Shown piece after piece: positions 1-64,000 of a stretch of DNA of 64,000 bases. The position numbers and the translations under genes were made by a program. Every line of letters begins with the position of its first letter. Within the stretch, counting starts at the first letter, position 1. Under the pieces are notes generated by a model that was given only the letters and a program-made list of their open reading frames with translations, was not told the origin of the DNA and did not search any database. The stretch is from positions 108,755-172,754 of the forward strand of contig NZ_JAAFZU010000023.1 of NCBI RefSeq assembly GCF_018263905.1, written 5' to 3'. Origin of the DNA: Loktanella sp. SALINAS62. GTDB taxonomy: Bacteria; Pseudomonadota; Alphaproteobacteria; Rhodobacterales; Rhodobacteraceae.

Positions 1-1321
1 TCGCAACCGGCGCGTGACCGCCATGATGGCTTGGCCCGGCTGCATCGTGGAATTCGAAATCGTCGCGGAACATGGTCAAAAGGTGTTCTTCCAGCCCCAT
101 CACCAGCGGATGGACCAGTGTATCGAACAGGACGTTCGCGCCTTCGTAGCCCATGACCGGCGAATAGCGGGCCGGGTAATCCTGAACATGGACCGGGGCG
201 GAAATGACGGCGCAGGGGATACCCAGACGCTTGCCGATGTGGCGTTCCATCTGGGTGCCCATGATCATTTCGGGTGCCAGTGCCGCGATGGTCTCTTCGA
301 CTTCAAGGTAGTCGTCGGTGATCAGCGCCTCGACGCCCATTTCCTTTGCGCAGGCGCGCACGGCGCGGGCCTGTTCGCGGTTGTAACAGCCCAGTCCTGC
401 AACCTCGAACCCCATTTCGTCGCGTGCCATACGGGCCATCGCGCAGACATGGGTGCCGTCACCGAACAGGAAGACGCGCTTGCCTGTCAAATAGGTGCTG
501 TCGACGGATGCCGACCACCAGGGCAGCCGCAACCGCGACTCATCGGCCGGGGCCGTCGACCCTGTCAGCGCCTGCACTTCTGCCACAAATGCGCGGGTGG
601 CCGCGACACCGATCGGCACGTTTTTCGTATAGGGCTGATCAAATGTCTTTTCGAGCCAGCGTGCGGCAGCCTCTCCGGTTTCGGGATACATCAGCACGTT
701 GAAATGTGCCGCAGGCAGACGGGCGATATCGGCGGGGGTCGCGCCCAGCGGGGCCGTGACGTTTACGTCGACGCCAAGATCGGACAGCAGACCTGTCAGT
801 TCCTCGACGTCGTCGCGGTTGCGAAAGCCCAGCGCGGTCGGTCCCAAAAGGTTGCAGGTGATCCGCCCCGTGCGGTCGCAAGGCTGCGCCAGATGACGGA
901 CAATCTGGTAGAACGTTTCGTCCGCCCCGTAGTTTTCCTTGCGGCTATAGCTGGGCAGTTCCAGCGCGATGACGGGGATCGACAGACCCATCGTTTCGGC
1001 AAGTCCGGCGGGATCGTCCTGAATCAATTCGGCGGTGCAAGAGGCGCCGACGATGATCGCCTGCGGATTGAAGCGGTCGACGGCATCCTGCGCGGCTTTC
1101 TTGAAGAGACCGGCGGTGTCCGACCCCAGATCACGCGCCTGAAACGTCGTATAGCTGACGGGCGGACGGTGATTGCGCCGTTCGATCATCGTAAACAGAA
1201 GATCGGCATAGGTGTCGCCTTGTGGCGCATGCAGCACGTAATGCAGCCCTGTCATCGCGGTGGCTACGCGCATCGCACCGACATGCGGCGGGCCTTCGTA
1301 TGTCCAGACCGTCAGCTTCAT
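1..1321 (-). CDS. bchB: Light-independent protochlorophyllide reductase subunit B (3' end outside window)
   Basis: BchB pairs with BchN as the catalytic part of dark-operative protochlorophyllide reductase, which reduces ring D of protochlorophyllide using electrons from BchL. The N-terminus [15 protein letters not shown] and the stretch [13 protein letters not shown] are characteristic of BchB. Asp36 (in APQGDTY) matches the aspartate that, in this family, replaces a fourth cysteine as ligand of the BchN/BchB iron-sulphur cluster. The reading frame stays open for 440 codons to the window edge, ending in a His/Gly-rich part; the family is about 510-530 residues, so the C-terminus is missing. 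It is third in the bchF-bchN-bchB operon. No strong ribosome site precedes the ATG. The long plus-strand frame here is only a shadow. Confidence 0.96.
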
Positions 1322-1330
1322 GGCTGACCG

Positions 1331-1351
1331 CCGGGGGCTGTCTGCCCCCGG
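1331..1351 (-). repeat. GC-rich hairpin in the bchN-bchB gap
   Basis: The 67-base gap between bchN and bchB holds a perfect 8-bp stem (CCGGGGGC / GCCCCCGG) around a five-base loop, followed on the plus strand by ACCCCCGAGGATATTTG. From memory, hairpins followed by GAGGATATTT recur between genes in Rhodobacterales genomes, so this may be a copy of a dispersed intergenic repeat. It could set differential mRNA stability within the operon. I found no second clear copy in this window. Confidence 0.5.
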
Positions 1352-1388
1352 ACCCCCGAGGATATTTGAAAAACAGCGAAAGCGACGG

Positions 1389-3172
<1,784 letters not shown>

Positions 3173-3201
3173 GGTATGCCCTCCTGACACATTGCCATTG
3201 C

Positions 3202-3231
3202 AGATTAGGAGCGATTCTGGGTATGTGTCAA
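3202..3231 (-). promoter_or_regulatory. Putative bchF promoter overlapping a PpsR site
   Basis: On the minus strand TTGACA (3231-3226) is followed after 18 bases by TAATCT (3207-3202), a partial -10 match. The -35 box lies inside the TGT-N12-ACA palindrome at 3226-3243, so a bound repressor would block polymerase. Transcription would begin near 3195, leaving a short leader that still contains the AGGAGG of the GTG start. Confidence 0.55.
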
Positions 3232-3243
3232 CCATACGTTACA
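3226..3243. promoter_or_regulatory. PpsR/CrtJ binding site upstream of bchF
   Basis: TGTCAACCATACGTTACA fits TGT-N12-ACA exactly, the palindrome bound by PpsR/CrtJ repressors of photosynthesis genes. It overlaps the -35 hexamer of the bchF promoter. A second site lies about 120 bp away beside aerR, a spacing at which cooperative binding of two tetramers is known for this family. Confidence 0.82.
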
Positions 3244-3344
3244 CATTGCTTGATCTTCTACCCGAGCAGATCTTCTGAGAAGAAATTTCTAAATATCTGC
3301 ATTTAAACAACTTTTCATGCGCGCTCGCCTAATGCAGGATAATC

Positions 3345-3362
3345 TGTCAATTTTCTTTGACA
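3345..3362. promoter_or_regulatory. PpsR/CrtJ binding site upstream of aerR/ppaA
   Basis: TGTCAATTTTCTTTGACA is a perfect TGT-N12-ACA motif with further dyad symmetry (TGTCAA/TTGACA). Its right half is the TTGACA -35 box of the rightward promoter, the arrangement expected for direct repression by PpsR, which is encoded about 0.8 kb downstream. Confidence 0.85.
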
Positions 3363-3385
3363 ATCTGCTGCCAAATTTCGACTAT
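3357..3385 (+). promoter_or_regulatory. Putative aerR-ppsR promoter
   Basis: TTGACA at 3357-3362 is a consensus -35 box; GACTAT at 3380-3385, 17 bases on, shares three bases with the -10 consensus. The promoter would drive aerR and probably ppsR, and it is overlapped by the PpsR site at 3345-3362, which implies autoregulation if ppsR is co-transcribed. Confidence 0.55.
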
Positions 3386-3431
3386 GGTGGCACCCGCCGC
3401 GTTGGCCAAGTGAAGAGGACGCCCGTTACCC

Positions 3432-4154
3432 ATGTCGCAGCTTTTGTCATCCCGGCCGCTCAGATCGGTTCTGCCGCAGCGCCGGGTGTCGGGCGGCGAT
3501 GTGGCAATGGCCCTGTGCGACGCAGCGCTGTCGCAGGATCGGGACGCGGTTGCAGATGTCGTCATGGCGGCGCGGGACGATGGGCTGACCGACATCGTTC
3601 TGGCTGATGTGCTCTTGCCGCGTGCGGTCTGCAGTCTGGGTGACCTATGGCGTGAAGATCACATCGGTTGGACCGACGTGACAATTGGTACAGCAAGGTT
3701 GCAGGCAGCCCTGCGCTGGCTTGCCCCGCCGATCCAGCCGGGTGACGCACGCTGTCATGACACAAAGTCGGTTCTTTTGATTTCCTGTCAGGACATGGCG
3801 CATACGTTCGGCCCCATGCTGCTGGCCCATCAGATTCGACGGCGCGGTCTGTCGGTTGCGCTGTCGCTGGACACGACACCACAATCCGCACATGCACGGT
3901 TCAGCGACACAGCAAGTGACGCAGTGTTTCTGACCGCGTCCCATAGTGATGGGGTTGCAACCTTGCGGCAAATCGTAAAACAGGTTCGAGTTTTCAACAG
4001 TGGGGTTCCCATTGTCGTTGGCGGCCCCTTGCTTTCTGCGCGCGCAGATATAGGACGCCTTATCGGAGCAGACATTGCGACCTCTGATCTGGACGAGGCT
4101 CTGACCCAATGCGGACTACTGCGCCAACCGACAGGCGCTCTCACTAAACCTTAG
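3432..4154 (+). CDS. ppaA: AerR/PpaA-type cobalamin-binding antirepressor of PpsR
   Basis: AerR/PpaA proteins bind a B12 derivative in a flavodoxin-like domain and modulate PpsR/CrtJ in response to light. The 240-residue protein has the B12-domain helix LWREDHIGWTDVTIGTARLQ (residues 72-91) and the downstream stretch CQDMAHTFGP, where His124 sits at the place of the axial cobalamin ligand of AerR. ppsR starts 29 bases after its stop, the conserved order in photosynthesis gene clusters. The promoter overlaps a PpsR site. The N-terminus is uncertain: AAGAGGA lies 12 bases before the ATG, and long and short AerR forms from two starts are known in Rhodobacter. Confidence 0.9.
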   Translation: MSQLLSSRPLRSVLPQRRVSGGDVAMALCDAALSQDRDAVADVVMAARDDGLTDIVLADVLLPRAVCSLGDLWREDHIGWTDVTIGTARLQAALRWLAPPIQPGDARCHDTKSVLLISCQDMAHTFGPMLLAHQIRRRGLSVALSLDTTPQSAHARFSDTASDAVFLTASHSDGVATLRQIVKQVRVFNSGVPIVVGGPLLSARADIGRLIGADIATSDLDEALTQCGLLRQPTGALTKP

Positions 4155-4183
4155 GTCGGCTTTCGCCTACAGAACGGACCGGC

Positions 4184-5590
4184 ATGACATCGGGCGGCAT
4201 CAAATACTGGAAAAACGGCGACATTCCGATGATCGGGCCGGATATTCTGGGTGGCATTCTGGCATCCGTGTCGGATGTCGGTCTGGTCGTATCGGAAACA
4301 GGCATCGTCATGTCTGTGCTGTTGAACCGCAATTTTTCGGACGATGGATTGTTCGACAAGGTCGAAGGCCGCGAAGTGGCCGACCTTTTGATGATCGACA
4401 GCAAGGAAAAATTCACCAAACGCCTGTCGGCATTTATCGATGGCGACGACAACGTCCGTCCGATCGAGGTCAACCATACGATCGACGGGGACCGCACCGG
4501 ATTACCTGTACGCTACAGTTTTCATCGTATCAGCGAAGGCGGCGTTATCCTGATGCTGGGCCATGATCTGCGTCCGGTCGCGGAAATGCAGCAGCAGCTT
4601 GTCAGTGCCCAGTTGGCATTGGAACGCGACTACGAAGCACAACGCGACTATGAGACCCGGTTCAAGGTTCTGATGGACAGCTCCACCGATGGTGTCGTGA
4701 TGGTGTCGGCGCAGTCCGACAAGATCAATGACCTGAATGCAGAAGCATCCCGGCTTGTCGGAACCCCGCGCGAAGAATTGGTCGGGCGATCATTCACGAA
4801 GCTGTTCGACGCCCGGTCACAGCCCACACTGATCGACAGGCTGGGCTCTTTGGCGATGTCAGATGATGATGGACGGCTTTCGGTCAAATCGGTGAATGGC
4901 ACCCCCCTGACGCTGCGACCGACGATGTTCCGATCCGCAGGCGAACGCATTTTGCTGTGTCGCATACGCAGCGCGTCCGATGCGATGGCAGATCAGGACC
5001 GGACGGCGCAGGTTTTGCGCGGGATCTATGACGCTGGCCCCGACGGTATCGTGTTCACCAGCGAAGAAGGCGCGATGCTGTCTGCAAACGATGGTTTCCT
5101 GAACATGATCGGCGCGGCGCATGACCTGAACCTGCGCGGCACGCCATTCATGGATTTTCTGCAACGCGGCATGGTCGATTTCAGCGTCATGACCCAGAAC
5201 GCCGCCCGTGCTGGCAGCTTGCGGTCGTATGCCACGCGTATTGCAGGCGATTATGGCAGCCCGCGTGACGTCGACATGAGCGTAACCGCGATCAAGGCCG
5301 CGGACACAACGATTTTTGCCTTTGTCATCAGAGAGCAATCGCAAACCGAGAGCCTGAAGGACGGCGACGACGACAGTGGGCTGAGTTCCGTGGTCGAACT
5401 GGTCGGCAGCTCGACTTTGCGCGATATTGTGGCCGAAACGACAAATGTCGTTGAAAAGATGTGTATCGAAACCGCCATCGAATTGACCAGCAACAACCGT
5501 GTCGCCGCAGCAGAAATGCTGGGCCTGTCGCGGCAATCGCTTTACGTGAAGCTGCGCAAATTCGGACTGATCGGGCAGAGCAACGACTAG
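4184..5590 (+). CDS. ppsR: PpsR/CrtJ photosynthesis gene repressor
   Basis: PpsR represses bch, crt and light-harvesting genes under oxygen or light. The 468-residue protein has three PAS-like regions (roughly 20-120, 155-265 and 270-385), a linker with the Q-rich helix EMQQQLVSAQLALERDYE, and a Fis-type helix-turn-helix at the end (VAAAEMLGLSRQSLYVKLRKFGL). Cys259 (ILLCRIR) and Cys427 (VVEKMCIETA) match the two redox cysteines of the Rhodobacter proteins (about 250 and 420-424), so redox sensing is likely retained. It follows aerR/ppaA directly. The ribosome site before ATG 4184 is weak, but the family N-terminus supports this start. Confidence 0.95.
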   Translation: MTSGGIKYWKNGDIPMIGPDILGGILASVSDVGLVVSETGIVMSVLLNRNFSDDGLFDKVEGREVADLLMIDSKEKFTKRLSAFIDGDDNVRPIEVNHTIDGDRTGLPVRYSFHRISEGGVILMLGHDLRPVAEMQQQLVSAQLALERDYEAQRDYETRFKVLMDSSTDGVVMVSAQSDKINDLNAEASRLVGTPREELVGRSFTKLFDARSQPTLIDRLGSLAMSDDDGRLSVKSVNGTPLTLRPTMFRSAGERILLCRIRSASDAMADQDRTAQVLRGIYDAGPDGIVFTSEEGAMLSANDGFLNMIGAAHDLNLRGTPFMDFLQRGMVDFSVMTQNAARAGSLRSYATRIAGDYGSPRDVDMSVTAIKAADTTIFAFVIREQSQTESLKDGDDDSGLSSVVELVGSSTLRDIVAETTNVVEKMCIETAIELTSNNRVAAAEMLGLSRQSLYVKLRKFGLIGQSND

Positions 5591-5611
5591 ATTGCCCCGG
5601 CCCGACCGGGT

Positions 5612-6133
5612 TCAGTCGTCGCCTGACATATGGGCGTCGTGATCCATCGTGTCGTGATTTAAGTTGTGATCGGCTCCCGTCGCGGCCACGTCTTCGACGT
5701 TAAATGAGACGTCAAGCCGCCCGGCCCGTTCAAAGACCAGCGTTCCTTCGACGGCTTCACCGACTTCCAGCGCATCGCCGTTCAATCCCATGAACATCAC
5801 GTGAAAGCCGCCAGGTGCCAGCGTCAGCGTTTCGCCGGGGGCGATGACGATACCCGTCTCTTGTTTGACCATACGGGTAATGCCGTCTGCATCGGTTATG
5901 GCGCTGTGCAATTCCACGCGGGTGAACGGTGCTTCGACTGCAATCAGGGTGTCTGCTTCTGCACCGGTGTTCAGGACAGTCAGATAACCAGCACTGGTCA
6001 TTGCGGTGGCAGCGGCACTGCGCGCGACCGGGTGTTCGATCCGCAAATCGCCCAGCGTGTAATCGTGCCCAAAGGCAAATCCGGGCAACAAGACCAGCAT
6101 CATTCCGGTCATCAGGCGGGTCAGGGACGTCAT
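5612..6133 (-). CDS. PCu(A)C-type periplasmic copper chaperone
   Basis: This family carries Cu(I) in the periplasm, mostly for loading the CuA centre of cytochrome oxidase. The 173-residue protein has a signal peptide (residues 1-22, cleavage after AFG) and the metal motif with His76, Met88, His111 and Met113 (LAPGGFHVMFMGL). The tail HNLNHDTMDHDAHM adds more His/Met residues that may bind copper. It converges on ppsR with 21 bases between, and stands alone; no senC/Sco gene is adjacent. Confidence 0.88.
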   Translation of the reverse strand: MTSLTRLMTGMMLVLLPGFAFGHDYTLGDLRIEHPVARSAAATAMTSAGYLTVLNTGAEADTLIAVEAPFTRVELHSAITDADGITRMVKQETGIVIAPGETLTLAPGGFHVMFMGLNGDALEVGEAVEGTLVFERAGRLDVSFNVEDVAATGADHNLNHDTMDHDAHMSGDD

Positions 6134-6233
6134 CGTACTCTCCGTTCATTTCAAACGGACGCCTAATTTACACGGGGCAGCGCGAAAAGGGACAAACAGC
6201 CGCAGTCGGCGGAAACCTGCGGTATCTCGATGG

Positions 6234-6262
6234 TTGTCATATGAAAGCGCGCTGGTCATAGT
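6234..6262 (+). promoter_or_regulatory. Putative sigma-70 promoter of the TAXI-TRAP operon
   Basis: TTGTCA (6234-6239) and CATAGT (6257-6262) are separated by 17 bases; they match the -35 and -10 consensus at five and four positions. The start codon of the binding-protein gene is 42 bases further on with GGGAGG as ribosome site. No PpsR-type palindrome is present. Confidence 0.45.
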
Positions 6263-6303
6263 TTCGGTTCTGGCCCAGACGGGCCACCAACCGGGAGGCT
6301 ACC

Positions 6304-7317
6304 ATGAAAACAGTATCGACATTTGTCGCCGCTGCCGTTGTTGCGACCTTTGGCGCAAATATGGCGTCGGCGCAGGACACATCCGATTACATCCTTGCGA
6401 CCGCATCGACGGGCGGGACCTATTATCCAGTGGGCGTCGCGCTTTCCACCTTGGTCAAGGTCAAGCTACAGCCGGGCATGGGGATCGGCATGTCTGCCAT
6501 CAGCTCTGCCGGATCGGGTGAAAATGTCCGTCTTTTGCGTGAAGACGAGGCTCAATTCGCCATTCTTCAGGGACTTTACGGATTTTATGCGGCATCGGGC
6601 ACTGGCCCGTTGGAAGACGTCGGACCGCAGGAAAACCTGCGTTCGGTCAGCATGTTATGGCAAAACGTCGAACATTTTGTCGCCGCCAGCGATGCCGCGC
6701 CAACAGGCACGATGGAAGATTTCGTAAACCTGACAGGCGAAGCTGTCGCGCTGGGTGCGCAGAACTCTGGGACGCTGGGGTCAAATGCGGCGTTGCTGTC
6801 AGGTCTGGGGGTCGATGTCGAAACCGACTACGAGCTGGTTTACGGCGGCTACGGTCCAGCGGCAGAGGCGTTGCAAAACGGTCAGGTCAAGGGGATCAGC
6901 ACCCCAGCCGGTGTGCCCGTGGGCGCGCTGAGCCAGCTTTTCGCATCTGCGGGTGATAGCGTAACCTTGCTGAATTTCACCGATGAACAGCGGACGGCAG
7001 CGGATGGCGGGCGCGATCTGTGGACCGCATATACCATTCCGGCCAATACCTATTCAGGCCAGACAGAGGATGTTGTGACCGTCGCCCAGCCGAACTTTCT
7101 GGCGGTCGGTGCGGATGTAGACGAAGAAAATGTCTACCAGATCACCAAGACGATCTACGAAAACCTGCCGTTTCTGCAGGCCATCCACCCCGCGACGAAC
7201 GCGATGAACATCGATGCGGCAATCGCGGGCCTGCCGCTGCCGCTGCATCCGGGTGCGGTGCGGTACTATCAGGAAATCGGGATGGATATTCCCGACCGTC
7301 TGATACCTGCGCAGTAA
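6304..7317 (+). CDS. TAXI family TRAP transporter solute-binding protein
   Basis: Periplasmic binding protein that delivers an organic solute to the TRAP permease encoded next. The 337-residue protein begins with a signal peptide (cleavage near ASA-QD, residue 23-24) and then LATASTGGTYYPVGVAL, the opening characteristic of TAXI proteins. GGGAGG lies upstream of the ATG. The ligand cannot be told from sequence; characterised TAXI proteins bind dicarboxylates or amino acids. A terminator-like hairpin follows before the permease gene, typical where the binding protein is needed in excess. Confidence 0.92.
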   Translation: MKTVSTFVAAAVVATFGANMASAQDTSDYILATASTGGTYYPVGVALSTLVKVKLQPGMGIGMSAISSAGSGENVRLLREDEAQFAILQGLYGFYAASGTGPLEDVGPQENLRSVSMLWQNVEHFVAASDAAPTGTMEDFVNLTGEAVALGAQNSGTLGSNAALLSGLGVDVETDYELVYGGYGPAAEALQNGQVKGISTPAGVPVGALSQLFASAGDSVTLLNFTDEQRTAADGGRDLWTAYTIPANTYSGQTEDVVTVAQPNFLAVGADVDEENVYQITKTIYENLPFLQAIHPATNAMNIDAAIAGLPLPLHPGAVRYYQEIGMDIPDRLIPAQ

Positions 7318-7328
7318 CGTGATGCGAT

Positions 7329-7359
7329 GGGGCGAGACCATGCGGTCCCGCCCCTTTTT
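7329..7359 (+). terminator. Attenuating terminator between TAXI and permease genes
   Basis: GGGGCG (7329-7334) and GACC (7336-7339) pair with GGTC (7344-7347) and CGCCCC (7349-7354) across an ATGC loop with one A/C mismatch, followed by five T (7355-7359). The structure has all parts of an intrinsic terminator and sits 11 bases after the TAXI stop, so it probably lowers read-through into the permease. Confidence 0.75.
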
Positions 7360-7376
7360 ACGACCAAGGGGGGACT

Positions 7377-9467
7377 ATGGCGGACGATACCGACGAAGGC
7401 GCATTGCGTCATTTCACAGGGACTGCGGGCCATGTCCTTACCGTGTTTTGCGCCCTGATCGCGCTTGCCCATCTTTATGTGGCGATTGATCCTGTCGTGT
7501 CAGAACTGACGCGCAACGCCTTACACTACGGCGTTTTTGGGCTGTTGGCGTTTCTGTATTACCCGCTGCGTCACAATACAAAAGCATCCCGCGCGGGGCT
7601 GGCCATCGACCTGTCACTGGGTGTGGCGGTCGCTGCGTCTGCGCTGTGGCTCGCAACTGCGGAAAACGCAATTTATGACCGCGGCGTGAACCTAAGCGTG
7701 CCGGACTGGATCGCCATCGCTGTCGCTGTGATCGGTGCCATAGAACTGACACGCCGCCTGACCGGGTGGATCATCCCGGTCCTGATCATATTGGCGCTGA
7801 CATACGTGTCATGGTGGGGGCAATTCGTGGGCGGTGTGTTCCGGTTTCCCGGGCTCAGCATCGAAACCGTCGCGTTTCGGTCTGTCTATGGTGACGATGC
7901 GATGTTCGGGTCGATCACACGCATTTCGTCGACCTATGTGTTTTTGTTCATCATCTTTGGCGCGTTTTTGCTGCGATCCGGTGCCGGGGATTTCGTCGTT
8001 GATCTGGCGCGGGCGGTCGCGGGCAAGATGGTCGGCGGACCCGGCATCGTGGCTGTGATCGCCAGCGGATTGACGGGAACGATTTCAGGCTCTGCCGTGG
8101 CCAACACCGCATCGACGGGGGTCATCACGATCCCGCTGATGAAAAAGGCGGGGTTCAATGCAAAATTTGCAGGCGGGGTCGAAGCCGCTTCGTCCACTGG
8201 CGGCCAGTTGATGCCACCGATCATGGGGGCTGGCGCATTCGTCATGGCTGCATTCACGCAGATCCCCTATGAAAACATCATCGCCGCCGCCGCACTGCCT
8301 GCGTTGCTGTATTTCCTGTCCGTTGCCTTTTTCGTGCGGATCGAAGCAAAGCGCGCAAACCTGCCGCCGATGGAAAACACAGGTCAGACGCTGGGCAGCG
8401 CATTCCGGCGTGGCGGTGCCAGTTTCATACTGCCCATTGCATTGCTGATCGGGATGCTGGTTTCTGGTTTTACGCCGACCTATGCCGCTGTTTTTGGCAT
8501 CATTGCGGTGATCGCATCCAGTTGGCTGACCACAAACCCGATGGGACCAAGAGCCGTGGTCGAAGCACTGGCAATGGGAACCCGCAACATGATCCTGACG
8601 GCCGTGCTGCTGTGCGCTGTGGGATTGATCGTGAACGTCATTGCGACGGCGGGGATCGGCAATACCTTTAGCCTGATGATATCCGACTGGGCCGGGGGTA
8701 ACATCCTGATCGCCATCATTCTGATCGCACTGGCCAGCCTGATACTGGGCATGGGGCTGCCAGTGACGGCAGCCTATATTGTGCTTGCGACCCTGTCCGC
8801 ACCTGCGTTGGCGGGCATGATCGGGGACCGATTTGTGATCGACGCTTTGGTGGCGGGTAATCTGCCCGACGCCGCGCGTGCCGTGCTGATGCTGGGCGCG
8901 CCGGACGCCATGCAGGCAATCATGGCGCCGATGGCGCGCGCTGATGCAAGCGCATTGATTGGCAGCCTGCCGTTGGAAGTTGCCGCACCGCTGCGCGATC
9001 TGGTTGTCAGCCCTGCAGCCGCGACGGCAGCGCTGCTGTCGGCGCATATGATCGTGTTTTGGCTCAGCCAGGACAGCAACGTCACGCCACCCGTGGCACT
9101 GGCGGCATTTACCGCCGCCGCGATTGCCAAAGCACCGGCGATGGCCACGGGTTTTGCCAGTTGGAAGCTGGCGAAAGGGCTGTATATCGTGCCGATCCTG
9201 TTTGCCTATACGCCGCTGCTCAGTGACGACTGGGGCGCGGTACTGACCGTCTTTGGCTTTGCCGTGGTGGGCATCTACGCGCTGGCCGCCGGATTGCAGG
9301 GCTGCATGGAAAACGTCATTGGCTGGCCGATGCGCGCTGTTGTCATCGTCGCAGGAATTGCCTGTATGTGGCCCGGTAGCTTGTTGATCAATCTATGTGG
9401 CGTTGTGGTCGTCGCAGGGCTGCTGTTCTGGAACGTCAGATCTGCCCCTGCCCCGGTCGCGGCCTGA
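7377..9467 (+). CDS. TRAP transporter fused permease (DctQM type, TAXI-associated)
   Basis: Integral membrane permease of 696 residues with about 17-19 helices. The N-terminal part (about 1-150) corresponds to the small DctQ-like subunit and the rest to the large DctM-like subunit; signature stretches are GLTGTISGSAVANTASTG and TGGQLMPPIMGAGAF. It uses a sodium or proton gradient to import the solute caught by the preceding TAXI protein. AAGGGGGG stands just before the ATG. The fused form is normal for TAXI systems. Confidence 0.93.
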   Translation: MADDTDEGALRHFTGTAGHVLTVFCALIALAHLYVAIDPVVSELTRNALHYGVFGLLAFLYYPLRHNTKASRAGLAIDLSLGVAVAASALWLATAENAIYDRGVNLSVPDWIAIAVAVIGAIELTRRLTGWIIPVLIILALTYVSWWGQFVGGVFRFPGLSIETVAFRSVYGDDAMFGSITRISSTYVFLFIIFGAFLLRSGAGDFVVDLARAVAGKMVGGPGIVAVIASGLTGTISGSAVANTASTGVITIPLMKKAGFNAKFAGGVEAASSTGGQLMPPIMGAGAFVMAAFTQIPYENIIAAAALPALLYFLSVAFFVRIEAKRANLPPMENTGQTLGSAFRRGGASFILPIALLIGMLVSGFTPTYAAVFGIIAVIASSWLTTNPMGPRAVVEALAMGTRNMILTAVLLCAVGLIVNVIATAGIGNTFSLMISDWAGGNILIAIILIALASLILGMGLPVTAAYIVLATLSAPALAGMIGDRFVIDALVAGNLPDAARAVLMLGAPDAMQAIMAPMARADASALIGSLPLEVAAPLRDLVVSPAAATAALLSAHMIVFWLSQDSNVTPPVALAAFTAAAIAKAPAMATGFASWKLAKGLYIVPILFAYTPLLSDDWGAVLTVFGFAVVGIYALAAGLQGCMENVIGWPMRAVVIVAGIACMWPGSLLINLCGVVVVAGLLFWNVRSAPAPVAA

Positions 9468-9505
9468 ATACAGCGAACTATGGTGACCCCGCGAAAACCG
9501 ATGCG

Positions 9506-9524
9506 GCGGTTGGCTATCAACCGC
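9506..9524. other. Hairpin after the TRAP permease
   Basis: Perfect 7-bp inverted repeat GCGGTTG / CAACCGC around a five-base loop, 38 bases after the permease stop and 101 bases before the next start. There is no T-run, so it is more likely an mRNA 3' end protector or a Rho-assisted stop than an intrinsic terminator. Confidence 0.4.
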
Positions 9525-9625
9525 GATCAAAGCGTGGCGCGCGTGTTTCGTGACGTTCTTTATGCCTGACCCTTTGCGCGCCCCGGCAGAAAGCCTAGGT
9601 AGTTGGAAACTTCCTTCCGTATTGA

Positions 9626-10411
9626 TTGGACTTTGCCTTGGACTGCGACATTCGGGTTCATCTGGATTACGAGGTGCCTGACCGCGTGACGCTGCTGTTG
9701 CAGCTGCGCGCCGTGACAGACCCATTTCAACACGTCACAGACGAAACGCTTTTGGTTCCCGACGGATGCCACTGGCGCGCGACATCTGGTGAAGAAGGCA
9801 TTGGTGAACGGATTTGGATGGACATCGATGAACCGCTGAAACTGAGCTATCACGCCCACGTCAGCATTGATCGCCCTGCGCACGATTTGGCGCGTCTTCA
9901 GGCTACGCCACTGTTTCAGATGAACGCGCCCGACATCAAATACCTGATGGCGTCTCGCTATTGCGGGGCCACGGGTTACGAAGATCTGCTTGATACTTTT
10001 TCCCATTTGTCGGGCGGGGCAAAGGTCGTGGCGATGCGCGATTGGATCACGTCGAACCTAGTATACGATAATAGTGTCAGCACGGCCAACACGACTGCGC
10101 AGGATACATTTGCCGACCGCAGGGGAGTGTGCCGCGACTACGCGCATCTGCTGATTGCGCTGTGCCGGTGCAGTGCGATCCCCGCACGCATCGCCGCTGT
10201 CTATAGCCCCGATATCAGCCCGCCTGATTTCCATGCTGTCGCAGAGGTGTTTCTGGATGGCGGATGGCACCTTGTTGACCCCACCGAGATGACGACCACT
10301 GACCGCATGGTCCTGACCGGTGTGGGGCGCGATGCGGCAGATGTCTCTTTCTTGACCAGTTTCGGCGTCGTCCAGCTAAAGGAACAGGCAGTCCATGTTC
10401 AAGAAAGCTGA
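9626..10411 (+). CDS. Transglutaminase-like cysteine peptidase family protein, first copy
   Basis: Papain-fold transglutaminase-like protein of 261 residues. The triad is visible: Cys169 in RRGVCRDYAH, His203 in FHAVAEVFL and Asp218 in HLVDPTE. It would hydrolyse or form amide bonds in a cytoplasmic substrate, since no signal peptide is seen. The start is uncertain: TTG at 9626, or TTG four codons later, neither with a good ribosome site. It opens the operon with ATP-grasp, alpha-E, a second transglutaminase-like gene and Anbu. It is clearly diverged from the second copy at 12842. Confidence 0.85.
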   Translation: MDFALDCDIRVHLDYEVPDRVTLLLQLRAVTDPFQHVTDETLLVPDGCHWRATSGEEGIGERIWMDIDEPLKLSYHAHVSIDRPAHDLARLQATPLFQMNAPDIKYLMASRYCGATGYEDLLDTFSHLSGGAKVVAMRDWITSNLVYDNSVSTANTTAQDTFADRRGVCRDYAHLLIALCRCSAIPARIAAVYSPDISPPDFHAVAEVFLDGGWHLVDPTEMTTTDRMVLTGVGRDAADVSFLTSFGVVQLKEQAVHVQES

Positions 10412-10461
10412 GCTGCGAAACCAGACATTGCAGACCGACGGCAAAGCGCTACCGTAACCTG

Positions 10462-11889
10462 ATGGATGATACAGAAAAACATTTCGATGAAATGCGTGGG
10501 CCAGCCGATCAGGTCCGCCCGCCCTACGCCACCTATCGCACGTGGTTCGATCAGCAGGATCCAGAACGCCTGCGATCAAAACACGAAGAGGCAGAAGCGT
10601 TTTTTCGCCGGACCGGCATCACCTTCAACGTCTACGGCGAGGACGCGGCACAGGAACGGTTGATCCCGTTCGATCTGGTGCCGCGGATCATTTCCGGGCG
10701 TCAGTGGCAAAAATTATCCAAAGGGATCGAACAGCGCGTCACCGCGATCAATGCTTTCTTGCATGACATCTATCACCGGCAGGAAATTCTGCGATCCGGC
10801 CGCATGCCGCGCGAACTGATTGCCCAAAACGACGCCTTCCTGCCACAGATGATCGGTATGGCGCCGCCGGGTAACGTCTATACCCACATCGTCGGCACCG
10901 ATATCGTCCGCATTGGCGAAGACGATTTCTATGTCCTCGAAGACAATGCGCGCACGCCGTCCGGTGTCAGCTATATGCTGGAAAATCGTGAAACCATGCT
11001 GCAGATGTTCCCGGAACTATTTGCACGGATCAAGGTGCAGCCGGTCAGTGACTACCCCAAGAACCTGCGCGCATCGCTTGCAGCCTGCGCGCCTGCATCG
11101 TGTCAGGGAAAGCCGCGCGTCGCTGTGCTGACGCCCGGCATTTATAATTCCGCATACTTTGAACACAGCTTTCTGGCCGACCAGATGGGTGCGCAACTGG
11201 TCGAAGGACACGATCTGCGGGTCGTGGACGGGCATATCAAAATGCGCACGACACGCGGTTACGAACAGATCGACGTGCTGTATCGCCGGGTCGATGACGA
11301 ATATCTTGATCCTTTGACGTTCAACCCGGAGTCGACGCTGGGCGTGCCGGGGATCATGGATGTCTACCGCGCGGGCAACATCACGATCGCCAACGCCCCC
11401 GGCACTGGCGTGGCCGACGACAAGGCGATTTACAGCTACATGCCGGAACTGGTGGAATTCTACACTGGCGAAAAGGCGATCTTGAAAAACGTGGACACGT
11501 GGCGCTGTTCCGAACCCGACAGCCTGTCCTATGTGCTGGATAACCTGGCTGACCTTGTCGTGAAAGAAGTTCACGGTTCGGGCGGATACGGGATGCTGGT
11601 CGGCCCCGCCGCCAGCAAGCAGGAACTGGAAGATTTTGCAGCCAAGCTGCGTGCGCGGCCCAGCAATTACATCGCACAACCCACGCTGTCGCTGTCCACT
11701 GTCCCGATCTTTGTCGAACAGGGTCTGGCGCCGCGTCACGTCGATCTGCGCCCCTTTGCGCTGGTCAGTCCCAAGGGAATCAATATCACACCAGGTGGCT
11801 TGACCCGTGTCGCCCTGAAAGAAGGTTCACTGGTTGTGAACTCTTCCCAAGGTGGCGGGACAAAAGACACTTGGGTGCTGGAGGACTGA
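10462..11889 (+). CDS. Circularly permuted ATP-grasp protein (DUF404/DUF407)
   Basis: The 475-residue protein belongs to the circularly permuted ATP-grasp family, predicted to ligate a carboxylate to an amine with ATP. Recognisable stretches are RLIPFDLVPRIISGRQW near residue 70, DFYVLEDNARTPSGVSYMLENR near 155-175, KAIYSYMPELVEFYTG and the C-terminal RHVDLRPFALVSPKGI. In known genomes it is nearly always beside an alpha-E (DUF403) gene, as here: the alpha-E ATG follows one base after this stop. The substrate is unknown; genome-context work proposed peptide or amide-containing metabolite synthesis. Confidence 0.92.
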   Translation: MDDTEKHFDEMRGPADQVRPPYATYRTWFDQQDPERLRSKHEEAEAFFRRTGITFNVYGEDAAQERLIPFDLVPRIISGRQWQKLSKGIEQRVTAINAFLHDIYHRQEILRSGRMPRELIAQNDAFLPQMIGMAPPGNVYTHIVGTDIVRIGEDDFYVLEDNARTPSGVSYMLENRETMLQMFPELFARIKVQPVSDYPKNLRASLAACAPASCQGKPRVAVLTPGIYNSAYFEHSFLADQMGAQLVEGHDLRVVDGHIKMRTTRGYEQIDVLYRRVDDEYLDPLTFNPESTLGVPGIMDVYRAGNITIANAPGTGVADDKAIYSYMPELVEFYTGEKAILKNVDTWRCSEPDSLSYVLDNLADLVVKEVHGSGGYGMLVGPAASKQELEDFAAKLRARPSNYIAQPTLSLSTVPIFVEQGLAPRHVDLRPFALVSPKGINITPGGLTRVALKEGSLVVNSSQGGGTKDTWVLED

Positions 11890-11890
11890 T

Positions 11891-12832
11891 ATGCTGGGCA
11901 AGACCGCAGGCGGACTGTACTGGATGTTCCGCAATCTGGAACGCGCCGAAAATACCGCCCGCCTGATCGAAGCCGGGTTTCGCATCGCGTTGACCCGCAG
12001 TCAGGACAAGGCGTCTGAATGGAAATCCGTGGCGACGACCGCAGGGGCAGCCGGCGCGTTTTCGCAGAAATACGAAGGCTTCGACAGCGCGGACGTGATC
12101 GATTTTCTACTGCGCGATACCGACAATCCGTCGTCGGTCATGTCGGTGATCAAATCAGCGCGCGACAATGCGCGGCTGGTCCGCACCGCCCTGACGACAG
12201 AGGTATGGACCGCCGTCAACGACAACTGGATGACGATGAAGGACCTGCTGGCCGAACCTGTCGTGGAAACCGAACTGCCCAAGGTGCTGGATACGATACG
12301 TCAGCAGTCGGCGCTGGTGCGCGGTGCGCTGCACGGTACGATGCTGCGCAACGACATCTATGACTTTGCCCGGTTGGGCACGTTCATCGAACGCGCCGAC
12401 AATACCGCCCGTATCATCGACGTGAAATACTATACGCTGTTACCCAGCACCAGTTTTGTCGGGTCGTCGCTGGACAACGTGCAGTGGGAAACGATCCTGC
12501 GGTCGGTCAGCGCGCACCGTGCGTTCCGCTGGCTGGACGAGGAGGACATGACCGCATCATCGGTCGCGCAGTTCCTGATCCTTGACCGTCGCCTGCCGCG
12601 CAGCCTGTTGTTCAGCCTGCAACAGACCTGTTCCAACCTTGAACGCCTGTGCGACGCCTATGGTGAACGGCACACCAGTCAGGACCATGCCAGCCAGATG
12701 GTCGATGGCCTGACAAAGCGCGACATCGCGTCGATCTTTGACGAAGGCCTGCACGAATTCATCACCGGTTTCATCCGGGACAACAACGCGCTGGGTCAGA
12801 TGATCGAGCAGGACTACAAGTTCTACGGATAG
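11891..12832 (+). CDS. Alpha-E domain protein (DUF403)
   Basis: All-helical protein of 313 residues opening with the family signature GGLYWMFRNLERAENTARLIEAG; the motif returns as LGTFIERADNTARIID near residue 165, the Glu/Arg pair being typical. Function is not established; it is the constant partner of the permuted ATP-grasp protein. I use the ATG at 11891, one base after the preceding stop, rather than the in-frame upstream codon at 11852. The next gene begins nine bases after its stop. Confidence 0.93.
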   Translation: MLGKTAGGLYWMFRNLERAENTARLIEAGFRIALTRSQDKASEWKSVATTAGAAGAFSQKYEGFDSADVIDFLLRDTDNPSSVMSVIKSARDNARLVRTALTTEVWTAVNDNWMTMKDLLAEPVVETELPKVLDTIRQQSALVRGALHGTMLRNDIYDFARLGTFIERADNTARIIDVKYYTLLPSTSFVGSSLDNVQWETILRSVSAHRAFRWLDEEDMTASSVAQFLILDRRLPRSLLFSLQQTCSNLERLCDAYGERHTSQDHASQMVDGLTKRDIASIFDEGLHEFITGFIRDNNALGQMIEQDYKFYG

Positions 12833-12841
12833 GATCGCCCC

Positions 12842-13636
12842 TTGGACCTGCATATTTCGCATACCACCCGCTACACCTATGACAAACCTGTGCTTTATGC
12901 ACTGCAACGATTGCACCTGCGTCCGCAGGACAATCGGATGCAGCGCGTCAAAGAGTGGGAGATTACCGTCGAAGGCGGCCAGCTTGAGCTGAGTTATGAC
13001 GATCACTATGGCAACAAGACTGATCTGGTTAACGTAACCCGTGGCACGACTGAATTGTCGGTGACTGCGCGCGGTATCGTGGAAACCCACGATACGGCCG
13101 GGGTGCTGGGTCCGGTCTATGGCACAGCGCCACTATGGCATTTCATTTCAGCGACACCAGCAACGGAAGCAGGCGACGAAATCCGTGCGTTGGCAAACAC
13201 ACTGAAGACCGATCAGTCGATCTCGGCGCTGCACACCATCAGCACGGCCATTCTGGATGCGGTGCCCTATGAAACCGGCAGGACCTATTCCAACACGACC
13301 GCGCAGGAAGCCCTGACCGGCGCGTATGGCGTCTGTCAGGATCACGCCCATATCCTGATCGCCGTGGCGCGCGCGGCGGGTATGCCGGCACGCTATGTTT
13401 CCGGCTATCTCAAATTGGACCAGACCGAAGACCAGACCGCCAGCCACGCTTGGGCAGAGGTTCATCTACCTGATCTGGGCTGGGTCGGGTTCGACGTCAG
13501 CAACCGTATCAGCCCAGACGACCGATATGCCCGTCTTGCAGTCGGACGCGATGCGCGCGACGCATCGCCCGTGCGCGGCATGCGCGTTGGTGCCGGTGAC
13601 GAATCGCTGATTGTTACTTTGCAAGTGCAGCAGTAG
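12842..13636 (+). CDS. Transglutaminase-like cysteine peptidase family protein, second copy (TTG start)
   Basis: Protein of 264 residues with an N-terminal beta-rich region (HISHTTRYTYDKPV, the usual opening of bacterial transglutaminase-like proteins, then YALQRLHLRPQ) and a transglutaminase core with Cys165 in YGVCQDHAH, His202 in ASHAWAEV and Asp218 in GFDVSNR. The TTG at 12842 has AGGA seven bases upstream and no better start lies near. It sits nine bases after the alpha-E gene and 33 bases before Anbu, so it is probably co-translated with both. Confidence 0.92.
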   Translation: MDLHISHTTRYTYDKPVLYALQRLHLRPQDNRMQRVKEWEITVEGGQLELSYDDHYGNKTDLVNVTRGTTELSVTARGIVETHDTAGVLGPVYGTAPLWHFISATPATEAGDEIRALANTLKTDQSISALHTISTAILDAVPYETGRTYSNTTAQEALTGAYGVCQDHAHILIAVARAAGMPARYVSGYLKLDQTEDQTASHAWAEVHLPDLGWVGFDVSNRISPDDRYARLAVGRDARDASPVRGMRVGAGDESLIVTLQVQQ

Positions 13637-13669
13637 AACAGGCGCCACACCCTATCTGGACCTTACAAG

Positions 13670-14401
13670 ATGACTTACTGCGTTGGCCTGCGTCTGAACC
13701 ACGGCCTTGTTTTCATGTCCGACACGCGCACCAATGCGGGCGTTGACAACTTTTCATCCACCCGAAAACTGTTCACTTGGGAAACCGAAGGCGAACGCCT
13801 GATCACCCTGATGACTGCAGGCAATCTTGCGACAACTCAATCGCTGATCTCTTTGCTGGATGAGCGGTCGAAAACCGCAGCCGACCGCGATCCGTCGATC
13901 CTGCGCGAACCGACAATGTTTCAGGTTGCGCGATTGGTCGGCGCCACCCTGAAAGAGGTGATATCCTATTCGAACGCCTCTGTGACCGGAACGGAAGAAA
14001 AGTTTCGCGCGACCGTGATCGTGGGTGGCCAGATCAAGGGCGGTGAACCAACGATGTTCATGGTCTATCCCGAAGGCAACTTTGTCGAAGTCACGACAGA
14101 AACGCCGTTCTTCCAGATTGGTGAAACGAAATACGGCAAACCCATTCTGGTGCGTGGCTACGACGCCGACATGACGTTCGAAGATTCCGTGAAACTGTTG
14201 ATGGTCAGTTTTGACTCGACGGTCAAATCGAACCTGTCCGTCGGCCTGCCCTTCGATATCCTGTGCTATGAGTCAGATAGTTTTACGGTGAAGCACCGCA
14301 AACGGGTCGAAGTCGATGACAAGCTGTATCTGAAGATCTCGGAAGGGTGGTCCATCGCCTTGAAAGAAGCGTTTGCGTCGCTGCCGAATTATAAGATCTA
14401 G
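13670..14401 (+). CDS. Anbu, proteasome-like Ntn hydrolase
   Basis: Anbu (bacterial proteasome homologue, COG3484) is a self-assembling Ntn hydrolase related to proteasome beta subunits. Removal of the initiator Met exposes Thr1 (TYCVGLRL); Asp17 (MSDTRT) and Lys32 (STRKLF) match the proteasome Asp17/Lys33 pair, so the active site looks complete without a propeptide. Length is 243 residues. It ends the transglutaminase/ATP-grasp/alpha-E operon, the known neighbourhood of Anbu. Its stop overlaps the convergent LOV gene stop in the palindrome CTAG. The physiological substrate is unknown, and protease activity has been difficult to show in the family. Confidence 0.93.
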   Translation: MTYCVGLRLNHGLVFMSDTRTNAGVDNFSSTRKLFTWETEGERLITLMTAGNLATTQSLISLLDERSKTAADRDPSILREPTMFQVARLVGATLKEVISYSNASVTGTEEKFRATVIVGGQIKGGEPTMFMVYPEGNFVEVTTETPFFQIGETKYGKPILVRGYDADMTFEDSVKLLMVSFDSTVKSNLSVGLPFDILCYESDSFTVKHRKRVEVDDKLYLKISEGWSIALKEAFASLPNYKI

Positions 14402-14919
14402 GTTTCCAGCCACAGCCGTACCGTCGCCGTGGCAGACCGTGCCAGCGAACGCTGTGTTGTGGCGCGCAGGTTTGCGTTCAACGCCAGCAAACCACTGATA
14501 CCGTCGATGACCCGATCTGAATGTTGTTTGACATCATGCTCTTGGACACGTTTGTGCAGCTCGAACTGCGACCCGACCACATACACAAGTTTGCCATCGC
14601 GGTCGTGCAGCGGCTCAATCAGCAAAAGTGTCGTCAGGGGCGACCCATCCTTGCGCAGGTTGTCAAATGTCGCCTGTGCAGGCTTGCCCTTGACGATGGC
14701 GTCCCGGATCACGCTTCGTGCCGCAGCGTTTTCCAGATTGCCCTGCAGAAATCGGCAGTTGCGGTTTAAAACTTCGTGACATTCATAGCCGGTGAGATTG
14801 AAAAATGACTGATTGGCATAGATCAAGGAAGAGTCTTCGCGCTGCGGATCAGCAATCGTCAGAGCGACGCTTAAATGATCAAGGCGTTTCGCGACTTCGG
14901 GAATATTGAGGATTGGCAT
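14398..14919 (-). CDS. Short LOV-domain blue-light photoreceptor
   Basis: Flavin-binding LOV protein of 173 residues. The adduct motif NRNCRFLQG carries the photoactive Cys55, and the conserved Gln that flips on illumination is in VVGSQFE. The position normally held by a second flavin-contacting Asn after the KDG turn is Thr here (SPLTTLLL). A C-terminal extension of about 50 residues, helical and basic, replaces an effector domain; short LOV proteins of Roseobacters such as DsLOV have even less. I chose ATG 14919 because AGGAG is five bases upstream; the frame is open to 15105 but that would overlap the divergent kinase gene. Confidence 0.88.
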   Translation of the reverse strand: MPILNIPEVAKRLDHLSVALTIADPQREDSSLIYANQSFFNLTGYECHEVLNRNCRFLQGNLENAAARSVIRDAIVKGKPAQATFDNLRKDGSPLTTLLLIEPLHDRDGKLVYVVGSQFELHKRVQEHDVKQHSDRVIDGISGLLALNANLRATTQRSLARSATATVRLWLET

Positions 14920-14990
14920 GCGAGCTCCTACCAGTAGAACTTTGCGCTTATGCATTTTGGGGTCCAACGACAACAGGGCCGGATTAGACA

Positions 14991-17900
14991 ATGAATGATA
15001 CGTTCGAATTTCCGCTGACATCTGCTGACACCCCCGTGATCGTTGGGATCGGTGCGTCCGCAGGCGGGCTGGAAGCATTGCAAAAGTTCCTGGATTATCT
15101 GCCATTCGACAACAGCCTTGCCATTGTCATTGTGCAGCATCTGGACCCAGATCACGACAGCCTGCTGGGTGAACTTTTGACCAAGCGGACAAAAACACCG
15201 GTCTTCGAAGCCGTGGACGGCATGCAGATCAAGCCAAGCCATATTTATCTGATTGCACCCGGTCAGTCGCTGACTGTCATGAACGGGCAGCTCAAATCAG
15301 AAGATTTTCACCTGCCGCGTGGACGACGGCGTCCGATCGACTGTTTTCTGACGTCGCTTGCGGAACACTCTGGCGAACGGGCGGTCGGGATCATTCTGTC
15401 AGGGACGGGCAGCGATGGCAGTCTTGGCGCACGTGCGATAAAGGCTGCGGGTGGGCTGGTGTTCGTTCAGGCCGTATCAGAAGCAAAATACGACGGCATG
15501 CCACGTAGCGCGATCGAAACAGGGGTTGCAGACATCGTTTTGCCGGTCGCAGAAATGTTCCCGGTGCTAAACGACTACTTTGACTGTCGCGGGGGTATTC
15601 AGGAAGACGCGCTGACAGATCGAGAATTCATCGACCGCGCCATGCGCCATGTGCGATACCGCACGGGGCACGATTTTGCGGGCTACAAACCCGGCACCCT
15701 GCTGCGCAGGGTTGCGGTGCGCATGTCCGTACTGGGGCAAATCGAACCGGGCGAATACCTGAAGGTGCTAATCAATGATCCAGAAGAGGTGAAGCGCCTG
15801 TTCAAGGATGTGCTGATCAACGTCACCAGCTTTTTCCGTGACGATGCCGTGTTCGAAGAATTGAGCAACACCATCATTCCCGAATTACTGGAAGGTCGCA
15901 CCAACGCCGACGAATTGCGGATCTGGGTGCCCGGCTGTTCATCGGGCCAAGAAGCATACAGCATCGCCATCCTGATTTCCGAAACGATGGAGCGGCTTGA
16001 TGTCTGGCCGCGCGTTCTGATCTTTGGCACCGACATCGACGAGGACGCGCTGGAAATGGCGCGGCGTGGCCAATATCTGAACACCGTTGCGGATGAGATT
16101 CCCACCGAATACCTGCATAAGTATTTCAAGTGGCGAAGCGATGGCTACACGGTCAACGACCGTCTGCGCGCGATGGTCCGGTTTTCCAACCAAAGCATCA
16201 TCAAGGACCCGCCATTCAGCCAAATCGATTTGGTGACCTGCCGTAACGTTTTGATTTACTTTGATAAGGTATTGCAGGAAAAAGCAATCCGCGTGTTCCA
16301 CTATGGCCTGCGCGAAGGCGGGATACTGGTGCTGGGCACGTCCGAATCCCCGATTTCCGCAGGAGATATGTTCAAGGACGTGTCACGCACGAACAGGATC
16401 TACCGCCGGTTGCCCGGCCCGGCCCGGCGTCTGGATCTGGTCAGCGGCAGCGCCGAACACGACGAACCACAGCCACCACAGTCGACGCCCTTGGCTGCCC
16501 GGGATGTTGCGCAAGCCAACATCCATTCCGATAAGGTCATCGACCTGATCGCGCCCGCCTATTTTGTGCTGGGCAATGCGCGCGATCTGCAATTTGCATC
16601 TGATGCCGCTGCTGGATTTCTTAAAATCAAGGGTGGCCGCCCGCAGCTCGACCTGCTCAAGCTGATCCGCCCAGAGTTGGAAAAATACCTGCGGCGCTTG
16701 TTGAACCGGAACCTGGAAACCGGCGAAACGTCGACCTATGCGTTCCGTGGCACCCTGGACGACGTTCCCCGCAACATCACGATCACCCGGCAGCGATTGC
16801 CCAATGCGCAGGATCTGTTGCTGTTTCAGGATCAAGCGTTACCGGATCAGGGCCAATCGCCGTCGTCCGAAAGCGTTTCAGACGCGACCGCACGCTATAT
16901 CACAGAGCTGGAAGGCGATCTGGACGAAGCGCGCGATCAGATCCGTTCGACGGTCGAGGAACTGGAAACCTCGAACGAAGAGCTGAAAAGCTCGAACGAA
17001 GAAATGATGTCGATGAACGAAGAGTTGCAGTCCGCAAACGAGGAGCTGACAACCACGAACGACGAACTGAACAACAAGATAACCGAGGTGCGCGACGCCA
17101 ACACCGATCTGGCGAATTTTATCCGCAGCACAAAGATCGGCACCGTGTTTCTGGACCCGGACCTGCGACTGCGCAACTACACGCCCGAAGCGACCGAAGT
17201 TTTCCGGTTTCAGGAAAGCGATGTCGGTCGCCGCATCGACGATATTGGGTCAGATCTGGACATGGAAAGCCTTGTCGCGGATTGCCAAAGCGTCATGGAA
17301 AGCCAAAGCCTGCTGGAAAAAGAATACGACACGCGCCGCGACAGAAGCTATCGCGCGCGCTTCGTACCCTATGCACAAAGTGGCCATTCTAGGGGCGGCG
17401 TTGTCGTATCCCTGTTTGAAGTGACAGAATTGCGCAAACTGGCCGAAGACACCGAACAGGCGCGTAAAGTCGCGGCCCACAGGCTTGAAGAAATCGAAGA
17501 GCTCTACTCTGCCAGCCCGCAAGCCATGGCGCTTTTGGATACAAATCTGCGCTATGTCCGCGCAAACACGCGTTTGTCCGAAATATTGGGTGTCCCGGTC
17601 GACGACATGATCGGTGCGTCATTGGGCGAAATGTCAGGTGGGATGGCTGAAAAAGCCCGATCGTTGGCAAAAGAGGTACTGCTGACCCAACAAAAGATCG
17701 AAAATTACCAGATGCAGGGCGCCCTCCCAGTATCACCGGGCAATGAACGGGTGTTTCAGACAGACTGGTATCCTGTCTTTCAGGACGGCGAGCTTGTCGG
17801 TGTTGGCATTAACGTACGCGACACCACTGAAATGGTACAAATGCAGTTCGAACTGCGCCGTATCATGCAAGAGTTGCAGCACCGCGTTAAAAACATGCTG

Positions 17901-18479
17901 GCAAACGTGCTGGCGCTGGTGTCTCGCGCGCGGCGCGATGCAACGGCCGACGCGCAGATTTTCGCAGCGCTGTCACAGCGGATTCAGGCACTGGCGCAAA
18001 CGCACAAGCTGCTGACGCAGTCGAATTGGGCGTCCGCCAAACTTCAAGACGTGCTGCGACCGGAACTGGTTGATGTCTACGGTGCTGAACGTGTCCAGCT
18101 AAAGGGCCCGGATATCACCGTCAACGCGCGCGCCGCTCTGTCACTGGGAATGGCGATTCACGAACTGGCTACGAATGCGGCGAAATACGGCAGCTTTTCC
18201 GTCGAAGACGGACAGGTATCGCTGTCATGGGTGCGTCAGGACGACGGCGAATCCGACGACTATATTTTCAACTGGCAAGAACGGTTTGGCCCCTCTGCGG
18301 CAGAAAGCGAAACCGCTGGTTTCGGCAGCCAATTGATCAAATCCACCATCGAAGGCAGCCTTGACGGCCAGGTGGAGTTTTACTGGGAACAAACCGGCTT
18401 GCGGTGCGTTTTCATCATTCCGAAAGATTCATTAATAGAGATCCCGCATGACTCAGTCTTCGACACCCTTACGTCCTAA
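14991..18479 (+). CDS. CheB-CheR-PAS-HWE histidine kinase hybrid
   Basis: Multidomain signalling protein of 1162 residues. In order: CheB methylesterase (about 15-200, active Ser23 in GIGASAGG), CheR methyltransferase (about 210-480, GCSSGQEAYSIA and LVTCRNVLIYF), a coiled coil of repeated EELxSxNEE units (about 640-700), two PAS regions (about 705-810 and 830-950) and an HWE kinase with phosphoacceptor His964 in ELQHRVKN and the N-box HELATNAAKYG. No membrane segment, so cytosolic. The response regulator gene overlaps its end by 32 bases. It is divergent from the LOV gene with a 71-base shared promoter region, which suggests shared light or stress control. Confidence 0.93.
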   Translation: MNDTFEFPLTSADTPVIVGIGASAGGLEALQKFLDYLPFDNSLAIVIVQHLDPDHDSLLGELLTKRTKTPVFEAVDGMQIKPSHIYLIAPGQSLTVMNGQLKSEDFHLPRGRRRPIDCFLTSLAEHSGERAVGIILSGTGSDGSLGARAIKAAGGLVFVQAVSEAKYDGMPRSAIETGVADIVLPVAEMFPVLNDYFDCRGGIQEDALTDREFIDRAMRHVRYRTGHDFAGYKPGTLLRRVAVRMSVLGQIEPGEYLKVLINDPEEVKRLFKDVLINVTSFFRDDAVFEELSNTIIPELLEGRTNADELRIWVPGCSSGQEAYSIAILISETMERLDVWPRVLIFGTDIDEDALEMARRGQYLNTVADEIPTEYLHKYFKWRSDGYTVNDRLRAMVRFSNQSIIKDPPFSQIDLVTCRNVLIYFDKVLQEKAIRVFHYGLREGGILVLGTSESPISAGDMFKDVSRTNRIYRRLPGPARRLDLVSGSAEHDEPQPPQSTPLAARDVAQANIHSDKVIDLIAPAYFVLGNARDLQFASDAAAGFLKIKGGRPQLDLLKLIRPELEKYLRRLLNRNLETGETSTYAFRGTLDDVPRNITITRQRLPNAQDLLLFQDQALPDQGQSPSSESVSDATARYITELEGDLDEARDQIRSTVEELETSNEELKSSNEEMMSMNEELQSANEELTTTNDELNNKITEVRDANTDLANFIRSTKIGTVFLDPDLRLRNYTPEATEVFRFQESDVGRRIDDIGSDLDMESLVADCQSVMESQSLLEKEYDTRRDRSYRARFVPYAQSGHSRGGVVVSLFEVTELRKLAEDTEQARKVAAHRLEEIEELYSASPQAMALLDTNLRYVRANTRLSEILGVPVDDMIGASLGEMSGGMAEKARSLAKEVLLTQQKIENYQMQGALPVSPGNERVFQTDWYPVFQDGELVGVGINVRDTTEMVQMQFELRRIMQELQHRVKNMLANVLALVSRARRDATADAQIFAALSQRIQALAQTHKLLTQSNWASAKLQDVLRPELVDVYGAERVQLKGPDITVNARAALSLGMAIHELATNAAKYGSFSVEDGQVSLSWVRQDDGESDDYIFNWQERFGPSAAESETAGFGSQLIKSTIEGSLDGQVEFYWEQTGLRCVFIIPKDSLIEIPHDSVFDTLTS

Positions 18480-18822
18480 AATTCTATATGTAGAGGACGA
18501 GGTGATTGTCGCACTTGATGTATCCGACGGGCTGGAAAACGATCTGGGATTCGATGTGCAGGTCGCGCACAACCTGACGACAGCGCGCGCCAAATGTGCA
18601 GCCCATGAATTTGACTATGCGCTGCTCGACTTGAATCTTGGCAATGGCGAACGCAGTATCGATTTAGGTCTGGAACTGGCCGAAAAGGGCATAAAGGTCG
18701 TCTTTGCTTCGGGCTATAACCGGGACGAAATCGCGGAAATCAGTGAATTTCAGCTTGTGGAAAAGCCGTTTCAGATTGCGGACATAGCGGCGGCCTTTGG
18801 GGTCGAACCTGCCAAGGCATGA
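18448..18822 (+). CDS. Single-domain response regulator
   Basis: Receiver domain only, 124 residues: acidic pair at Glu16/Asp17 (YVEDEV), phosphoacceptor Asp61 (LLDLNLG), Ser/Thr-like position in VVFASGYN and Lys in LVEKPF. No output domain. The gene starts inside the end of the HWE kinase gene, so it is probably its cognate partner and may act as a phosphate sink or shuttle, as often seen with HWE kinases in Alphaproteobacteria. Confidence 0.92.
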   Translation: MTQSSTPLRPKILYVEDEVIVALDVSDGLENDLGFDVQVAHNLTTARAKCAAHEFDYALLDLNLGNGERSIDLGLELAEKGIKVVFASGYNRDEIAEISEFQLVEKPFQIADIAAAFGVEPAKA

Positions 18823-18947
18823 CCGAACGTCGACCAGACGTCTGATATTTTCAGTCCTTCAGCGTGAATCGTGTTGTTCGCGGCTTGGGATTTAAGGATT
18901 ATTTCATGACCGCGCGTTAGCAAAACCGGACTCACTCCGGGATTGCG

Positions 18948-21050
18948 ATGAAACTTGATCCAGACCAGAACGCTGAATTCGAAGCGCGGCAGCAACTTGA
19001 TCGACGCGGCGTACTGACCGCGCTCTATAGTATGAGCCCGTCTTGGGTGATTGTTGCCGATGGCAGAACCCACCGGATTATTGCTGCAAATCCGGCAGCT
19101 TTGGCAAACACCGGCTATCGCCTACGACAGCTTCGCAAATTGCGGCTGGATAACGTATTGTCCAGTATGTCCACAGATCGGGTCAACCGTCTGCTGACCG
19201 CTGTCAAACGGCGGCGACCGGGACGTGTAACCCGGCTGCGAATGCATGGTCGTGACGCGCGTTCATTGTGCGTTCGGATCATATACCTTGGCCATCGACT
19301 CCCAACGTTTGTGGTGGTGGTCAGCGATCATACCGCGCATGTTCAGGCCCAGACCCGTGCAGATGAAGCACAGGCGCAACTGATGACTGCGATAAACGCG
19401 CTGTCGGATGGGTTCGTTCTGTACGACCAGCACGATCGCATGGTCATCTGCAACGAACCCTACAAATCGCTATATGCCAAAAGCGCATATCGCATGGTGC
19501 CGGGGACCAGATTCCGCGACATCCTGCAAGCCGGACTTGATAAGGGCGAATACCTGGATGCCATCGGCAGAGAAGTCGATTGGCTGAACGAGCGGTTGGC
19601 CGATCATTCTCGTAACAACAGCATCGTCGAACAGCGCCTGTCCAACGGACGCTGGCTGCGGATCGAGGAACGGATGACGTCCGACGGCGGCCGCGTTGGC
19701 CTGCGTGTGGATATCACCGACCTGAAGAATCAGCAGGAAAAACTGCATCGCATGATGCTGACCGATGAACTGACCGGGCTGCGCAACCGTCGTAATCTGC
19801 TGAACGACCTTTTGGCCTGGGGGGATTCGCTACCGCCGCAACAGGGGCTGGCGGTCTACCATCTGGATGTCGAACGCTTCAAACAGATCAACAGCGTTTA
19901 TGGCTATGATATTGGTGACAGGCTGCTGCGTCATATCGCCGACACGTTGCGGGCCGCCGCCGGGCCGCATGGGCTGACAGCAAGGGTTGGCGGCAATGAA
20001 TTCATCGTGGCAAAAAAAATAGATATCGCCGCAGTCGACATCGTGGATTTTGCAGAAACACTTTGCAAATGGACGTCCGGGCCCGTGTCGATTGATGGCC
20101 AACAGATTGCATGCTGTGTTTCTGCCGGGATTGCCGTGCTTGACCCGGCCACTTGCCGCGACGGTGACGGATCGGTCCTGGCCGCTGCGGAAATGGCGCT
20201 CGCAGAAGCCAAACAATTGGGTCGGTCCGTGCAGCTGTTTCAACCAACGATGCAGGTTCGGGCCGTCAATGATGGTGACCTAACACGCGATTTGCAGCGC
20301 GCTGTTGAATGCAACGAATTTGAGGCATTCTTTCAACCGCAGGTCGATGCCATCGCGCAACGCTGCATCGGGTTCGAAGCGTTGCTGCGCTGGGTTCATC
20401 CTGAACGGGGAATCCTGCCTGCCGGTGCTTTCCTGGCAATCGCGCAACGTGCAGGCCTGACGGAAACCCTGGATGATCTGGTTCTTGACCGTGCCTGCCG
20501 TGCTCTGACATTTCTGGACAGCATCGGTCGATCCGACCTGACAGTCAGCGTCAATCTTTCGGCCAATCAGGTCGCCGACACGCGCCTGCTGTCGCGCCTT
20601 TTGGCGACACTGCGCAGACACGATGTCGCGCGGCATCGGATCAGGCTTGAATTACTGGAATCCACCTTGCTGGATGAACGCACGTCGCACTACATCGCAA
20701 ACATTGAAAAGCTGGTGCAGGCAGGCTTTGTCATGGAACTCGACGACTTTGGCACTGGTCATGCCGCGATTGCGACGCTGCGCAAATTCAAGGTGTCGCA
20801 GATCAAGATTGATCGCAGCTTTGTCCAGAACGTGGATCATGATCCAGAACTGCAAGAATTGACCGGGGCGATCATCAGTCTGGCGCAGCGGTTGGGTATC
20901 TGCATTCTGGCAGAAGGGGTGGAAACCGCCGCAGAACAGGCGTGTCTGGTCAGCATGGGGTGTTCACGGGCACAGGGATGGTTTTACGACAAGGCCCTCC
21001 CCCTGTCCAAACTTCCTGATTTCCTACGTATCTTTGAAGCCAGTGTTTAA
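18948..21050 (+). CDS. PAS-GGDEF-EAL cyclic-di-GMP protein with degenerate GGDEF
   Basis: Protein of 700 residues: PAS (about 25-120), a second PAS (about 140-255), GGDEF-like (about 265-430) and EAL (about 440-690). The cyclase signature reads GGNEF at 348-352, so the catalytic Asp/Glu is Asn; cyclase activity is doubtful and the domain may only bind GTP. The EAL domain keeps EALLRW (Glu477), NLSANQ, ELLES, DDFGTG, KIDRSF and EGVET, so phosphodiesterase activity is likely. It follows the response regulator after 125 bases, in which I see no terminator, and overlaps the convergent LacI gene by 27 bases. Confidence 0.92.
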   Translation: MKLDPDQNAEFEARQQLDRRGVLTALYSMSPSWVIVADGRTHRIIAANPAALANTGYRLRQLRKLRLDNVLSSMSTDRVNRLLTAVKRRRPGRVTRLRMHGRDARSLCVRIIYLGHRLPTFVVVVSDHTAHVQAQTRADEAQAQLMTAINALSDGFVLYDQHDRMVICNEPYKSLYAKSAYRMVPGTRFRDILQAGLDKGEYLDAIGREVDWLNERLADHSRNNSIVEQRLSNGRWLRIEERMTSDGGRVGLRVDITDLKNQQEKLHRMMLTDELTGLRNRRNLLNDLLAWGDSLPPQQGLAVYHLDVERFKQINSVYGYDIGDRLLRHIADTLRAAAGPHGLTARVGGNEFIVAKKIDIAAVDIVDFAETLCKWTSGPVSIDGQQIACCVSAGIAVLDPATCRDGDGSVLAAAEMALAEAKQLGRSVQLFQPTMQVRAVNDGDLTRDLQRAVECNEFEAFFQPQVDAIAQRCIGFEALLRWVHPERGILPAGAFLAIAQRAGLTETLDDLVLDRACRALTFLDSIGRSDLTVSVNLSANQVADTRLLSRLLATLRRHDVARHRIRLELLESTLLDERTSHYIANIEKLVQAGFVMELDDFGTGHAAIATLRKFKVSQIKIDRSFVQNVDHDPELQELTGAIISLAQRLGICILAEGVETAAEQACLVSMGCSRAQGWFYDKALPLSKLPDFLRIFEASV

Positions 21051-22076
21051 CGCGCCATTCCGGATCAAGGTTTGGCCCAGATCCAGACGGGGTGTCATAT
21101 TAATGCGTTCCCTGCCAGCGCTGGTCCCGGCAATCCGCGCCTTTATGATATTCGCTGCGGCCTCTCCGATTTCGCGGCGGCAGGCGTCCATCGTGGCAAG
21201 TTTTCGGGGCAAACCGTCCAGCAATTCGACACCATTGAAACCGGCCATCCCAATTTCGCCGGGCACATCAATGCCCTGCTCCATCAGATACAACAGCCCG
21301 CCAGCCCCGATCATGTCGTTGGAATAGTAAAGAAAGTCCAGATTTGGGTGCCGATCCAAGATCATTTTCGTCATTTCGCGGCCTTTCAACAGCGCTGACC
21401 CACCAGCATAGAATTCCTGGCCTTCGATTTCGATCCCGGCCTTCGCCATGGTCCGCGTGAATCCTTCGAACCGTTTGCGCGCCCGGTGGTCCAACGGCAT
21501 TTGCGTGCCCAAAAATCCGATCCGTCGATAACCGGCGTCAATGATTGCCTTGGCCATTTCACGCCCGGCGCGCCGATGTGAAATACCGACACAGGCGTCA
21601 ATCGGGTCACCGTCCGTGTCCATCACCTCCACCACTGGCACCCCCGCTTGCGCCAGCATCGCGCGCGACGCATGCGAATGTTCCAACCCCGCAATAATCA
21701 CACCCGCTGGCCGCCAGGACAGCATTTCAAACAGCACCTTTTCTTCTTTTTCGGGTCGATATCCTGTCACCCCGAACACAGGCTGCAGTTCAGTATCGTC
21801 CAAAGCATCAGAAATCCCTGAAAGCACTTCGGGAAAGACCATGTTTTTCAGTGAGGGAATGATAACTGCAATCAGGTTTACGTGACTTGATGCAAGCGAC
21901 CCGGCGATCCGGTTCGGAACATAGCCCAATAACTTTGCAGCTTCCTGCACCTTTGCACGGGTCGCAGCACTGACGTCGCCCTTGTTGCGCAACACCCGAC
22001 TGACCGTCATTTCACTGACGCCGGACGCCTCTGATACGTCTCGCAATGTCATCGGGCGGCGCGGTGGAATAGTCAC
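21024..22076 (-). CDS. LacI/GntR-type sugar-responsive repressor
   Basis: LacI-family regulator with an N-terminal helix-turn-helix (MTLRDVSEASGVSEMTVSRVLR) and a periplasmic-binding-protein-like effector domain containing VNLIAVIIPSLKNMVFPEVL, which resembles the gluconate repressor GntR subgroup. The frame is open to 22118; I prefer the GTG at 22076, which has AGGA eight bases upstream and gives 350 residues, with the ATG at 22052 as an alternative. No sugar transport or kinase gene is adjacent, so its target is elsewhere. Confidence 0.85.
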   Translation of the reverse strand: MTIPPRRPMTLRDVSEASGVSEMTVSRVLRNKGDVSAATRAKVQEAAKLLGYVPNRIAGSLASSHVNLIAVIIPSLKNMVFPEVLSGISDALDDTELQPVFGVTGYRPEKEEKVLFEMLSWRPAGVIIAGLEHSHASRAMLAQAGVPVVEVMDTDGDPIDACVGISHRRAGREMAKAIIDAGYRRIGFLGTQMPLDHRARKRFEGFTRTMAKAGIEIEGQEFYAGGSALLKGREMTKMILDRHPNLDFLYYSNDMIGAGGLLYLMEQGIDVPGEIGMAGFNGVELLDGLPRKLATMDACRREIGEAAANIIKARIAGTSAGRERINMTPRLDLGQTLIRNGALNTGFKDT

Positions 22077-22185
22077 TGGCGAGATCCTGTATAGCTGCCT
22101 TTTACCTACAGCGCCCACAGGCGGTTGTCCAAGCCCACAGTCCTACCGTTGACCAAATTCACAAACCGGGGCAAGGAAGGAACAA

Positions 22186-22262
22186 GGCCCCGTGGCTCAA
22201 CTGGATAGAGCAGCCCCCTCCTAAGGGGCAGGTTGCAGGTTCGAACCCTGCCGGGGTCACCA
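22186..22262 (+). tRNA. tRNA-Arg (anticodon CCT)
   Basis: Cloverleaf read by eye: acceptor GGCCCCG pairing with CGGGGTC, D arm GCTC/GAGC, anticodon stem GCCCC/GGGGC with loop CTCCTAA giving anticodon CCT (reads AGG), T arm GCAGG-TTCGAAC-CCTGC, discriminator A and an encoded CCA end. Its 3' end abuts the stop of the convergent winged-helix gene. No integrase or duplicated 3' end is seen nearby. Confidence 0.95.
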
Positions 22263-22961
22263 TCAGACCATGCGGATGACGTCCTTGTCGATCGCCAGCA
22301 TGTATCCCTTGCGGGCGATGTTCTTGACCAGCAGCTCACTGACCATCTGGTTACCCAGGGTGTCGCGCAGCCGCTTGATCCGCGTTGCACCTGCTGCCTC
22401 TTCACAGTCCGAAGCATCCCGACCGGAAATCACGCCTTCGATTTCGGCACCTGAGAGCACCTCGTCGTCCATCCGCGCTTCGGCCAGGACCGACAGGGTT
22501 TCAATCGCGGCCTCGGTCAGCTTGAATTCAAAGTTGTTCAGGTAGACAGAACCTTGGTCACGGCTGATCAGTAGGGAATTCACCTCGATCCCCTTGCGTT
22601 CGATCCGCCCCATCCGGCGCGTCAGGCCGATCAGCATGACCAGAAAAGCGATAGCCGCCACCAAAAGGGCCGTCGAAAACACCAACAGGACAAAGATCAC
22701 AAAACGATAGGACGACAGCGTATCGCTGAACGCCGTCCCGGATTGTGCGATGATTTCCAGCAACTTGATTTCGGCATTGCCGGTCAGCGTATCATTTTCA
22801 ATGAACAATTGTTCAACACGCGCATTGAACGCGTTCGCGTCCGGCAGGTTCACGAACAGCAGAACCGCCGCGCCCGCAAGGATCGCGACGATGGCGATGA
22901 TGCCACCCATGACGATTCGATTGCCGATCTCGCGCCCTTCAGTAGCGGAGGAAATATTCAC
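22263..22961 (-). CDS. Membrane-anchored winged-helix regulator with C-terminal DNA-binding domain
   Basis: Protein of 232 residues from the GTG at 22961 (AGGA seven bases upstream). Two membrane segments (about 17-38 and 86-113) enclose a 47-residue periplasmic part; the second is followed by RRMGRIERKG, placing the remainder in the cytoplasm. Residues about 140-228 resemble an OmpR/PhoB-type winged helix, ending in LVKNIARKGYMLA, similar to the wing of that family. ToxR/CadC proteins have the reverse order. The gene overlaps the preceding small secreted-protein gene by 23 bases. DNA binding is inferred; a winged-helix protein-interaction role is possible. Confidence 0.7.
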   Translation of the reverse strand: MNISSATEGREIGNRIVMGGIIAIVAILAGAAVLLFVNLPDANAFNARVEQLFIENDTLTGNAEIKLLEIIAQSGTAFSDTLSSYRFVIFVLLVFSTALLVAAIAFLVMLIGLTRRMGRIERKGIEVNSLLISRDQGSVYLNNFEFKLTEAAIETLSVLAEARMDDEVLSGAEIEGVISGRDASDCEEAAGATRIKRLRDTLGNQMVSELLVKNIARKGYMLAIDKDVIRMV

Positions 22962-23220
22962 CGGCGCTGTCCTTTCTGCTGTCCAGACCCGAATCATCAA
23001 AGGTGCCAACCACAGTCAACAGTTCCCAGCCATCGGATTGAAGCTTTGGCCGTAGTTGGGCCGCAGCGGATTCCGTGGTGCAAGGTCCTTCGATCTCGGC
23101 AACCCCATAATGCAAGCGCAAGGGGCCGTCACGCTTTGCCTTGTAGTCGGCAAAGCACGCGGCCTGCGCCGCATTGGCGGTCACAAACAGGACAAGAAGC
23201 AGAGAGATAAAATGTTTCAT
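22939..23220 (-). CDS. Small secreted protein of unknown function
   Basis: 93-residue protein with a signal peptide (MKHFISLLLVLFVTANAAQA, cleavage near residue 20). The mature part is about 73 residues with two cysteines (CFADYKAK and GPCTTES) that could form a disulphide. I do not recognise the family. Its gene overlaps the membrane winged-helix gene by 23 bases, so the two are co-translated, and it may be a periplasmic ligand or cofactor of that regulator. Confidence 0.65.
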   Translation of the reverse strand: MKHFISLLLVLFVTANAAQAACFADYKAKRDGPLRLHYGVAEIEGPCTTESAAAQLRPKLQSDGWELLTVVGTFDDSGLDSRKDSAGEYFLRY

Positions 23221-23404
23221 GCCGCCACCCCACCTCTTGTCACGATGTTATGCAATATCCTGCGATGCTACCCCCGGGATCCGGCCAACACCAGAGCGTG
23301 TTATTGCCTGACACGGGGCCGCAGCGTTTGGTTTTGCAAGATGCCCGGCGATCGGTGCCAGGGCACGGGGGAACGCCATCCCCCTTCATCCAAGAGGTCG
23401 ACAT

Positions 23405-23830
23405 ATGCCAAAGATATTTCTTGCGATAGCCGCAGCACTGACACTCGCGCTGCCACAAGCGGCACACGCTGAACTTGATCAGGACAAAACGCTGGCGCGC
23501 GTCGCCGTAGGTGTTGTTGCCGCACTTGTTCTGACGCAGCTTTTATCAAGCGATGATGACGACACGGCGACGGAACGCGGCGGGCTGCGCGATTCAAATG
23601 AACCACCCGTCGTCACCCAAAAGGGCGCGGTCATTGGTGATGATTGGCAAGGCACAGCACTGCCGTCAGTTTGTGCCCGCGGGGCTGAACATTATGACAG
23701 CGCATGCCTGCAAGACCGGCTTCCTGTCACGGCACCGTTGCCGAAATTATGCGAACAACGCGGGATTTATCAAAACAGGGTCATCGACCTGTATCATGCC
23801 GGATGCCTGCGGGCGGCAGGCTATCGTTAG
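23405..23830 (+). CDS. Hypothetical secreted or membrane-anchored protein with Asp run
   Basis: 141-residue protein: signal peptide ending AAHA (about residue 22), a hydrophobic stretch VAVGVVAALVLTQLL (about 33-50), then SSDDDD, then a Cys-containing domain with four cysteines (SVCARG, SACLQD, KLCEQR, AGCLRA). I do not recognise it. The leader contains a 6-bp hairpin GGGGGA/TCCCCC (23367-23384) just before the AAGAGG ribosome site. It is followed by rnhB 38 bases on. Confidence 0.6.
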   Translation: MPKIFLAIAAALTLALPQAAHAELDQDKTLARVAVGVVAALVLTQLLSSDDDDTATERGGLRDSNEPPVVTQKGAVIGDDWQGTALPSVCARGAEHYDSACLQDRLPVTAPLPKLCEQRGIYQNRVIDLYHAGCLRAAGYR

Positions 23831-23868
23831 GGCTTGCACCCTATGTCGCCTGTCGGCCATCGTGTCGC

Positions 23869-24501
23869 ATGACCCGGACTACCCCTGATTTTAGCTTTGA
23901 AACATCTGCCGCCGCGCATGGTTATCTGCAGATCGCCGGCGTGGACGAGGTCGGGCGTGGCCCGATCGCAGGTCCCGTGGTTGCCGCGGCTGTTATTCTG
24001 AACCCTGACCACATCCCGGCGGGTTTGAACGACAGCAAGTGTCTGACGGCCCGCAAGCGCGATTCGCTATACGACGAAATCCAACGGATGGCATTCGTCG
24101 GGATCGCGCAGGCGACGGTGTCGGAAATAGAGGAACACAATATCCTGCGGGCCAGTCATCTTGCCATGATCCGTGCGCTGGCCGCCCTGCCGGTGTGCCC
24201 GGACTATGCGCTGATTGACGGAAACATGTTGCCCCGCAATCTGCCGTGTCCTGCCATGGCGCTGGTCAAGGGCGATGCCCGGTCACAGTCCATCGCGGCG
24301 GCATCAATTATGGCCAAAGTGTGGCGCGACCGTTTGATGGTGGGATTGGCGCAACAGCATCCCGGTTATGGCTGGGATCGAAACGCCGGATATCCGACGC
24401 CGGAACATAAAGAGGGGCTCAAATGCAACGGTGTCACACTACATCATCGGCGTGCCTTTGCCCCTATCCGCAACATCTTGTGGCAAGAAAAAAACCCATA
24501 G
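23869..24501 (+). CDS. rnhB: Ribonuclease HII
   Basis: Cleaves RNA in RNA-DNA hybrids and removes single ribonucleotides from DNA, in the cytoplasm. From ATG 23869 it is 210 residues, normal for RNase HII, with the motif GVDEVGRGPIAGPVVAA (Asp26/Glu27), LIDGN with a third acidic residue, and the later GYPTPEHKEGL. The frame extends upstream to 23704 but that would overlap the previous gene in another frame. ccrM follows, a neighbourhood seen in many Alphaproteobacteria. Confidence 0.93.
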   Translation: MTRTTPDFSFETSAAAHGYLQIAGVDEVGRGPIAGPVVAAAVILNPDHIPAGLNDSKCLTARKRDSLYDEIQRMAFVGIAQATVSEIEEHNILRASHLAMIRALAALPVCPDYALIDGNMLPRNLPCPAMALVKGDARSQSIAAASIMAKVWRDRLMVGLAQQHPGYGWDRNAGYPTPEHKEGLKCNGVTLHHRRAFAPIRNILWQEKNP

Positions 24502-24530
24502 CAATACTCAACTTTAGTCGTTGCGGTTGA

Positions 24531-25712
<1,182 letters not shown>

Positions 25713-25748
25713 CGACATTCACAGTTACCGCCGGTGCCTTGCGACGAC

Positions 25749-25768
25749 GGCTGCACAATGATGCAGCC
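25749..25768. other. Inverted repeat after ccrM
   Basis: Perfect 7-bp stem GGCTGCA / TGCAGCC with a six-base loop, 18 bases before the intrinsic terminator stem of ccrM. It has no T-run of its own. Confidence 0.5.
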
Positions 25769-25785
25769 GCGCAGGCACTACCTTG

Positions 25786-25823
25786 CCCCGGCTCTCGCTT
25801 TCCGCGAGGTCGGGGTTTTTTTT
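25786..25823 (+). terminator. Intrinsic terminator of ccrM
   Basis: CCCCG-G-CTCTCG pairs with CGCGAG-GTCGGGG around a short pyrimidine loop, followed by eight T (25816-25823). One mismatch and a bulge leave a stable GC stem. Confidence 0.8.
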
Positions 25824-25866
25824 GACCGCAACATGCTACCTGTCGTAAAAACCAAAGGATATCATC

Positions 25867-26898
25867 ATGACCGTAGCGACACAGATATTGCTTGCCAGCC
25901 GCCCCAAAGGTGCGCCCACGACGGATAACTTCAGAACGGAAAAAACCCAGCTTCCGCAGATCGCAGATGGGCAATTTCTGGTCCGCGTCATCTGGCTGTC
26001 GCTGGACCCATACATGCGGGGCCGCATGGATGATGCCAAATCCTATGCCAAACCCGTCGACATCGACGGCGTCATGGAAGGCGGCGCCGTGGCAGAGGTG
26101 ATGGAAAGCCGTCACGGCGGTTTCAAGAAGGGCCAGATCGTTGTCGGCCCGTTCGGCTGGACGACCCATGCCATCAGCAACGGGGATGGCATTCGGGTGG
26201 TTGATCCCGAACAGGCGCCGATCTCGACCGCGCTTGGCGTGCTGGGCATGCCCGGCATCACCGCATGGGTCGGGCTGAACCATATCGGACGCGCCCGCGA
26301 CGGAGAAACCATTGTGGTGTCCGCCGCAACCGGTGCTGTGGGGGCTGTCGTGGGTCAGTTGGCAAAGGCGCGCAATATGCGGGTTATCGGTGTCGCTGGC
26401 GGTGCGGAAAAATGCGATTTCGCGGTCAAGGAGCTGGGATACGATGCCTGTCTTGATCACCGCGCCCATGACGCCAAAAGCCTGTCAGACGCGATCAAGA
26501 CCGAAGCCCCCGACGGCGTCGACGTCTATTTCGAAAGCGTCGGCGGCAAGACTTTGGAAGCCGTCTTGCAACGGATGAACACGCATGGCCGTATCGCGCT
26601 GTGTGGAATGATAGCGTGGTATTCAGGTCAGGGCATCGCCGATGCACAGCCCCTGCCCGCTGTCTGGCGCAACATCCTGACGCGCCGCCTGCTCGTCGAA
26701 GGGTTCATCATCTTTGACCACTACGACAAATTTCCCGACTTTATGTCCGAAGTCGCGCCAATGGTCGCAGACGGCACCGTAAAATTCCGCGAAGACGTGG
26801 CCGACGGGCTGGAAAATGCACCAAAAGCGTTTCTGGACATGCTGTCAGGCGGCAATTTCGGCAAACAGTTGGTACGTGTCGGGGCCGATCCCGCCTAG
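25867..26898 (+). CDS. NADP-dependent oxidoreductase, CurA/prostaglandin reductase type
   Basis: Zinc-free medium-chain reductase of 343 residues that reduces activated carbon-carbon double bonds in alpha,beta-unsaturated carbonyls with NADPH. Family marks are SLDPYMRGRM near residue 45, the glycine-rich nucleotide site AATGAVGAVVGQLAK and YFESVGG. Zinc-binding cysteines of alcohol dehydrogenases are absent. The stop overlaps the convergent alkB stop by four bases (CTAG). Substrate unknown; may detoxify lipid-derived enals. Confidence 0.9.
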   Translation: MTVATQILLASRPKGAPTTDNFRTEKTQLPQIADGQFLVRVIWLSLDPYMRGRMDDAKSYAKPVDIDGVMEGGAVAEVMESRHGGFKKGQIVVGPFGWTTHAISNGDGIRVVDPEQAPISTALGVLGMPGITAWVGLNHIGRARDGETIVVSAATGAVGAVVGQLAKARNMRVIGVAGGAEKCDFAVKELGYDACLDHRAHDAKSLSDAIKTEAPDGVDVYFESVGGKTLEAVLQRMNTHGRIALCGMIAWYSGQGIADAQPLPAVWRNILTRRLLVEGFIIFDHYDKFPDFMSEVAPMVADGTVKFREDVADGLENAPKAFLDMLSGGNFGKQLVRVGADPA

Positions 26899-28037
26899 CG
26901 CGGCCAAGGATTGGACGCCGTTTTATACGGTGTCCAGTCCGCGATATGCGGGTAATGCCGCCGGCGCCACGCCCGCACGCGCGGGTTCATCATGCGCCGC
27001 CAGACTGGCGGCGTCATGGCGACAATCCCCATGACGGAATAACCATAAGGCAACTGCGGCGCATCCGCGGCATCGTAGTTCTGCAACAGCGGAAACCGCC
27101 GGTCCGGTTTATAGTGGTGATCGGAATGGCGTTGCAGATTGATCAGCAGCCAGTTCGACGCCTTGAACGCCGCATTCCAGCTGTGGTGCGGTTTGGTATG
27201 TTCGTATTTGCCGTCGCCCAGATGTTCGCGCGTCAGCCCGTAGTGTTCGATGTAATTCACCAGTTCCAGATGCCAGACCGCGATGAACGCTTGCAGCAGG
27301 AACAACGCCAGCCCAAGCCATCCACCCGCCAGCAAAGCCAGCATGACGAACCCCAGTTGAAGCCCGGCATAGCGCCAGATCGGGTTGCTGCGGTGGTGCC
27401 ACGGCAACCCTTTGCGGGCCAGCATCGCGGATTCGGCGGCGACACCCGATTTCGCGCATTGCACGACGACACGGGGGAAATAGCGGTGAAACCCTTCGTT
27501 ATAGCGCGCCGTCACCGGATCGCGCGGCGTTCCGACATAGCGGTGATGCACTAACAGATGTTCGCTGCGGAAATGCGAATACAGCGCCATCGCCAACAAA
27601 ACGTCGGCCATCCACCGTTCGATCTTTGGTTTCTGGTGCATCAGTTCGTGGGCATAATTGATGCCGATGGTGCCGGTGATGACGCCCATCCCAAAGAACA
27701 GGCCCACCAATTCCCAACCGCCCAGATGTTCTGCACGGGTCGCATAGGCGATCATGGCAAACAGCGATACCGCTTGCACCGGTGCCCAGATTATCGTGAT
27801 CAACCGGTACCACCACAGCTGATCGTCGGGTGTTTGCGGATCTTCGTTCGCTTCGTTCAGGCCAGCGAATATGTCGATGATCCCGAACAGATACCACGTC
27901 GACACCGGCACAAGCAGGACCGCCCAGCCACCAGCAATCGCTGACACCCATGCAATCGGGATCAACAACAGCGACAGCCAGAACGGCAGCGCTGCGCTGA
28001 AACGGGCAATGCGGGGCGGTGGTGCGGTATCAGTCAT
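26895..28037 (-). CDS. alkB: Alkane 1-monooxygenase
   Basis: Integral membrane di-iron hydroxylase that oxidises the terminal methyl of medium-chain alkanes. The 380-residue protein has about six hydrophobic helices and all histidine motifs: HELMH (130-134), HLLVHHRYVGT (160-170), NYIEHYGL and LQRHSDHH. No rubredoxin domain is fused and no rubredoxin gene is adjacent, so electron carriers lie elsewhere. It stands alone; mutY lies upstream in the same direction with 49 bases between. Confidence 0.95.
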   Translation of the reverse strand: MTDTAPPPRIARFSAALPFWLSLLLIPIAWVSAIAGGWAVLLVPVSTWYLFGIIDIFAGLNEANEDPQTPDDQLWWYRLITIIWAPVQAVSLFAMIAYATRAEHLGGWELVGLFFGMGVITGTIGINYAHELMHQKPKIERWMADVLLAMALYSHFRSEHLLVHHRYVGTPRDPVTARYNEGFHRYFPRVVVQCAKSGVAAESAMLARKGLPWHHRSNPIWRYAGLQLGFVMLALLAGGWLGLALFLLQAFIAVWHLELVNYIEHYGLTREHLGDGKYEHTKPHHSWNAAFKASNWLLINLQRHSDHHYKPDRRFPLLQNYDAADAPQLPYGYSVMGIVAMTPPVWRRMMNPRVRAWRRRHYPHIADWTPYKTASNPWPR

Positions 28038-28086
28038 CGCGGGATTTATGATCCAGTTTCTTGTCCAGAATATGAAGACGCAATAT

Positions 28087-29133
28087 TCAAATCAACGCCC
28101 CCTGTGCCAAATCGTAAACCTTGCGCATCACCGTGGGTAATGACGTGGGTTGAAACGCACAATGCGGCACAAACGCACCACGACCTGCAACCGCGCTCTG
28201 CGGCAGCGTGGCGGTCATGATCACCAGTTCAAGATGGAAATGCGTGAACGTGTGCCGCGCCGTGGCATCCAGTTTCTGCCAGTCGGCATCCACGGGTGCG
28301 GCAGGTTGCGGGTCATCTGACCAATCCGATCCCGGCCAGCCCTGCATACCGCCCAGCAATCCTTTCTCGGGTCGCGTTTCCAGCAACCACGCGCCATCCG
28401 CGCGCCGGGCGACATAGGCGATGCCACGCCGGACCGGCACCGCCTTTTTCGGGGTCTTTTTCGGCAGTTCCGCCGCTGTCCCCGCCAAACGGGCGCAGCA
28501 GTCGTCGCGCCACGGGCACAGCCCGCAGGCGGGTGATTTGGGCGTACAAATCGTCGCCCCCAGATCCATCACCGCCTGGGCATAGTCGCCGGGCCGTTCA
28601 ACAGGGGTCAGCGCCGCAGCAAGCGCCATCAGTTCGGGTTTGGCCCCGGGCAAGGGTGTATGCACATCGTAAAGCCGCGACATGACCCGTTCAACATTGC
28701 CGTCCAGAACCGTTTCCGGCCTGTCGAATGCAATCGCCGCGACCGCCGCCGCTGTATAGGGGCCGATTCCCGGCAGGGACAGCAAGGTTGCATGATTCGA
28801 TGGAAACCGACCGCCATGATCCGCCACGACGACACGTGCGCATTTCAGCAGGTTGCGCGCACGGGCATAATATCCAAGACCCGCCCATGCGCCCATCACG
28901 TCGGCGTCCTTTGCCGCCGCCAGATCTGCGACCGTCGGCCAGCGCTGTGTAAAAGCCCGCCAATAATCGCGCACGGCGGCCACTGTGGTCTGCTGCAACA
29001 TGACTTCTGACAGCCAGACGCCATAGGGGTCGGGCAGAACGCCAGCTTGACGGTCGGCGGGCGGCACGCGCCACGGCATCGCCCGCGCATTCCGGTCATA
29101 CCATTGCAAAAGCTGTAACGGTCGTTCACGCAT
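28087..29133 (-). CDS. mutY: A/G-specific adenine DNA glycosylase
   Basis: Removes adenine mispaired with 8-oxoguanine. The 348-residue protein has the N-terminal MLQQTTV segment, the helix-hairpin-helix LPGIGPYTAAAVAAIAF followed by the catalytic Asp in LDGNVERV, the 4Fe-4S cysteines C-X6-C-X2-C-X5-C (CTPKSPACGLCPWRDDC), and a C-terminal NUDIX-like domain that reads 8-oxoguanine. The DUF721-dsbA pair runs in the opposite direction from 29196, a conserved order in the family. Confidence 0.95.
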   Translation of the reverse strand: MRERPLQLLQWYDRNARAMPWRVPPADRQAGVLPDPYGVWLSEVMLQQTTVAAVRDYWRAFTQRWPTVADLAAAKDADVMGAWAGLGYYARARNLLKCARVVVADHGGRFPSNHATLLSLPGIGPYTAAAVAAIAFDRPETVLDGNVERVMSRLYDVHTPLPGAKPELMALAAALTPVERPGDYAQAVMDLGATICTPKSPACGLCPWRDDCCARLAGTAAELPKKTPKKAVPVRRGIAYVARRADGAWLLETRPEKGLLGGMQGWPGSDWSDDPQPAAPVDADWQKLDATARHTFTHFHLELVIMTATLPQSAVAGRGAFVPHCAFQPTSLPTVMRKVYDLAQGALI

Positions 29134-29195
29134 TCTTCACCTGTCGGCAGATCGTTGTGCGCTGACTTGGCGCGGGAACAGCCTTAGATTAAAAG

Positions 29196-29711
29196 ATGAC
29201 TATGAAACAGCCCAGGCGCCAATCCTCTACTCGCGGTTTTTCTCGGGCCGCCACGCTGATGCAGACGCGTATCCGCACGGCGACCGAAGGCCGTGGTTTT
29301 GCCGAATCGCGGCTGCTGACCCATTGGGCCGAAATCGTGGGTGACAGCATCGCATCCATCGCACGCCCGGTGAATATCTCGTACAGCCGCGGCGGCATGG
29401 GGGCGACCCTGACGGTGCTGACGACGGGGGCCAATGCGCCGATGCTGGATATGCAAAAGGCGCAATTGCTGGAACGGGTCAACGCCTGTTACGGCTACCG
29501 CGCCATCGCGCGCATCCGCATCACGCAAACAGCCCCTACCGGGTTTGCAGACGGACGCGCGATGTTTCAACCCGCACCAAAGGCCGAGGCAAAGCCTGAT
29601 CCTGCTATCGCCACCAAGGCCAAAGAGGCCGCAAGCGGCGTGGGCGATGACAAATTGCGGGCCGCGCTGGAAGCGCTGACAACGAATTTCCTGACGAAAC
29701 AGAAAACCTGA
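29196..29711 (+). CDS. DUF721/DciA-like protein
   Basis: 171-residue cytoplasmic protein with an N-terminal DUF721 domain (about 12-110; ESRLLTHWAEIVGDSIA is the recognisable part) and a Pro/Ala/Lys-rich C-terminal tail. DciA proteins of this family load the replicative helicase DnaB in bacteria lacking DnaC. The assignment to helicase loading is by family only. Divergent from mutY and followed by dsbA after 16 bases. Confidence 0.82.
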   Translation: MTMKQPRRQSSTRGFSRAATLMQTRIRTATEGRGFAESRLLTHWAEIVGDSIASIARPVNISYSRGGMGATLTVLTTGANAPMLDMQKAQLLERVNACYGYRAIARIRITQTAPTGFADGRAMFQPAPKAEAKPDPAIATKAKEAASGVGDDKLRAALEALTTNFLTKQKT

Positions 29712-29727
29712 CCAAAGGACCGACACA

Positions 29728-30381
29728 ATGAACCGCAGAACTCTTCTTCTTGGCGGCGTATCGCTGGCCGCAATCGGCGCTTTCGCGTTCACCACGGGCG
29801 GCCAGGACGGCAACCTGCTGGTCGGCATGGCCAGCGCACAGGACGCGGACCCGTCGGCCATCACAGACATGACGATGGGCGACGCGGACGCCCCGATCGA
29901 AATGATCGAATACGCGTCCTATACCTGCCCGCACTGCGCCAATTTCCACGCAACCGTTTGGCCGCAGCTAAAGGCCGATTACATCGACACCGGCAAGGTG
30001 CGCTTCATCTACCGCGAGGTCTATTTCGACCGGTTCGGCCTGTGGGCATCCATGATGGCACGTTGCGGCGGCGAAATGCGCTTTTTCGGCCTGACCGAAG
30101 AAATCTATGACAAGCAGCGCGCATGGACCGCATCCGGCGATCCCGCAACCATCGCGCAGGAGCTGCGCACCATCGGCAAGACAGCCGGCCTGACCGACGA
30201 AATGCTGGACGCTTGCATGCAGGACGCTGAAACCGCGCAGAACCTTGTCGCGTGGTACGAGCAGAACGCGGCAGAAGATTCGATCCGGTCAACACCGTCG
30301 TTCATCATCGACGGCGAACAACACGGCAATATGTCTTACGCCGATCTGCAGGCGATTCTAGACGCCAAGCTGGACGCTTGA
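29728..30381 (+). CDS. DsbA-family thiol-disulphide oxidoreductase
   Basis: Periplasmic thioredoxin-fold protein of 217 residues with an N-terminal signal peptide and the active site CPHC in ASYTCPHCANFH; a cis-Pro lies in STPSFII. It probably forms or isomerises disulphides in exported proteins. In Rhodobacteraceae it usually sits between DUF721 and smc; here the next gene is a CoA transferase whose ATG shares one base with this stop (TGATG). Confidence 0.92.
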   Translation: MNRRTLLLGGVSLAAIGAFAFTTGGQDGNLLVGMASAQDADPSAITDMTMGDADAPIEMIEYASYTCPHCANFHATVWPQLKADYIDTGKVRFIYREVYFDRFGLWASMMARCGGEMRFFGLTEEIYDKQRAWTASGDPATIAQELRTIGKTAGLTDEMLDACMQDAETAQNLVAWYEQNAAEDSIRSTPSFIIDGEQHGNMSYADLQAILDAKLDA

Positions 30382-31502
30382 TGCAACCACTGGCCGGGCT
30401 GAAGGTTGTCGAACTGGCGCGTATTCTGGCCGGGCCGTGGTGCGGCCAGACACTCGCAGATCTGGGCGCCACGGTCATCAAGGTGGAATCCCCCGACGGC
30501 GACGATACCCGCCGTTGGGGTCCACCCTTTGTCGATAAGGTGGCTGATCGGTCTGCTGCCTATTTTCACGGCACGAATCGGGGCAAGGCATCCGTCGTCG
30601 CGGATTTTCGCACGGAACAGGGCCGCGCGCAGGTGCGTCGTCTTTTGGCCGACGCAGATATCGTGATCGAAAATTTCCGCGTCGGCGGACTGGCCAAATA
30701 CGGCATGGACTATGACAGCCTGAAAAACGATTTCCCCCGTCTGATCTATTGCTCGATCACCGGTTTCGGCCAAACCGGACCCTATTCGAACCGGTCTGGT
30801 TACGATTACATCATTCAGGGCATGTCCGGCTTGATGAGCGTGACCGGCCCACCCGATGGTCAGCCGCACCGTGTCGGCGTCGCGGTCGTCGATCTGTTCA
30901 CGGGGATGTATGCCGCGACGGCGATTCTGGCGGCGGTGCACCAGCGTGCGACGACGGGTCAGGGTCAGCAGATCGACGTGGCCCTGCTGGATGTCGCGGT
31001 TGCGATGATGGCCAATCAGGCGATGAATTATCTGGTCACGGGTACGGCACCCGCCCGGATCGGCAATTTCCACCCCAACCTTGCCCCCTATCAGGTCTAT
31101 GCCTGCGCCGACGGGCATATCGTGATCGCGGTCGGCAACGACAGTCAGTTTGCAAAACTTGTCACGCTGCTGGGCCTGCCGGATCTTTTGACCGATCCCC
31201 GGTTTGCGACGAACGCAGACCGTTTGGCACATCTGACAGCGTTGAACGATAGACTGGGCCCCGCGTTGGGGCAAATCGACAAGGCGACATTGTTGGCACG
31301 CTGCGAAAGCCATGGCGTGCCCGCAGGCCCGATCAACAACATGGCAGAGGTTTTCGCAGATCCGCAGATCATCGCGCGCGGCTTGCAGATCGACCGTGAT
31401 GGCGTTCCGGGCGTGCGTCATCCCGTGCGTTTTTCCGGCGCGGAATCCCTGTCAGAACAACCCGCACCAGCGCTGGGACAGGACCAGTCACTGCTGCGCT
31501 AA
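30381..31502 (+). CDS. CaiB/BaiF family CoA transferase
   Basis: Family III CoA transferase of 373 residues, moving CoA between carboxylic acids. Signatures: [18 protein letters not shown] at the start, [31 protein letters not shown] (the catalytic Asp of this family lies further on, near [15 protein letters not shown] and [13 protein letters not shown]). ATG 30381 overlaps the dsbA stop. The acid substrate cannot be inferred. Convergent with lpxK, overlapping by four bases. Confidence 0.92.
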
Positions 31503-32476
31503 ATCCCCAGATCGGCCAGCGCGCGGTCCAGCGGGCCCCAGTCACCGACATGCAAGCGCACCGGCAGCGTCAGCACCTTGGACCGGAATGCATCGGGCAG
31601 GCGCACCGCGTCCTTTTCCGTAGTGACCAGCTGCGCCGTCCGCAACGCCGCTTCCTTTTCAAGGCGCAGCATCAGGGCATCCGTCAAGGGCTGGTGATCG
31701 TCCAGCGGTTCGGCGCGCACCACATCGGCGCCCATGGCGCGCAGGGTTGCAAAAAATTTTTCCGGATGGCCAATCCCGGCGAACGCCAGCAATCGCAGGC
31801 TGGTCCATGGCATCCCCGTGACCAGCGGCACCAGTTCACCGCAAAGCTGTGGCGCAGGCCACGCGTCAGCGAACCGGGCCTGCGCAGCCGCGTCGCCGAT
31901 TGCCAGCAACAGATCAGCGCGGGCAAGCCCTGTGGCCACATGTTCGCGCAACGGTCCAGCAGGCATCACACAGGCATTACCGAACCCGCGCGACGCATCG
32001 ACCACAACGATGCTGATATCCTTGTGAACGGCTGGGCTTTGAAACCCGTCATCCAGCACAATCACGGTGGCACCGGCCGCTTCGGCCGCTTGTACACCTG
32101 CTGCGCGATCCTTGGCGACCCACGTGGGCGCAAAGGCCGACAGCAGCAGCGGTTCGTCACCGACCTGATCCGCGCGATGTGTCAGCTCATCGACCCGGAT
32201 CGGCCCGGTGAGCGAACCGCCATATCCGCGCGACACAATGTGCGGGCGTTGGGCCCGGTCCGTCAGTCGCCCGGCCAACGCCATGACCGTGGGTGTCTTA
32301 CCCGTTCCGCCGACATTGATGTTCCCGATACAGATCACGGGCACGCTGGCCTTGTAGCCCGGTTGCGTCAGACGGCGGGCGGTGATGCGGCGTGTGATGT
32401 GCGCAAGCGGGGCCAGTGCACGCGCTTGCCAACCGGGTGCGTCAGGCGGGTTTGACCAGAACAACGGCGGGCGCAT
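31499..32476 (-). CDS. lpxK: Tetraacyldisaccharide 4'-kinase
   Basis: Inner-membrane kinase that phosphorylates the 4' position of the lipid A disaccharide. The 325-residue protein has the modified P-loop [14 protein letters not shown] and [13 protein letters not shown], both typical of LpxK. It is last in a minus-strand run that starts with pmbA, and its ATG overlaps the stop of the GT30-like gene by one base, so the two are translationally coupled. Confidence 0.95.
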
Positions 32477-33558
32477 CAGGCCACGATCCCGTCAACGGCA
32501 TCCCGGATCTGGGACACGACAATTTCTGCGGCTTCCGCACCCTGCGATGCAACGTCCCACCCGGCGGTGACAAGCTTTGCGACACGATCGGGGGCCAGCA
32601 GATCTTCTACCGTTCTGCCCAGAACGGTCCAATCGGCAATCGGACGCGCTGCACCTGCGGCATCCAACCGCGCATAGCGCAGGCCATAGGGATTTGTGAC
32701 TGGACCGTGGACCAGCCCCGACCCCAGTGTCGCAATCTCGAACGGGTCCTGCGCTTTGACCTTACTGAACGTGCCACCAGCAAAGGTGACAGATGCCAGT
32801 CGCAGCCAAAGCCCCAGATCACCGTCAGAATCTGCAACATGCACCTGATTTGCTTCTTGCGGGATACGCGTCCGGCTGGACCGATCCGTCAGCAACCGTT
32901 GATCGTTGAACGCATTGACCAGCATCTGGCCATCCAGCCCTTGCGCGGCTTCGACCACCAACAAAAGCCGATGCGCGCGGCGTGTCGCATGCCGCTGCGC
33001 TGCGATCAGACTGTCGACCATGTCCATGGTGACCTTGGTGGCCAGCCAGACGGGGCGATTGTTCAAAGCATCCGAAATTTCGCGCCGGTCGTCTTCATCG
33101 TAGGGCAAGACGGAAACGGGTTCTTCCAATCGAACGCCGGCCCGCAGGCGTGCCTGCGGCACGCCCGCAGCACGAAAGGCCGCAGCGGCATGTTCGTTGA
33201 CCGTCAGCATGTACCGCGTCCGCGCAAGAATTGCGCGGGCCCGGCCACGCGACCAGAAACCCATGATCGGTGACAGCGCACTGTCGTCCATATTTACCAT
33301 GACGACAGGCAGCCCTGCGTCTGCCGCCGCCTGCAGCGTCCCCAGATCAAGCGTGCCACCCAGCCAAACCAAGAGCACCGGGCGCTGCGCGTCGATGTAG
33401 CTGCGCGCGTCTCTTTTTCCGATCGGATGGGCCTGGCCCATTGCACCTGTCAGAACCAGCGTAACAGCGTCGCCATCGGCCGCCAGAAGGTCACGCAAAG
33501 TGTCGGCCAAAGGGGCCATCGCGGGTGATCCGCAACGGCACCAGACCAATGGTTCCAT
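32476..33558 (-). CDS. Divergent GT30 (Kdo transferase-like) glycosyltransferase
   Basis: 360-residue protein whose layout matches 3-deoxy-D-manno-octulosonic acid transferase (WaaA/KdtA), and whose neighbours (lpxK, DUF4170) fit that role. Similarity is clearest in VWLAT (usual VWLAASTH), in [20 protein letters not shown] (usual GG...HNPLEPA) and in [24 protein letters not shown]. However the N-terminal membrane anchor and the GASVGE motif with the catalytic Glu are not seen: the matching stretch reads CGSPAMA. Activity is therefore in doubt; it may be a specialised paralogue with the canonical enzyme elsewhere. Confidence 0.72.
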
Positions 33559-33561
33559 GGA

Positions 33562-33807
33562 TCAGTCGCCCAGTTCCTCGGTCGGGGATGCTGGCTGCTC
33601 CTCGTCCCGAAGACGGTGAATATGCGCGATGAAATAGCGCGTGTGGGCATCGTCGACGGTCCGCTGCGCCGCTGATTTCCATGCGTTATAGGCACTGGCG
33701 TAATCGGGAAACATACCGACGATGTCGATGTTCGACACATCTGTGAAAGCGTTTTTTGTCGGGTCGATCAGTTCGCCGCCAAAGACCAAATGCAGGCGTT
33801 GAGTCAT
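33562..33807 (-). CDS. DUF4170 domain protein
   Basis: 81-residue protein matching the small DUF4170 family of Alphaproteobacteria (RLHLVFGGELIDPTK, NIDIVGMFPDYASAYNAWKSAAQ, RYFIAHIHRL). Function unknown; its constant place before Kdo transferase and lpxK genes hints at a role around lipid A synthesis. The next gene begins three bases after its stop. Confidence 0.88.
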   Translation of the reverse strand: MTQRLHLVFGGELIDPTKNAFTDVSNIDIVGMFPDYASAYNAWKSAAQRTVDDAHTRYFIAHIHRLRDEEQPASPTEELGD

Positions 33808-33876
33808 AATTCTTTCCTATTCCTGTCGTGTTGCTGAAACTAGGCGGCACAGGCGTCCGGCACAACCGCATGTCTG

Positions 33877-34647
33877 TCAGACCAGCGCATCCAGCAATGA
33901 CGTCACGATGGCCCCGCCCGCAAGCACACCGTCCAGTTGCCGGTTGCGCGAATTGAACCGCAGCGGCTTGCCCCGCTTGTCCGTGACCTGCCCGCCGGCT
34001 TCGGCCACAAGGATCGCACCGGCGGCGATATCCCATTCCCACGTCGGGTGCAGGGTCAACATCGCGTCGAATTTGCCCTCTGCCGCCAGTGCCATGCGAT
34101 AGGCCAATGACGACCGAAACCCACGCTGAAACGGTGGCGTCGCACCTTTCCAGTGGTGCGGCGCCATATTGGGTTTCGTTGTCAGGACCTGCGCGCTGTT
34201 CATATGCGTCAGTGCACTGACGCTGATCGGACGGCCATTGCATGTCGCGCCTTGGCCTTGTGCTGCGGCAAACATCAGGCTGCGTGCGGGCATGAACACC
34301 ACACCGGCAATCGGTACGCCGTCTTCGACCACAGCAAAGGCGTGGGCCCAATCCTTGTCGCCACGGATAAATGCATTGGTGCCGTCGATGGGGTCGATAA
34401 TGAAAGTCCGCGCAGCATTTTGCCGGTGCGGATCGTCTTCTGATTCTTCTGACAACCAGCCATAATCAGGTCTGGCCGATCGCAGCCTGTCGCCCAGCAT
34501 CCGGTTGATGGCGATGTCGGCCTCTGTCACCGGACCCGCATCGCCGGGTTTTTGCCAGACCTGCGGATTGCGCCCCAGAAACGAAAGCGAGATATCGCCC
34601 GCAGCACGTGCCGCGTCGATCAGAAGAGGCAGATCAATCGCCGGCAA
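33877..34647 (-). CDS. Inositol monophosphatase family protein (CysQ-like), TTG start
   Basis: Li+-sensitive Mg-dependent phosphatase fold, 256 residues. Metal motifs: SEESEDD, DPIDGTNAF (about 85-93) and the C-terminal WEWDIAAGAILVAEAGG; GDAGPVTEADIAIN is also typical. It may hydrolyse 3'-phosphoadenosine 5'-phosphate (CysQ) or inositol phosphates; sequence alone does not decide. The TTG at 34647 has GAGGGG seven bases upstream and overlaps pmbA by 14 bases, supporting this start. Confidence 0.87.
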   Translation of the reverse strand: MPAIDLPLLIDAARAAGDISLSFLGRNPQVWQKPGDAGPVTEADIAINRMLGDRLRSARPDYGWLSEESEDDPHRQNAARTFIIDPIDGTNAFIRGDKDWAHAFAVVEDGVPIAGVVFMPARSLMFAAAQGQGATCNGRPISVSALTHMNSAQVLTTKPNMAPHHWKGATPPFQRGFRSSLAYRMALAAEGKFDAMLTLHPTWEWDIAAGAILVAEAGGQVTDKRGKPLRFNSRNRQLDGVLAGGAIVTSLLDALV

Positions 34648-35977
34648 GGGTCATCCCCTCGACCAGCAACGACGGCACAACCCGGCTGAGGTGCGGACGG
34701 GCATCGTTCGCCGCGATCATCGTTAGCCACATGTCACGCAGATTGCCTGCGATCGTGCATTCGTTCACCGGATAGGCGATTTCACCGTTTTCGATCCAAA
34801 ATCCGGATGCGCCGCGTGAATAATCACCGGTGTTGGGATTGATCGTCGATCCGATCATGCTGGTGACCAGCAGTCCGGTCCCCATTTGCGTGATCAGATC
34901 TGCGCGTGTTGCCTCGCCTTGGGTCAGCGACAGATTCGTCACCGACGGACGCGGTGGGCCAGACGTGCCGCGTGCGGCATTCCCGGTCGATCGCTGCCCC
35001 AGTTTGCGCGCCGTCGCCAGATCAAGTGTCCAGCCGGTCAGCGTGCCGTCATCCACCAGTGCACGGGATTGCGTTGGCAGACCTTCGGCATCGAACAGCT
35101 TTGACGAAAACGCGCGCGGGCGGTGCGGGTCTTCGGTCAGGCTCATTCCCTTGGGCAGAATGTCTTCACCCAGTGCATCGCGCAGGAAAGACGCACCGCG
35201 CGCTATGGAACTGCCGTTGATCGCCTGCACCATATGCCCGATCAGCGAACTGGCGACACGTTCATCGTACAGTACCGGGTAGTGACCGGTTTTCGGACGC
35301 CGCGCGCCGATCCGTTCCACGGTGCGTTCGGCTGCCGTCCGCCCGATGTCTGCGGGGTCGCGCATGTCGGCCATGAAAATCCGCGTGTCGTAATCGTAAT
35401 CGCGTTCCATTCCCGTGCCGGTGCCGCTGATCGGCACGCAGGATAGCCCCACGTCCGATCGCGCGTAGCCCGCCGAAAACCCGTTCGTCTGGCTAAGATG
35501 CAGACGGCGGCGGCCATAGCCCGCGCTGGTTTCCGAAACCTGAGACACGCCGTCGACGGCCAGCGCCGCTGCTTCTGCGCGCAATGCCATGTCCTGCAAC
35601 ACCGCCGGATCGGGTTCGTCTGACGGATCGCACAGGTCCAGCCGTGACATATCGGTATCGGTGGCCAGTTGGTCGGGGTCTGCCAACCCGGCGTTCGGAT
35701 CGACCGGCGCTTCGCGGGCCATTGCCACGGCGCGCGCTGCCATTTCAGCGATCGCAGCGGGCCGATTGTCCGACGAAGCGACACTGGCCTGACGTTGGCC
35801 GACAAACACCCGCAGACCGATATCCACACCTTCGGAACGCTCTGCTTTTTCCAGCGCACCTGCGCGGACGGCGATTTCAATGGACGTGCCGTCGATGGCC
35901 AGCGCATCGGCCGCATCGGCGCCTGCCTTTACGGCGGCATCCAGCAGGGCATGGGTCAGGTCGGCAAGCTCGGTCAT
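34634..35977 (-). CDS. pmbA: TldD/PmbA family metallopeptidase
   Basis: PmbA (TldE) is the partner of TldD, a zinc peptidase pair that matures modified peptides and degrades CcdA in E. coli. This 447-residue protein has the family pattern: VDIGLRVFVGQRQASVASSD, YPVLYDERVASSLIGHMVQAINGSS and NPNTGDYSRGASGFWIENGEIAYPV. As in PmbA generally, the HEXXXH zinc motif of TldD is absent. I use the ATG at 35977 (AGGAA upstream) rather than the frame opening at 36034. First of the run ending in lpxK. No tldD is in the window. Confidence 0.92.
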   Translation of the reverse strand: MTELADLTHALLDAAVKAGADAADALAIDGTSIEIAVRAGALEKAERSEGVDIGLRVFVGQRQASVASSDNRPAAIAEMAARAVAMAREAPVDPNAGLADPDQLATDTDMSRLDLCDPSDEPDPAVLQDMALRAEAAALAVDGVSQVSETSAGYGRRRLHLSQTNGFSAGYARSDVGLSCVPISGTGTGMERDYDYDTRIFMADMRDPADIGRTAAERTVERIGARRPKTGHYPVLYDERVASSLIGHMVQAINGSSIARGASFLRDALGEDILPKGMSLTEDPHRPRAFSSKLFDAEGLPTQSRALVDDGTLTGWTLDLATARKLGQRSTGNAARGTSGPPRPSVTNLSLTQGEATRADLITQMGTGLLVTSMIGSTINPNTGDYSRGASGFWIENGEIAYPVNECTIAGNLRDMWLTMIAANDARPHLSRVVPSLLVEGMTLAGD

Positions 35978-36049
35978 ATCAATCGGTTCCTGTATGGTCC
36001 TGTGCGACCTAGTTGTCCGGTCCCCGGCCCGCAAGACAGGGTCGCGCGC

Positions 36050-37528
36050 TCAGCGAATCCGCTGGCCATTCGCCAGCACCTGACCGTCAGGCGTCACCTT
36101 GATGACCGTTTCCAGCGTATCGTCACCCACGGGCGACGTGAACATACCCAGCATCATGCGGCCCATCATGGCCTGATCCTGCGGAACAACGCCCATAGCA
36201 ATAAGGCTATCAATCAACTGATTCGCCCCTTCGAGTGTAATTGTGGCTTCGCCTTGGGCCGCAGGTATCCCCGGTGCGGTTTGCGGCCCATTTTCGTTGA
36301 ACGTAAATGCACCGACGGCGTTCAGCAGGGCGCCAGCCGCGTTCAGGCTGATCTCGTTGATGTTCAGCCCCAGCAGACGGCCGGGAAACCCCTGCATCTG
36401 GGTGTTTTCAGGCGTATCCATCAGCGATTGCGTCAATTGCGCCGTCCCGTCGATATCGATGGTCAGGCTCGCCGGATCGCGGGGGATCATGCCACCGGGA
36501 TCGACCATCGCCCATGCTTCGTCATTGACGGTCACCCCGTCCATCCCGAATTGGAAACCAAACGGCGCAGGCGCTTCGGTCGGTCCCAGCGGCATGGTGA
36601 CACCCACGTTATAAGCGTCCATCTGCATTTCGAACGGCATCGGCAATTCGGACCCGCGCAAAGCTGCGGCCAGATCCTGCACAGCCGCGTCATAGCGCAG
36701 GCCAGCCGGATCAACAGCGAACGTCAGCGCGACTGGTCCGGTCGTCGCCGTCCCGTCAGCCGTCATCTGATCACCAACAGACGAAAAGATGAACGCCGCC
36801 CCGGTGTAGGCATAACCCCCGCTTCCCGTCATGCCCGGCCCACCTGCGACATCCGCCTCGGGCAGTATCACATCGGCATCTAGTTCAAGGCCATCGATCT
36901 TGCCGGACACGGTCAGTTCGTCGCCGGTGCTTCTGTCGACACCGTCGACCAACAGATCCAGACTATCTGCTGTCAGATCATAGACCACGTTCACCGTATC
37001 GCCCGTGGTCTGATCCGTTGTGCCGGACAGGCCATTCAACGCGACCCGCAGTTCCAACGGAACCGGGTTGCCGTCAATGTCGGTCATCTGGTTCACACCG
37101 ATCACGTATTGCGCGGCCGAAACGGTATAATTCATCGCATCGGGGGCGCCGCTGACCTGTGTCTCTGCGTCGGTCTGCGCCAGATACATATCCAAATCTT
37201 CGCCAGCATTCGTAATGACGCGCAGGGGGATGTTGTCGGGCAAAACGACCGATACAGTACCGTCACCGTTATCCTGCAAGGTGATTGTGGACACCGTCAT
37301 GGCACTTGTCGTGCCGTCGTTGACGACTGTGTAAACCACATCGCTTGCGATCAGTTCATCTGCGCTTTGGTTCAGGGCGCCGACTGTGACGGTTGCACCT
37401 TCGGTGCGTTCGATGATGTCTTGCCAGCTTTGCCACACCTGTTGGGGGGTGACATCGGCCATTGCGGGCATCGTGGACAGGATCGCAGCGCAGGCAGCAG
37501 TCGTGCCTATGGTTACAAAATGGGTCAT
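36050..37528 (-). CDS. DUF2125 domain exported protein
   Basis: 492-residue protein with a signal peptide (cleavage near MPAMA-DV). The mature part is rich in Asp, Thr and beta-prone repeats and matches DUF2125, a family of exported proteins of unknown function in Alphaproteobacteria. ATG 37528 has AGGAA eight bases upstream; eight further codons lie upstream in the open frame. It is divergent from the SDR gene and upstream of pmbA in the same direction. Confidence 0.8.
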   Translation of the reverse strand: MTHFVTIGTTAACAAILSTMPAMADVTPQQVWQSWQDIIERTEGATVTVGALNQSADELIASDVVYTVVNDGTTSAMTVSTITLQDNGDGTVSVVLPDNIPLRVITNAGEDLDMYLAQTDAETQVSGAPDAMNYTVSAAQYVIGVNQMTDIDGNPVPLELRVALNGLSGTTDQTTGDTVNVVYDLTADSLDLLVDGVDRSTGDELTVSGKIDGLELDADVILPEADVAGGPGMTGSGGYAYTGAAFIFSSVGDQMTADGTATTGPVALTFAVDPAGLRYDAAVQDLAAALRGSELPMPFEMQMDAYNVGVTMPLGPTEAPAPFGFQFGMDGVTVNDEAWAMVDPGGMIPRDPASLTIDIDGTAQLTQSLMDTPENTQMQGFPGRLLGLNINEISLNAAGALLNAVGAFTFNENGPQTAPGIPAAQGEATITLEGANQLIDSLIAMGVVPQDQAMMGRMMLGMFTSPVGDDTLETVIKVTPDGQVLANGQRIR

Positions 37529-37633
37529 CTGGCAAATTCCTTCGCGGCGCATCTCGGGCGGATCGACCCGGACGGTTTGGAAATGATATGGGTGATGCTA
37601 GTTGTTGCGGAAGATGACTGAAAGGGACCCCAG

Positions 37634-38392
37634 ATGAAAAACTTTGACATGGCCGGCAAGACAGTCGTGATCACCGGAGCAAGCCGTGGAATCGGGGCCG
37701 CCGCTGCGCGGGCTTTTGCCGATGCAGGTGCGCAGGTCGTTCTGGTGGCCCGTAGCCGTGACCGTATCGTCGAAATCGCGGGCGAGATTGGCAAAAACGC
37801 ATTGGCCGTGCCCTGCGACGTGTCCCGTTACTGGGAAGTCGAACAGGCAATTGGCGCGGCAATCGAAACCTTTGGCAGCGTTGACGTCATCGTGAACAAC
37901 GCGGGCGTGATTGACCCAATGGGTGCGCTGGCCGACATAGATCCAGAGGCATGGGCCAAAGCCATCGATATCAACCTCAAAGGCGCGATGCACGGCATGC
38001 GCGCCGCGATCGGACCGATGATCCAGCAAGGCAGCGGCACGATCATCACCGTATCGTCAGGCGCCGCGCACAACGCATTGGAAGGCTGGTCTGCCTACTG
38101 CGCGTCAAAAGCCGGGGCGTTTATGTTGACACAGGTGACCGATCGCGAAACGCGGGGCAAGGGCGTGCGGGTCATGGGCCTGTCACCCGGCACCGTGGCG
38201 ACTGACATGCAAAAAGACATCAAAGCGTCGGGCATCGGTCCGGTCAGCCAACTGGACTGGTCAGACCACATTCCCCCCGAATGGGCCGCGCAGGCGCTGG
38301 TCTGGATGTGCACGCCAGAAGCAGACAGTTATCTAGGTCAGGACGTGTCCCTGCGCGATGAAAACGTGCGCCAGATGGTCGGCGTTGCATGA
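37634..38392 (+). CDS. Short-chain dehydrogenase/reductase
   Basis: 252-residue classical SDR: TGASRGIG nucleotide motif near residue 15, NNAG near 91, and the catalytic Ser (VSSGAAH) with YxxxK in YCASK. Substrate unknown. Its stop overlaps the next start as ATGA, so it is co-translated with the crotonase-like protein and the two probably act on the same acyl-CoA or its product. Confidence 0.92.
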   Translation: MKNFDMAGKTVVITGASRGIGAAAARAFADAGAQVVLVARSRDRIVEIAGEIGKNALAVPCDVSRYWEVEQAIGAAIETFGSVDVIVNNAGVIDPMGALADIDPEAWAKAIDINLKGAMHGMRAAIGPMIQQGSGTIITVSSGAAHNALEGWSAYCASKAGAFMLTQVTDRETRGKGVRVMGLSPGTVATDMQKDIKASGIGPVSQLDWSDHIPPEWAAQALVWMCTPEADSYLGQDVSLRDENVRQMVGVA

Positions 38393-38985
38393 TCCGCACC
38401 GAACGGGTTGGCAATCTGGTCGTCCTGACGCTGGACCGCCCTGACAAGGCAAATGCATTGACCGCCGCGATGCTGACAGACCTGCGCGATGCGGTGCTGG
38501 CAGCATATGATGCCAGCGCGTTGATCCTGACCGGCAACGGTCGCGTTTTCAGCGCAGGTGCCGACCTACAGGACATCACGACTCTGGCGACATCGCCTTT
38601 GTGGGAAGAAGTGTCGTCAGCGATTGCGCGGCACCCCGGCCTGACCATCGCCGCATTGAACGGCACACTGGCCGGGGGCGCGATGGGCATGGCGCTTGCC
38701 TGTGATATGCGGACCGCCGTCCCCAGCGCCCGGTTCTTTTATCCGGTTATAAAGATGGGCGTCCGCCCACAACCGTCCGACCCTGCCCGGCTTATCGCGC
38801 TGTGCGGGCCGGCGCGGGCACGCATGCTGCTGATGGGCGCAAGCAAATGGACAGCGGATCAGGCGCTGACATTCGGGCTGATCGACGACATAGCAGACGA
38901 TCCCGTCGCGGCAGCGAAAGACCTGTGTGCCGCTGCATGCGCTGCTGACCCAGCGTATGTGCGCGACCTGAAATCCGTTTTGTGA
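38389..38985 (+). CDS. Short crotonase-fold protein lacking both catalytic glutamates
   Basis: 198 residues, against about 255-260 for enoyl-CoA hydratases; the C-terminal helices used for trimer packing are largely absent. The oxyanion-hole regions remain (FSAGADLQDI and LAGGAMGMALACD), but the two catalytic Glu positions of hydratases (GGCEL and PEI contexts) are Met99 and Val120. Hydratase activity is therefore unlikely; isomerase, thioesterase or non-catalytic roles are possible. Coupled to the SDR gene by a four-base overlap. Confidence 0.83.
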   Translation: MIRTERVGNLVVLTLDRPDKANALTAAMLTDLRDAVLAAYDASALILTGNGRVFSAGADLQDITTLATSPLWEEVSSAIARHPGLTIAALNGTLAGGAMGMALACDMRTAVPSARFFYPVIKMGVRPQPSDPARLIALCGPARARMLLMGASKWTADQALTFGLIDDIADDPVAAAKDLCAAACAADPAYVRDLKSVL

Positions 38986-38996
38986 CGGCTGATAAA

Positions 38997-39308
38997 TCAC
39001 CGCCCGCGCCTGCGTTTGGGCGCCCGCGACATGAAATCCGGGGGCCGTTTCGCGACCCAAGCCGCAAATTTTTCCAGTCGGGGGTGACCGCGCAACATCG
39101 CCGGTGTGTTGTAAACGCGGGCCAGTTCGGCTTCTGACAGCGTGGCGTGAATTTCCTTGTGGCAGATGTGATGCACCAGCACCGTCGGCCCGCCCTTGCC
39201 ACCCTTCAGCTTTGGAACCAAATGATGCAGGCTTTGCGGCACGCCCGGCGGGATCGGACGCAGGCACAGGGCGCAGATCGGAACGGTGTCTTGCAGGTCA
39301 TCTGTCAT
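38997..39308 (-). CDS. Small HNH nuclease-family protein
   Basis: 103-residue protein with CALCLRPIP, a central SLHHLVPKLKGGKGG and CHKEIHA, an HNH-type beta-beta-alpha metal fold with two Cys pairs for zinc. This short family is common in Proteobacteria without a linked restriction system. Cleavage activity is not demonstrated, to my knowledge. It converges on the crotonase gene with 11 bases between and is divergent from the flavoprotein gene. Confidence 0.83.
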   Translation of the reverse strand: MTDDLQDTVPICALCLRPIPPGVPQSLHHLVPKLKGGKGGPTVLVHHICHKEIHATLSEAELARVYNTPAMLRGHPRLEKFAAWVAKRPPDFMSRAPKRRRGR

Positions 39309-39347
39309 CGCCGCACAAGATAATCCAGTTCAGGGGATCGCCAAGAC

Positions 39348-40529
39348 ATGACACAGACCGCCCTTGTGATCGGTGCCGGACCCGCTGGCCTGATGGCCGC
39401 CGATATCCTGTCAGCCGCCGGGCTGCGGGTGACGATAGCGGACCGCATGCCTTCGGTGGGGCGCAAATTCCTGATGGCGGGCAAATCCGGCCTGAACCTG
39501 ACCAAAGCCGAAGACCAGGACCGCTTTGCTGCGCGTTATCCTCACCTTGCCCCGTCCCTGTCGGATGCATTGCAGGACTTTGGACCGGATGCCGTGGCGC
39601 AATGGGCCGCAAATCTGGGACAGCCACTCTTTACCGGCACGACCGGCCGCGTGTTCCCGACCGCGATGAAAGCGTCACCGCTGCTGCGCGCTTGGCTCGC
39701 ACGACTGGACAGCGCTGGTGTCACACGCCGCCTGCGGTGGTGCTGGACCGGATGGTACGGGGATGCCTGTCTGTTTGAAACACCCGACGGGCCGCAGCGG
39801 ATCACTGCGGACATCACGATATTGGCCATGGGTGGCGCCAGCTGGCGGCGGCTGGGGTCAGATGGCGCATGGGCCGACAAACTGCGGGACAAGACAGCAC
39901 CTTTCCGCCCAGCAAACTGCGGCTTTCGGGTGGATTGGTCGCCGCACATGGCCGTTGTGACCGGGCACCCGGTCAAGGCCACAGCGCTGCGGGCGGGCGA
40001 CATCGTGTCACGCGGGGAATGGGTGATCACCGCGCAGGGTGTCGAGGGCGGCGGGATCTACGATATCAGCCACGCAATCGCGCGGGGCCATCGCCTGACC
40101 GTCGACCTTGTACCGGACCTGTCACCGCCCACGCTGACGGATCGATTGTCAAAAGTGCCGCCGAAAACGTCGCTCGCAAACACCTTGCGAAAAACGCTGC
40201 GCTTGCCTGCGGTCAAGGTCGCCCTGTTCAACGAATGTGCCCGCAACATGGACCGCACGCCGCAAGCCGTGGCACAGGCATTGAAATCGCTGCACGTGCC
40301 GGTCGCTGCCCCCTTGCCAATAGATCAGGCAATTTCCACGGCAGGCGGCCTGCGTTGGGACACGCTGGACGGCTTTGCCCTACGTGATCGGCCCCGCACC
40401 TATTGCGCCGGAGAGATGCTGGATTGGGACGCACCGACGGGTGGCTATCTGATCACGGCTTGCCTTGCGACAGGCCGCGCTGCCGCTTTGCAGGCATTGA
40501 ATGACAGCAAAACATTGAAAACGACCTGA
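39348..40529 (+). CDS. HI0933/YhiN-type flavoprotein (TIGR03862)
   Basis: FAD-binding protein of 393 residues: GAGPAGLMAADILSAAG dinucleotide motif at 9-25, GRKFLMAGKSGLNLTKAE near 40-57 as in HI0933 proteins, and the C-terminal YCAGEMLDWDAPTGGYLITACLATG that closes the FAD site. Precise reaction is unknown for this family. Stands alone after the divergent HNH gene. Confidence 0.88.
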   Translation: MTQTALVIGAGPAGLMAADILSAAGLRVTIADRMPSVGRKFLMAGKSGLNLTKAEDQDRFAARYPHLAPSLSDALQDFGPDAVAQWAANLGQPLFTGTTGRVFPTAMKASPLLRAWLARLDSAGVTRRLRWCWTGWYGDACLFETPDGPQRITADITILAMGGASWRRLGSDGAWADKLRDKTAPFRPANCGFRVDWSPHMAVVTGHPVKATALRAGDIVSRGEWVITAQGVEGGGIYDISHAIARGHRLTVDLVPDLSPPTLTDRLSKVPPKTSLANTLRKTLRLPAVKVALFNECARNMDRTPQAVAQALKSLHVPVAAPLPIDQAISTAGGLRWDTLDGFALRDRPRTYCAGEMLDWDAPTGGYLITACLATGRAAALQALNDSKTLKTT

Positions 40530-40631
40530 AACCAAAACCATTGGCGGGTTCTGACCCCGAAGGATTTTCAAGATTTGCAACAGCGGTCCCGGCTGATAGA
40601 AGCCAAACGAGTATGACCGAAGGTGACGCCG

Positions 40632-42815
40632 ATGAAGCTGAGATATGTCAGAACCACAAGCTACGGCGCCATCCTGTGCTGTCTTGCGGCAACCGCCCAG
40701 GCTGAGGGGCCGACATACACAAATTTTGGCACCACCGGCCTGCTGGAAATGCCAACAGCCGAAAGTGCCGCCAGCGGCGAATTGGCGACGACTTTATCCT
40801 ATTCCGATACGGCGGGATACCGCACGACGTTGACGTTCCAGCTGACCGAACGTCTGTCGGGAAGTTTCCGTTATGCGATTTTCGACATCTACGGGATCGA
40901 ACGTGCAAATGGCGAACGCCGGACATTTCGGACCTATGACCGCAGTTTTGACATCGAATACAGACTGACCAACGAAGGCCAATATATGCCCGCCATCGCG
41001 GTGGGTCTGCGCGATTTTCTGGGCACCGGGCGCTATAGTTCCGAATACGTGGTCGGCACCAAATCCATCGGTTCAAACCTGAAAGTGACGGGTGGTCTGG
41101 GATGGGGCCGAATGGGCGAACGCAACGGCGTCAGTAATCCACTGGGCGGCAATTTTGAAAACCGCAACGAAGTCGACGTGTTCGACGAGGATGCAGGCGT
41201 CAACACAGGCGGCCAATTGTCGGTGAAACAGTGGTTCCGCGGCGATGTCGCGCCATTTGCCGGGGTCGAATACAACCTGTCGCCGGACCTTAGCTTTAAG
41301 GCGGAATATTCGTCGATCGCTTATGAAAAAGGGCTGTATACACCGGCTGTCGACGTATCTTCGCCGCTGAATTTCGGCGTGTCCTATCGACCGCGACCCG
41401 GAATGGAGTTTGGCGCAAACTATCTTTACGGGAATGAATTCGGCCTGCGCGCGACGTTCACGATCAACCCCAATGAACGGCCCACCTATAGCGGACTGGA
41501 TGTGGCACCCGCCCCGGTCAAGCCCCGCACCGAAGCGCAACGCGCCGCACAGTCATGGAACCGGGGCACGCAGCCAGCCATTCGCGAAGCATTGACCGGC
41601 CTGCTGGATGTCGAAGGTATCGATCTGATCGGGCTTGAAATGACCGACCGCACCGCACGCGTGCGTTACGTCAATAACCGTTTCCGGTCAGAAGCACAGG
41701 CAGCAGGTCGCGTTTCGCGGATGATGACGCAGGTCATGCCGGATTCGATCGAGACATTTGTTTTGGAACCGTCACGGCGCGGCGTTCCGCTATCCGCGAT
41801 CACGGTGCCGCGGACGCAACTGGAAGATTTGGAAAACACCGTCGGCAGCACCGAAGCGATGTTTGACGCACTAAGCGTGACACCTGCCGGACCGACCGAA
41901 CCGCTGGATCTGGCCCCTGTCCCATCACCGCGTTTCGAATGGGGTATCGGGCCGTATCTCGATTTCCTGCTGTTCACGCCCGGCGACCCGGTTACAGCCG
42001 ATGTCGGTCTGGCATTCGATGCGCGATATCAAGTGAACCGCAACCTGTCGTTTGTCGGACGGACATCGATATCTGCGCTGGGCGAACGTGACCCGGTCTC
42101 GACCTTTGTGGACTCCAACGATTACGTGAATGTGCGGACTGACACCGGATATTACGGCCTGACGGGCGGTCTGCGTTTAGACCGCCTATACGCGGCTTAT
42201 GTTGATCGCCTTGCGCCCGAGGTCTATGGTCGATTGACCGCAGGCTATCTTGAAAAAATGTACGGCGGCGTGTCCGGAGAGGTGCTTTATGCGCCTGTCG
42301 ACAAATCGTGGGCCATCGGCGCAGAGCTGAATTATGCCAAACTACGCGATCAGGACATGGGTTTCGATTTCGCCCTGTATGAAACGCAGCCAAACGGTGA
42401 CCGGGTCGAAGTCGGCGATTATGATGTCGTGACCGGCCATCTGTCGGGGTATTACGATATCGGCGACGGCTTTCACGCACAGGTCGATGTCGGAAAATAT
42501 CTTGCCGGTGACTACGGCGCGACTTTCTCGCTGGACCGCGAATTCGAAAACGGCTGGACCGTGGGTGGCTTTTTCACATTTACGGACATGCCGTTCAGCC
42601 AGTTTGGCGAAGGGTCGTTTGACAAGGGTATTCGCCTGACGATTCCAGCTGATTACTTTGTCGGCAGTCCGACACGGCGATCTGTCAACACCGGCGTCAG
42701 GTCACTGACCCGCGACGGCGGCGCAAGGCTTCAGGTGGCCGGCAGACTGTATAACACTGTGCGCGACGGCAACCTGAACGAGCTATCCGACACCAGCGGG
42801 AGGTTCTGGCGATGA
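40632..42815 (+). CDS. YjbH-like outer membrane exopolysaccharide protein
   Basis: 727-residue exported beta-rich protein (signal peptide ending ATAQA) that matches YjbH/GfcD: FGTTGLLEMPTAESAASGELATTLSY at the N-terminus, GLRDFLGTGRYSSEYVVGTK, and a C-terminal beta domain ending in FW. In E. coli the yjbEFGH and gfc operons serve exopolysaccharide or group 4 capsule export. ATG 40632 has AAGGTG six bases upstream; a GTG three codons earlier is possible. The next gene overlaps by four bases (ATGA). Confidence 0.88.
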   Translation: MKLRYVRTTSYGAILCCLAATAQAEGPTYTNFGTTGLLEMPTAESAASGELATTLSYSDTAGYRTTLTFQLTERLSGSFRYAIFDIYGIERANGERRTFRTYDRSFDIEYRLTNEGQYMPAIAVGLRDFLGTGRYSSEYVVGTKSIGSNLKVTGGLGWGRMGERNGVSNPLGGNFENRNEVDVFDEDAGVNTGGQLSVKQWFRGDVAPFAGVEYNLSPDLSFKAEYSSIAYEKGLYTPAVDVSSPLNFGVSYRPRPGMEFGANYLYGNEFGLRATFTINPNERPTYSGLDVAPAPVKPRTEAQRAAQSWNRGTQPAIREALTGLLDVEGIDLIGLEMTDRTARVRYVNNRFRSEAQAAGRVSRMMTQVMPDSIETFVLEPSRRGVPLSAITVPRTQLEDLENTVGSTEAMFDALSVTPAGPTEPLDLAPVPSPRFEWGIGPYLDFLLFTPGDPVTADVGLAFDARYQVNRNLSFVGRTSISALGERDPVSTFVDSNDYVNVRTDTGYYGLTGGLRLDRLYAAYVDRLAPEVYGRLTAGYLEKMYGGVSGEVLYAPVDKSWAIGAELNYAKLRDQDMGFDFALYETQPNGDRVEVGDYDVVTGHLSGYYDIGDGFHAQVDVGKYLAGDYGATFSLDREFENGWTVGGFFTFTDMPFSQFGEGSFDKGIRLTIPADYFVGSPTRRSVNTGVRSLTRDGGARLQVAGRLYNTVRDGNLNELSDTSGRFWR

Positions 42816-43480
42816 CACCAGCCCTGAAAACAATGCTGGCGGTCACTTTCGCTGCCGGACTGTCGGCCTGCGGACCGCTGAACGACAACGATCAAGGGGC
42901 CGGCGCGCTGAAACTGGCCGCCCAGTCACTGTCGATTCCCGGTCGTGCCGCCGCGCCAGAAGAACCGCCAATGGTCGTCAGCCGCGCGATGATCGACCAA
43001 CTGCCCGGCGACGTTCTGGTGGTCGAAGCCTACGATGGCACATCGCGCGCTGTGATGGTGCCGGCAGCCATCAACCTGAACCGCGTCACCTGGATCAGCG
43101 AAGACAGCGTATCGATCGTGACGGAAAACGGCATCGTCATCGCGACGCGGGGCTTTCCACGCGATCTGATGGCCGCATCGGTCATCGAATCCCGGCGGGC
43201 GCTTGCCGCCGGGGGCGGAACGGCAGAGCGGACACACGAAACGCTTTCGGATATGGACCAGATTTCGACCGAAGTGTTGCAGTGCAGCATCAATTTTATC
43301 GGCACAGAGACAATTTCAATCGTTGAACGACCGCTTTCAACGCAGCGCTATGAAGAAAACTGCGAGAATGAAAACATATCCTTTTCAAACACTTACTGGC
43401 TCAACGAGTCCGGAGAGATTGTACGCAGCCGCCAAGCCATCAGTCCTGAATTAGGCTATCTGGTGCTTGATCGCCCTTAA
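42812..43480 (+). CDS. YjbF/GfcB-type lipoprotein
   Basis: 222-residue lipoprotein with lipobox LSAC (Cys20). The mature part matches the YjbF/GfcB family: NRVTWISEDSVSIVTENGIVIATRGFPRDLMAA, then a tail ending VLDRP. It acts in the periplasm or at the outer membrane with YjbH in polysaccharide export. Translationally coupled to the YjbH gene. GfcC/YjbG is not found in the window. Confidence 0.88.
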   Translation: MTPALKTMLAVTFAAGLSACGPLNDNDQGAGALKLAAQSLSIPGRAAAPEEPPMVVSRAMIDQLPGDVLVVEAYDGTSRAVMVPAAINLNRVTWISEDSVSIVTENGIVIATRGFPRDLMAASVIESRRALAAGGGTAERTHETLSDMDQISTEVLQCSINFIGTETISIVERPLSTQRYEENCENENISFSNTYWLNESGEIVRSRQAISPELGYLVLDRP

Positions 43481-43586
43481 GAACCGGCCCAAAGTATCTG
43501 AAATTAAGAAGTATCTTGTTTCGAGCGTGAAACGTAGTTAGACAACCCTAGATCATCCACACAGTGCATCTAATTGGAGTACCGAC

Positions 43587-43829
43587 ATGCGCATCATCAC
43601 TACTCTCGCCGCTTCGACTGCAATCGCAGTGACCGGTGCCGCAGCAACCGCTGGCGGCCTGGCACCCGAAGTCATGGAAGCTCCGGTCGTCATGGTTGAC
43701 ACACCGATGGCACCCACTGGCTCCATCAACTCCGGCTACGTCGTTCTGGGCCTCCTGGCCGCTCTGGTTCTGGCTTCCGCCAGCGACGACGACGACGAAG
43801 CAGCTGCGACTACCACAACTGCAGAATAA
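43587..43829 (+). CDS. Small secreted protein resembling YjbE/GfcA
   Basis: 80 residues: signal peptide (about 1-22), a Pro/Met/Val-rich segment, a hydrophobic stretch YVVLGLLAALVLASA (about 51-65), DDDDE and a Thr-rich tail AAATTTTAE. YjbE and GfcA of E. coli are likewise tiny exported proteins with a hydrophobic core and a Thr-rich end, and they lie beside YjbF/YjbH genes. Codon choice (mostly GCT/GCC, CTG, GTT/GTC, GAC) resembles the porin, suggesting high expression. TTGGAG precedes the ATG and a strong terminator follows. Confidence 0.72.
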   Translation: MRIITTLAASTAIAVTGAAATAGGLAPEVMEAPVVMVDTPMAPTGSINSGYVVLGLLAALVLASASDDDDEAAATTTTAE

Positions 43830-43851
43830 TAGCTTTTCAGCTATTCATTTT

Positions 43852-43882
43852 AAAAGGCTGGCCTTCGGGTCAGCCTTTTTTC
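43852..43882 (+). terminator. Intrinsic terminator after the yjb-like cluster
   Basis: AAAAGGCTGGCC pairs with GGTCAGCCTTTT around a TTCG tetraloop and runs into T residues; all parts of a strong Rho-independent terminator are present, 22 bases after the small gene. Confidence 0.92.
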
Positions 43883-44010
43883 GTTTCTGCACATTTCATT
43901 ACTTAGGGATGGCACATCATCTCGCTCTGACAAGCCGTTATAATGCTCCTCAGGCCGCAGACTTGCTTATGCTGGATTTGCGATGTCAGGACACCGGTTG
44001 ACTGCGCGGT

Positions 44011-45033
44011 CTAGCGCCGCGCCATCATGGCCAACCGGATCAGCGTCCGTTCCATCAGCGCGGATTGTGGTGCCTGACTGGACGACCGCATCGTCAGGTC
44101 CGTGTCGGTTAACGTTGTCAGCGCCCGTTCCAGACGATCCTTACCCCATGAACTTGCCTGACGCATGATCTTATCCCTGCGGGGGCCAAACACGGGTGGA
44201 CGCAATCGACCAATCCCCTGCCCTGCCCCGCCGGGATCAGACGCGACCGTGTGCAGACGGCGAAAATGGCGCATGGCCCCGATGCACAACGTCGTTGGCG
44301 CCACACCCTGCGCGTAAAGATCACGCAGAACAGTGCCCAGACGTTCGGTTTCGCCCGCGCTGACCACATCCAGAATGTCATCGACATCAACGTCAGACGC
44401 CTGCGGCGCGCAAAGGTGCAATTCCTGCACGGTCAGTGGCGACGCATCACCCCGTTTGTACAATCCCAGCTTTTCGATGGTCTGGCGAAAATCACCCGGC
44501 GTCAGGCTATGACCCAGCACGGTTACCGCATCCATCACATCGCGGGACGCACCGGTGATATCGGCCTGTGCCAGCATTGCCTCGATTTCATCGCGGCCGG
44601 GCGGATCGTCGTACAGGCCGATTCCAACGGCATTTCGATGCCCTTCGAAAGCCTTGCGCAGCGCGGACTTTGCCGTCAACTGACCGGCTGTAGCCACGAT
44701 CTGGGCGTCACCCTCTCGCCAGTCTTCCAATGCTGCCGACAGCAACGGCGCCAGCCCATCTGTCGCGTCCTCGACATGAACAACGCGGTGTCCAGGGAAA
44801 AACCCTTGCGCTTTTACGGCATCGTCCAGTGCGGCGGCGTCCTTGCGCAGGTCGCTGGCGGCTAAACGTGTCAGGCGCATCTCTGCTTCGCCTTGGGGGC
44901 CGACAAGCGCCTGTACGATCTGGGTGCGCGCCGTCGCGACCCGCACGGGATCGGCACCGAAGATCAGGATGCCCGCCCGCGTCGGGTCCGGCTTGCGGAT
45001 AAACCCGGCGGCATCACGGCCAGCCATCTTCAT
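44011..45033 (-). CDS. holA: DNA polymerase III delta subunit
   Basis: Clamp-loader subunit that opens the beta sliding clamp. The 340-residue protein begins [17 protein letters not shown] and has GILIFGADPVRVATAR and the C-terminal ALMERTLIRLAMM expected for alphaproteobacterial HolA. The ATG overlaps the lptE stop as ATGA. Order leuS-lptE-holA is conserved in Alphaproteobacteria. Confidence 0.93.
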   Translation of the reverse strand: MKMAGRDAAGFIRKPDPTRAGILIFGADPVRVATARTQIVQALVGPQGEAEMRLTRLAASDLRKDAAALDDAVKAQGFFPGHRVVHVEDATDGLAPLLSAALEDWREGDAQIVATAGQLTAKSALRKAFEGHRNAVGIGLYDDPPGRDEIEAMLAQADITGASRDVMDAVTVLGHSLTPGDFRQTIEKLGLYKRGDASPLTVQELHLCAPQASDVDVDDILDVVSAGETERLGTVLRDLYAQGVAPTTLCIGAMRHFRRLHTVASDPGGAGQGIGRLRPPVFGPRRDKIMRQASSWGKDRLERALTTLTDTDLTMRSSSQAPQSALMERTLIRLAMMARR

Positions 45034-45512
45034 GCGGGCAAATCGAGCAGATACAACTGCGCCACGATCCGATCCGCCAGCAGAACCATCAGGCGGCCAT
45101 TCGCATCGGTTGCGGCTGTCTGTGTGGCGACAGTCGATCCGGTTGCGGCATAGCTGGTGAACGCGTCCACCTGACCACCGCCAAGTCGGCCGCCATCCGG
45201 CCCCGACAATAACCAGCCCGCCGCACCGTTCAGGTTATAGCGCAGCGTATCCCCAGCAGGTGACAATGCCGCAGCTTCCAGTGCCTGATCCAGACTGACG
45301 GTCAGGCGGTAGGGACCAGCGGGTGCGCCCAACCGCTGCTCCAGTCGTGTCCGCACGGCGAAACCCAGTATCGTGCGTGGGGCATCCACCGTGACACGGC
45401 CGTACAGCGCGCCACCAGCCGCGTCAGGGGTCAGGGCGGGCCTAAACCCACAAGCCCCCAGCGCCAGCAAGGACAGCAGCGATACGCGGCGCGTGATGGG
45501 GTCAGATGACAA
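45030..45512 (-). CDS. lptE: LPS-assembly lipoprotein LptE (TTG start)
   Basis: Outer-membrane lipoprotein that plugs LptD in lipopolysaccharide export. 160 residues with lipobox LGAC (Cys21) after a short basic N-terminus ([13 protein letters not shown]), then GFRPAL, typical of LptE. The TTG start overlaps the leuS stop by 11 bases; AGGA lies nine bases upstream. Located between leuS and holA as usual. Confidence 0.9.
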
Positions 45513-48063
45513 TGTTTACGATCCTGCCCGGGACAACGATAATCTTCTTTGGGCTGGCACCATCCAACATGCGCTGCACGGCGTCCTGCTGCAGCGCCAG
45601 TGCCTCGATATCGGCCTTGGCCGCATCAGCGGCAACGGTGATTTCCGCTTTGCGCTTGCCGTTGACCTGAATCGGCAGCGTGACGTGGGCATCGACGAGC
45701 ATCGCTTCATCGACCTGCGGCCAGGGTGCATCGACCACAAGGCCGGAACCGCCCAGCACCGTCCACATTTCTTCTGCAAGATGCGGCGTCATGGGGGCCA
45801 TCAACTGCGCCAGCGTGCGGGCGGCCGTGCGCTTTGCTTCTGTTCCGGCCGTCGATTTCGTCAGGGCGTTGGTAAAGGCATAAAGTTTTGCAATCGCCGC
45901 GTTGAAACCGAAACTGTCGATCCCGCCCGTCACATCGCGGATGGCTCGGTGCATTTCTTTCAACAGCGCGTCATCCGCGTCAGACGCCGGTTCGTCGGAC
46001 GTCGCAATGTCCGACACGATGCGCCAGACACGGGACAAATGTTTGTGCGCGGCGTCAGCCCCGGCGGCGGTCCATTCGACATCGCGTTCGGGCGGGCTGT
46101 CGGACAGCACGAACCAGCGGGCGGTATCGGCGCCGTATTGTGCCACGATCCGGGTTGGATCGACGACGTTGTTTTTCGACTTTGACATCTTGGCAGAGGG
46201 GATCACCGTCACCTCTGTTCCAGCATCCTTTAGAAATGCCTGACCATCCCGCAATTCGACCTCTTCCGGGTAGTGATACACCGGGCGTCCATCCCGCGGG
46301 TTCTTTGTCGTATAGATTGCATGTGTCACCATCCCTTGCGTGAACAAGGCATCGAAAGGTTCACGCGCCGTTTCGGGCAGGTGCCCTGTCGCGTGCATGG
46401 CGCGGGCGAAAAAGCGTGAATACAGCAGGTGGAGGATCGCGTGTTCGATGCCCCCGATATACTGGTCCACATTCATCCAATAGGCGGCATCGGCGGCGCT
46501 GGTCGGCGTGTCGGCATTTGGGGCGGTGAAACGCGCAAAATACCATGACGAATCGACGAACGTATCCATCGTGTCCGTTTCACGTCGGGCGGCAGCGCCG
46601 CAGGACGGGCAGGCGCAGTCGCGCCATGTCGGATGACGATCCAGCGGGTTGCCGGGCACATCGAACGTCACGTCGTAGGGCAAGGTGATCGGCAGGTTTT
46701 CTTTCTTTTCGGGCACGACGCCGCAGGCGTCGCAATGCACCACGGGAATCGGGCAACCCCAGTATCGTTGACGGCTAAGCCCCCAGTCGCGCAGACGGAA
46801 TTTCGTCACACCGTGGCCGACGCCATTTGCTTCGCAAAATGCGATGGCGGCATCTACGGCCTGTTCACCGGTCTGCCATTCATCGCCAGAGAAACCTTTG
46901 CAGTAGAACACCTTTTCCGATTTCATCGGCACATAGGCTTCGGTCAGGGTCGGGTCGGTGTTTTCGTCTGGCAAGAACGTCGCCGTGATCGGCAGGTCGT
47001 ATTTGGTCGCATATTCGAAATCGCGTTGATCATGGGCGGGGCAACCAAAGATTGCGCCGGTGCCGTAATCCATCAAGATAAAGTTGGCGATATAGACAGG
47101 CAGTTCCCACGCGGTATCGAATGGATGCCGGACGCGCAGCCCGGTATCGAATCCACGCTTTTCGGCCTTTTCCAACGCCTCTTCGGTGGTGCCGCCCTTG
47201 CGAACATCCGCACAAAATGCGGCGACAGCGGGGTCGTTGGCTTCCAGTTGCTTTGCCAGCGGATGATCCGGAGAGATCCCAACAAAAGATGCACCCAGCA
47301 ATGTGTCAGGACGAGTCGTATAGACTTCTACCCGGTCGTGTCCGGACGGGCCGTCGATCAGACCAAACGAAAACTGCAAACCACGGGATTTGCCGATCCA
47401 GTTCGCCTGCATCAACTTGACCTTGGCCGGCCAGTTGTCCAGTCCGTCCAGCGCGTCCAGCAGGTCTTCGGACTGGTCGGAAATCTTGAAGAACCATTGC
47501 GTGAGCTCACGCCGCTCGACCTCTGCGCCGGATCGCCAGCCCTTGCCATCCTCGACCTGCTCGTTGGCCAGGACGGTCATATCGACAGGGTCCCAATTCA
47601 CGACTGCGTTCTTGCGGTAAACCAGACCCTGATCCAGAAAATCCAGAAACAGCGCCTGTTGCTGACCGTAGTAAGCGGGATCGCAGGTGGCGAATTCCCG
47701 GCTCCAGTCCAGGGACCAGCCCAGCGGTTTCATCTGGGATTTCATTTCAGCGATGTTGTTATACGTGTAATCCGACGGATGCCCGCCGGTCGCCATCGCG
47801 GCATTTTCCGCTGGCATGCCAAAGGCGTCCCACCCCATCGGATGCAGGACATTGTGCCCGGTCGACATCTTATAGCGCGCAACCACGTCGCCCATCGTAT
47901 AGTTACGCACGTGACCGATATGCAGACGCCCCGACGGGTAGGGGAACATTTCCAGCACGTAGTATTTGGGTTTGGATTCATCGCGTTGCGATACGAACGT
48001 GCCCGCATCCGACCAGGCAGCTTGCCATTTCGGTTCGATTTCGGACGGTGAATAGGTCGACAT
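45502..48063 (-). CDS. leuS: Leucyl-tRNA synthetase
   Basis: Class I synthetase of 853 residues. HIGH motif in [18 protein letters not shown] (about 40-57), KMSKS in [13 protein letters not shown] near residue 620, an editing domain with a Thr-rich site ([12 protein letters not shown]), and zinc-ribbon cysteines ([15 protein letters not shown] and CACPSCG). ATG 48063 is chosen over an upstream in-frame codon at 48099. A terminator-like hairpin lies 28 bases upstream. lptE and holA follow with overlaps. Confidence 0.97.
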
Positions 48064-48082
48064 CGGTATCAGACTTTCCAGA

Positions 48083-48108
48083 AACAAAAGGCCGGACAAT
48101 CGTCCGGC
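48083..48108 (-). terminator. Hairpin with T-rich tail between DUF3576 gene and leuS
   Basis: On the minus strand GCCGGAC / GTCCGGC form a perfect 7-bp stem around GATT, followed by CTTTTGTTT. It probably ends DUF3576 transcripts; since it is only about 20-28 bases before the leuS ATG, it would also lie in any leuS leader and could tune read-through. Confidence 0.65.
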
Positions 48109-48132
48109 GGCATGGTGGGCCGCAAATAAAGC

Positions 48133-48537
48133 CTATTGCGACAGATCGGCAATGCGAAGCTGGCGCGCACGCGTGAAAATTGCATCTTCAAGCGCCAGAC
48201 GCGGTTCGCGCACGGATTGGCCGGACCGGTCGCGCACATCCAGATTCAAGGACCGCGCGTCAAGACGACTGCCGCTGACCGTGGCGACGACGCGGTACGC
48301 CTGCGCAGCCCCGGGTGCCTGCCCATAATCATAGATCAGACGGCCCGTCACGGGATCTGCCGTTTGCAACGGCAGAAACTCCAGAACATCCTGACTGGCG
48401 TTATACAGATATGGGTTTGGCCCCGTGGCAATAGGGACCGGCTGACCCCCGCCAAAGTTCAGAAAACCGCACCCGGTCAGCGACAGGAACAACAGCGTCA
48501 GGACGGTCGCGCGTCCCGCATGGATGGCGTGCGTCAC
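48133..48537 (-). CDS. DUF3576 lipoprotein (GTG start)
   Basis: 134-residue lipoprotein with lipobox LTGC and the DUF3576 features NPYLYNASQDVLEFLPLQTADPVTG, split across its first third, and a C-terminal region on DARSLNLDVRDRSG. Function unknown; found in front of leuS throughout Rhodobacteraceae. GTG 48537 has AGGG seven bases upstream; a second GTG at 48555 is possible. Confidence 0.85.
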   Translation of the reverse strand: MTHAIHAGRATVLTLLFLSLTGCGFLNFGGGQPVPIATGPNPYLYNASQDVLEFLPLQTADPVTGRLIYDYGQAPGAAQAYRVVATVSGSRLDARSLNLDVRDRSGQSVREPRLALEDAIFTRARQLRIADLSQ

Positions 48538-48635
48538 TGAAATACCCTGCCCCACAATTCACATCTGCCGAATATGTAACGAAGCAGCGTTCTTGTCACA
48601 AGCCCGATGCCCCACCAGACGGGTCGCATCATAGC

Positions 48636-48665
48636 AAAGGGGGCGGCCCTTGCGGACCGCCCCCC
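48636..48665 (-). terminator. Terminator of the porin gene
   Basis: On the minus strand an 11-bp stem (GGGGGCGGTCC with GGGCCGCCCCC, one G-T pair) is closed by a GCAA tetraloop and followed by TTTGCTAT. The T-run is short but the stem is very stable. It lies 22 bases after the porin stop. Confidence 0.8.
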
Positions 48666-48687
48666 GTATTTCAACCGTTTGGATGAG

Positions 48688-49980
48688 TTAGAACGTGAAG
48701 GACACACCGACAGTCACACCGTCGTTGACTTCGTAGGCGTTACCCACTTCGTCCAGCGCGCTGTCATAGTCGTCGCCAACCGCACCGTAGGATGCGACCA
48801 GAGCTGCACCGCTGCCCAGGTCATAGGCTGCTGCGATGTATGCTTCGTAATCGTCTGCGTCGTCGTTACCTTCGACGTAGCCAGCGAACATCTGCAGGCC
48901 GTTGCCAAGGTCATAGGAACCTTCGACGCCGATTTCTTCGTCGAAGCCGCCGTGGTAGTAGGCTGCAGCAGCGATCGGGCCGTTAGCATATGCAACGCCG
49001 ACACCGTAGTTGTCGTCGGTGGCGGATTCAGCCGAGTAGAACACCGTAGCGGTGACCGGGCCGAAGGGGTAGTCAACCTGAACGCCCAGCGAGTTTTCTT
49101 CGGACGTCATGTTGCGGGCATATGCCAGCTTGATGTCAGCGCCAGCATAGGACGTGCCAGCATACAGACCCAGCAGTTCGTCGACGGTACCGTCGTTCTG
49201 ACCGCCTTCACCAGCGGAGATGATTCCATCGTTGTCGTCATCTGCGCCTTCGTTGAAGTCGACCAGACCGCGGTCGATTTCTTCCTGGTAGGCCATGCCG
49301 ACAATGAACCCACCAAGGGTTGCTTCCGCACCCAGCGACAGACCGTCAAGGCTGTCCAGCTCGACATCGGTGTCGACCAGATCGTTTTCGCCGTCAACCA
49401 GCAGGAACGACACGGACGATTTGAAGATCGCGTTTTCGAAATCGCCGCGGATCACACCGTCGACGAAATCGCCGTCTTCTGCGCCATCATCGACATCGTC
49501 GACTTCCAGAAAGCCGTCCTGTTCCATGTTCGTGGTGCCGGACCAACGCGATGCAGCGGCGGTTTCGGTGTCACCAACGTACAGGCCTGCGCCCTGACCT
49601 TCGACGAAGATCACGAAGTCGGAAGCGTTCACAGCGATATCGTCGAACATGCCGCCACCGGTCAGCTCGGACGACTCAGCGTCGCCAAAGCCCAGATCGA
49701 CATCCAGCGTGATACCGGCTGTCAGGCCCATGTTCATGCCAGCGGAAGAAGTGATCGAAAGGCCGCCGTCGAAGTAGAAGCCGTTTTCGACTTCTTCATT
49801 GTAGCCGAACTCGCCGTCAGCACCGACAACAACGCCGGAAGCCGTGGGCGGGTCCATCATGACGGTGTCGCTGGGCATGATGTCGCCATCAGCCATTGGT
49901 GCGCCCGTCGTGTGTGCCTCAGCGAAGGCAGCGCCAGCAAAGGCAACCAGCGCGGTCGATGTAAGAAGGATGCTTTTCAT
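48688..49980 (-). CDS. Outer membrane porin
   Basis: 430-residue porin with a signal peptide (cleavage after AFA, about residue 20) and a terminal GVTVGVSFTF, the aromatic-ended beta strand used for outer-membrane assembly. It is extremely acidic, fitting a marine or saline habitat. One loop holds DDDNDGIISAGE at 247-258, which fits a complete EF-hand calcium loop. Gene and leader suggest high expression: strong codon bias and a strong terminator. Solute specificity unknown. Confidence 0.9.
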   Translation of the reverse strand: MKSILLTSTALVAFAGAAFAEAHTTGAPMADGDIMPSDTVMMDPPTASGVVVGADGEFGYNEEVENGFYFDGGLSITSSAGMNMGLTAGITLDVDLGFGDAESSELTGGGMFDDIAVNASDFVIFVEGQGAGLYVGDTETAAASRWSGTTNMEQDGFLEVDDVDDGAEDGDFVDGVIRGDFENAIFKSSVSFLLVDGENDLVDTDVELDSLDGLSLGAEATLGGFIVGMAYQEEIDRGLVDFNEGADDDNDGIISAGEGGQNDGTVDELLGLYAGTSYAGADIKLAYARNMTSEENSLGVQVDYPFGPVTATVFYSAESATDDNYGVGVAYANGPIAAAAYYHGGFDEEIGVEGSYDLGNGLQMFAGYVEGNDDADDYEAYIAAAYDLGSGAALVASYGAVGDDYDSALDEVGNAYEVNDGVTVGVSFTF

Positions 49981-50211
49981 GGATAATTCCCTCGTGTTTG
50001 CATTCCCGAATATGCCAGTTGTCCGGCATTGAGTGCGTATTTGCTCTTGTTACGGCTTCCACTCAAGGAAATTGCCCCCGCGAGGCAGGGGTGAAGAGCA
50101 AATGATGCACGAGAGACACACAATAGCGACATCGCCCCACCATGACACCGCCGCGCATTTGACCTATTTCAGTCCTGAAGACAGACCGTCCGAAAAACCA
50201 AAGGAATCCAG

Positions 50212-50868
50212 ATGTCACTTTCTGTTATCAAGGATCGCATCGCAAAAGCTGCGATCAAAGCAGGCAGGCAGCCAGATGACATCAAACTGATCGCGGTATC
50301 AAAGGTGCAGCCCCCGGACCGTGTCGTCCACGTGCTGGAACAAGGCCATCGGTGTTTCGGTGAAAACAAGGTGCAGGAAGCCGACGGGAAATGGCCGGAA
50401 TTCGGCAAGTCCTACAGCGATCTGGACCTGCACCTGATCGGTCCACTGCAAAGCAACAAGGCGCGCGCGGCAATGGGTCTGTTCGATGCCATCCACACAC
50501 TGGATCGACCGAAGCTTGCCACCGCTATCGCACGTCTGGCGCAGGAAACAGGGATCTGCCCCGACCTGTTCATCCAAGTGAATACAGGGGAAGAAGATCA
50601 GAAATCCGGTGTGTTACCAGCCGACGCCGATGCTTTCATCGCCACCGCGCGCAATCTTGACCTTCCGGTCAAAGGCCTGATGTGCATCCCACCCGTCGAC
50701 GAAGAACCGTCGCTTCATTTCGCGCTGCTGGCAAAGATTGCGGCCCGCAATGGATTGCCCGGCCTGTCGATGGGCATGAGCGACGATTTCGAACGCGCCA
50801 TCGCGTTGGGCGCGACCCATGTGCGCGTTGGCTCTGCGATCTTTGGCGCCCGCGTGCCACCGGCATGA
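50212..50868 (+). CDS. YggS-type pyridoxal phosphate homeostasis protein
   Basis: 218-residue PLP-binding protein: LIAVSKVQ carries the PLP lysine (about residue 31), FGENKVQEA and the C-terminal SMGMSDDFERAIALGATHVRVGSAIFG are diagnostic. The family keeps PLP pools and amino/keto acid balance; it has no known catalysis. Its stop overlaps the pseudouridine synthase ATG by four bases. Confidence 0.95.
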   Translation: MSLSVIKDRIAKAAIKAGRQPDDIKLIAVSKVQPPDRVVHVLEQGHRCFGENKVQEADGKWPEFGKSYSDLDLHLIGPLQSNKARAAMGLFDAIHTLDRPKLATAIARLAQETGICPDLFIQVNTGEEDQKSGVLPADADAFIATARNLDLPVKGLMCIPPVDEEPSLHFALLAKIAARNGLPGLSMGMSDDFERAIALGATHVRVGSAIFGARVPPA

Positions 50869-51512
50869 CCGATACCTACGCCCCCCCGCAAGACCCGCTT
50901 GTTGTCCTGCACCACGATCATCAGGTTGTTCTGGTGGACAAGCCCGCAGGTCTATTGTCCGTCCCAGGCAAAGGCGAACACCTGTCGGACTGCCTGATCC
51001 GCAGGGTTCAGAATGTTTTTCCGACGGCTTTGCTTGTGCATCGGTTGGACCGCGACACATCCGGCGTCATGATCTTTGCCCTGACGCCCCACGCCCAGCG
51101 CCATCTGGGGTTACAGTTCGAAAAACGTCAGACCCGCAAAACCTATGTCGCGCGGGTATCGGGGCAGGTTCAGGACGCCAAAGGCACGGTCGATCTGCCG
51201 CTTTGCGTGGATTGGCCAAATCGTCCCCGCCAGATGGTCGACCACGAAAACGGCCGCGCTGCGGTGACCGACTGGCGCAGGCTGAAACGCGGTGAAACCG
51301 AAACGCGGATGCGATTGATGCCGAAAACAGGCCGTTCGCATCAGCTACGCGTGCATATGCTGGCCATCGGACACCCGATTCTGGGCGATCCTTTTTATGC
51401 CACGGGGGCCGCGCTGGATCACCCCCGGATGATGCTGCACAGCGAGTCGCTGATGTTCCGTCACCCCGATGGCGGTCTGCCGACAAAGATTGCCGCCAAA
51501 CCACCGTTCTAG
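50865..51512 (+). CDS. RluA-type pseudouridine synthase
   Basis: 215-residue single-domain synthase of the RluA family, converting uridine to pseudouridine in rRNA or tRNA. Catalytic Asp is in HRLDRDTSG; other family marks are LLVHRLD, MPKTGRSHQLRVHM and LGDPFYA. Without an S4 domain, it resembles RluA rather than RluC/RluD. I use the ATG at 50865 (ATGA overlap with yggS), not the open frame back to 50682. Confidence 0.9.
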   Translation: MTDTYAPPQDPLVVLHHDHQVVLVDKPAGLLSVPGKGEHLSDCLIRRVQNVFPTALLVHRLDRDTSGVMIFALTPHAQRHLGLQFEKRQTRKTYVARVSGQVQDAKGTVDLPLCVDWPNRPRQMVDHENGRAAVTDWRRLKRGETETRMRLMPKTGRSHQLRVHMLAIGHPILGDPFYATGAALDHPRMMLHSESLMFRHPDGGLPTKIAAKPPF

Positions 51513-51574
51513 GCGCCCCGGTTTCACACGCACACCGATACGCGTCAGGATTTTCGCAAAAATTTCCTTCTGCG

Positions 51575-53014
51575 TCAGTCGTTTGACCAGCCGCTGATCG
51601 CCTTGACCTCTAGGAACTCCTCGATTCCCCAGACGCCGCCTTCACGGGCCCGACCCGACATCTTCATGCCCCCGAACGGGCTGCCGGCCGCGCGTGACGT
51701 GCCGTTCATTTCCACCATGCCGGATTTCAGCGCCAGCGCCATCCGATTACGCCGCGCGCCGTCTTCTGTCTGGACATAGTTGGTCAGACCATAGGCCGTG
51801 TCGTTCGCGATCCGTACCGCGTCAGCCTCATCCTTGAACGGAATGATCGACAGCACGGGACCAAAGATTTCCTGCTGCGCGATGTCCATATCGTTGCTGA
51901 CATCGGCAAAGACTGTGGGGCGCACGTAATACCCACGGTTCACACCTTCGGGCAGACCGGGACCGCCTGCGACCAGCCGCGCGCCTTCTGCAATGCCACG
52001 CTCGATCATCGCCTGAATTTTGTCCCACTGCGATTTATTCACGACCGGGCCGATATGCCGCCCGTCCTGCGTCGTCGGCCCCACAGTGATTCCCTGCGCG
52101 ATCTCTGCCGCCTCTGCGACGGTCTGATCATAGATCGATTCTTCGACAAGCATCCGGGTCGGCGCGTTGCAGGACTGACCGGAATTCTGCATGCAATGCA
52201 GCACCCCCTGTTTCACAGCTTTCGGTCCGGCATCGGCAAAGATCACATTTGCGCCCTTGCCACCCAGTTCCAGCGTCACCCGTTTCAACGTGTCTGCCGC
52301 CGCTTTTGAAATGGCGATCCCGGCGCGGGTCGATCCGGTAAAGCTGATCATGGACACATCGGGATGGGTCGACAATTGAGTGCCGACCCCGGCACCATCA
52401 CCGTTCACAAGATTGAACACACCAGCAGGCAACCCCGCGTCATGGACGAATTCCGCGAACAGAATCGACGACAATGGCGCTTCCTCACTCGGTTTCAGCA
52501 CGACGGTGCAGCCGGCCAGCAATGCGGGAATAACCTTGAGCGTGACCTGATTCATTGGCCAGTTCCACGGCGTGATCAGACCCACAACACCGATGGGTTC
52601 CATTGCGATCCGATCATTCGGTGCATGGTCGCCCAACGGTTTGATCCAGTCGATCTGGTCTACAGCATCCAGAAAGTTTGACAGATGCCACGCCAAGCTT
52701 GGTGCCTGACTTTCGCGGGCCAGTTTGATCGGCGCCCCCATTTCGGCACGGATCGCTTCTGCCATCTCGTCTTTGCGTTTGCGATATTGCTCCAGAATGG
52801 CCGCACAATAAGCGGCGCGCTTTTCAGGCGACAGCGCGGCCCACGCCGGAAAGGCAGCCGTTGCCGCAAAAACAGCCGCATCCGTATCGCGTTGACCACC
52901 CAACGAGATGACGGCGCATGGTTCTTCGGTCGCAGGATCGATTACTTCCAGGTCGCGGGGTTCGGCAGGGCCCATCCAGCGGCCATCGATGTAGAATTCA
53001 CGCTTGTCCAGCAT
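51575..53014 (-). CDS. NAD(P)-dependent aldehyde dehydrogenase
   Basis: Aldehyde dehydrogenase of 479 residues. Visible motifs: PWNWPMNQVTLKVIPAL, the general-base Glu in LELGGKGANVIF, the catalytic Cys in NSGQSCNAPTR and EIFGPVLSI near the C-terminus. ATG 53014 has AGGAG six bases upstream. Substrate unknown; it stands alone between rluA-type and peroxiredoxin genes. Confidence 0.93.
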   Translation of the reverse strand: MLDKREFYIDGRWMGPAEPRDLEVIDPATEEPCAVISLGGQRDTDAAVFAATAAFPAWAALSPEKRAAYCAAILEQYRKRKDEMAEAIRAEMGAPIKLARESQAPSLAWHLSNFLDAVDQIDWIKPLGDHAPNDRIAMEPIGVVGLITPWNWPMNQVTLKVIPALLAGCTVVLKPSEEAPLSSILFAEFVHDAGLPAGVFNLVNGDGAGVGTQLSTHPDVSMISFTGSTRAGIAISKAAADTLKRVTLELGGKGANVIFADAGPKAVKQGVLHCMQNSGQSCNAPTRMLVEESIYDQTVAEAAEIAQGITVGPTTQDGRHIGPVVNKSQWDKIQAMIERGIAEGARLVAGGPGLPEGVNRGYYVRPTVFADVSNDMDIAQQEIFGPVLSIIPFKDEADAVRIANDTAYGLTNYVQTEDGARRNRMALALKSGMVEMNGTSRAAGSPFGGMKMSGRAREGGVWGIEEFLEVKAISGWSND

Positions 53015-53137
53015 GGTAAGCTCCTCTTGGGGTTTGCCTGACACTGGCACCGCCAATCATAGCCCGCAAGCGTTGGAAACCGCCGCACAGATGTCTATGT
53101 GATGGGACAAGACGTTCCACACACAAGGAGTCATAAG

Positions 53138-53794
53138 ATGTCACTGCGTATCAACGACACAATCCCGGACCTGACGGTCGAAACCGATCAAGGCACGATG
53201 ACGCTGCACGAATTCGTGGGCGACGATTGGGCTGTGCTGTTTTCCCACCCCAAGGATTTCACGCCGGTCTGCACCACGGAATTTGGCGCTGTCGCGCAGC
53301 TTGCCGACGAATGGAAAAAACGCGGCACCAAGGTGCTGGGCATCAGCGTCGACGGTGTCGAAGACCACAAGAAATGGAAGCGCGATATCGAAACCGCAAG
53401 CGGCGCGAATCCCGGCTTCCCCATCGTTGCGGATGAGGATATGGCCCTGTCCAAAGCGTTCGACATGCTGCCCGCAGAGGCCTATCTGCCCGATGGCCGC
53501 ACCCCCAATGATACCGCGACCGTGCGCGCCGTGTTCATCGTCGGTCCCGACAAGAAGCTGAAGCTGTCGATGACCTACCCGATGAACGTGGGCCGCAACT
53601 TTGCCGAAGTGCTGCGCGCGCTGGACGGATTGCAGACCGCAGCAGGACATGGTGTTGCCACACCGGCCAACTGGAACGTCGGTGACGATGTGATCATTCC
53701 GGCAACCGTGTCCGACGAAGACGCAAAAGCAAAATTCGGCGACTTCACCACAGTGCTGCCCTACCTGCGGAAAACTTCGCTCAAGGGCGATTAA
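53138..53794 (+). CDS. 1-Cys peroxiredoxin (Prx6 type)
   Basis: Thiol peroxidase of 218 residues with peroxidatic Cys45 in PKDFTPVCTTEFG and the long C-terminal domain (YPMNVGRNFAEVLRALDGLQ, NWNVGDDVIIP) of the Prx6 subgroup. Reduces hydroperoxides in the cytoplasm. AAGGAG lies seven bases before the ATG. The capsule-type gene begins two bases after its stop, on the same strand. Confidence 0.93.
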   Translation: MSLRINDTIPDLTVETDQGTMTLHEFVGDDWAVLFSHPKDFTPVCTTEFGAVAQLADEWKKRGTKVLGISVDGVEDHKKWKRDIETASGANPGFPIVADEDMALSKAFDMLPAEAYLPDGRTPNDTATVRAVFIVGPDKKLKLSMTYPMNVGRNFAEVLRALDGLQTAAGHGVATPANWNVGDDVIIPATVSDEDAKAKFGDFTTVLPYLRKTSLKGD

Positions 53795-53796
53795 GC

Positions 53797-54954
53797 GTGA
53801 CGCGACACTGGCTGAAACTGGATACCGGTGTCGTGAAACACTTCGACAGGGCCCTTGGGGCCCTGTCGGACAGCGTAAATACCTCGCCCTTGGAATCCTT
53901 GCGCGAAATTGCTTCACGGCAAGGTTGGTCCGGTGTGCTATCGTCGGTTGGGTTGGCGCTGCGCAATCCCGCACATGCTCATGTTGCTGGCAACTTGGAT
54001 CGCAAACGGATCAGGCTGCCCCGCATTTTCGGCAATGCTGTCATAGGTGGCCTTTATGGCTGGCTGAAAGCCGTCGAAGCACGCTTGCTCGAACAGCGTC
54101 TGACCCTGCGCCTGACAGACGATGCGGATCGGGCTGCGCTGATCTACAATGGATCACTCTATCCCGAATCGGTGCTTGCGCATGTCGCACAACGGCTGGA
54201 CCGTGATTGCCTGTTCATCGAAGCCGGTTTCTTTCCCGGCACACTTCAGATCGACCCGCTGGGCCTGAATGCTGCAAACACGGTGCCGCGCGATCCATGC
54301 TTCTATCTGGACACAGCGGAAGATTTTGCCGCCGAAGGGTTGCCCGACGTCCTGCACCGTCGCCCAACAAAGACAAAGGGTGCCGATCCCGTTCCCCTGC
54401 CGCAACACTATGTTTTTGTAGCATTTCAGGTGCCGTCAGACATGCAGATTACCCTGCATTCGCCGTGGATCAGGGATATGCATCAGTTCCATGCCGAAAT
54501 CCGCGCCGCAGCAGATCGCCACCCTGATCTGACGTTCGTTATCAAGGAACATCCTAGTTTTCCGCTGTCGGTCCAGCCGGACGTGGACCCGCATCCGCGC
54601 GTAATCTTTGCCAATGCCAATGTGACGCGCGACCTGATCGAAGGCGCGCAGGCCGTCATCACATTGAATTCGACCGTTGGGCTGGAATCACTGCTGCTGG
54701 ATCGCAGCGTCATCATTCTGGCGGATGCCTGTTATGATATTGATGGGCTGGTGCTGCGTGCACGTGACCGCGCCGGATTAGATGCCGCGCTGAATCAACT
54801 CAATCACTGGTCACCGGACAAGCGCCTGAGAAAACAATTGCTGGGATGGCTTTGGAACAGGTATCTGGTGAAAGCGCGCTATGACGATCTGCCGTCCGAT
54901 CTGGCCGAAAAGCTGGACCAGCAGCTAACGCTGCGCACGCTTCAGAACAGATAG
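53797..54954 (+). CDS. Capsule polysaccharide synthesis-type protein (KpsS-like)
   Basis: 385-residue protein resembling the Capsule_synth (KpsC/KpsS) family: HYVFVAFQVPSDMQITLHSPW, LTFVIKEHPSFP and AVITLNSTVGLESLLLD correspond to the conserved core; KpsC/KpsS enzymes add the Kdo linker to phospholipid anchors of capsules. The GTG start lies two bases after the peroxiredoxin stop with AAGGGC upstream, so the two are probably co-transcribed, an unexpected pairing. An 11-bp perfect hairpin lies at codons 16-24. No capsule export genes are near. Confidence 0.78.
   Translation: MTRHWLKLDTGVVKHFDRALGALSDSVNTSPLESLREIASRQGWSGVLSSVGLALRNPAHAHVAGNLDRKRIRLPRIFGNAVIGGLYGWLKAVEARLLEQRLTLRLTDDADRAALIYNGSLYPESVLAHVAQRLDRDCLFIEAGFFPGTLQIDPLGLNAANTVPRDPCFYLDTAEDFAAEGLPDVLHRRPTKTKGADPVPLPQHYVFVAFQVPSDMQITLHSPWIRDMHQFHAEIRAAADRHPDLTFVIKEHPSFPLSVQPDVDPHPRVIFANANVTRDLIEGAQAVITLNSTVGLESLLLDRSVIILADACYDIDGLVLRARDRAGLDAALNQLNHWSPDKRLRKQLLGWLWNRYLVKARYDDLPSDLAEKLDQQLTLRTLQNR
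53844..53868. repeat. Perfect 11-bp hairpin inside the start of the KpsS-like gene
   Basis: CGACAGGGCCC and GGGCCCTGTCG pair perfectly around TTG. It lies 50 bases after the peroxiredoxin stop and inside the next reading frame. No T-run follows, so it is not a classical terminator; it may slow or block transcription or translation. Confidence 0.75.
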
Positions 54955-55505
54955 ACCCGCGTGCCGACTGGCACCAAATCATACAATTCCGCCACGTGAT
55001 CGTTGCGAAGCCGCACGCAGCCCGACGAAAATGCCTTGCCAATGCTATCGGGCATGGGGGTGCCGTGGATGCGGTAGAATGTGTCGCCATCACGGTTGTG
55101 CAGATACAGCGCACGGGCGCCCAGCGCGTTCTGCGGATGACCACCCGGCAGACCCGCGGCAAAGGGGCCATAGACCTGCGGTTCCTTGCGGATCATGCCC
55201 GGTGTCGGTCGCCAACTGGGCCAGACCGCCTTGCGTTCGATTGTCAGAACGCCGGTATAGTTGCGGCCTTCAGCCCCGACAGCGATTCCATAACGACGGG
55301 CCCGACCGTTACCCAAGGTCCAGAACAGGTAAAACTGGTCTTTGACGACATGGATTTCACCCGCCGGCAGATCGGGATTCACGTCCACGGTCTGCGGCAT
55401 GAATTTGCGCGGCAGCTTTGGATAAGACACGACCGTGTTCGCAAGCGCTGGTGCCGCCAAAGGCAGCAACGCGGTGGCGGCAATGAAGCGGCGGCGGGTC
55501 AGCAT
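54942..55505 (-). CDS. L,D-transpeptidase (YkuD domain)
   Basis: 187-residue exported protein; the N-terminus MLTRRRFIAATALLPLAAPALA is a signal peptide, possibly Tat-like. The YkuD active site is present: HGTPMPDSIG followed by SSGCVRL with the catalytic Cys. It would form 3-3 crosslinks in peptidoglycan or attach proteins to it. It overlaps the end of the convergent KpsS-like gene by 13 bases. Confidence 0.93.
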   Translation of the reverse strand: MLTRRRFIAATALLPLAAPALANTVVSYPKLPRKFMPQTVDVNPDLPAGEIHVVKDQFYLFWTLGNGRARRYGIAVGAEGRNYTGVLTIERKAVWPSWRPTPGMIRKEPQVYGPFAAGLPGGHPQNALGARALYLHNRDGDTFYRIHGTPMPDSIGKAFSSGCVRLRNDHVAELYDLVPVGTRVYLF

Positions 55506-55631
55506 AGCAAGATACCTGTGATCAAATTCCGATTCTTGGACAATGCCGACCTGACCGCAAAACTGTGGCTAATTCGTGTCCAATCGCGATCAAGCTGCTG
55601 TGATATCCAGACCCAGCGCGCCGACCCAAAG

Positions 55632-56468
55632 CTACGGTTTTGGGCTGCGCGCCTTGATCATCTCGACACCGGACTCTCCCAGTGGGACCACAGCGAACGG
55701 CCCCCCGTGGCACATGTCTTCTGGATTCTGGGGGTCCATCGGATCGGCTTTTGGCAGTATGGCACCTGCATAGTCTTCGCCGTTGTCTTGCGGTCGGTAG
55801 CCAAGGAAAGACGCGCGCGCATTGCTGACCGGGGCGCGGTCGTTGTTCGACACACCCCAGACGATCGTGAACCCTGTGGTGGGCGACGTGATTGCAGATC
55901 GCACCATGCGTGTCAGATCGTCATAGGACAGCCACGATCCGACCGCACGGGCATTTGCCGGTTCAGGCTGGCATGAATAGATCCGCATACAGACCGATTC
56001 CACGCCGCGTTTGTCCCAATACAGGCTGGCAAGGTCTTCTGCGAAGCATTTGGACAGGCCGTAATAGGTATCGGGCCGGTGACGTTCCAAACCGTCCAGA
56101 CAATCGGACTTTGCGTGCATTCCGACTGCATGGATCGAAGATGCATAGACGACGCGCCGCACCCCCTGACGGTAAGCCGCTTCCCAGATGGTATAGGCGC
56201 CTACGATGTTGGAATGCAGGATCTGATCCCAAGGAGCTTCGTCACCGATCGCGCCGAAATGCACGACCATGTCCGCACCCTGCAACAACGGTTCGACCTG
56301 ATCCAGCTGGCCCAGATCGGCCTTTGTATAGGTTTCGTTCGGCAAAATGCCGGTCAGGGTGTCGGCGATATCTGTGGTGACAAGCGTTTCGCACATCTCT
56401 GCCAGCGGCTTGCGCAGCACGCTGCCCAGATTTCCGGCGGCCCCGGTCAGGACGATTTTTTTCAACAT
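55632..56468 (-). CDS. NAD-dependent uronate dehydrogenase-like epimerase family protein
   Basis: 278-residue extended SDR: Rossmann motif TGAAGNLG at the N-terminus, YASSIH, and YGLSKCFAEDLA with YxxxK. Overall pattern, including RIYSCQPEPANARAVGSWLSYDD, fits uronate dehydrogenase (Udh), which oxidises galacturonate or glucuronate to the lactone. ATG 56468 follows the FAD oxidoreductase stop by ten bases. Third gene of the pncA operon. Confidence 0.8.
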   Translation of the reverse strand: MLKKIVLTGAAGNLGSVLRKPLAEMCETLVTTDIADTLTGILPNETYTKADLGQLDQVEPLLQGADMVVHFGAIGDEAPWDQILHSNIVGAYTIWEAAYRQGVRRVVYASSIHAVGMHAKSDCLDGLERHRPDTYYGLSKCFAEDLASLYWDKRGVESVCMRIYSCQPEPANARAVGSWLSYDDLTRMVRSAITSPTTGFTIVWGVSNNDRAPVSNARASFLGYRPQDNGEDYAGAILPKADPMDPQNPEDMCHGGPFAVVPLGESGVEMIKARSPKP

Positions 56469-56478
56469 GGTCTGTTCC

Positions 56479-57669
56479 TTAGATGATCGCTTTTTCGACG
56501 ATTGGTGCATTGGCCGTGATCCGGTCATAGCTCAACGGTGACAGGTCCAGCGTCCGGTATGCGCCGTGCACGATCCGTTCCGCCAGCCCGCGCCCGATGG
56601 CGGGGGATTGTTGCAGCCCGTGACCAGAAAACCCGTTGGCCAAGACAAAATTGGCAACCTGCGGATGCGGCCCCAGCACCGCATTTTGATCAAGCAGGTT
56701 GTAGTCGTAGTGACCAACCCAGCTGTTGACCACCTTGACCTTTTCAAACGCAGGCACGCGATTTGCGATGGCGGGCCATACCTTGTTTTCCCACAGGCTG
56801 TGATCGAACCCGAAATCATCATGGTCGACGGCAGGGTCGTCGTCCGGTGGGCACCCTGCAAGGTAATATGCGCCGTCCTGCCGCACGTGCACACCTGACG
56901 GGTCGATGGTCAGCGGCAGGTCGCGGTCCAGCGGTGTCTCTGCCTTGAACACGAAAGAGTATCGTTTTCGCGGTTCCACCGGCAGGGCTATCCCGGCCAT
57001 CTGCGCAATCTGCGCGCCGCGCGTGCCCGCGCAATTTACGCACCAGTCGCAGCCCACCTTGCCACCATCCATCAGGTGCACGGCCGTGATCCTGTCACCT
57101 GTGCGATCCAGTCCCACAACGGTATCGGTGACATAGGTAACGCCCTTTTGCCGCGCACCGCGTTTCCACCAGTCGAACAGGGTGCCGCCGTCGAAATAGC
57201 CCTCGTCCACGGTGTTGTGGTTGCCGGCAATGATGTCGTCCAGTTGGTAAAATGGATAGGCTTGCGCAATGTCATCCGGCATCATGTGGCGGGTCGCAGC
57301 CCCAAATGACACCTGCATCTGTTGCGCCTGCAATAACGCATCGGCAAAGGCCGGCGTATCCGCAAGATACATGTAACCAAAGCTGTGCAACGCCAGATGC
57401 GGAACGTCGTCGCCCAATCCCATCTGCGCGCGAAAATCCTTGATGTAGGCCGCACCGAACTGGCTGATGCGCACATTCAACGGGTCAGAAAACTGCTGAC
57501 GGATGCACGAATTTGTCAACGATGTTCCGGCCCGCGCATAGGTCGGGTCACGTTCCACCACCAGCACGCGCCCGTCAAAGTCTGGATCAGTCGCCAGAAA
57601 CCAGGCAATGGCGAACCCATAAATCGCGCCACCGACGATCACCACGTCGTAATGCGCAGCGCGTGTCAT
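56479..57669 (-). CDS. FAD-dependent oxidoreductase (DAO family)
   Basis: 396-residue flavoprotein with VVIVGGAIYGFAIAWFLA at the N-terminus and GFSGHGLQQSPAIGRGLAE at the C-terminus, both FAD-binding in the DAO (sarcosine/amino acid oxidase, FOXRED1-like) family. Likely oxidises an amine or amino acid. Its ATG overlaps the pncA stop as ATGA. Substrate unknown; the Udh-like gene follows. Confidence 0.88.
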   Translation of the reverse strand: MTRAAHYDVVIVGGAIYGFAIAWFLATDPDFDGRVLVVERDPTYARAGTSLTNSCIRQQFSDPLNVRISQFGAAYIKDFRAQMGLGDDVPHLALHSFGYMYLADTPAFADALLQAQQMQVSFGAATRHMMPDDIAQAYPFYQLDDIIAGNHNTVDEGYFDGGTLFDWWKRGARQKGVTYVTDTVVGLDRTGDRITAVHLMDGGKVGCDWCVNCAGTRGAQIAQMAGIALPVEPRKRYSFVFKAETPLDRDLPLTIDPSGVHVRQDGAYYLAGCPPDDDPAVDHDDFGFDHSLWENKVWPAIANRVPAFEKVKVVNSWVGHYDYNLLDQNAVLGPHPQVANFVLANGFSGHGLQQSPAIGRGLAERIVHGAYRTLDLSPLSYDRITANAPIVEKAII

Positions 57670-58262
57670 ACGGCAACCTTTGCGCCCGCATCGGCCATGG
57701 ATTTCAGTGCGGCATCGCGCGATCCGTTCACATCAATGGCCGCCGATAGATCCGTCCGCACGGTCACGTCATACCCCAACCGGGCCGCATCAACGGCAGA
57801 GTAATTGACGCAGAAATCCAGCGCGAGGCCCACCAGCGTCAGCCGCGTGATACCGCGCGATTTCAGATAGCCGTCCAGCCCCGTGGGCGTCGCATGGTCA
57901 TTTTCAAAAAACGCCGAATAGCTGTCGATAGCCGGGTTGTAACCCTTGCGAATAATCAGGTCGCCATCGGTCCGCAGGCCGGGGTGGAACGCTGCACCGT
58001 CGCTGCCCTGAATGCAGTGATCAGGCCATAATACCTGCGGACCATATGGCATGGTGATCAGATCCATCGGCGCACGATCGGGGTGACTGGATGCAAACGA
58101 TGAATGCCCCGCAGGGTGCCAGTCCTGCGTCAGAATCACCGCTGTAAAATCGTCCATCAACGCGTTGATTGGTGCAACCAGCGCCGATCCGCCCTCGACG
58201 GCAAGCGCGCCGCCTTCGCAAAAATCGTTCTGCATGTCGATCACGATCAGGGCTTCTGACAT
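57666..58262 (-). CDS. pncA: Nicotinamidase
   Basis: 198-residue amidohydrolase that turns nicotinamide into nicotinate for NAD salvage. Catalytic triad in context: Asp in VIDMQNDF, Lys in IIRKGYN and Cys in LALDFCVNY; metal-binding DWHPAGHSSF is present. ATG 58262 has AAGGAG six bases upstream. First of a three-gene operon; pncB lies about 4 kb away on the other strand, completing the salvage step. Confidence 0.94.
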   Translation of the reverse strand: MSEALIVIDMQNDFCEGGALAVEGGSALVAPINALMDDFTAVILTQDWHPAGHSSFASSHPDRAPMDLITMPYGPQVLWPDHCIQGSDGAAFHPGLRTDGDLIIRKGYNPAIDSYSAFFENDHATPTGLDGYLKSRGITRLTLVGLALDFCVNYSAVDAARLGYDVTVRTDLSAAIDVNGSRDAALKSMADAGAKVAV

Positions 58263-58412
58263 GGTCGTCTCCTTGTTGCTAACGCAAGGGTTAGGCACGG
58301 GCCAAAGGGCCGTCAATCTTTGTCCCGCAGCTTCCTGACTTGAATCAAAGCCAGAGCTTGCCAGTAGACCGCCTTTCGCCTATTTCGCGCGTCCTCATAG
58401 CAGGAGCGTTCC

Positions 58413-59636
58413 ATGCCGACACTTGGCATCGACTTTGGCACATCGAACACCGCCGCCGCCCTGATGGCGGGGGACCGCGTCTATCGTATCCCGGTGGAAA
58501 CCGACCGGACCACGCTGCCGACCACGGTGTTTTTCGACATGAACGCGCACCGGATGTTGACCGGGTCCGCTGCCAACGCCGCCCTGATCGCCGGGCGCGA
58601 AGGGCGTTTCATGCGCGCGCTGAAATCGGTGCTTGGCACGCCGTTGATGCGCGAAACCCGGCAGATCGGCTATGTCCGGATGACGCTGCTGGGTGTTGTT
58701 GCCGATTTCCTGCGCCACGTCCGGATCGCGGCAGAAGAAGCCACCCGCCTGACCATCGACAGCGCCCTGTCGGGTCGCCCCGTGAGGTTTCATCCCGATC
58801 CCGACCGTCACGACCGCGCGCTGGCCGACCTGACAGAAGCATATCGCATGGCAGGTTTCACGACCGTCAACTTCTTGCCCGAACCCGAAGCGGCCGCCTT
58901 GACCGCCGCACCGCTGGCCACTGGTGAACTGGGCCTTGTCGTCGATATCGGCGGCGGCACGTCAGATTTCACGTTGTTTCGCCAAGGGTCCGACGGCCCC
59001 GAGATCATGCAAAGCCATGGCGTACGGATCGGTGGAACCGATTTTGACCGCCTGTTGTCGCTGGCCCATGTGATGCCGCTGCTGGGCCGCGGCGGCGAGG
59101 TGCGCGATACCTTTGGGTCCGGCACATCGACAGCCCCCAACGCCGTGTTCAACGATCTGGCAACATGGGAAAAGATCGCTTTCCTGTATTCCCCCGACAC
59201 GCGGCGACTGGTGGCCGATCTGGCACGGCAGGGCGCGGACCAGACCGCATTCGCCCGCCTGCAAGAGGTGATCGATATGGAACTGGGCCACGACATCGCC
59301 TTTGCCGTCGAGGCAGGCAAGATCGCGGCCAACGATACCGACCGTGCCCACATCGATCTTTCCCCACTGGAAAAAGGGCTGGCCGTGCCGCTGGATGCGC
59401 AGGCGCTTGGCGCCACGCTGTCGGACCCTGTGGCCGATGTCGTGCAGGCCGCGCGGGACGCGCTGGGTGACACCGATCCCGACCAGATCGCAGCGCTGAT
59501 CTTTGTCGGCGGCTCATCCCTGATGATGACGCTGTCACAGGCGCTGGCGCGCGCCTTTCCAAAGGCGCGACTGGAACAGGGGTCGGCCTTTACCGCCGTG
59601 TCCGACGGTCTGGCGCGCGCGGCGGCAAAGGCGTAA
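58413..59636 (+). CDS. Hsp70-like ATPase without substrate-binding domain
   Basis: 407-residue protein with the actin/Hsp70 ATPase fold: [14 protein letters not shown] at 4-17, [14 protein letters not shown] near 170-185 and [17 protein letters not shown] near the C-terminus. The chain ends there, so the beta-sandwich peptide-binding and lid domains of DnaK are absent, as in the YegD group. Possible role in stress or as an ATP-driven switch. TrhO gene follows after ten bases. Confidence 0.88.
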
Positions 59637-59646
59637 GTCTGACCCT

Positions 59647-60552
59647 ATGTTCACTGTCGCCGCCCTTTATCACTTTACCCGCTTTTCCGACCCCGCCGCG
59701 CTGCGCAGTCCCCTGCTGGATGCCTGCCGGACGCATGGCATCAGCGGCACATTGCTGCTGGCAGGCGAAGGCATCAATGGCACCATCGCCGGTCCGCGTG
59801 CTGGGATTGACGCCGTGCTGGCCCACATCCGCGCCCTGCCCGGTTGCGCGGATCTGACACACAAGGAAAGTACCGCCAGCACGCAGCCATTCAACCGGAT
59901 GAAGGTCCGTCTGAAGCGCGAGATCGTGACGATGGGTCAGCCGAACGTGAACCCTGCCGAAGGGACCGGCACATATATCTCCCCCGCCGACTGGAACGAT
60001 CTGATCCGATCCGATGACGTGGCCGTCATCGACACCCGCAACGACTATGAGGTGGCGATCGGCACCTTTGACGGCGCCATCGACCCGCAGACCCGCAGCT
60101 TTGGCGAATTTCCTGCCTGGTGGGAAGCAAACAAACACCGCTTCCATAACAAGCGGATCGCGATGTTCTGCACCGGTGGCATCCGCTGCGAGAAATCAAC
60201 GAACTACCTGCGCCAACAGGGCGTCGAAGACGTTTACCACCTGCAAGGTGGCATCCTGAAATACCTTGAAGAGGTTCCGCAGGACGACAGCACATGGCAG
60301 GGGTCTTGTTTTGTGTTCGACGGGCGCGTCAGCGTCGGCCACGGCCTGACCGAAGGCCCGCACGTGCTGTGCCATGCCTGCCGTCGTCCGCTGCTGCCCG
60401 AAGACACGCAGCATCCCGCTTTCGAAGAAGGCGTCGCCTGTCATCACTGCGTCAACGACACCACTGACGCCGACAAGGACCGTTTCCGCGAACGCCAGCG
60501 ACAAATCGCACTGGCCCGCGCGCGTGGCGAACGCCACATCGGCAGTCTTTAG
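59647..60552 (+). CDS. trhO: tRNA uridine-34 hydroxylase (rhodanese-like)
   Basis: TrhO (YceA) hydroxylates U34 of certain tRNAs in an oxygen-dependent way. The 301-residue protein has the N-terminal acylphosphatase-like domain ([14 protein letters not shown]), a rhodanese domain with active-site loop CTGGIRCEK, and a C-terminal zinc-like cluster of Cys (CHACRRPL and CHHC). It lies between the Hsp70-like gene and a membrane protein gene one base on, all in the same direction. Confidence 0.92.
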
Positions 60553-60553
60553 C

Positions 60554-61597
60554 ATGGTCCGTCGTCATCAGGACACGGGACTGGCGCTGGCAATCGGGAT
60601 CGTATCGGGTTTTATCGGCTGGGCGATCCAGATGCCGTTGCCCTGGATGCTGGGACCGATGATCGGGACAACCCTTGCCGCCCTTGTCGGCCTGCCGGTA
60701 CGCGGCCCCGGCAAGTTGCGGCCCTATGTCGTTCCCGTCATCGGCGTACTGCTGGGCAGCGCCATCACGCCCGATCTGTTCGACCGCTTGGGAACATGGA
60801 CGCTGACGATCCTGCTGTTGCCGCTGTTTCTGGCCCTCGCGGCAGCGGTGTCTTTCGTCATTTATCGCCGCTTGGGCAGATATGACCCTGTTACCGCGTT
60901 CTATTCTGCCATGCCCGGCGGTCTGAACGAAATGCTGATCCTTGGCGAAGCGGCAGGTGGCGACGCGCGCAAGATCGCGCTGGCCCATGCCGCACGTATC
61001 CTGATCGTGGTCACGCTGGTGGTCATCTATTTCGGCTATGTGCTGGACGTGAAATCCGGCGCCGACGGCAACGGTGTTGTCCCGCTTGACATGATCACGC
61101 CGAAAAACGGGATCATCTTGCTGGCCTGCGCTGTCATCGGGGTCTTTGCCGGTAAACGGTTGCGCCTGCCCGCTGCCACGATCTTTGGCCCGATGATCCT
61201 GTCGGGCTGGGTCCACCTGATGGGCTGGGTCGAAATCGCACCGCCCACGCTATTGGTCATTATTGCGCAGATCGTCATTGGCACAGTCATCGGCGCGCGG
61301 TTCGTCGGATCGACGCCCCGCCAGATCGCGCGCGACCTTGGCGTCGCGGCTGTCGCTTCTGGCGCGATGCTGGTGGTCGCGCTGGGGTGTGCGGAACTGA
61401 TCGCCTACAGTCAGGGCATCCCCCTGAGCCAAGCGTTTTTGGCCTATTCGCCCGGTGGCCTGACGGAAATGTCGTTGCTGACACTCGCACTGGGGCAGGA
61501 CATCGCATACGTGTCCGTCATGCATATTGTCCGTATCGCGCTTGTCATCGCTGTCGCGCCCGCAACATCCCGTCTGATCCTGCGGCGCATGTCCTAG
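60554..61597 (+). CDS. AbrB-type integral membrane protein (ammonia monooxygenase-like annotation)
   Basis: 347-residue protein with about ten membrane segments in two repeated halves; each half has a conserved loop (YSAMPGGLNEMLILGE and YSPGGLTEMSLLTLALGQ), the mark of the AbrB duplication family. Possibly a transporter; some databases call it a putative ammonia monooxygenase, which the sequence does not support. ATG 60554 lies one base after the trhO stop, so the two are coupled. Confidence 0.85.
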   Translation: MVRRHQDTGLALAIGIVSGFIGWAIQMPLPWMLGPMIGTTLAALVGLPVRGPGKLRPYVVPVIGVLLGSAITPDLFDRLGTWTLTILLLPLFLALAAAVSFVIYRRLGRYDPVTAFYSAMPGGLNEMLILGEAAGGDARKIALAHAARILIVVTLVVIYFGYVLDVKSGADGNGVVPLDMITPKNGIILLACAVIGVFAGKRLRLPAATIFGPMILSGWVHLMGWVEIAPPTLLVIIAQIVIGTVIGARFVGSTPRQIARDLGVAAVASGAMLVVALGCAELIAYSQGIPLSQAFLAYSPGGLTEMSLLTLALGQDIAYVSVMHIVRIALVIAVAPATSRLILRRMS

Positions 61598-61661
61598 CCA
61601 CCGTTTGCATGGTTTGCCCAATCGCGTAAGAGGGGCGAATCACCCCCAGCCCGAGGTTTCC

Positions 61662-62114
61662 ATGCTCGAACGTCTGCTGTCCCTGTTTCACACCGACAAG
61701 GCGGTCACGCCACTGCCACAGGCAGACGAACGCCACGCGCTGGGTGCCTTGCTGGTGCGCGCGGCCAAGATCGACCGCGCCTATCTTTTCGAGGAAGTGG
61801 AAGAAATCGACCACGTGCTGGCCCGCCTGTACGGCCTGAACGCGGTTGAAGCCGCAAAAATGCGCGCCCGCTGTGAAAAGCTGGAAGCAGCAATGCCCGA
61901 CACCAAGGCACTGGCAGAGGTGCTGCACCAGCATATCGCAGACGACCATCTAGAAGACGCGGTGCGTGCGCTGTGGTCCGTGGTGTTTTCCGACGGCTTC
62001 GAAGAAGCAGAGCAGGACGACCTGCTGCACCAGATCGAAGCGATCCTTGGCGTCGCCCCGGGACGGGCCAAGGAACTGCACGACGAAGAAATGGCGAAAT
62101 CGGGCCTGTTCTGA
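61662..62114 (+). CDS. TerB-like protein
   Basis: 150-residue helical protein of the TerB/DjlA N-terminal fold: acidic helices ERHALGALLVRAAKIDRAYLFEE and ALWSVVFSDGFEEAEQDDLLHQIEAILG. These Asp/Glu-rich helices bind metal in some family members. Named for tellurite resistance but the role here is unknown. GAGG is five bases before ATG 61662. Confidence 0.85.
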   Translation: MLERLLSLFHTDKAVTPLPQADERHALGALLVRAAKIDRAYLFEEVEEIDHVLARLYGLNAVEAAKMRARCEKLEAAMPDTKALAEVLHQHIADDHLEDAVRALWSVVFSDGFEEAEQDDLLHQIEAILGVAPGRAKELHDEEMAKSGLF

Positions 62115-62190
62115 ATAATCAGCGCGCCCGCACCAGCCCTTGCCAGCCCTATGCGCAGTTGGTCTAACGGCCCAAACGCCGGAGGACCCC

Positions 62191-63483
62191 ATGGTCGATA
62201 TCGCTACCCGTGTCTGGAACCACAAATGGAAGATCGACCCGATCGTCCGGTCCCTGATCGACACCGATTTCTACAAGCTGCTGATGTGCCAGTCGGTGTT
62301 CCGCAACCATCCAACGACGCAGGTGACGTTCAGCCTGATCAACCGCACTAAATCCATCCGGCTGGCCGATCTGGTCGATGAAGGCGAACTGCGCGAACAA
62401 CTGGACCACATCCGGTCGCTGTCGCTGTCGCGTGGCGAATCCACTTGGATGCGCGGCAACACGTTCTATGGCAAGCGCGCGATGTTCACGCCTGAATTCA
62501 TGGACTGGTTCGAAGCCCTGCGTCTGCCGCCCTATCATCTGGAAAAACGCAATGGACAGTATGAGCTGACATTCGAAGGCAACTGGCCAGAGGTGATGCT
62601 GTGGGAAATTCCCGCACTCGCCGTGTTGATGGAATTGCGGGGCCGCGCGGTGCTTGGCGACATGGGCCGGTTCGAGCTTCAGGTGCTATACGCCCGCGCC
62701 ATGACAAAGACATGGGAAAAGATCGAACGCCTGCGCCGGATCGACGGTCTGCGGATCGCTGATTTTGGCACCCGGCGGCGGCACAGCTTTTTGTGGCAGG
62801 ACTGGTGCGTGCAGGCGATGCAAGAAGGGCTGGGTGCGGCCTTTACCGGCACATCGAACTGCATGATCGCCAAAAACCGCGACATGGAAGCGATCGGCAC
62901 CAACGCCCACGAATTGCCGATGGTCTATGCCGCCTTGGCCGACGGCGACGCGGCACTGGCGCAATCGCCCTATGACGTGCTGCGCGACTGGCAGGCGGAA
63001 CACGACGGCAACCTGCGGATCATCCTGCCCGACACTTTTGGCACACCGGGGTTTCTGGACCGCGCGCCCGACTGGCTGGCGGGCTGGACCGGCATCCGCG
63101 TCGATTCAGGCGATCCCGCGACAGGGGCCGAAACCGCGATCCGGTGGTGGCAGGACCGTGGCGAAGACCCACGCGACAAGCTGGTGATCTTTTCCGACGG
63201 GCTGACGGTGGACAAGATCGAATCCCTGTCTTCCCAATTCGCGGGCCGCGTCCGCATCAGTTTCGGCTGGGGCACGATGCTGACCAATGATTTCATCGGC
63301 CTGACCCCCGACAACGGGTTGGCACCGTTTTCACTGGTCTGCAAAGCCGTCTCGGCCGAAGGCCGCCCGACGGTAAAGCTGTCCGACAACCCCAACAAGG
63401 CGATGGGACCGGAAGAAGAGATCACACGGTACAAACGGGTATTCGGGGTGGGGGCACAGGACCGGGCGGAGGTCGTGGTTTGA
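62191..63483 (+). CDS. pncB: Nicotinate phosphoribosyltransferase
   Basis: Makes nicotinate mononucleotide from nicotinate and PRPP in NAD salvage. 430 residues; recognisable are SLIDTDFYKLLM, ADFGTRRRHSFLWQDW with the phosphorylated His of the family, GTSNCMIAK, and VDSGDPATG/IFSDGL near the C-terminus. GGAGG stands just before ATG 62191. With pncA it gives a complete route from nicotinamide. Confidence 0.96.
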   Translation: MVDIATRVWNHKWKIDPIVRSLIDTDFYKLLMCQSVFRNHPTTQVTFSLINRTKSIRLADLVDEGELREQLDHIRSLSLSRGESTWMRGNTFYGKRAMFTPEFMDWFEALRLPPYHLEKRNGQYELTFEGNWPEVMLWEIPALAVLMELRGRAVLGDMGRFELQVLYARAMTKTWEKIERLRRIDGLRIADFGTRRRHSFLWQDWCVQAMQEGLGAAFTGTSNCMIAKNRDMEAIGTNAHELPMVYAALADGDAALAQSPYDVLRDWQAEHDGNLRIILPDTFGTPGFLDRAPDWLAGWTGIRVDSGDPATGAETAIRWWQDRGEDPRDKLVIFSDGLTVDKIESLSSQFAGRVRISFGWGTMLTNDFIGLTPDNGLAPFSLVCKAVSAEGRPTVKLSDNPNKAMGPEEEITRYKRVFGVGAQDRAEVVV

Positions 63484-63539
63484 ACTTTTTGGCGCTTTCC
63501 ATCCCGACTTGAGGCATCATTTTTGAAATGTCTGGGCGA

Positions 63540-63677
63540 TTACTCGCCCTGCCCTTCGATTACATCACCCACGGGGCCGTCGGTTGTTTCCTGAACAGCC
63601 TCTCCTCCCAGCAGCATGAAAGCGACGAGGGCGACAAAGCCGAGGGGGATCAGGGCGTAGATATAGCGGTTGCGCAT
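63540..63677 (-). CDS. 45-residue single-span membrane peptide
   Basis: Short frame with a strong ribosome site (AAGGAG seven bases before the ATG at 63677). The peptide begins MRNRYIYALIPLGF, has one hydrophobic segment (about 7-24), then GGEAVQETTDGPVGDVIEG with an acidic end. Positive-inside rule suggests N-terminus in the cytoplasm. I do not recognise a family. It sits between pncB and arfB, on the arfB strand. Confidence 0.7.
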   Translation of the reverse strand: MRNRYIYALIPLGFVALVAFMLLGGEAVQETTDGPVGDVIEGQGE

Positions 63678-63724
63678 AATAAGTCTCCTTTTGGGTTCAA
63701 CACGATGGCCGGGCGATCGTTCCC

Positions 63725-64000
63725 CTAGTCGGGGTCGACAGATCCGCGCAGGGCCTTCACCTCTCCACGGACCTTTTTGGCCTTCAGCCGGCGTTTGACC
63801 GATCCATAGGTCGGTTTGGTGGCGACGCGGCGTTTGGGGCGGCGGGTCGCCTCGATCACCAGTTCGGCCAGTCGTTCGCGGGCCAGATCGCGATTGCGGG
63901 CCTGCGACCGCGTGTCCTGCACGAAAATGACCACCGCGCCGTCCGTTGTCCAGCGACGCCCGGCCAGACGGCGCAGACGGCTTTTGACGGGATCGGGCAG
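63725..64000 (-). CDS. arfB: Peptidyl-tRNA hydrolase ArfB, C-terminal part
   Basis: Ribosome-rescue release factor family: TQARNRDLARERLAELV-like helix (here RSQARNRDLARERLAELVI) and the basic tail RRPKRRVATKPTYGSVKRRLKAKK, which enters the mRNA channel of stalled ribosomes. The frame is open to the window edge; the GGQ domain lies outside. The stop is TAG. Confidence 0.9.
   Translation of the reverse strand: MPDPVKSRLRRLAGRRWTTDGAVVIFVQDTRSQARNRDLARERLAELVIEATRRPKRRVATKPTYGSVKRRLKAKKVRGEVKALRGSVDPD

Follow-up and report, generated by a model that had tools for sequence, protein, structure and literature searches.

A predicted transmembrane winged-helix regulator of inverted topology, its co-inherited secreted neighbour and a putative envelope regulon in Rhodobacteraceae

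Introduction

In the 64,000-nt stretch of the Loktanella sp. SALINAS62 genome analysed here (the window), a membrane protein with a DNA-binding-like domain behind its two membrane spans (gene A) is encoded in a frame that overlaps the gene of a small secreted protein (gene B). This raises the question of whether the two proteins form a sensor and, if so, what it controls. Full-text literature searches, judged by their listings and covering few subscription journals, brought up no paper on the A–B gene pair. The features of the locus are:

22263..22961, minus strand: gene A, predicted 232-residue membrane-anchored OmpR-type winged-helix regulator with a GTG start (from the ORF, locus comparison, Pfam and a model)
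Within gene A: TM1, residues ~21–39; periplasmic loop, ~40–85; TM2, ~87–105; winged helix, 127–232 (from hydropathy and the model)
22939..23220, minus strand: gene B, 93-residue secreted protein with two invariant Cys and a predicted beta-beta-alpha-beta-alpha mature domain
22939..22961, minus strand: 23-nt overlap of the B 3' end and the A 5' end
23245..23310, minus strand: putative operator array 5' of B (match to sequence model R1, E 2.5e-9, this promoter being one of the 53 training rows of the model)
23247..23259, minus strand: O3 palindrome, GATATTGCATAAC in minus-strand reading
23300..23306, minus strand: O1 half-site CAATAAC, 53 nt from the O3 half-site
23405..23830, plus strand: gene C, divergent, fast-evolving 141-residue secreted protein with a hydrophobic segment and four invariant Cys

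The order in the window is thus A–B, array, divergent C, then rnhB and ccrM, the latter a ccrM-like DNA methyltransferase gene at 24549–25712 (+). At the other end of the locus a tRNA-Arg (CCT) gene at 22186–22262 (+) ends one base before the A stop codon on the opposite strand; this tRNA is present in 9 of 29 other loci scanned and abuts A in none. Two large sensory genes precede the A–B locus, both recognised by eye only: a CheB/CheR/histidine-kinase-like fusion at 14991–18479 and a GGDEF-EAL protein at 18948–21050.

Results

A carries an OmpR-type winged helix behind two membrane spans

Gene A had been drawn as a 248-residue ORF starting from a TTG at 23009. The ORF itself is real, and its start and length needed correction. 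Across 80 loci the frame 5' of codon 17 is poorly conserved, with stop codons in several of them, and a conserved GAAAGGA-like stretch is followed in most loci by GTG, which occupies either of two positions separated by two codons. The equivalent start codon is GTG in 157 of 163 loci and ATG in 6 (several of these loci are repeats of one genome). We therefore assign A to 22961–22263, the GTG at 22961 giving a protein of 232 residues. The overlap with B that the first-pass annotation had pointed out is a general feature: A and B overlap in 160 of the 163 loci (by 23 nt in 108, including the window, by 29 nt in 51 and by 32 nt in one) and do not in the other three. One further locus, L158 (the 164th), has 3.8 kb of other genes between A and B.

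The same annotation had placed the DNA-binding-like domain after two membrane spans, in the reverse of the order in ToxR and CadC, and this reversal is real: hydropathy peaks at residues 21–39 and 87–105 precede a winged helix at 127–232. The mean number of Lys and Arg residues in 43 A sequences is 2.2 for the N-tail, 2.5 for the loop and 3.6 for the 14 residues after TM2, with a mean of 7.4 Asp and Glu in the loop. Together with the two spans, the distribution of Lys and Arg predicts that both termini, and hence the winged helix, are cytoplasmic. Conservation over 43 diverse members is 0.56 in the N-tail, 0.65 in TM1, 0.84 in the loop, 0.77 in TM2, 0.81 in the linker and 0.84 in the winged helix. 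The loop is therefore conserved as strongly as the winged helix, as expected if it contacts another protein.

Pfam PF00486 (Trans_reg_C) matches the A protein of the window with E 0.0025, below the curated cut-off, and matches all 43 A relatives (best 1.4e-6). The presumed recognition helix, A189–R199, is invariant or nearly invariant. Beside it a nearly invariant cytoplasmic Cys at residue 186 (window ~22404–22406) is a possible redox point. A model predicted from a 43-row alignment is of middling confidence (pLDDT 77, pTM 0.48) and has a single helix from residue 62 to 123, running from the loop through TM2 into the linker. Foldseek matches of this model include BaeR, RpaA, ToxR, CadC and YycF, with E<=0.001 for BaeR only. 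When compared with VIA, all 50 matches shown were OmpR-family DNA-binding domains (Z 9.7–11.9 over 85–98 residues, one of them at high rmsd), RpaA being the best (Z 11.9), with CadC at 10.8 and ToxR at 10.2. Structure prediction thus agrees with the winged helix proposed from the letters of the sequence, and assigns it to the OmpR/PhoB type.

B is a small secreted protein inherited together with A

B is, as first described, a secreted protein of 93 residues with two Cys: a signal peptide can be recognised by eye, and C22 and C47 are invariant columns among 48 aligned members. Its mature part was modelled as beta-beta-alpha-beta-alpha with pLDDT 94–98 in blocks of ten. Foldseek gave no match to this model at E<=0.001, a PDB sequence search with B gave no clear relative, and the best VIA Z of 6.0 was tied with unrelated entries; a missing match is not evidence for a new fold. 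Assignment to DUF4177, a suspected resemblance, was rejected: there is no such Pfam match, and the predicted strand order was judged different. B evolves faster than A, with a mean column identity of 50% vs 78%; the divergent A members aligned are 58–88% identical to the window protein.

As first loci we took the best 80 of 526 A-encoding stretches, which come from members of the Rhodobacteraceae, Paracoccaceae or Rhodobacterales or from uncultured alphaproteobacteria. B adjoins A on the same strand in 80 of 80, so the pairing is not due to chance. Among 292 genomes of the order, all of one family, 257 carry both genes and 35 carry neither, in line with the co-conservation that a functional pair had been proposed to show. 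B was matched at E<=0.01 in 258 of these 292 genomes, the sole disagreement with the A list being G163 (B E 0.0012); the B profile, applied to 8 of the 35 genomes without A, found nothing in G163 and gave a single match, of 37 residues in G006 (E 0.03). Twelve of 20 A-less genomes listed fall in genus g7 and the rest in g24, g41, g46, g57, g58, g68, g75 and g88. G075 is the one listed g24 genome that lacks A and B, which makes at least one loss of the pair a recent event. A profile of the N-terminal part of A and that of B were also run across the class: each matched 5 of 337 genomes, none of them from another family, and the 332 class genomes outside the family gave no match to either. A single-sequence search of the class found 6 of 385 genomes, the sixth at E 9.9e-4 and in the winged helix only.

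Gene C accompanies the pair beside rnhB and ccrM

C is conserved at only 34% mean column identity, and all 15 aligned members share its four Cys. With a crude filter, C candidates came up in 86 of 162 loci, one or more of them evidently spurious; a C profile matched beside B in all 12 genomes with A (A+) that were searched. In 20 genomes lacking A (A-) the profile search found no full-length C; weak partial matches to its N-terminal half were seen in three A- genomes (G075, G141 and G188).

The best 80 loci contain rnhB in 78 and ccrM in 77 cases, and both are present in 20 of 20 diverse loci. In 19 of the 20 A- loci (G168 left out) rnhB and ccrM are present and A, B, C and the palindrome described below were not found; 18 of these are informative, the contig of L270 ending 369 bases beyond rnhB. 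The rnhB–ccrM order beside the A–B–C module is thus kept across the family, also where the module has been lost. A cell-cycle reading based on the ccrM neighbour was rejected, since all 20 A-less genomes tested keep ccrM; the link is positional.

A phased palindromic array lies between B and C

The region between C and B contains an array of half-sites around the palindrome GTTATTGAATAAC. Its parts are O1, an AATAWC half-site; O2, a second palindrome that is often degenerate, as in the window; and O3, GWTATTGAATAWC. The word ATTCAATA/TATTGAAT occurs 5' of B in 130 of 163 loci, a redundant set, vs 0.8 in shuffles, and GWTAT-N3-ATAWC in 71 of 98 non-redundant B promoters (shuffles: mean 0.045, maximum 1). 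In the 74 promoters with O3, forward half-sites recur at -53 (51 promoters), -20 (27) and -32 (5) relative to O3 and reverse half-sites at -39 (32); for each orientation these spacings are close to whole turns of B-DNA. In 69 of the 74, O3 begins 39–43 nt 5' of the B start codon, a position that makes autorepression likely.

A sequence model (R1) was built from 53 of 72 eligible promoters, all picked for containing O3, so the invariance of O3 among them is partly due to selection. We searched it with stricter filters against 80 hand-picked genomes, 60 A+ of many genera and 20 A-. At E<=0.01 the array was found in 51 of the 60 A+ genomes and in none of the 20 A- genomes (Fisher p 3e-12), some of the A+ promoters being training rows of the model. 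The best match in an A- genome had E 0.0205; nine A+ genomes were without an array at E<=0.01, three of them without any match. Wherever coordinates were compared, the best match lay at the B promoter. In L158, B and C keep a long array, and the separated A has its own O1–O2 at its 5' side, which R1 also matches (G133:C1:3385921, E 0.0144). Inheritance of the array with A, the failure to find it in the A- genomes and its presence at the separated A's own promoter are most simply explained if A itself binds the palindrome. The published CenR motif, TGA-N8-TGA, shows a mild over-representation in B promoters (16 of 98, 5.2 expected); CenR was rejected as the owner of the palindrome, which is present in 71 of the 98.

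Single palindromes recur in front of secreted-protein genes

A search of the forward strand in 61 genomes of the family gave 38 exact copies of the palindrome, vs 2 for a reversed control. Among 20 such places inspected, five were a whole array of the B-promoter type, one was a DUF5333 promoter (L225), three were one coding stretch in a dehydrogenase-like gene, and the rest had no shared target. L210, L213 and L221 were rejected as targets, being a recurring coding coincidence in the dehydrogenase-like gene.

Among the R1 matches listed, 75 further A+ sites lie away from the B–A locus (duplicates and B or A promoters, L343 among them, were dropped, and G089:C1:380885 was left out); for comparison we took all 12 sites listed in A- genomes. 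An ORF with a secretion signal lies within 115 nt of 27 of the 75 A+ sites, compared with 128 of 1443 random positions in the same loci (Fisher p 5e-10) and 0 of the 12 A- sites (p 0.008). At least 4 of the 27 are probably false, being located within or next to unrelated genes. The other 48 are without such an ORF at this distance, and of those inspected many are intragenic; sites inside DctQ, transporter-permease and malate-dehydrogenase-like genes were rejected as targets.

Eleven of the 75 sites lie 5' of DUF5333 genes, and two more from pattern searches extend the set to 13 genomes. All 13 downstream proteins belong to Pfam DUF5333, and in all 13 promoters the motif has the same orientation, with the central G on the sense strand, 58–97 nt before the start. 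The window's own genome has such a gene (L349, 1060–1449, minus strand) with a promoter site (G000:C3:85499) one mismatch from the pattern; it carries GATATTGCATAGC, the same core variant as O3 of the window. This variant, TTGCATA, stands in both O3 and the DUF5333 promoter of the window's genome, and again in both sites of its congener G144; in G207 the two sites do not match in this way. DUF5333 was found in no paper of the full-text literature searched, most subscription journals being outside its reach.

OmpA-domain glycine-zipper lipoproteins lie downstream of sites in three genomes (G010, G151 and G283). All other putative targets were seen once each: TolB, LolA, an M15_2 peptidase, a PG_binding_1 protein and a DUF2799 lipoprotein, and, in the window's own genome, an M48 membrane peptidase behind a weak site (E 0.345) and a lytic transglycosylase behind a pattern-search site. 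In one genome a curlin-repeat protein (L335, G133:C1:3296175) has an O1–O2-like half array 5' of its gene. Taken together, the putative targets assign the system to the cell envelope, the compartment that also contains B and the loop of A. Gene C, the array and the likely envelope regulon, none of which figured in the first-pass annotation, suggest a function for the A–B pair.

Discussion

A possible envelope sensor

We lean towards reading A as an inverted-topology transmembrane transcription regulator and B as its probable periplasmic partner, the two controlling their own locus and an envelope regulon. The anatomy of A, the co-inheritance of A and B, the conservation of the array and the recurrence of the palindrome before DUF5333 genes are observed. 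In the mechanism we propose, A would consist of a cytoplasmic N-tail, TM1, a 45-residue periplasmic loop, TM2 and a cytoplasmic OmpR-type winged helix. Secreted B, encoded just 5' in the overlapping frame, would dock on the conserved loop, and its state would be relayed through the long predicted helix 62–123 to the linker. A would bind half-sites of GTTATTGAATAAC on about one face of the DNA, between B–A and the divergent C, and from there control its own operon and C; through single palindromes it would control envelope genes, above all those of the secreted DUF5333 proteins. The signal may be some envelope state, and the sign of regulation is presumably the repression that the position of O3 suggests. 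We infer the binding of B to A from the gene pair; overlapping genes, joint loss and a loop conserved at 84% make B plausible as a sensor subunit, and this is the weakest link of the proposal.

Alternatives

The evidence on B can also be turned the other way. A might be a one-component membrane sensor, with B a co-regulated and co-transcribed effector of the same envelope compartment. The faster evolution of B would fit, as would its staying with C and the array in L158 while A is apart, and the fact that C and the DUF5333 proteins are likewise small secreted Cys proteins. Against this, the co-occurrence (257 both, 35 neither), the overlapping frames and a loop conserved as strongly as the winged helix all favour a partner, and we hold the effector role to be possible but doubtful.

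The palindrome raises a different doubt: OmpR-type domains often bind direct repeats, and an inverted repeat is unusual for them (PMC9275681, in the part available) and counts against our preferred reading. The regulator of A, B, C and DUF5333 could be an unlinked one, for example CenKR or some factor lost in the same lineages, with A serving other targets. CenR controls envelope genes including tolQRAB in one member of the family, according to the available part of PMC9275681, and TolB was found once here; its TGA-N8-TGA motif is also more frequent in B promoters than expected. However, this direct-repeat motif does not describe GTTATTGAATAAC, and CenKR is reported for other alphaproteobacterial orders in that part of the paper, whereas the array was found in none of the 20 A- genomes (a comparison by reported orders). 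The separated A gene in L158, moreover, carries its own partial copy of the array. We consider an unlinked regulator rather improbable. Still further down the scale, and in our view very improbable, the winged helix would serve protein–protein contacts and not bind DNA, with A acting as a structural or scaffolding protein in the membrane. The window A scores under the curated Pfam cut-off, which would allow this; the invariant basic residues of the recognition helix, the structural match to DNA-bound family members and the inheritance of the array together with A argue against it.

If the preferred reading is true, A, present as a single copy in 257 of 292 genomes, would act as an envelope sensor in an abundant group of marine bacteria, and the uncharacterised DUF5333 family would be tied to a regulator and a DNA site.

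Comparison with known systems

OmpR/PhoB response regulators have an N-terminal receiver domain; A has no Pfam receiver match, and its residues 1–126 are modelled as helices and a loop. CenKR of Rhodobacter sphaeroides, the known envelope system of the family, with a motif other than the palindrome (PMC9275681 and PMC10470753, as far as available), resembles A in its OmpR-type output, its envelope targets and its occurrence in the same family. According to the available part of PMC9275681, it differs in consisting of a histidine kinase and a phosphorylated soluble regulator, in its TGA-N8-TGA motif and in its presence in further orders. Table 1 of that paper, which names genes by RSP numbers, has no annotation recognisable as A, B or C.

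With a predicted DNA-binding domain and a transmembrane region in one chain, A falls under the definition of transmembrane transcription regulators (TTRs) in the available part of PMC10269533. Two-span proteins make up 17% of the class there, and a C-terminal DNA-binding domain is known from N. gonorrhoeae Rsp; no description of the A family, its partner, operator or regulon was found in that part of the paper.

A likeness exists to ToxR and CadC, which also tether an OmpR-type winged helix to the inner membrane and combine it with a periplasmic part. They have an N-terminal winged helix, a single TM helix and a C-terminal periplasmic domain, whereas A has its DNA-binding domain at the C-terminus after two spans, a 45-residue periplasmic loop and both termini in the cytoplasm as predicted. 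In VtrA/VtrC, ToxR/ToxS and TcpP/TcpH, a regulator and an exported partner are encoded in one operon, usually by overlapping genes (PMC9214523, available part), and A–B shares with co-component systems such as VtrA/VtrC the two-gene operon of a membrane transcription factor and an exported partner. The two proteins of such a system form an obligate periplasmic heterodimer, as A and B might. Set against the same part of that paper, three differences stand out: the transcription factor gene comes first in co-component systems and the partner gene B comes first here; B is a 93-residue two-Cys protein, for which our searches gave no match to the lipocalin-like fold of the partner in those systems; and A–B is a conserved core pair of a non-enteric family rather than a fast-evolving virulence cassette. 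By analogy, then, A–B may work like the ToxR/ToxS pair, from which it departs in topology and gene order. As a tentative proposal, to which we give slightly less than an even chance, A–B would be an independent, inverted-topology counterpart of ToxR/ToxS that arose within the Rhodobacteraceae, with a helically phased palindromic operator and an envelope-homeostasis regulon of DUF5333 proteins, OmpA-type lipoproteins, Tol and lipoprotein-export parts and peptidoglycan enzymes. It would then represent a second way in which an OmpR-type domain is anchored in the membrane and joined by an exported partner.
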